Origin: Ectocarpus siliculosus
Taxonomy: Eukaryota; Sar; Phaeophyceae; Ectocarpales; Ectocarpaceae
Assembly: GCA_000310025.1 (NCBI GenBank)
Contig: FN649741.1
Coordinates: 2,885,744-2,914,236 of the forward strand
Direction: 5' to 3'
DNA length: 28,493 nucleotides
Made by a program: the position numbers and the translations under genes. Below, piece after piece: positions 1 to 28,493 of the stretch. Each line of letters begins with the position of its first letter. Positions within the stretch are counted from its first letter, which is position 1. The notes beneath the pieces are model-generated. The model was not told the origin of the DNA. It ran no database searches and saw only the letters and a program-made list of their open reading frames with translations.

Positions 1-543
1 ACTTAATTTATTTTCTGGTGCTTTCACTGCCAGAGACGGTTGTAAGCACTGTGTAACTGCCTCGAGGATGCTTGACCATTTTAACACAACGTGGTGCGAT
101 CATCCCCCGTTGCGCGGAGTGAGGATTCTCCACCCCGCACAACATGATCTACTCGACGACCACTATGGTTACCGCCAAAAAAAAGAGCGAGGCAAAAAAA
201 AAACCGGTAACCTGGTTGCCGAGTTCACGAAGTGAATTGGGGGGGGGGTCAATGGGCGGGGGGGGGGCTCGCGCAAGAACCACAGCGTGAGGTAGCTCTT
301 CAAAGATTTGGCTTGGGATAAGTCGGGCTTAATATTGAGTTCGTGCCTTCGTAAAAAAAATTCCGCCCGAATTCGTTATAATGAGGTCTGGAAACCGAAC
401 GATAAACATATAACTTTAAACATCACAACATGGTGTTTTTCCCGGCCGAACAGAGCCAAACATGACTATGCTGAGATTCGCGAACCAGATTTCCGAACAT
501 TAGTAAACGGGGCTCTACCGTTCCCCTTTCGTTCCGGATGAAT
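1..543. other. Gene-free flank with homopolymer runs
   Basis: This is the 3' flank of the minus-strand oxygenase gene that ends at 544. It contains A-runs near 177-202 and G-runs near 240-269. The short plus-strand ORF at 308-541 (77 codons) has no recognisable motif and lies where the 3' UTR of the minus-strand gene is expected, so I do not call it a gene. Confidence 0.5.
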
Positions 544-3500
544 CTAAGCGTGCTCAAAGGATCCAGCCAGTATCTGCCGCACGCGGCCATCTTGGGGAGT
601 GGTGCACATTCTACAAACATGAGGTCGAACACGAAACACGCACCAGTCATCGAGCTGTGATCGAGATATTCTAAGCGTGGACTCCTCCGGCGGGTTGACG
701 TCGGGCGAGTCTATCCACACCGTCAGCATGAAGCGCTCGGCATTGCACGGGAGCACCCTGTGCAGCACGCGATCGCTCCGAAATATGACCTGCATGAAAG
801 AAGAACACTCGAGAGAAGACGACGAACAAATGATGAGCGGATAGGGTACGGTGCGGCAGCGGCGGCGAGAGACAATCACGACTACTACTGCTGTTGCCTT
901 GGCCCGAAGGGGGTAGAGCAATTATCGACATGTTTGAAGCAACAAACTACAAAGCTTGTGCCCCGTAGCCTGTTGAGCAAGCTGTGGCTGCTGCGTGGCG
1001 GGGCAAGGTCGGGGGCAACGTGAGCATCGCTCGTGACAAGAGTCCTCGGTCGTCTGGCACCATCTCCGCCGAGGCCGCGCAAAAAAACAGCGGGCGGCAT
1101 GGGGAGCGGCGGCCCGGTGTAACGCCACAAGGTCGTTACTGCGCACGAACAAACCGTGGCGCGGCACGTTTCAGAGCAGGCGACGACCTTTGCACGGACG
1201 GACCCATTGTTCTCGGAATTTTCCACCTAGAACATTGAGCAGCTGCATCCCTACCCCCCATTGGGGACGGATGCTCCACCTCGTAAGAAGACGAGAAGTG
1301 GTTCACGGTCCGAGCAACAAATTGATCCACCTTCCCTGCTCCATACCCACCAGACGGTCGAGCAGAGGAGCTATCGCCTCCTCTTTCTGGAGAAACGGCG
1401 TGAGACAAACTTCCCCTCCGTCCCCTTCCTTCCAGCTCGGGTTCAGGTACAGGAGGCAGGTCAGCGCCCGCTTGTTCGGAGGACCGGGATTGTCGTAGTG
1501 CAGCGGAAAGCAGCCCCCTGAACCTTTTCGGGGTTGGGTTGGTTATAGCGGGCACGGCGTGACAGGTTTGCCGAGGGAGAGGAAGGGCATTTGTGGTGTA
1601 CAGCCGTAGCATGTCGGACTTCCACCGACCAGGGTAGCTTTGTTGAGGGGTGCACGAGCTACAGGGTCGAGAAGTACCTTCAAGACGAAGGCGAAGGATA
1701 TGCCGTTTCAGACGCACAGCTGTGCACGCGTGAAAAAACAAAAGAGGCCGCCAGATGAACCGCGGTTGTGGCCTCAACCAGGGCGTGCGACAAAAAACGA
1801 GGGGAATAAGCCAAAAAAAAATCGCGTTTTGACATCGCCCACGGCTCCACCAAACAGCGCCGTTGTCTCCCAAAAAAAGCTTCACATGTGGCGCGGGAAA
1901 AAAACAGTAACAAGATGCCCTTTACTCTCACCGTTGGGGAGTCCACCTTTACCTGCCAAGTACCAGGTATTGCTTTCTCCTCTGGACTCCGTCGAGTAGT
2001 GCACAATAGCCACACAAAACGACCACGCGCGCGCCCGAATAACCGGCTCGCAAAAGAATCGCCGCAACACCACGACGTATGGCCCCCTACACTCCCGTAG
2101 GAAATTAGAAATTAGCAACCTCTCAACTTTCCGCAACGTCGTAACAGGCAGATGGTCCTTTCGTGCAGTCCTGCGCACCTGCGTTCCGTTGCAGCTTCAG
2201 GGTCCTCCCCTGAGTGCCGCGCGCGAGCCTCAAGCCTTCGGGAAACGCGGCCGCCAGGGCCTCCACGAGCGCTTCTTGGTGAAACAGGGCGTTCATCTCC
2301 GGCAGTCTTCGTGGGTGGTAACATAGCATGAACGCGACACAGCAGTCAAGGTTAGGGGGCTGTCGAGGGCTTGGGATTAGGGAGCAGGGGGGGGGGGTTG
2401 TGAGGCCTGCCGTCGATGGCGCCGCCAATTGGTGGCAATTTTGTTGCAGTCACTAGGAAACAAACAGCTAGGCATGGGGTGCTGCTGCTCGCAGATGCGC
2501 CTTGCGACACGGAGACGTGTGTTGCGGTCGGGGAGAGGGGACAGGGTCATCTTTTGTCGAACGAACTGCGAAATCTTGAAACGAATCGGAAGAGGTACCG
2601 AAGACCACACACAGAAGTAGGGGGCGGGGGCGGGGTGGGGCATCTGCTGAGTTGTCAGGGAGCTGCACGCGCATCCGGTTATACAATACCATGATACGTC
2701 CCAAACAAGTGTTTCAGGACGTTCCGACCGATCTCAAAGCCACGTATAGCAACTCTTTTGAGTACGACGGCGAGCTGATATCAAAGCCCCGCGGCAAGAA
2801 GAGCGGTAGAATCGGAGTTGGCGTGTATGGTAGCCAAGACTACTGCTACCACCTTTCTTCTAATACTTGGTCAAAAGGAGGGTGATGGTAGTGAGTAGGA
2901 CGGGGACGTGACGGGACGCGACGGGACGGGGGGGGGGTCGGCTGCTCCTGGAACACGGAGCGGAAGTCGGCAAATTAACTCACCTGTTGCGGATGGAATC
3001 ATCATGCAGGTCGACTTCGAAGATGTTGGGCTTGGAAAATTGCAGCCGCTGCCCGTTTGGGTGCGAGAACTGTGTCTCGTTCGGCCGCATCAGCCTTCCA
3101 GACAGCAGTGGAGCGGAGAGAGGGACCAGCGAGAGCGCAAGCACGAGGCAAAGGAGGCAAATCAGCCGCTACCCAAGCACAACTAAAAGACGGACTACTT
3201 CGTGACCTGCCGCAAAATACAATCTCGATCTTGTGAGCGTGTACCGTTCTAGCTGAATACTTGCACGATGCGTACGGTTAACCCGGTCGCGCTCATGATC
3301 AAATTCCAACAGTCCGAGAAGACCAGACGGATTATCTCATGAGAAGGCTGGTCGAGAGAGCCAGTCATCCTCTGTTGAGGTCGCCAGCCTGTACAGACCG
3401 CCTTTCTCCAAAACCACAACACCGCGGCCGCGCTTGGGCAACCCAAACCCAACCCACCCTTGCCCGTGCAGCCAGCGCATCTCTTGGAGCAGCGCCAGAG

Positions 3501-3732
3501 CCCATCCCCGCCCCAAGAAGTTGTCGATCACGACACGGCCGTCCCTCTTGAGGTCCCGTAATCTAGTCGGGGTTAGCTGGTCGCGAAAGCGAGTGAGGCA
3601 GCGCTCAAAAGGCTCTCGGTACACCTCGTCAAAGTTGGCCATACCGCGCCGCGCCGCACCGCACCGATCGAATCGGGCGACGTCCTCTTCAGAGCAGGAG
3701 AGATACAACGACACGCACAAGAGCAGCGGCAT
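544..3732 (-). CDS. Prolyl 4-hydroxylase-like 2-oxoglutarate/Fe(II) oxygenase, 5 exons, 308 aa
   Basis: Exons on the minus strand are 3732-3458, 3094-2984, 2306-2179, 1517-1351 and 789-544. They sum to 927 nt with consistent phases 2, 2, 1 and 0 and GT..AG introns of 363, 677, 661 and 561 bp. The product should hydroxylate a peptide prolyl (or related) residue using O2 and 2-oxoglutarate. The double-stranded beta-helix core is complete. It has LKLQRNAGGCFPLHYDN with the iron ligands H178 and D180 (HxD), then ALTCLLYLNPSW and a GGE turn, then VIFRSDRVLHRVLP with the distal ligand H237, and R246 nine residues later in the position expected for the 2-oxoglutarate-binding basic residue. Residues 30-170 match the upstream part of the family (RVVIDNFLG; FSKPNIFEVDLHDD). 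The start at 3732 follows an in-frame stop and gives a short hydrophobic N-terminus. Met31 (3642) is an alternative start if there is no signal peptide. Family and exon structure are secure; substrate and subfamily (HIF-PHD-like or other P4H-like) are not determined. The gene is transcribed divergently from the hydrolase-CYTH gene. Confidence 0.85.
2652..2885 (+). other. Protein-like ORF antisense to an oxygenase intron, unrecognised
   Basis: This is a 77-codon plus-strand ORF inside intron 2 of the oxygenase gene. From about 2691 its composition looks protein-like (IRPKQVFQDVPTDLKATY, then a lysine/arginine-rich stretch). I recognise no family, and splice sites, promoter and start are unsupported. 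It may be a fragment of a mobile element, or chance. Confidence 0.2.
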
Positions 3733-4502
3733 CAGGAAATCACATCAAATAACAGCTGCAAGTGAGGGGCAACGGCATAAGCGTTTTTTGATACGCAGAC
3801 AGGGTCGGGGTTGTAAGGAGTGGGGGGGGGGAAGCCAAAGTTTCGATTTACTGTTTTTTGTTTTTCCGACAAAAGGCGCAACGGGCAATACCATTCCTAC
3901 TAACACAAGCATGTAGGGCCAGTTGCTCACCCAGTTGTTCTTATGTTGGTGCAAGTGGGAGCCTATTGTTCTGGACACCATGCTTCTCAGCTGCTGCTGC
4001 GGCACGATGGACCGATGGACCGATGGACCTGGACCCCACTAGCTTTCACTGCTGTCAACCGCCGTTGTACACCTCATGAGAGCTCCAGCACAGCACTCCG
4101 CAGGTGCTATTGTTGCATCAAACCACTACGGATGAAAACATTCATGCACAAATAAAACAAATTGCACATGGGACACAGGAGAACTCACCAGAACCCGACA
4201 GAGAGGAGTACCGGGCGCGCTGGCGGCACGTCAATCCGGAGGTTTGGAGTTTGGAGCCCCAAATGTCGGCAAGGGGTATACGGCTGGTTTGCGCGGCGTT
4301 ACGGTTCTCCTCGGTGTTCCGCCGCTTCCGTTGCTGCTGCTGGTTCTCGTGCGCTGCTCATCACGCGCTCCTCTGCTGCGGCTGCTCAGTTACCACCTAC
4401 GCGCGCGAACACAACTTCATGCGCAAGTGGGGGATAATCGTTGCCGCGGGAACTCGATGCCGCGGATTTGTCTTGCCTACACGGAGTAGCCACGGTCTTG
4501 CC
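3733..4502. promoter_or_regulatory. Shared spacer between divergent genes (putative bidirectional promoter)
   Basis: The start codons of the oxygenase (3732, minus) and the hydrolase-CYTH gene (4503, plus) face away from each other across 770 bp, so both promoters and 5' UTRs should lie here. I see no clear TATA box. There is a perfect triple 8-bp tandem repeat (CGATGGAC) at 4005-4028. The region also contains in-frame ATGs at 4263 and 4419 that could extend the hydrolase N-terminus, so part of it may be coding. The promoter role is inferred only from gene order. Confidence 0.35.
4005..4028. repeat. Three tandem copies of CGATGGAC
   Basis: The 8-mer occurs at 4005-4012, 4013-4020 and 4021-4028 without mismatch, within the spacer between two divergent genes. 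It could be a regulatory site array or a simple slippage product. Confidence 0.8.
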
Positions 4503-7500
4503 ATGGCGACCGGGGATCCAGGTGAGTGAACAAATCGATGGGAATTGCTGCCGAACTTGGGTGCCCTTGTCCCGCTCGCTCTCCCCCAACGCGCCCTTGA
4601 TTAACATACCGTGTGCAGTCTGTCCTTCTTGCACTCGCCTTGCTTTATTGGAAAAGTCGGAGCTGCAATGGAGTGATAATCTTCACGCGTTGTAAGATGT
4701 ATACTGCTGTACTACGGCTGTAGCGGCATAGAGGTAAAAAAGTCGACACATGATTCCCCGCCGTGCACATGTGTGCACGCACAACCGGCATTCAAGGGCT
4801 CTACTCACTCTCTGGTGTATAACATCCGCACGCAGGGTTAGGGCAGCAGCGCTTCGCCTATGCATATTGCCATGGCTTCCTCAGCGGACCAGCATCGATA
4901 AAAGGCCAGGCCCTACGCAAGTCTCTGCTCGAAGTGGATGTGGAGTTGTCGCTTTTGAATCTGAACGGCGGAAACGACCCGGGAGCCATCACATGCTCGG
5001 GAGCGGTGGAGGCGGTACGAGCGTTTCATCTGCAGCAAAAGTGTGCCCTGGGCGACCAAGGCCTCAAGTTACGGCTTGTTGGAAGCAGCCTTGGGGGTTT
5101 CGTCGTTGCAAGGTGCGCAAGTTGTGTGCTCCTTTTCCGATATACTACGACTGTGTGTGGCACCCAATTTGTATTTTGTTCCCTCATATATTTTTGCCAC
5201 CTGTCTTTACGCGTGTGGTTGACCACAACGATATCGGTCTTCGTCAGATACGCCGAGTTGTACCCTGAAGAGGTCGACCGGATCTTCATGCTCTGTCCCA
5301 GCTTCGGCTTGGGGACCAGAGCTGGCAAATTCGCGAGCGAAGAGGAGATGGCCGAGTGGGAGCGGACGGGAGCGAGAGGTACATATCGTTACGGTGTTCT
5401 CACGAAGCTGAGAAGGAAAGCACTGCATGTGGACACCTTATTCTAAAGTGTAGAGCCGTGCGATCTCCACGTTCTTCCAAATCAGGTTACTGTTGTCTAG
5501 CCTCAGGCGTACTAATGTAGTGCACATCATGGCCGATAAGAAAATGACCATGCACCCTTCGCATGTCCATAACATACTTGGTGAGTGCGCGGATTCGCGC
5601 CCTAAAGCTAAGCCGACTGACAGCACATCTTACCTTTCGTCGATGCAACGCCTTCTCTCGTGGGTCGTCCGCCCACAGTCTTTTCCTTATCAACCGGCGG
5701 GGAAGCTAGTGTCCCTTGGACCTTTGTCGAAGAAGCCAGGCTGCAACCCGACTACCCGGCGTACGCCTGTCCAGCGGCGATTGTGCACGGGCTGCAGGAC
5801 GAAGTCGTGCCGGCAACGGTGACCAAATCGCTCGTGGAGGGGAGGTGCGCCATAAAGCAGAGGGTGGTGTTCTGACCTCGGTAAAGTGTCCTTCGTTACT
5901 TTGTCGACTGTGGACTTCAAATTTCCCCCGCAGTATTGTAGTCGCATAGCGTTGGTGATACTCCTCTCTCCTTCCCTCAACATTGCTGCCCTCACGTCGT
6001 GCGTGGAAAAACTCTGCAACGCTGCCGTACTACCAGGGGGGATATGGGGGAATGTTCGTTCGCGACTTTCGTGGAGGACGACCACGCACTCACCAAGCCC
6101 TCAACAATGGCCCTTACAGCCGAGGCGCTGGCTGATTTTTTCGAGCTGGACAGACGAGAGGTCGCAGAAGGAACTGAAGGGGCTGCGGCAGTTGACGACA
6201 CCAACGGAAGGAGGGATCAATCTCCGCCCCAAAGAATCATCGAAGTGAGAAAGAGGAGGGTTAGGTTTACTGACGATGTGCTATTAATGGTAGTCTCTCT
6301 GGGGGATCCTGACGAGATTCAGCACGCTGTTGTGTCTGCACCTCCTACTGGGTTACCGAACTGCCTTATCTTCCACTTGTTGCGAGAGCCTCCATGGAAG
6401 GCACGATGTCGTTGGTTCTGACGAGTCTTCCACGCCGCTGTACAGGTGGAAGCCAAGTTTTCAGCGCATGATGTCGACAAGGTCAAGGTAAGATGATCCT
6501 TCGCGAGGAGCGTTGAGAAGCAAAGCTCACTTGGAACAAGGGTTGCTTGTTGTGGGCTATAGATCGTTGACTCGTATGTCAAAATGTACTTGACGAAGCG
6601 TAGCAGCCACAGTGAGAGGACAACGAAGGATCAGCGCATTTCAAGCAGTTCCACGGCCGTCACAGAGTGTTCAATACAAACAACAGCTGCGAGGCTCAGC
6701 GTCTGCTGTTGCGGTCGGCTCTTCTCTCTGTCCTTACTTTCAAGCACATTTGATACACACGTCGTCTCAGGAAACGGTGCTGGCGCGAGGAGGACACTTC
6801 GTGGGAGAGCAAGTCTTTACAGATGTGTATTGGGATGCGAAAGGCTGCGGGCTGACGGAGATAGATTGGTGGCTCCGAAGCCGTGCCGGTCGATGGGAGC
6901 TCAAGGTAAAGTGGAAGGAGTTGTAGTGGAATATCGGTTTCCAACGATGTTCGCTTGGAGCAGGCGGTACGCACCTCCCTCGATGACCTACCGCTCGTGA
7001 TTGTAAATTGTTATGACTGTTCACGACTTTCTCCCAAACCTGATCTTGGCCTGTGTCCTTTCAGGTACCAGCGGCTGACGTGGGCGAAGGGGTTACTGCG
7101 TACAGAGAGGTGACGGCACCTTCGGAAATCGCGAGCGAGCTACGAGAGGCAGGGTTTCTTGGAGAGTCGAAAACGCACCGCCTTCACGGGTCTCGCATCG
7201 ACAAACGGGTGCTGGAAGCTGCGGGTTTCGAAGCCTTCGCTTCTTTCCGCACCAATAGACTGAAATACCGGTATGTGGCATGCCAGGAGGATGGCCGGGC
7301 GTAGCTTTTGTTTCTGCTGTTAGGAACCTGATGAGAACGCGTGCTCAAGCGGAATGCTCGATCCAAATAACGACGTTGTGCGCATACATGATGGCGAACA
7401 TTGGATATTGGGTAATCACGCAAATGCGTCACGCATTATTCCGCCACCATAGGATATCATGAGCGAGGCATGCCAGTGCTTCATCCGTTTACCTTTGCTC

Positions 7501-9257
7501 ACGCAGGTTGGGTGTATTTGCCGTGGACATCGACCGAGCATCTGGTCGCCAGGTAGAGTTTGGTCACGAAGTGGTGGAGATCGAGACGATATCAAAAGAG
7601 TCGGACGTGTTGTCTGCCAGAGATAGCATAACAGCTTTGGCGCGCTCTCTTGGTGCTCGACGCGAAGGGGAGTCTGGGCGCCCTGTCAAGGTAAGACGCG
7701 TTACCTCGGCGTTTCGCTCATGTTAATTGTTTAGCCCGGGAAAAGCTACGAGTGTTGAGAATGATGTGCAAGATTGAAACGCGGTAATCGCAACGCGAGA
7801 CGGTCCGTGTTGTGTGACCGCTGCCACAACTGAAAAATCTGGGCGTGACAGGTGTTTGCCTGGTCGCTGATACACCTGACTGAAATTTTGGCGTGGTAGT
7901 GGCGCGTGGGGATCATGTTTAGGACAGAGCGTATGCAATTAGTGCTGATGTCTTTGCATGATGTGCATGCTTGGATTTCCTCGTACTGGCTTTGTAGTCT
8001 ACAACTTTCTAACACCCCCAGGGTGTGGAATGGAGTTGACCTGATCGGCGAAAACTATATCCGGCGGTTAGCACTCCCTGGCTTCATAGGAATGCGAGGA
8101 TACCGGTTACACAGGAGGTTTGTTATCATCATTTTGCAGGAATTCTTCTTGTCTTCTCGCATTGCCACTTCCAAAGGATGATACGATCTACTTTTTTCTT
8201 TCGGGCTTGCCCTTGGCTCTCTCTGCCTTTGCCTTTGGTATTTAGTTAGGTCGAGGGATCTACACTTCTCTTCCTGTATTGTTTATTTTTTTTCCTCACG
8301 TTATGCGCCACGGGTTGGAGTAAATGGCACATGTGCTGTGAGCGTTGATTTGAAGTGAAGACAAAAAAAAAATGCATACGAACTTTTTTGTCCGTCAAGA
8401 GTAGGAAGGTGATGAGGATCTTCAACTTTAAGACAACAACAGCAACCACAAAATCGGAGCAACGGCAATTGTGATCGTTGTACTGATGGAAACCTTGCGA
8501 TCGTTGTAAAGGAATGCATCCTTTCATGCGTGTGGACTCGGGGAGGACGGGGTACGGTTCATGCTTCATGTTGGAGAAGGAATTGAATTCGTGAGCTCGG
8601 TATGATCTCAAGGCTCTGGTCGGTCAACTAAGTTACATATCTTTCAAGGTATCTGAGTGTGTCCATACGGGCCTCAATCTGTGTTCTCTGCGACGCCAGG
8701 GCAAGCTGGTGGAATACATGATCAGGAATTGCCCGCGGCAGCTGGAAGTTCTAACAAGGTAAGCCTTGCGAATAAGTTGCGCTTTGGTTCGCTTGGCACT
8801 CAATTGAGGCGCATGTTTCTGGAACAAATGATGAGCACACCGTTCCAGTAGACTGATTGGTGGAGTGTTCGGACGCGAAACACTGCAACATCCGACCACG
8901 TGTCTTGCACGAGCCAAGAATGCTCACGTCCACTCCTGCACCTCGTATCCACCGTCGCGAGGACCGACGTCACCTCCACCCTCTTGGTTCCTGCTTTGCT
9001 TATCTTGCAACCAATTACAAATCCGTGCATTTGCATTCGTAATTGAAACATTCACCTCAGGCAGAGAGCTGTTTGAGACGTGCAAGGCAGCGTGTGACAC
9101 CGGGGAGCATGTGCGTTTGGCTGGTGTTATCTTCAGCCCGAACCTGAGGAGAGCAAACGCGCTTGCCGCAGTACAGGTTCCTATGGTCCCGCCACCTTCT
9201 TGTGGGCACTGCGTGAAGTCGGCGAGATGTTGTTCGCTAGCCCGGTACAACCTGTGA
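4503..9257 (+). CDS. Alpha/beta serine hydrolase fused to CYTH (thiamine-triphosphatase-like) domain, 11 exons, 539 aa
   Basis: Exons are 4503-4521, 4836-5112, 5248-5378, 5679-5844, 6037-6244, 6446-6487, 6771-6905, 7065-7270, 7507-7690, 8700-8758 and 9065-9257. They sum to 1,620 nt and every junction is in phase. Residues 15-230 form an alpha/beta hydrolase of the YqiA/UPF0227-like type: CHGF oxyanion-side motif (18-21), GSSLGG with nucleophile S91, HGLQDEVVP with acid D183, and VEDDHAL with catalytic H214. After an acidic, Gln/Pro-containing linker (about 231-265), residues 267-475 form a CYTH tunnel domain: EVEAK (E267, E269, K271), FTDVYWD, DWWLRSR, RWELK, YREVT, SFRTNRLKYR, VDID (401-404), EIE (419-421) and a final GKLVEYMIRNCP. 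CYTH enzymes hydrolyse triphosphates with Mg2+ (thiamine triphosphate, inorganic tripolyphosphate, RNA 5' ends); the hydrolase substrate is unknown. The start at 4503 has a good context (GCCATGG). Upstream in-frame ATGs at 4419 and 4263 would add 28 or 80 residues, the longer one basic and possibly a targeting peptide. The last exon (residues 477-539) is the weakest call. Confidence 0.8.
6245..6445 (+). other. Intron joining the hydrolase and CYTH halves; retained form ends at 6419-6421
   Basis: The donor is GAA|GTGAGA after 6244 and the acceptor is TACAG|GTGGAA before 6446. Splicing joins ...RIIE to VEAKF and creates the CYTH ExExK signature. The intron is open in the upstream reading frame until a TGA at 6419-6421. 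A retained intron would therefore give a 325-residue product with the full hydrolase triad and no CYTH domain. The splice is supported by phase and motif, not by transcripts. Confidence 0.65.
7691..8699 (+). other. Long intron 9 of the hydrolase-CYTH gene
   Basis: This 1,009-bp intron is bounded by AAG|GTAAGA and CGCCAG|GGC and is far longer than the gene's other introns (135-314 bp). It includes an A-run near 8364 and an open stretch at 8021-8115 that resembles an exon but does not fit the frame or the domain. I recognise no inserted element. Confidence 0.5.
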
Positions 9258-11666
9258 TTCGTTGATGCTCCACGGATTTGACCTACACCACAGATAGGTT
9301 GGTAAGCAGTGAGTAGCGTCAAACTCTTTGTTGTCTCTCCCCGTGGAAATGAGTCCTAAGTTTTATTCTGCCTGAGTGAGGACAGCACGTATGGTAGGTC
9401 TGAAGAGCCGTAGGAGGTTCGTTCATGTCTCTCCTGGATCCGTAGGCTTCAATCTTTCCAAGTGACGACTCTCCGCGAACCTTGGATCAACACGACCATT
9501 GGTTAGATTGCTTGAGAGAAATTTGGCCAGTGTGCGGGACTCGTCTTGTCGCCGCGTCTGTCGGGGAAACGACACAGTCGGACCTCTGGTGGCCATGATC
9601 CTGTTGCCCAGATCATCAGGAAAGTCCTTGTTGTATGCATACATCCCGGCAGCAGCGCTTGTTGTTGTACTGGAGGAGAGTGGGAGTCTGCAGAAAAATC
9701 TGCCTCACTTGGTGAATTTTTATCCACCACCAGGTTGTGAGCTTGCGTCGTCCAAGGGTTAAATGCGATTAGAGTAAGTTTTTGCAATGCCAATCCAACT
9801 TCTTTCCGAAGTTAAAGGAAGCCGAGTCTGCACGTGTCTGAATTGAAGAAGCAAGCTTGCCCCCCGGAACATTGCTCGCATGGCATGGTTGGAACTTCTT
9901 GCGCGCCGAAATCCCCTTTCCATGAGCTTCACCAACAAATGCGTTCGCCCCGGGGTTTCCCCGCACCTCAAGGCAGCACGCCCGGCCAACGGTATAGGGA
10001 CAAACTTTGGGCCGTACCTCCAACATCCGTCCAGCAGATGATGAGTTGATGTCAATTTTTCTCCAAGAACTACATAATCTCAGATCTTCAGCATCACAAG
10101 CGGCTCAACCGCCATATCTTCCCAGCCCTCGAGATGGTTGCATCTTTGCCAATATTTGCAACGCAACGATTCACGCACACACAGACACCCGGTCAAGCTT
10201 CTTTCTATGCATGCATACATATGTCTGCGCAGTAATTCACAATGCAAAGCATAGCTGCCTGTAAGGCAGCCGGTGCTTCCGAGGGCTACAAATACAAAAG
10301 CGGTTTCTTCAGATCAACCACGTCAATAAACGTTCGGTAGAATTGTCCCACCTCTATACGAAGCACATCCGACAACACGGGAAGTGGGGTACCACCACAA
10401 GGCTCAGGGGCGTGCGAAACTTATGTAACGCTATGGTCCCTGACCCTGCTCGTAATGACAACGGCGGGCATGCCGTTAGACTTCGCAACGTAAATATTCC
10501 AACCCGTTGAAGGGAGCACGGTACCCAGCGAAGACAACTTTGAGCTGTTGCACTTGTGACAAGTGCATCTCCCGCTAGGGCTCATTATTGAGGTCATCAG
10601 ACCTTGACCCCAAGTCTCTGCGATACCGCAATCATAGGGTTCTCTCTGGCGCACAACGGTCCAGGTACATGTTGGAAATCTCTTCAATTGCCTCTTTTGG
10701 TACATGGGTCCAATAACACTGCTTTGACGTCGGCAAGCTGGCCACCATCCTTTACGTCGTCCTCTTGTCTCTACGTGTCGGCCATTTGAGTAGCGGTTGA
10801 CCTTCAACTACTCCTTCGACAAATGCATGCACGAAGCACCGTGCTTATGCGGATATCAGGGTGACTCCCGATGGGTCTTCAACCAACCCGTGCTGGAAGT
10901 TGCGAAGCCGCCTCGACCTTTCACCCACGCCCTCTTGTTTCAGATTAAATTGCCCGACTAGCGCCTACGGCCATCCTTTATCCTGCCAAACTGAAAACAT
11001 GGTCGTCGTAGGGTCCATCATGAACAGCCGTGCATGCAGATGTGGGGCAGATGCGAAAGAAGACAGCAGGGTGCGTTGTCAGGCACTCATATCGTATTTG
11101 GTTGACTGCCGGTTGCTGTGTCCGACCTCGAAGCCAGTCTCAATCATCACTCAATAAATCTGTAACAACGGAGAGCCAAACACGTGTGCGACTTGACAAC
11201 GTGCGGCAAGGCCGAATGGTGACGTGCGCAAACAGAAAAGGACCAGCCAACTTCGCCGAAATTTCCGGGAAATTTCTAATCTTTGTTCCTTTGCACCATG
11301 CCGAAACTTCACAGTTCTTGGGAAAATCCTTCCTTTGCAAAATCCACCTCGCGAATGGTAGCGCCACTAGCTCTCTGCTGCAACGTGACAACAAGACGCG
11401 GCCTCCTCATTTTGGCCGGAGGTTCGTCAACGCCGTGACAGTCACTTGCTTTCCACGCCCACAGAAGATCGCACCGGGCGTAGTCGCACTCACAAGAACG
11501 AAAGTAATGTATGTTCTCGCGTAGCCAACTGCCCAATTGAGGGCATCCATCATGCTCCCAGGGCATAACTCCCCTTATCCGCCTGACCCTGCTCTGCTTC
11601 ACAACACACCGTCGCAGCCATTTCCCCCCTCTCACCTTAAGTTCAGTAGAGGTGATCCAGCGCCCC
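9258..11666. other. 2.4-kb interval with no recognised gene
   Basis: Only short ORFs occur on both strands (for example minus 9503-9793, minus 10421-10807, plus 11030-11524). None has a family motif or a convincing splice chain. The interval lies downstream of the minus-strand gag-like ORF, where pol would be expected in a complete element, but I find no reverse transcriptase, protease, RNase H or integrase motif. On the minus strand at 11640-11622 there is a purine-rich run (GTGAGAGGGGGGAAATGG) resembling a polypurine tract. No matching LTR was found upstream of gag. Confidence 0.5.
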
Positions 11667-13952
11667 CTAGAACTCAAGTTTGTCGAAATTGTTGTGGGGC
11701 CAGTTACCCGCGTCGTTACCCGCGTCCTCCACAGCATGGTTCTTCAAGAATATGTCTTTCCTTCTCATCCGGTTTCGTCGAGCATGTGCTGGGTCTGGGT
11801 GGTAGAAACAGATGTTCGAAGAATGAGTTTTCCGCCTCGCCTTGCACCCTGGATTGGTGCACGGCGGTATGTTGTCGGGATCTGGCTGCCGCCGCCGGTG
11901 GGGTTGGGATGGACGATGCTGGGCACGGGCATGCTGGCCTTCTTGCCTGTCCCGCGTGCGGTTCTGGTCTTCTTGGCTGTCCCGTGAAGGGGCCTGGTCT
12001 TCTTGCTTGTCCCGCTTGCGGCCCTGGCCTTCTTGCCAATCCCGCGTTCGTTTCTGAGACTTCTTCTTGCCTCGCGACCCACGGCTACGATCTTGTTTGA
12101 CCTCACCACCATCGCCCCACTCCCCAGACCCCCCAGGCACTACGTGTTCTTCCGGCTCATCTTGCCACGCAGGGGTGGATCGGGACCCATCGTCAGACAA
12201 GATGCTCTCGACCCTTTCCCGGTCTCCACCGTCGTTTCGGTCTGCACTTCTCCCGTGTCTGGTTTGGAAGCCCCCCACAGGAACAGCTTCGCTTTCAACG
12301 CCACCTGGCACGGTGAGCTGACCCCTGACCACAGAAGAAGAAGAAGAAGACCGGGCATGCGCTGCCCCCTTCAAGCCACCCCAGCCGTGCACCACTTCCT
12401 TCCCATCTCCTACGTCACTGCTACGCTGCGTTTTACTACCGTGCTGAAGTCGATCACCCCCACGTCCCTCTCCTGCGCCTCCTCCACCAGCATCATTCTC
12501 TCTCTTCCGGTGTGGGGGCAGGAAGCCCCCCACAACAGGAGCCACGTCTTCACCAGTACCCGACACGGTCAGCGGACCCCTGGCCGACGATGAAGAAGAC
12601 CGGACAAGCGCTGGTGCTTTCAAACCACCTGAACTTTGCACACCTTCCTTCCCCTCTCCCGCACCACTGCTGCTGCTGTCCTGCGGTCTCGTGCCGTGGT
12701 GAAGCCGATTGTCCTCTGGCGGACGCTCTCCACCGCCACCTCCTTCGCCAGCGTCATTCCTTCTCTTACTCTTCTCCTTCTCCAGTCTTAGAGCGTTACG
12801 ATCTGCACGGTCCACACTTTCCTGGAAAGTCGGGCACGGAGGCTCCGCGTGCTGAAGCCGCTGCAGGTCGGCGCGGAGCGCTCTCTCGAACAACCGTATC
12901 ATAATTGCTTCCCAAAAAGTTGTCTGCCCCCCGTTGGCTTCAATTAACCGGCTCAAGTGATTGGTCAGGCCCATTTGTCGCTGGACCAGCGTCGGGACGG
13001 ATTCGTCCGCAGCTTGGCTAAGAGAAAATAGTGTGTCTGATGTCCGTGCGATACCATCCGCCGGCAGATAGTGGTCGTGGAAAGCATTGTAGACTTCAGC
13101 CCAGGTCGACGGGGGCCGGAAAGGTGGCTTTCCTGCTTGTTGCTGAACGCCCCCTGCTCCCGCCTCTGCCCCTCGCTGCTGGAGGGAGGGAGGCGGGGTA
13201 GGTTCCCACTCCATCTGTCCTGCTTTCAGCGATTTGAAGAACTTCAGGGCTGCACCCTCCAAGACAAACACGACATCTCGGTTCAGAGCCTTATTCACTG
13301 TGCCAGGCGAGCTGCCAGGCAGTGCCGCGACGACAAGTGAGTGGAATCTGTTGAGCACGTCGGACACAGCACCGGGATCCTTGCCGCTGAATTTCGTCAA
13401 TTTCTCGATGCCAGGCGGGAGGATTCTCCGGGGACGAGAGTCAACAACACCACCAACACTACTACTACCACCAGCAGATGATCCGCCAACTGGATCCACT
13501 TCGCCCTCCGGTGCCATCTTGCTGAGCGTCTCCAAAGCCAAAAGCCCGGCATGGTCAAGCTCACCCTTTGCGGCGAGTTTCTGCGAGACGAGTTTTTGGA
13601 GCTGCTCGCGAAGGGTCATCGGCTGCTGCTGCTCCCTAGGCCTACTTTTTTTCTCACCGGGGTGCGGCTTTCCGCCCTCTGGATGTGCGGGCACCGTGGC
13701 TGCGTTCTGCTGTGTCACGGGTGCGGGCGGGTCTTCGCTGGCGATCTCGTTACCTATAATCCTTCTGTTGCTACTGCTGCTGCTGCTGCTGCTGCTGTTG
13801 ATCGCCCTCGCCGATTGCTCTTCATCTAGCAGCGCTCGCACCTCGGGCACCGCCGCTGCCGCTGTGGTCTTGCTGCTGCTGCTGCTGCTGCTGCTGCCTG
13901 CAGCCTCCTCTTCTTTGACACTTTTCTTGCGGCGACCCCTTTCCTCGGACAT
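11667..13952 (-). CDS. Retrotransposon Gag-like protein, 761 aa, no pol nearby
   Basis: This single open exon starts at Met 13952 (MSEERGRRKK). The frame stays open to an upstream Met at 14096, but that extension lacks conserved features. The N-terminus is low complexity, with Ser runs at 20-27 and 53-61. Residues 185-395 resemble the retrotransposon Gag (capsid) domain: IEKLTKFSG, FVLEGAALKFF, STWAEVYNAFHDHYLP, then DESVPTLVQRQMGLTNHLSR and a charged helix. Two diverged repeats of about 85 residues follow (398-482 and 485-568, each containing a GGLK motif, a Ser run and a PLTV/QLTV motif). Next come four 10-residue R-D-x-Q-E-(G/D)-Q repeats (635-673) in a basic region. A zinc-knuckle-like cluster has C698, C703, H710 and C715 (C-x4-C-x6-H-x4-C), wider than the usual CCHC spacing. 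In an element this protein would form the particle and bind RNA. It may be a gag-only (TR-GAG-like) element, a decayed retrotransposon or a domesticated gag gene. Confidence 0.65.
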   Translation of the reverse strand: MSEERGRRKKSVKEEEAAGSSSSSSSSKTTAAAAVPEVRALLDEEQSARAINSSSSSSSSSNRRIIGNEIASEDPPAPVTQQNAATVPAHPEGGKPHPGEKKSRPREQQQPMTLREQLQKLVSQKLAAKGELDHAGLLALETLSKMAPEGEVDPVGGSSAGGSSSVGGVVDSRPRRILPPGIEKLTKFSGKDPGAVSDVLNRFHSLVVAALPGSSPGTVNKALNRDVVFVLEGAALKFFKSLKAGQMEWEPTPPPSLQQRGAEAGAGGVQQQAGKPPFRPPSTWAEVYNAFHDHYLPADGIARTSDTLFSLSQAADESVPTLVQRQMGLTNHLSRLIEANGGQTTFWEAIMIRLFERALRADLQRLQHAEPPCPTFQESVDRADRNALRLEKEKSKRRNDAGEGGGGGERPPEDNRLHHGTRPQDSSSSGAGEGKEGVQSSGGLKAPALVRSSSSSARGPLTVSGTGEDVAPVVGGFLPPHRKRENDAGGGGAGEGRGGDRLQHGSKTQRSSDVGDGKEVVHGWGGLKGAAHARSSSSSSVVRGQLTVPGGVESEAVPVGGFQTRHGRSADRNDGGDRERVESILSDDGSRSTPAWQDEPEEHVVPGGSGEWGDGGEVKQDRSRGSRGKKKSQKRTRDWQEGQGRKRDKQEDQAPSRDSQEDQNRTRDRQEGQHARAQHRPSQPHRRRQPDPDNIPPCTNPGCKARRKTHSSNICFYHPDPAHARRNRMRRKDIFLKNHAVEDAGNDAGNWPHNNFDKLEF
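11934..12053 (-). repeat. Four 30-bp tandem repeats coding for R-D-x-Q-E-x-Q units
   Basis: The gag-like ORF contains four in-frame tandem 30-bp units. On the plus strand each ends near CTGG and includes a CTTCTTG...TCCCG core. They encode DWQEGQ, DKQEDQ, DSQEDQ and DRQEGQ, separated by basic residues. The frame-preserving period and the conservation of the acidic core suggest duplication under coding constraint, or recently. Confidence 0.8.
12249..12761 (-). repeat. Two diverged tandem repeats of about 85 codons in the gag-like ORF
   Basis: Codons 398-482 and 485-568 align by eye. Each unit has NDAG plus a glycine-rich start, RL(H/Q)HG, GEGKEGV or GDGKEVV, GGLK, RSSSSS, RG(P/Q)LTV and a VGGF end. 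A third partial start (DRNDGGDRE) follows. The units are clearly diverged. Confidence 0.75.
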
Positions 13953-14411
13953 GGCGGGAGCTACAGGAGGATGTGCAGTTGATAATGAGGGTGTGGGGAG
14001 GCGTGGTAAGTGGCGAGTCCCGCCGTCCACTTCAAGGAAATGCGTGGCAGGTGCATAAAGACTTAAAGACACACCACTATAATAAGCGAAATGCACCGCT
14101 GCCGGCAGACCCCCCCAAGAAACAATTCACGGAGTTTCTTTTTTTATTACGCCGCATTTTCGGCACACAAGCTCAAACTCGTCGTCTCTCCCGATAGTCA
14201 TCCTTATCCAGCAGGCAGGCAGAAGGGTTTTTCTCACCACTCACTCTAAAGACTTCAATACGTCTCTTAGATTGGGGCATTATCTCGAGCGGTAGTAGTC
14301 GTCTGTGCGTGTATGTATATTATCCGAGAGATTAATTTCTGCTGTATATAGAGGTCGGCAATTGGAATGCTAGATAGACTTGATGTACAGAGAGATGCAC
14401 ATTTCATCTGT

Positions 14412-14442
14412 TGTAGACTACATATGCATAGTCTAGTCTACA
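14412..14442. repeat. Inverted repeat TGTAGACTA / TAGTCTACA
   Basis: Nine-base arms at 14412-14420 and 14434-14442 are perfect inverted complements around a 13-base loop. They could form a small hairpin or be the edge of a miniature inverted element. No target-site duplication was identified. Confidence 0.7.
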
Positions 14443-17400
14443 TGAGTGCTGCCGGAGATCTTGTCACCACGTATCTACACATACATTTACCGTCCTCAAA
14501 GTATTCTCATATGTACGCATTAAGTATATATGCATACTAGAAGAATAAGAACGATCTACTCCGTACATACATCAATATTACCGGTCTAATACACACACAG
14601 CAGTATACAGTACCGTATGCATGCATTATAGTCTACAACAACAGTAGATAGCCTCGGCCTACGCAGGCATACAACCAATACAACAGGACGAACTTCGGCA
14701 TTGTTTTGAGCTATTTTGCTACATACACCTCGGGGCTCAATCAATCAGTCATCCTACTTGGTGCTTGGCCCGTTGGAGGAGGACCGAAAATATCTGTACA
14801 ACAAGTACTCCTTCACAGAAAAACTCTTCTTGTTTGTACTGACTGCTGCACCATGTGGTAGCCCACGTCTCGAAGCCTATTTGCTTTTATCAATAGTGAG
14901 TGGATGGAATTTACAGGTAGGTCTCCTGATAAAAAACACGGATTGATGATGATGCAAGATCATATGACATATTATTCGATTGTCGATCGGTAGCGTATGA
15001 AGGTGAGTCACAAGTAATTTGTAAAGGTTCCCCATTTTCCACCCCCCTCTTCTAGTCGATTCGTTGCATGTCTGTCTGTCGTGAACCAACTGGAAAACCC
15101 ACGATCGAAATAGATAGGCAAAAGGCACGAAAAAAGATGACGTAATTGTACCTGTTTATGATGCAGGAGTTTAGTACTACAGTACCATGTTTTACGTTGT
15201 GCGTGACGGGAGCGCCTCACAGAGGTACCACGGTAGGTAGCCCCGTCCTTGTGTTTCGATCTTGATTGACCACAGCGTTGAAATCCCGAGTTAGTGAAGT
15301 CAGGCCGTCATCGGATTATCATTTATTAAAGCTTCACCACGTTGTTCGTATTCATCAATAGTCCTTGAAACGCGTACTTAGACCCTACATTAGTCTATAC
15401 GGCCGGAAAAAGGACGCCAGCAAGTAGTACAGATAGCGCCCACACTCAATCAAGGACTTCATGCTCAACATACAAGTGTCGAACGTGTGAACTGGAGTAC
15501 CGTTTGTGAGGCCGGTGAAGAACCCCCGCACTAAAAACTTGGTACATTCATATCGGCCTTGTAGCCCACGAGAGGAACTAACAAGAACCCACGGTCTAGG
15601 CCAAAGCTAGAGGTCTTTCAGTGCAGGCGTTATCAGTATAGATACCATGCAGGGACACCGTCTCGTTACCATATATCAGCGTCCACAAGCCAGCAGTCAA
15701 GCTGAAAGAAGATATTATATGTAGTTATTGGAATATCGTTCTTGACGTCCATCCCACAATAAATACTCTATGCAACCCCATCAGGAAGAACCACCCACCA
15801 AACAAGACAGCGAGTACACTGCAGGTAGATGTGGTCGACTGCAACTTATTTCTGCCGCTGCCTCCACCAGCAGGATTGATGATGTGCCGATCGCTCGCTG
15901 CGGAAGCCCATCATCCCCAAGACGGGCGATTTGCAAAAACTTCAGGGGGAAAAATCAAGGGCTTAACTACATGCGGGCTCTCTGTGCAAACCTTACCGAA
16001 CAAATTGAGAACAACAAACAAACCGAGAATAAGCAGCCAGGTTGAGAGTAATCGTGAAGAAGTCACACCCGTGAGCGGGGTTTGCCTCAACAGCGTTCGA
16101 TGCCGCGGGTATAGCCCGTAGACACAGACTTCATCGCGCACGAACTTCAACATCAAGAGGAGCTACATCACACGCTGAACACCCGGTGAGCACGTGGGCA
16201 ACCGACACACATGGCTACGGCAAAATAATGACTACCTTTTGCTCTGTTGGGTGCTACAGAAACAAAACCGCGAGAGGTTGGCGCGCTCTCAAACGAGACA
16301 CCACGTACACCGACCCTCGCGGGGAGATAAGGAGATCTGAGTGTGAACCACGGCACATCGATTGGATCTACGTGCGTGCAATAGACTATATGCTCGTCTT
16401 CCGACCAACAAGGAATAAGATATACACCGTGTGTGTTCTATACAAAATCTACTGTCTCATGCGCAACCAAAATGGGCAACTTCTTGCAAACGCCCCCCGG
16501 AGACAGACAGCCGCGCAGACAGGTTAAGACGAAACCAACTCCTCCTCTGGTTTGTTCTCAAAAATAAATCGTAACGACTACACACATACAGTGTCGATGT
16601 GACGATGCCTACTCTTCTACCGCATGCTCCGACGATGTCTGAGAGCTGCCGGAAAACCCAAATTAGAAAAATCCCCGGGAGGGATGGCCAAGAACACTCC
16701 GCTATGCTAGTACGTGCCGGTCTTATCCCTCCCACAAACAACACCCCGTAATAAATAGAACAGGAGACCGTTCCCCACAACACACAAACGACAAGGTTGG
16801 CCCTGGTGTTCGTTGCCCGCAACAACGGCCAAGAAAAGGCCCCTTTAAAAGATCGTCCCCTCGTCTACCGGACGGACATTATCGTCCGCTTAGTCTCTAC
16901 CCGATGATGGACCTGTTTCAGCCAAGCCTGGTGCGGCTTCTTCTGAGGTGTACAGTGGTGCAACAGCTCAGCGGCAGTGGCGGCACGAGGGGCTTCGACG
17001 AGCACATCTCTGGACATAATAAATACTATCATCACCGACAATCGGAAACATGAACACGGCGTGACACCGCCAAAGGACTCGAATATCGGCGCCCCATACT
17101 CCACTCTCACCGCAGCCAAACGAACGAACACAACGCACAACCAAAAAAAGCGAGCCTCACGCAATTTCTTTGGGGTGTGAGGGGTGTGAGCGGGGTTAAA
17201 ACACACCAAAACAAGCAGAAATGAAGACAAAGGGCAAAACACGACGTTGATAAGGGACGGGACAAAAACCTAAGTGCGCTCGCCTCATGAAACTGATACA
17301 TCTGAAATCTATGTGATTGATCTTCGTATCGAAACTCTCCACAAATCGCAAAGGGGTGGGTTGCTGGGGAACCGCACGCAGAAAGTGGAACAGCAGCGTT

Positions 17401-17654
17401 CTCGAACAAACAACACAGAGTAGAATACTTCAATTTAACGGCAGTCTTGCGTTGCAACATTGGAATAAAACACCACATGAAAAACCACTACACTACTGCT
17501 GCTGTACTAAACGACGCACTCCAAAATAAAAATATCAATAATGTATGTAAAGCACTCGCACAAAAAGCTCATCAAACAGCTGGCCTGATTCTCGATTGAA
17601 CACCCCCCCCACTCCCCTCCCCTAGCCCTACTGTGCCTCAACACCTCACACTTC

Positions 17655-17748
17655 GAAAGGTTCATCGCCGATTTCAGACGTACCTTTCACAAGAACAAAA
17701 GAAAGGGTTCATCGCCGATTTCAGACGTACCTTCCACAAGAACAGAAG
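17655..17748. repeat. 47-bp tandem duplication
   Basis: Two nearly identical units (GGTTCATCGCCGATTTCAGA, then CGTACCTT and CACAAGAACA) begin at 17659 and 17706. They are separated by exactly 47 bp and differ at only a few positions, which points to a recent duplication in non-coding sequence. Confidence 0.85.
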
Positions 17749-17813
17749 ATAAACAAGGATGTAGACAAGGAAAACCACCACTCCAGGGAATAAATCTACA
17801 CGATGGCAATGCA

Positions 17814-17922
17814 CCCCCCCCCCCCCCCCCCCGCGCGCCCCCCAAAAAAAAGGCCCCTAAAACCTACAAAAAAACGGGAACCCCCCCCTCCTTTTTACCC
17901 CCGGACTGGCCCCTTCGTGCCC
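17814..17922. other. Homopolymer-rich stretch, possible assembly or base-calling artefact
   Basis: A run of 19 C (17814-17832) is followed by GCGCG, more C-runs, two A-runs and several compressed C/A/T runs up to about 17922. Normal complexity resumes abruptly at 17923. This pattern resembles a low-quality read end or a gap-edge join more than ordinary genomic sequence, although a genuine homopurine/homopyrimidine tract is possible. Confidence 0.5.
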
Positions 17923-17926
17923 CCAT

Positions 17927-18656
17927 GTGTGTGTCGACGCAACGATATTCAGATCTTGTGACCTTCAGGATGTAGCGTCGTCAGATCGCTTCGGCAGTCA
18001 TCAGTTTCATCAGATCAGAGTCGAAAGCATGGGACCTGTTTCAACGGAAAGAGAGCGCAAAAAAGCAGCAAAAACGCCGACGCGAAATGGGTCACAGAGC
18101 GCGCAAGGGTTGTACACACATGTCGCGCGGGCGGGGTTGTTTGTGCTCGACAACGTAGCCGGCCACGAAACCAATGCCGCTAAGGCGGAGACTGTGGTGT
18201 TCGAACCCACAATCGGGGAGGAACGCATGAGTGAGCCAGTTGGTGGCGTTGGTCCAATCTCAAAAGAGACGACTGGTCGTGTGGTGTAACAACGTCCGTC
18301 ACCGTCACCTTGGTCGCTCTGCCGCGTGCGAGGGTAAGATACAAACACAAAAACTCGAGAGGACAAACCGGGGGGAAAAAAGCTGTCCGCCTGGACACTT
18401 CCGACATCAAAACTCGCCCCTGACACGCCACTCGAGATGGCCGATACGCCCCAACACTTTTGAGAGCTACACAAGACGCCTTCACCGCACGCACGAGCAG
18501 CAGCACCAAGACAGTTAGTTCCCGTTTGTCTCTGAACGAAGCCTTCCGTCAACCATGAGGTACGCACACGGCACCACCGCATGAGGGGGCTTACGCACGC
18601 ACGCCTCATGCGGAGCCCATTTCTCTCCACTACTCCTCTCTCTCTCTCTCTCTCTC
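17927..18656. other. Downstream flank / probable 3' UTR of the zinc-cluster gene
   Basis: This stretch lies just 3' of the stop codon (18657-18659, minus) of the polyQ transcription-factor gene. A 120-codon plus-strand ORF and a 216-codon minus-strand ORF overlap here, but neither has a domain and each is the other's shadow. The 3' UTR role is inferred from position. Confidence 0.35.
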
Positions 18657-18658
18657 TC
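18635..18658. repeat. (CT/GA)n microsatellite touching the stop codon
   Basis: About eleven CT units on the plus strand run directly into the minus-strand TGA stop, which reads as TGAGAGAGAG. Length changes here would alter only the 3' UTR. Confidence 0.9.
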
Positions 18659-19136
18659 ACCCTAGCAGATCATCGCCGTATATGCCGAAGTCATCGCTGT
18701 CGCCGTGCCGCTGCGGGCCCTTTAGGTACTCTCTGGCGTTGCCTCCGCCGCCGCCGCTGCCGCCGTCGCCAGAGCTACCGAGGACGTCTTCCTGGCGTTG
18801 CGAGGGAAGCGTGTGGAGGGGACCCGCCGAAGCAGAGGACAGCGAGCACGACGACGACAAGCGCGTCTCGTTGACCCCTCCCGGGCCTCGGCGCATGCTG
18901 CCGGAAGTCGCACTGCCTCCGCCGCCGCCGCTGCCGCCACCGCTACCTCCAATAGACTGCCTAGGCGCGGCGGATTCTCGCGGCTCCGCTTGTGCTCCCC
19001 CTTCCGGATTCCGCAGGTAGTCAGCGGGCGGGAGCATTGGAGGGTGGTACTGTTGTTGTTGTTGCTGCTGCTGCTGCTGATGCTGCTGGTGATCGGGCGG
19101 CGGGAGCATCGGCGGGTGGTACTGCTGCCGGTACTG

Positions 19137-19181
<45 letters not shown>

Positions 19182-19461
19182 GAGGTGGTGCTGCTGTTGG
19201 CGATGGTGTAGCAACCGATCTTGCTGATCCTGGCCACCGCCGTCATGCCTCCCTTGCTGAGGCGGCCCAGGCCCCGGTCCCGCCGAGCCCATCCCAACTC
19301 CTCGGACCTCACCCTCTCTACGTACACCGTCGTCACCACCAGCGCCACCAGCAGGGTAAGTGGACGGCATGCCGGCGTTGAAACCCTCCAGTATTAGCTC
19401 AACTCCTCCTTGGGAGAGGTCAGGAGGTAGCATTGGTGGTCCACGGTGCACCCCAGCAGCG

Positions 19462-19523
<62 letters not shown>

Positions 19524-19571
19524 GTCTCCAACGTCCGGAAAGTGCGGCGGGCCGCGATGACCCCCGTACTT

Positions 19572-19628
<57 letters not shown>

Positions 19629-19831
19629 CTGGTCTCCAAGGTCCGGGAAGTACGGAGGGCCCCGGTGAACTCCGGAATGGGAAGAGCTCTGCGAGCTTCC
19701 TCTAGCCAGGGTTGTCAACCGGCGGGGCTGCTGATGCTGGTGCTGCACCTGGTGCTCGCGGCCCTGGGAAGAGGTGCGGCCCAAGAACGGCAACGGGGAG
19801 GCCCCCCTGAAGTAGCCGGGCTCACCTCCCC

Positions 19832-19862
<31 letters not shown>

Positions 19863-22800
19863 GAGACCGCCGCTGCCTCCGCGCGCTGCCCCCTCGGCCA
19901 AGTCGTCCATGTGTGACGGGAGGTCAGTGTACGACTCCACGTCAACCAATCCCGAGAGCTTGGGCGGCGATGCCGGGGGCAGGGAGGCAAGCAACTCTGC
20001 CAGCTGCGTGCCGGCGCATTCCTCCTCCGCCTTGTCGACGTCCGCCCCCCTGGGCACGCCGCCCCCTCTCATCGTGTCTCCTCCTCCTCCTCCTCCATCT
20101 GCCCGCCTTGCGCCCGCTCCCGCCGCTGCCGATCCCACCAGGCCACCCCCGGTGTTGTTGAAGAGCCCGGACATGGCCGGCCAACGATCATCTTGGCTCG
20201 CACCCTGACGCAGTAAATGAACGGAGAGAGCTCCATGTCAACGAACTCGAAGGTTCGGGCGCGCAACAAGTAGCGTAGGGCTAGCTAGACAGGGCCATAG
20301 CTACAGTAGACGAGTGCGGGCGCTTGAGACGGGACTCGTCCCACCACCGCCAATAAACGAACGCGTTTCCAACAAATACACTCTCCATATCTTCACGGCT
20401 GCAAACAAGTGGGATGGGACGGGAAAATACGAAAGTACCTAACCTTCCGCGCGGAGGGCGGGCGGGACACCCCACTGATGTATTACGCTTACCTGGGAGG
20501 CGTCCGGGGTGGGGCAAAAGTTCTTGGTGCCCCGGTCCGTCAGGCGCGAGATGGTCACCACAAGCTGGCAGAAGGTGGACGGCCTGCAGGTGTGCCTGAG
20601 GTATTCTCCCACGTCGGACCCCGGGAGGGGCAGCGCGCACTCGCGTTCCTGTCCCGCAGAGCCAGAGAGCCTCTGCGCGGGCGCCACGAGCTCGTACAGG
20701 CGGGAGTACACGCCGTGCCTCTCGTAGATGAACAGCAGGGCCTTTCGTTTGTTTCGGCAGGCGGGCACATGATTCACGTGAACGGGGCCAGGGTGCGGGG
20801 CATGAGATGGTCAGCACCAAGGGGGAAGGGGGAGAGGGTCTCGCTGTCCTGTCGCAATACAAGCATATTTCTTCGACGCATACCCCACAGCTAGAGTTGC
20901 TGGTTCTGGACTGTGGCAGGCGGTAGCAGGCCAAATACACGCGAGGAAGCCAAACAGGGAGGGCTCTACTAGCACGGTAAAGCACGCCAAGAAGATAGAT
21001 TAGCAAGGCCGCGGAAAAACGTGCTCAGCAACGCCCGGCCTCTTTCTATCGCAATGCGATAGACTACTTGTACGTCCAATGAATGGCGCCGTTTGCAGCC
21101 GCGGCGCGCAAGAAGGGCGAGTAGGCACATGACCCTCTCATGCATACAGTATCTAACAGGGAGTAAAATCTTCCGTTCTGTGCAGACAGCTGCTTCTTAC
21201 CGAAGTTACGGTAGTTGCGATCCAGGACAAGGGCATGACGCGAGTGATGGCCGGGGTGGGGGTCACTCCTTCGGCAACCGACTCGGCGACGGCGATGCTC
21301 TCCTCGCGACGGCCCAGCAGCATGAGGAGCAGCCCCACCAAGGAGCTGAAGAGTCCGTCCAAAACATAGTATCCACCGCAAGGGACACAGGCGAGCGACA
21401 ACGACAGACGTAGGAGGGGGAGGGGGGAGAGTGACCTTGGAGTGAGACCGCAAACAAAGCGATGTCGTTCGTTCGTCACTGTGTCGCGGAAAATTCAAGG
21501 CGATGTGGGCGGTCTGCGGTCGTCAATGGGTTGTACAACTATCGTCACGGCAACAATCGGCCAGCTCCAGGGTAACGCCAGCGTAGCATAGCGCAGCAGC
21601 AGCAGCAGCAGCAGCAGCAGGCGGGAGACTAAGATTAGGGCGTCCTCACAAGCCTATCTAGATTGCGGCTGCCACCACAGAACCAGCCCCGTTTTCAAGC
21701 TACCAGACGATGGGCGTTTCGGACGGGCATCATCGGCGTGGGGCATCAACAAAAAAACACCTGGTCGGACAAGACACGCCCCCCTCCCAACGCCATGCGA
21801 CCACGCACCTGCAAATGAGCCTGGCGAGCGTGTCCCTCTCGCTGATCCTGATGCACGTCACCAGCTCCTCCACGCACCGGAGCAGGGCCGCCTCTCCCCC
21901 CTCGAACGCGAGGGGGTCACCCGCCTGCAGGGCCGCGGGCAGGCCGCGATCCCCCGTCTGGGTCAGCATGGACAGCACGTGGTTGGCCACGTGTAGGACC
22001 TGGGCGGGAAACAACGCGAAGAGAGGGCAAAGGAAGGCACACACGCATAGGCGAGCGGGGAGGGAGGGCGGAGGGTGACGGGATGTGTGATGCATGGTCG
22101 AGAAAAAATGCTCTTGGATGTCCCTAACAGACACAAAACAGCACCCGAGTCAAAATGCTCCCTCCAAATGACCCCTCGTATCCAGGTCCAGTCCACAGCA
22201 ACACATAAAAAAAAAAAAAACAGTGAGCATCATACATACAGCAATAAGCACACACGAATAATAGCCACACTGCCGTGAGGCTGACGTCGTTTCATTGGTC
22301 AGCCGGTTAGCGCGGTCGATGTCAATACTAAGAAACACACGTTCGCCTTCATCCCGCTAAAAGCGTGACACCATTTCCGTCGGCACGCTGGCTTAGCGCG
22401 GCCGATGACATGCAACAACACGCGCGCACGAAACACTCACCCTGTAGCGGCGGTTTCCCCACGTGTGGAAGTTTGGGCGGAGCTCGATCTTCAGCCGCCC
22501 GTGGCTCAGGTGCTCGATGCAGATCTCCAGGTTCAGGGGGAACTCCGGCAGGTTGAGGCAGAAGCTGTGCGCCTGCACCAAGTACCTGTTGAAATGACGA
22601 CGTATCAACAGCGCGTGGGTGAGAAAAGGCACACACAAGGCTCGTGGAAACGGTGGCAGCGTCGTCGTCTATCGTCGCGCCAAAGTGGCGGTGGGGGAGC
22701 CGATTCGAGCCCCCAACCACCCTGTATTGTCTCCATCGTCGCGACCCCGATAAGTAAAAAAACGCATCCACCCAACAGCTTGAAGACAACAAGAGCACAC

Positions 22801-25314
22801 CCACACCGGCAAAAAACAAGAGCACACCCACACCGGCAAAAGGCAGTCAGCCTAACAACCACCACGAAATAAAGACGAGCATCATCTCACAGGTCTGCGC
22901 GGAGCGCCTCCCCGCTGTACGTGTTGAAGTAGGCCAGGCACAAGAACGCGCTAGCGGCCTCCTCGCTGGGGACGTCGAAGATCTCCTTCAGCAGCTGCCG
23001 GGCGTTCTCCGCGAAACCCACCGCCGCCACCCGGTCCCTCGTCACCAGGGCGCCCACGCTCAGGGCAGCCTCGATGAGAGAGCTACGCGCGAACCTGAAG
23101 GTTAGGTCACGGCAATATATCCAAGCCATTACTACAACGTTGTCGGAAGGCCCAGAACAAATGATTACACGACCTGATCGCTTCGCAACGGCATGTCCAA
23201 GCGTTTTTAGGTTGAAAGGCTCGAGAGCAAAAGATGGCGCAACCTGATGGTTACGCAAGGGCAGGTGTCCAAGCGGTTCTTGGCTGAAAAGGCCCGGAGC
23301 GAAAACATGGCACAATCTAGTGTTTATACACGGGCACATCCAAGCGTTTTTCGGTTTGAAGGCTTGGAGCACAAGGTGGCAAAGGACGGGGGTTCGGGTC
23401 GAGGTGGGGAGGGTCTGCTTCTTCCTCTGCGGCAGTTTGCGCCGCGCGCCTGAACGTGGATGCAGGCAACCGATAGACCACTGAGGCATCTTTTCGAGTC
23501 GTGAAGCAGAGCAACAGCGGCGGGAAACCTTTTTTGGTTGCGGTCAGCCAAACAGTCGACCCCGTGCCACATATTCATACAACCCACACATGCATATTGT
23601 AGCACTAAACACGCCGTACTTCTGTCGTAGACCAGAACACGCGTACAACCCACATAGCACCAAACACGTAATACTTTTCCATATACAGAACGCGTAGCGC
23701 CAAGGGGCTGCCGGCGTGGCCGGTGGCGCTCTACCTTTCGAAGTCAGTGTCGGAACCGCCAGACCCCGGAGACAGCCTGCGGCGCTTTTTGCTCGCCCCG
23801 TTCATCCCGTCCACGACGATGTCGTCGCGCATTGCGGCGACGACGTCGCTGCTGATGAGCGGCAGGAACTCATTCACGGTGCTGAGCGCAGCAGAGGCCG
23901 CGCGCCCAAAACCGCGAGCAAGGACAAGGGAGATCGAACAACGTTCGGCGGGAAGGGGTTGCGTGAGGGATGGATGGGACCCAGGTTGGACCAAGGGTAG
24001 GGATGTAGCAACACGAGCAACAGACAACTTCGGCGGGAAATATCACACGTTGATAGGATGGTCAAGCGAGATTCTGCTGCCGCTTTTCGTGCTGAATCAA
24101 CTCGACCGCTAATTCCCTCTTGCGCTAGCCTTGGGCGGTGGTCGTGACCTTCGAGTGGCACAGACACGACGGATGGTAAAAAAAGTGCATATACCCCTAA
24201 AACAGGACACGAACACAAGGGTACACAGACCGCAGTCGTCTCCTCTTTCTCACTTCAAGAAAACGCCAAGCAGGCCGTGATCTCTGTCGCTCAGGGCCCG
24301 CGAGGTGCCGTTGGCCGCTGCCGCTGCCGAAGGCGCCGCGCTCGGATGCGCCGCCGGATTGCCGGCGAGGTCGCTGCTGCTGCTGTAGCCACTTCTGGCG
24401 CCGGCAGACACCCGCCGCCCGCCCTTGCCGGCGTCCCTCCCCTCCGCTCCTCTTCCTCCGCCGCCTCTTCCGCCTGCATCCACGGCGCCCCCAGCCCCCC
24501 CGCGCTTGCCGCCCCCCCTGGTCCCACCGGCGGCGGCGCCCCCGCGCCTGGCGCCCCTGCCGCTGGTGGCAGGAGCTCGCGCGGAGGCTCCTTGAAGGCG
24601 GCCGTCTCCACCGCCGTCGTCCGCCCTGCCGTCGACGGATTGCCACCTCTTCCTTCCCTCCACGCGCGCGATCCCGCTCTCGGACTCCGACGAACCGGTG
24701 CCCTGCCTCGTGGCGCTGGTCCATCCCCCGCTGACGCCCTTGGCAAGCTCGGGCGGGGTTCCCGGAGAGGAGTCGGTGCCGGCGGCGACCGCGTTGGGAG
24801 CCAGCGGGAACAGGGTGGATCCGGCCGAGGCGCCGCTGCCGCCGCCGGCCGCGCCGGCGCGAGTCTTTGCCAGCCGCTTGTCCCCGGCCTTGGCGGCCGA
24901 CGCCTGCCTGGTCGCGACGCCGGCGCGCTGCTGCTGCTGCGCCGCCGGCGGTGGCGGCGCCGGCAGCAGGGACGGTAAGGTCTTGTTGTAGCTTCCGTTG
25001 GCAGCAGTGGTGCCGCCATTCTCGGCGTTATTCTCCGCCCCGTCAGCCCCGTCGCCGCCGGTAAGGCCGATGATGCGCTTGCCGCCGCCCCGTGGCGACA
25101 GCATGGCGTCCCTGAGAAGGGAACCGGGGGGGGGCGCCGTATTCCTGGCGGCCGCGCCCTCCGTAGCGTGGTTGGCGGCGGCGGCGGCGGCGGCCGCGGC
25201 GGCGGCTGCTGCGGCGAGAAGAGCTGCTTTCCTGGGGCCGGTCGGTCGCTTCACGCTGAAGTGGCAAGTCACGCCGCGTTTTCGGCATGCCTGGCAGGGC
25301 TTTAGGCCATCACA
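18657..25314 (-). CDS. Zn2Cys6 transcription-factor-like protein with polyQ C-terminus, 5'-partial, 8 exons, 1,229 codons seen
   Basis: Exons (minus) are 25314-24254, 23881-23735, 23094-22891, 22585-22441, 21999-21809, 21345-21201, 20741-20493 and 20204-18657. They total 3,690 nt with all phases consistent. The first seen exon begins with CDGLKPCQACRKRGVTC, which has the spacing of cysteines 3-6 of a Zn2Cys6 cluster (C-x5-C-x2-C-x6-C). The C-x2-C half should be on an upstream exon that I did not find. Then come a poly-Ala tract, a long Ala/Gly/Ser linker with basic patches, and a basic KKRRR patch (about 389-393). A helical middle region (about 345-714) resembles the fungal-type regulatory domain in style (SLIEAALSVGALVT, ENARQLLKEIFD, AFLCLAYFNTYSGE, LLFIYERHGVYSRLYELV). 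The last exon (715-1229) is low complexity, with four Gln tracts interleaved with RGPP/HPPMLPP motifs, Gly-rich linkers and an acidic end (SDDFGIYGDDLLG). The expected role is a nuclear DNA-binding regulator with a Gln-rich activation region. Introns are 288-640 bp and carry minisatellites. Confidence 0.75.
19030..19700 (-). repeat. Modular RGPP/HPPMLPP plus poly-Gln repeat array
   Basis: Within the last exon, five related units are read on the minus strand: HRGPPYFPDLGDQ plus Gln run, HRGPPHFPDVGD plus Gln run, HRGPPMLPPD, YHPPMLPPPD plus Gln run, and YHPPMLPPAD. The Gln tracts are encoded near 19571-19632, 19464-19523, 19134-19178 and 19051-19088 by mixed CAG and CAA codons. The conserved Pro-rich blocks between unstable Gln runs indicate duplication of a whole module and not only triplet slippage. 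Confidence 0.8.
21593..21621. repeat. (AGC)n microsatellite in an intron
   Basis: An uninterrupted AGC/CAG run of about ten units lies in the intron between 21808 and 21346 of the zinc-cluster gene. Confidence 0.85.
22790..22841. repeat. 27-bp tandem duplication in an intron
   Basis: Two copies of CAAGAGCACACCCACACCGG plus an A-run begin at 22790 and 22817. They lie inside the intron 22890-22586 of the zinc-cluster gene. Confidence 0.85.
23140..23385. repeat. 72-bp minisatellite, about 3.3 copies, in an intron
   Basis: Units starting at 23194, 23266 and 23338 share TGTCCAAGCG (or ATCCAAGCG), a GGTTGAAAGGC-like block and AGCAAAAGATGGCGCAA-like segments. A partial copy lies upstream from about 23140. 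The copies are diverged by eye. The array sits in the 640-bp intron 23734-23095 of the zinc-cluster gene. Confidence 0.75.
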
Positions 25315-25797
25315 CTGGAGGGGACGGGAGATCCAAGGCGGCGAGTGAGGACGGGGGCGCGTGACCGTAGAGAACAACACAAGCTATACCGCAAGATTGC
25401 GTGTCATCACATCCCCGTGCGGTCGTTTTTAAAACATTTCACCGATTCATTTTCATCGCACAGGACCCTGAGCGGAAATCGAAACAAATCAGTTGGTTTT
25501 GGGAAATTAACGCACACCCCTGTGCGAAACTCGGCATCTGCAGCACTCGAATGAATCCTTGCGGACACACGAACCCCTTGGTCGTCCTGCAGTTGCAGGC
25601 TACACACGCAATGTACACACACAATCAGTCAACCAATTAGCCCGGTGGATGCTACTGTATTACTTAGAGAACCATACACAAACAAAAAACGCGGCGAAAT
25701 AAGAAAGTGGCGAACTAAGGATCCCGCCCGCCGGCCGCGGAACGAAATTTCCGCCGTCGAGTTGTGAGCACAGGCGTCACACCACCACTTGGCGGTC

Positions 25798-26064
25798 ATG
25801 TCAGAGGGCAGTCGTCTCGGGCTGTGGTTGCTGTTGCCTTGCTTGTGTTTTGGTCGACTGGACCAAGCTTATCCATTCGCTGAAAATATCAACGGAAGTA
25901 CCGCTGTTTATGCATCTCCTTCATACCTCCACATGTGGTTTGCGACGATGCCACATCCTACTGCTGTACACCGAAGCCCACATGCCAGCACCGGCATGGA
26001 CATGGATACAGGAATAAAATCCGCCACGGAATCGTTGGCACTCAACTACTGTACCCGAGGTTGA
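25798..26064 (+). other. Possible small secreted-protein ORF, unrecognised
   Basis: An ORF from Met 25798 (or 25789) begins MSEGSRLGLWLLLPCLCFG, a plausible signal peptide, and runs to 26064. From about 25937 a different frame reads as Cys-rich (VCDDATSYCCTPKPTCQ) to a stop near 26126. The intact ORF, or a frame-shifted or spliced version joining the two, might encode a small Cys-rich secreted protein. No family is recognised and no splice pair clearly joins them. Confidence 0.2.
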
Positions 26065-26480
26065 CAGTCATCGCCCCCTGCGGACCCCGTGCGGAAATCG
26101 AACAAATCGAAGATTTGTCTTTTTGATTTTTACGGCCAGCTTTCCAACTCGACTGGGTGAACTGGCTCTCTCTATCGTGTACCAGTTACTTAGTACGTGT
26201 CTTGACCGAAGACGCACGCACAGAACATCGTGCCGTGCTTGATGAACGCTCGCACACAACTGTGTATATCGTTCCACACCGCCATGGGTCGTTTTGGCCA
26301 CCGTCTAGACAAGGTACTACGACGCACGTTCCCCTGGGATAGAGGACATTAACATTCGAACATGACCAGTGTGCCACGTCTGACTACAGAAAAAAAAACG
26401 CAAACTTCAAATAGAGCGACATGCATAAAAAAAAAATAACACGATGGAAAAACAACGTGTACCGTGACCTTGCGAGAGAT

Positions 26481-28320
26481 GGTACGGTTCGGAGAGGCGG
26501 CACCAGCGTGCGTACGAAAAATAATAAATGCAAAGGAGGCATGGTCTCATTGCATATCCGGACCAGGGTCGGAGAGATCGCACCCAGAAGGCCGCTGTGT
26601 GCATTTATTTGGGCATCGCACCGGTCGGAGGGATGGCAACGGGGTGCCTTGAAAGTTGTAGAGGAAGCGATTGTAATTGTATTTCCGCGTCGGGGGTCGG
26701 AGAGATGGCACTCATCGGAGAGATGGCGCCGGGGTGCGAAAAAAAAATCCAACACAAACCACCTTGATAAAAACTAAGCGATCGTGCCCACGGTGCCATG
26801 CCCATCTCTCGCATCCTTACGGTACTCCGTCGGGACGCGTTGAGAACACAGACAGCGCTGTAATTTCGTATCGTGGAGCCTTGCTTCTGACCTCGGAAGG
26901 AAATTGCTTGGAGCTCTTGCCACGGATGCAGAGTGTGCCTCCCAAAAGCTAGTAGCCTCGAAATCACAGAGCGAGCTACGAGCACGTACTACTATAGGCT
27001 CTAGATGAGCCTGAAAACTAGCGTGCTACTGCCCAACGTCGTTGTTCGATGCCCTATGTAGACGCCGAAAAGGGCGTTAGGCATTCGAGGTGCGAAGGAA
27101 ACTACAAGCATGCCCATAGCAGCGAAATTTTCTCCCTTGCGTGTTCAAGTTTTCGTGTACAGAGTCGCCATCACCCAAGAACTTGGCAGTTCAACGTTGT
27201 TTCAGTGCTGCAACACCCAACCATTCGGTACGTGATTTACAGCCTGTCGCGGTCCACATGCTCATATGAGCTTGTTTCGGACCTCGAGATAAGTACGCGT
27301 GTGGTTGCTGACGAGCGGTCGGGTACCGCCTTTTTCAAGCAGGCGCACCTGACCTTTTTTTCTCTCAAAAGTGTGCCACTGACGTACGTGCTCTCCTCGG
27401 ATATCCAATAGAGCTCAAAGCTATGGTATAGACTATACCGTATCCACCATAGAGATCGAGGAACAAACAGAGCGCGAGTACGCGTCTGATACTACTACTG
27501 TAGATGCCTAAGGTTCAAGGGCAGGAACTCGTGAGGGTATGGCTTGAGTGCAACCTACAGCAGTACAGCTGCCGAGAGGTACACAAACAGCGCAGTGTTG
27601 TTGCGCTCGAATTTCTTCGCACTACATTGGATACATACTTCTAAATATTTTACAAAAAATACAATAATAGGGTTGGGCTCGAGAACGGAAGGGGGCCAAG
27701 GGAGGTATGCATAATACCCTCTTCCTTGTTGAAAATGTCGCTATTTTTTTGTCACCGGAGAAATGCAGCAGGTTGTTGCCGTGCGATATTTGCCGCATCA
27801 TCATGCGCCTGAATAAAAAGGCACAGCAGTCTAGACAGGTACCACGCAACAAGGAAGTAGCTGAGGACAACGAGATGAGACATTGAGCAAACGGCCCTCC
27901 GACAAAAGCGCTGTCGAGTTTGTCGACGGTGTATTGTACAACAGTACACAACAACGCGTCTCGAGTGAGTCGGCGGAGAGATGGCACCGGGTGCATTCGT
28001 TGATTTTTGTTATTTCTCGGTTTTTCATCGCACCACGCTGCGATCTCTCCGACCCCGGTGCGGAAAAGCAATGAAATCATTTCGTTCAGCTTTTTTTTTT
28101 TTCATCAATATGACCTAACTAGTCCATCTCTATCGAAGAAAAGAGTCTTAAGCTTACTAAGCATTTTAATGGCAAACCCGGTGCATCCTCTCCGACAGGT
28201 GCGATGCCCAATGAATACACGCAGCGAGCCTTAGCCTACTGGTGCTCGGTGGTACTGTATGCACGCACCCGTACCATCTCCCCGATCTGTGTCATCTCCC
28301 CGACCGGTGCCATCCCTCCT
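26481..28320. repeat. Cluster of a dispersed motif, core GGTCGGAGAGATGGCACC, both orientations
   Basis: Forward-like copies lie at about 26488-26511, 26561-26585, 26614-26649, 26688-26740 (two close copies) and 27970-27997. Reverse-complement-like copies lie at about 26785-26820, 28028-28066, 28176-28210 and 28265-28320. Copies commonly have GCACCGG or CCGGGTGCG beside the core, so each unit is partly self-complementary. The copies vary in sequence, and the spacing is irregular, unlike a CRISPR array or satellite. Confidence 0.7.
27421..27452. repeat. Nested palindrome GGTATAGACTATACC with outer CTATGG/CCATAG arms
   Basis: A perfect 15-base palindrome (27425-27439) overlaps an outer inverted pair, CTATGG at 27421-27426 and CCATAG at 27447-27452. 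It may be a protein-binding site or a remnant of a small inverted-repeat element. Confidence 0.65.
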
Positions 28321-28493
28321 TCTGTGTGGTACATCAATGAAGATCTGATGATGATGCGGTAAAGACTGAGATTCCAGTTCGTACAACGTGTCACAGATCG
28401 GGCCAACTTTCCTAGAACGGTTCTCAGGAACGTCCCCAGGCGGCTTGCTTGCTCACTGCTGAACTACTGCCACTGCACAGATCACTTGGACAT

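Follow-up and report, generated by a model that had tools for sequence, protein, structure and literature searches.

Gene structure of the locus

The window, a 28,493-nucleotide stretch of the Ectocarpus siliculosus genome, carries at positions 4503–9257 a predicted gene of eleven exons, whose product would comprise an alpha/beta serine hydrolase followed by a CYTH (triphosphate tunnel) domain. The predicted exons and the features discussed below are as follows.

4263..4502, + strand: possible in-frame N-terminal extension, 80 residues ahead of Met1
4503..4521, + strand: exon 1, start ATG in a GCCATGG context, residues 1–7
4836..5112, + strand: exon 2, residues 7–99, N-terminal half of the hydrolase with the nucleophile elbow G-S-S91-L-G
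5248..5378, + strand: exon 3, residues 99–143, hydrolase
5679..5844, + strand: exon 4, residues 143–198, putative catalytic Asp183 in HGLQDEVVP
6037..6244, + strand: exon 5, residues 198–267, bridging exon with His214 (EDDHALT), the linker and Glu267
6245..6445, + strand: intron 5, at the domain junction; its retention would give the hydrolase plus 58 residues, with a stop at 6419–6421
6446..6487, + strand: exon 6, residues 268–281, CYTH V-E269-A-K271-F
6771..6905, + strand: exon 7, residues 282–326, CYTH with Tyr301, W315-L-R317-S-R319 (the WxRxR of thiamine triphosphatase, ThTPase) and WELK326
7065..7270, + strand: exon 8, residues 327–395, CYTH with Tyr339 and Arg391
7507..7690, + strand: exon 9, residues 395–456, CYTH with VDID and E419-x-E421
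8700..8758, + strand: exon 10, residues 457–476, plug helix K458-LVEYM
9065..9257, + strand: exon 11, residues 476–539 and stop, C-terminal tail (no Pfam match)

The proposal of the first-pass annotation that eleven exons chain in one phase-consistent frame was borne out by the spliced sequence. The joined exons amount to 1620 nt, encoding 539 amino acids and a stop codon without internal stops, and all ten introns begin with GT and end with AG. The GC content is 0.58 in the coding sequence versus 0.49 in the introns. The start was placed in exon 1 on the basis that the frame through exon 2, open from 4823, contains no Met ahead of the hydrolase motif. At the last intron, two candidate acceptor AGs lie four bases apart (9061 and 9065); the former leads to an early stop near residue 480, past the CYTH plug helix, and the latter was adopted to follow the 539-residue model of the first-pass annotation. 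On this exon reading, the two predicted enzymes in one chain are the product of a single gene.

The region upstream of Met1 (4263..4502) is Arg-rich and, by eye, presequence-like; it may be an N-terminal extension or may instead belong to the 5' untranslated region. Two neighboring raw ORFs gave sub-threshold Pfam matches, which were taken as chance: ORF 4080–4529 to Inositol_P (16 bits versus a cut-off of 27), and ORF 5942–6421, whose best match was to DUF2336 (15.6 bits versus 34.6).

The N-terminal half is a putative serine hydrolase

The G-x-S-x-G elbow, followed in order by an Asp and a His, is present in the N-terminal half, and the spliced translation places Ser91, Asp183 and His214 exactly where the first-pass annotation had assigned a complete catalytic triad. 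In a Pfam search of the spliced protein, Hydrolase_4 (30.5 bits versus a cut-off of 27), Abhydrolase_1 (30.4 versus 25.8) and UPF0227 (PF05728; 22.8–24.8 versus 21, covering only profile positions 2–80 of 187) were all passed, these three overlapping families by narrow margins of 1.8 to 4.6 bits. The raw, unspliced ORF 4823–5446 also exceeded the UPF0227 cut-off by itself (24.4 versus 21 bits), so this match is independent of the splice choices; among the matches listed, it was the sole UPF0227 match in the 189-Mb genome. The label “YqiA-like” given to this half earlier therefore holds only in part: UPF0227 is over its cut-off, whereas Hydrolase_4 and Abhydrolase_1 score higher and the YqiA equivalog model (NF008291) reached just 14.8 bits versus a cut-off of 252. 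All 11 NCBIfam families listed for the spliced protein stayed below their cut-offs. Because the Pfam margins are small and no NCBIfam family was passed, the substrate of the hydrolase cannot be predicted from these matches.

The best solved relative of this half was ABHD10 (6ny9; E = 6.2e-6, residues 86–189). Ser91 and Asp183 align with ABHD10, the motif HGLQDEVVP lying opposite HGMKDEIVP; in a cinnamoyl esterase, an Asp and a His stand opposite Asp183 and His214.

The C-terminal half is of the thiamine triphosphatase type

The CYTH family (PF01928) matched residues 266–444 of the spliced protein with 38.6 bits versus a cut-off of 23.2 and an E-value of 1.3e-9, which is slightly flattered because the splice chain followed the first-pass annotation and the motifs; the CYTH half alone scored 40.4 bits. 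Thus, the domain search that had been suggested for the two halves (CYTH PF01928; UPF0227 and alpha/beta hydrolase families) placed both above Pfam cut-offs. As unspliced ORFs (n = 3), the CYTH exons matched no CYTH model, so the match requires the splice chain. A Pfam CYTH search of the whole 189-Mb genome likewise gave 0 matches, which we take as a limit of exon-by-exon searching and not as absence of the domain.

A search of the PDB at E ≤ 10 returned eight sequences, the best five of which were thiamine triphosphatases (1.8e-12 to 1.2e-10); the remaining three were not CYTH enzymes (E-values of 0.38 to 1.8), and no CYTH enzyme besides the thiamine triphosphatases was among the eight listed. 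Identity to 2jmu, which we take to be the mouse enzyme (and 3tvl the human one), was 31.6% (62 of 196 aligned residues). The two metal-binding motifs are present (ExExK as E267-V-E269-A-K271, and ExE as E419-I-E421), W315-L-R317-S-R319 aligns with mouse W53, R55 and R57 in the W/YxRxR motif, whose aromatic residue has a stacking role (PMC8233210), the Tyr39/Lys65 catalytic dyad is conserved as Y301 and K326, and K458 occupies the position of the plug-helix Lys193. Identity extends to 14 of the 16 positions of mouse ThTPase that were compared. The two mismatches are Asp145, opposite Ser407, which probably reflects gap placement, VDID being just upstream, and Met195, opposite Val460. These data support the assignment of the putative CYTH half to the thiamine triphosphatase type specifically, as opposed to a generic CYTH domain. 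The earlier description of a nearly complete CYTH domain was thus sustained as to its motifs and refined as to its type and extent, which reaches through the plug-helix Lys458.

Two other CYTH types were rejected. A class IV adenylyl cyclase would carry an HF motif before ExExK, where PPQRII precedes E267, and the cyaB model gave 24 bits versus a cut-off of 57.95. For the plant TTM1/2 type, no kinase family was found among the five Pfam matches, and ExExK is present.

An unlikely reading is that the protein is fused as predicted and its CYTH half acts as a tripolyphosphatase or a pyrophosphatase, not as a ThTPase, despite the W/YxRxR motif common to plant TTM1/2. Cluster 7, which comprises the pyrophosphate-preferring TTM1/2, also has an aromatic residue at the WxRxR position (PMC8233210), and the fish and pig ThTPase orthologues are practically inactive (PMC8615392). 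However, ExExK is missing from cluster 7 members (PMC8233210) and is present here; moreover, the PDB search listed five ThTPases and no other CYTH enzyme, and the dyad positions are conserved.

One exon bridges the two domains

The hydrolase residue His214 and Glu267, with which the CYTH ExExK begins, are both encoded by exon 5, so the two halves cannot be cleanly separated. If exon 6 is read unspliced, a Gln replaces this Glu (Q-VEAK), and nine codons upstream there is an in-frame stop (6419–6421), without any intervening Met. The polar segment at about residues 238–262, some 25 residues long, forms the putative linker. A search of the whole genome (189 Mb) gave ten matches, nine of them exons of this gene and the remaining one with an E-value of 0.54; no second copy was found among them. 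With both halves over Pfam gathering cut-offs and exon 5 bridging them, the hydrolase-CYTH fusion claimed in the first-pass annotation stands at the level of the gene model.

We consider it improbable that the locus instead makes a hydrolase and a CYTH protein separately, from transcripts that overlap, the former terminating in retained intron 5 and the latter starting from Met201 or Met222 in exon 5. Intron 5, if retained, is indeed open for 58 codons before its stop, and both in-frame Met codons exist. Against this, exon 5 supplies the initial catalytic Glu of the CYTH domain, in phase with the hydrolase, exon 6 has no start of its own directly upstream, and the 6244|6446 splice and a shared exon 5 would still be required.

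More improbable still is a fusion with one catalytically inactive half that works in binding or regulation. Such a reading would fit the lack of an evident substrate common to both domains and the partial UPF0227 match; nevertheless, the triad is complete, 14 of 16 ThTPase positions are kept, and the frame is intact.

Searches for relatives

The collections searched (plasmids, phages, viral contigs, genome contigs and one phylum) do not contain algal proteomes and say nothing on rarity among stramenopiles. A tblastn search of plasmids with the 237-residue hydrolase half returned nothing at 1e-3. Relaxing the threshold to E ≤ 10 produced 38 hits (20 of them listed), all below 60% identity and none spanning 80% of the query. 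The CYTH half matched no phage at E ≤ 0.1. Pattern scans of viral contigs with each half yielded 0 of 5 and 0 of 14 confirmed matches. In genome contigs, scanned with the hydrolase half only, 1 of 28 pattern matches was confirmed (L001); it was rejected as a chance match of 26 residues within a 394-residue non-hydrolase ORF, by eye a proline dehydrogenase. Among 395 genomes of the phylum that includes the genome of L001, the fusion (476 residues) matched two at E ≤ 1e-4 and the CYTH half matched none. Both matches covered hydrolase residues 15–121 only and were rejected as relatives of the fusion, being by eye ordinary alpha/beta hydrolases.

Proposed function

Taken together, these data favor, with a probability of roughly 60%, a single gene whose product is one protein with two domains, a serine hydrolase joined to a ThTPase-type CYTH domain, that functions as follows. 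Residues ~1–237 would form an alpha/beta serine hydrolase (Ser91-Asp183-His214) in the UPF0227/ABHD10 neighborhood, most likely cleaving small acyl esters or thioesters via an acyl-serine intermediate. A polar linker of ~25 residues would connect it to residues ~262–475, the ThTPase-type CYTH domain, which most likely hydrolyzes thiamine triphosphate (ThTP) to the diphosphate and phosphate by a two-metal mechanism, as shown for mouse ThTPase, with Trp315 stacked on the thiazole ring. What the sequence shows directly is a frame that stays open after splicing, exon 5 spanning both domains, the matches to the families and the conservation of active-site residues; expression as a single chain, catalysis by both halves and the substrates are what we infer from it.

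That the two activities perform coupled steps is speculation. The most speculative suggestion is that both halves are clean-up enzymes that dispose of metabolites in unwanted forms, perhaps within an organelle. A fuller version also seems doubtful: the bifunctional stramenopile protein would covalently join a genuine and specific ThTPase to an ABHD10/UPF0227-like acyl esterase, start at the in-frame ATG at 4263 with an organelle presequence, and act where ATP synthase makes ThTP, clearing ThTP and acyl adducts together.

According to a 2021 review, a specific ThTPase is not known in microorganisms, fungi and plants (PMC8615392). A ThTPase-type active site in a stramenopile gene either challenges the animal-only distribution of the enzyme or indicates that the signature fails to predict activity, and either outcome would be useful. 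A covalently linked hydrolase would offer a tangible clue to the connections of ThTP hydrolysis in such organisms.

Comparison with known systems

The closest known counterpart of the CYTH half is the mammalian 25-kDa thiamine triphosphatase (THTPA; 3bhd, 3tvl, 5a64, 5a65 and 2jmu), which resembles it in its CYTH fold, as judged by sequence, and shares ExExK, WxRxR, the Tyr/Lys dyad, ExE and the plug-helix Lys. The human enzyme is a protein of 230 residues (PMC8615392), whereas the Ectocarpus domain is placed after a serine hydrolase, in a stramenopile genome.

The hydrolase half resembles the UPF0227/YqiA-YcfP esterases (PF05728), of which a 23-kDa Pseudomonas esterase has been characterized (PMC13230378), in its HGF...GSSLGG region and in passing the Pfam cut-off, and differs from them in the partial profile match and in lying far below the YqiA equivalog cut-off. 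ABHD10, a mitochondrial acyl-glucuronide esterase and S-depalmitoylase, has similar Ser and Asp motifs, the overall similarity being weak; no CYTH domain appears in the consulted part of its published description, whereas the hydrolase half here precedes one.

CYTH domains linked to other domains are known from YgiF (CYTH-CHAD), plant TTM1/2 (a kinase domain) and fusions to an HD hydrolase or an exopolyphosphatase (PMC8233210). Neither YgiF, which is a tripolyphosphatase, nor TTM1/2, with their preference for pyrophosphate, are ThTPases (PMC8615392). The present gene differs in its partner, as an alpha/beta serine hydrolase is absent from the CYTH fusion partners listed in PMC8233210. Among the literature matches listed (titles and abstract openings), no description of an esterase paired with a ThTPase-type CYTH domain was found, and the main text of a paper on oomycete domain fusions (PMC2705460) contains no mention of CYTH, thiamin, esterase or hydrolase.

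Gene Structure and Domain Assignment

The first-pass annotation had described an eleven-exon gene at 4503-9257 (forward strand) that fuses an alpha/beta serine hydrolase to a CYTH triphosphatase domain. Rebuilding of the exons from the window bore out their chaining into a single frame: all 10 introns (135 to 1009 bases) are of the GT...AG type, and the spliced coding sequence of 1620 bases encodes 539 residues and a stop. The GC content was 0.58 in the coding sequence versus 0.49 in the introns. Exon 11 can start at either of two acceptors, 9061, which leads to a stop at about residue 480, or 9065, which leads to the annotated end at 9257; the last 60 residues are therefore the least certain stretch, and both domains are retained with either acceptor.

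A Pfam search of the spliced protein confirmed both halves above the curated cut-offs, with CYTH (E 1.3e-9, residues 266-444), Hydrolase_4 (E 2.9e-7), Abhydrolase_1 (E 4e-7), and UPF0227 (E 9.5e-5), while Abhydrolase_6 remained under its cut-off. These matches persisted when the hydrolase half (about residues 1-237) and the CYTH half (about residues 262-475) were submitted separately. The UPF0227 match was also present in the raw unspliced ORF, and was the only one among the matches listed for the 189-Mb genome. No single CYTH exon matched the CYTH model in a search of unspliced ORFs across the whole genome, indicating that the CYTH match depends on the splice chain.

The Hydrolase Half

The proposed catalytic triad (Ser91, Asp183, and His214) was present in this order and aligned with known serine hydrolases: Ser91 and Asp183 with ABHD10 (PDB 6ny9, E 6.2e-6), and all three with residues of the same kind in a cinnamoyl esterase (7xrh, E 0.0061). 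The YqiA-like label held in part, as the UPF0227 cut-off was passed but the YqiA equivalog scored only 14.8 bits against a cut-off of 252, and none of the 11 NCBIfam families listed reached its cut-off for the fusion protein. As far as this evidence goes, the N-terminal half is thus best called a putative UPF0227/ABHD10-like serine hydrolase. Reported substrates are acyl glucuronides and S-palmitoyl proteins for ABHD10 (PMC8389839), and short-chain p-nitrophenyl esters for a Pseudomonas YqiA/YcfP enzyme (PMC13230378).

The CYTH Half

Eight PDB sequences matched the CYTH half at E values up to 10. The best five are thiamine triphosphatases (ThTPases; E 1.8e-12 to 1.2e-10), and these are the only CYTH enzymes among the eight; the remaining three have E values of 0.38 to 1.8. 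In the printed alignment with 2jmu (mouse ThTPase), 62 of 196 aligned residues were identical. Identity extended to 14 of the 16 mouse positions checked (E7, E9, K11, Y39, W53, R55, R57, E63, K65, Y79, R125, E157, E159, and K193), and two differed (D145 and M195). Roles have been described for W53, R55, R57, and the ExE motif (PMC8233210, section 10) and for Y39 and K65 (PMC8615392, section 18), and PMC4641920 points to Y79, R125, and M195. The class IV cyclase model scored below its cut-off, and the HF motif of those cyclases was absent.

One Gene or Two

The hydrolase His214 is encoded in exon 5 (6037-6244), and the final codon of this exon specifies Glu267, with which the CYTH ExExK motif begins; the second residue of the motif opens exon 6. 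If exon 6 were left unspliced, Gln would precede VEAK, and no Met lies between VEAK and the upstream in-frame stop at 6419. Exon 5 is thus required for a CYTH protein that has the complete metal-binding motif. A shorter CYTH product could possibly be initiated within that same exon, at Met201 or Met222, and a hydrolase terminated within retained intron 5 is likewise possible. No second copy of the fusion gene was found in the genome assembly, within the limits set by its gaps and withheld stretches; the sole outside match had an E value of 0.54.

Other Loci

Elsewhere in the window, an 819-aa ORF at 11667-14126 (reverse strand), with a Retrotrans_gag match of 22.7 bits (under the cut-off of 24.1), is probably a retroelement gag-like gene. 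A 377-aa ORF at 24250-25383 (reverse strand) is a possible transcription factor, as it narrowly passes the cut-off for the Zn(2)-Cys(6) cluster of fungal type (22 bits versus a cut-off of 21; profile positions 12-36 of 39). A 526-aa ORF at 18657-20237 (reverse strand) contains long Gln runs and had no Pfam match at E<=0.01.

Elsewhere in the genome (C49:147520-154710, reverse strand), triosephosphate isomerase (TPI) exons (154710-151818) precede exons for the GAPDH C-domain (148663-147520) in the same orientation, a layout consistent with a TPI-GAPDH fusion; further TPI exons (C126) and GAPDH exons (C33, C32, and C118) lie at separate locations. This fusion is known from oomycetes, diatoms, and brown algae, and also from a rhizarian and an apusozoan (PMC5715807, which cites a paper whose title places it broadly among eukaryotes). 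The layout therefore fits the stramenopile assignment without proving it; the size and style of the genome may point to a brown alga.

Discussion

In our best reading, one chain would carry both predicted activities: the N-terminal domain would use acyl-serine chemistry to split small acyl esters or thioesters, and two-metal catalysis in the C-terminal domain would hydrolyze thiamine triphosphate (ThTP). The frame remains open upstream of Met1 (4503):

4263-4502, forward strand: in-frame N-terminal extension, open to an ATG at 4263

From this ATG to the end of exon 1, there are 86 residues with 11 Arg, 1 Lys, 1 Asp, and 1 Glu. By eye, this Arg-rich extension looks like an organelle presequence, and it could equally be 5' UTR. 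An organelle location would fit the reported connection of ThTP synthesis with ATP synthase and, for plants, with photosynthetic processes (PMC8615392).

No description of a serine hydrolase paired with CYTH was found by titles and abstract openings of the literature matches listed, and similar predicted proteins may well be present, unremarked, in public protein databases. PMC8233210 gives HD hydrolase, exopolyphosphatase, nucleotidyl kinase, and CHAD as fusion partners of CYTH. Of its ten main CYTH clusters, three (1, 4, and 7) include multidomain members; the ThTPases make up a separate one, cluster 8, with lengths fitting single-domain proteins (section 4).
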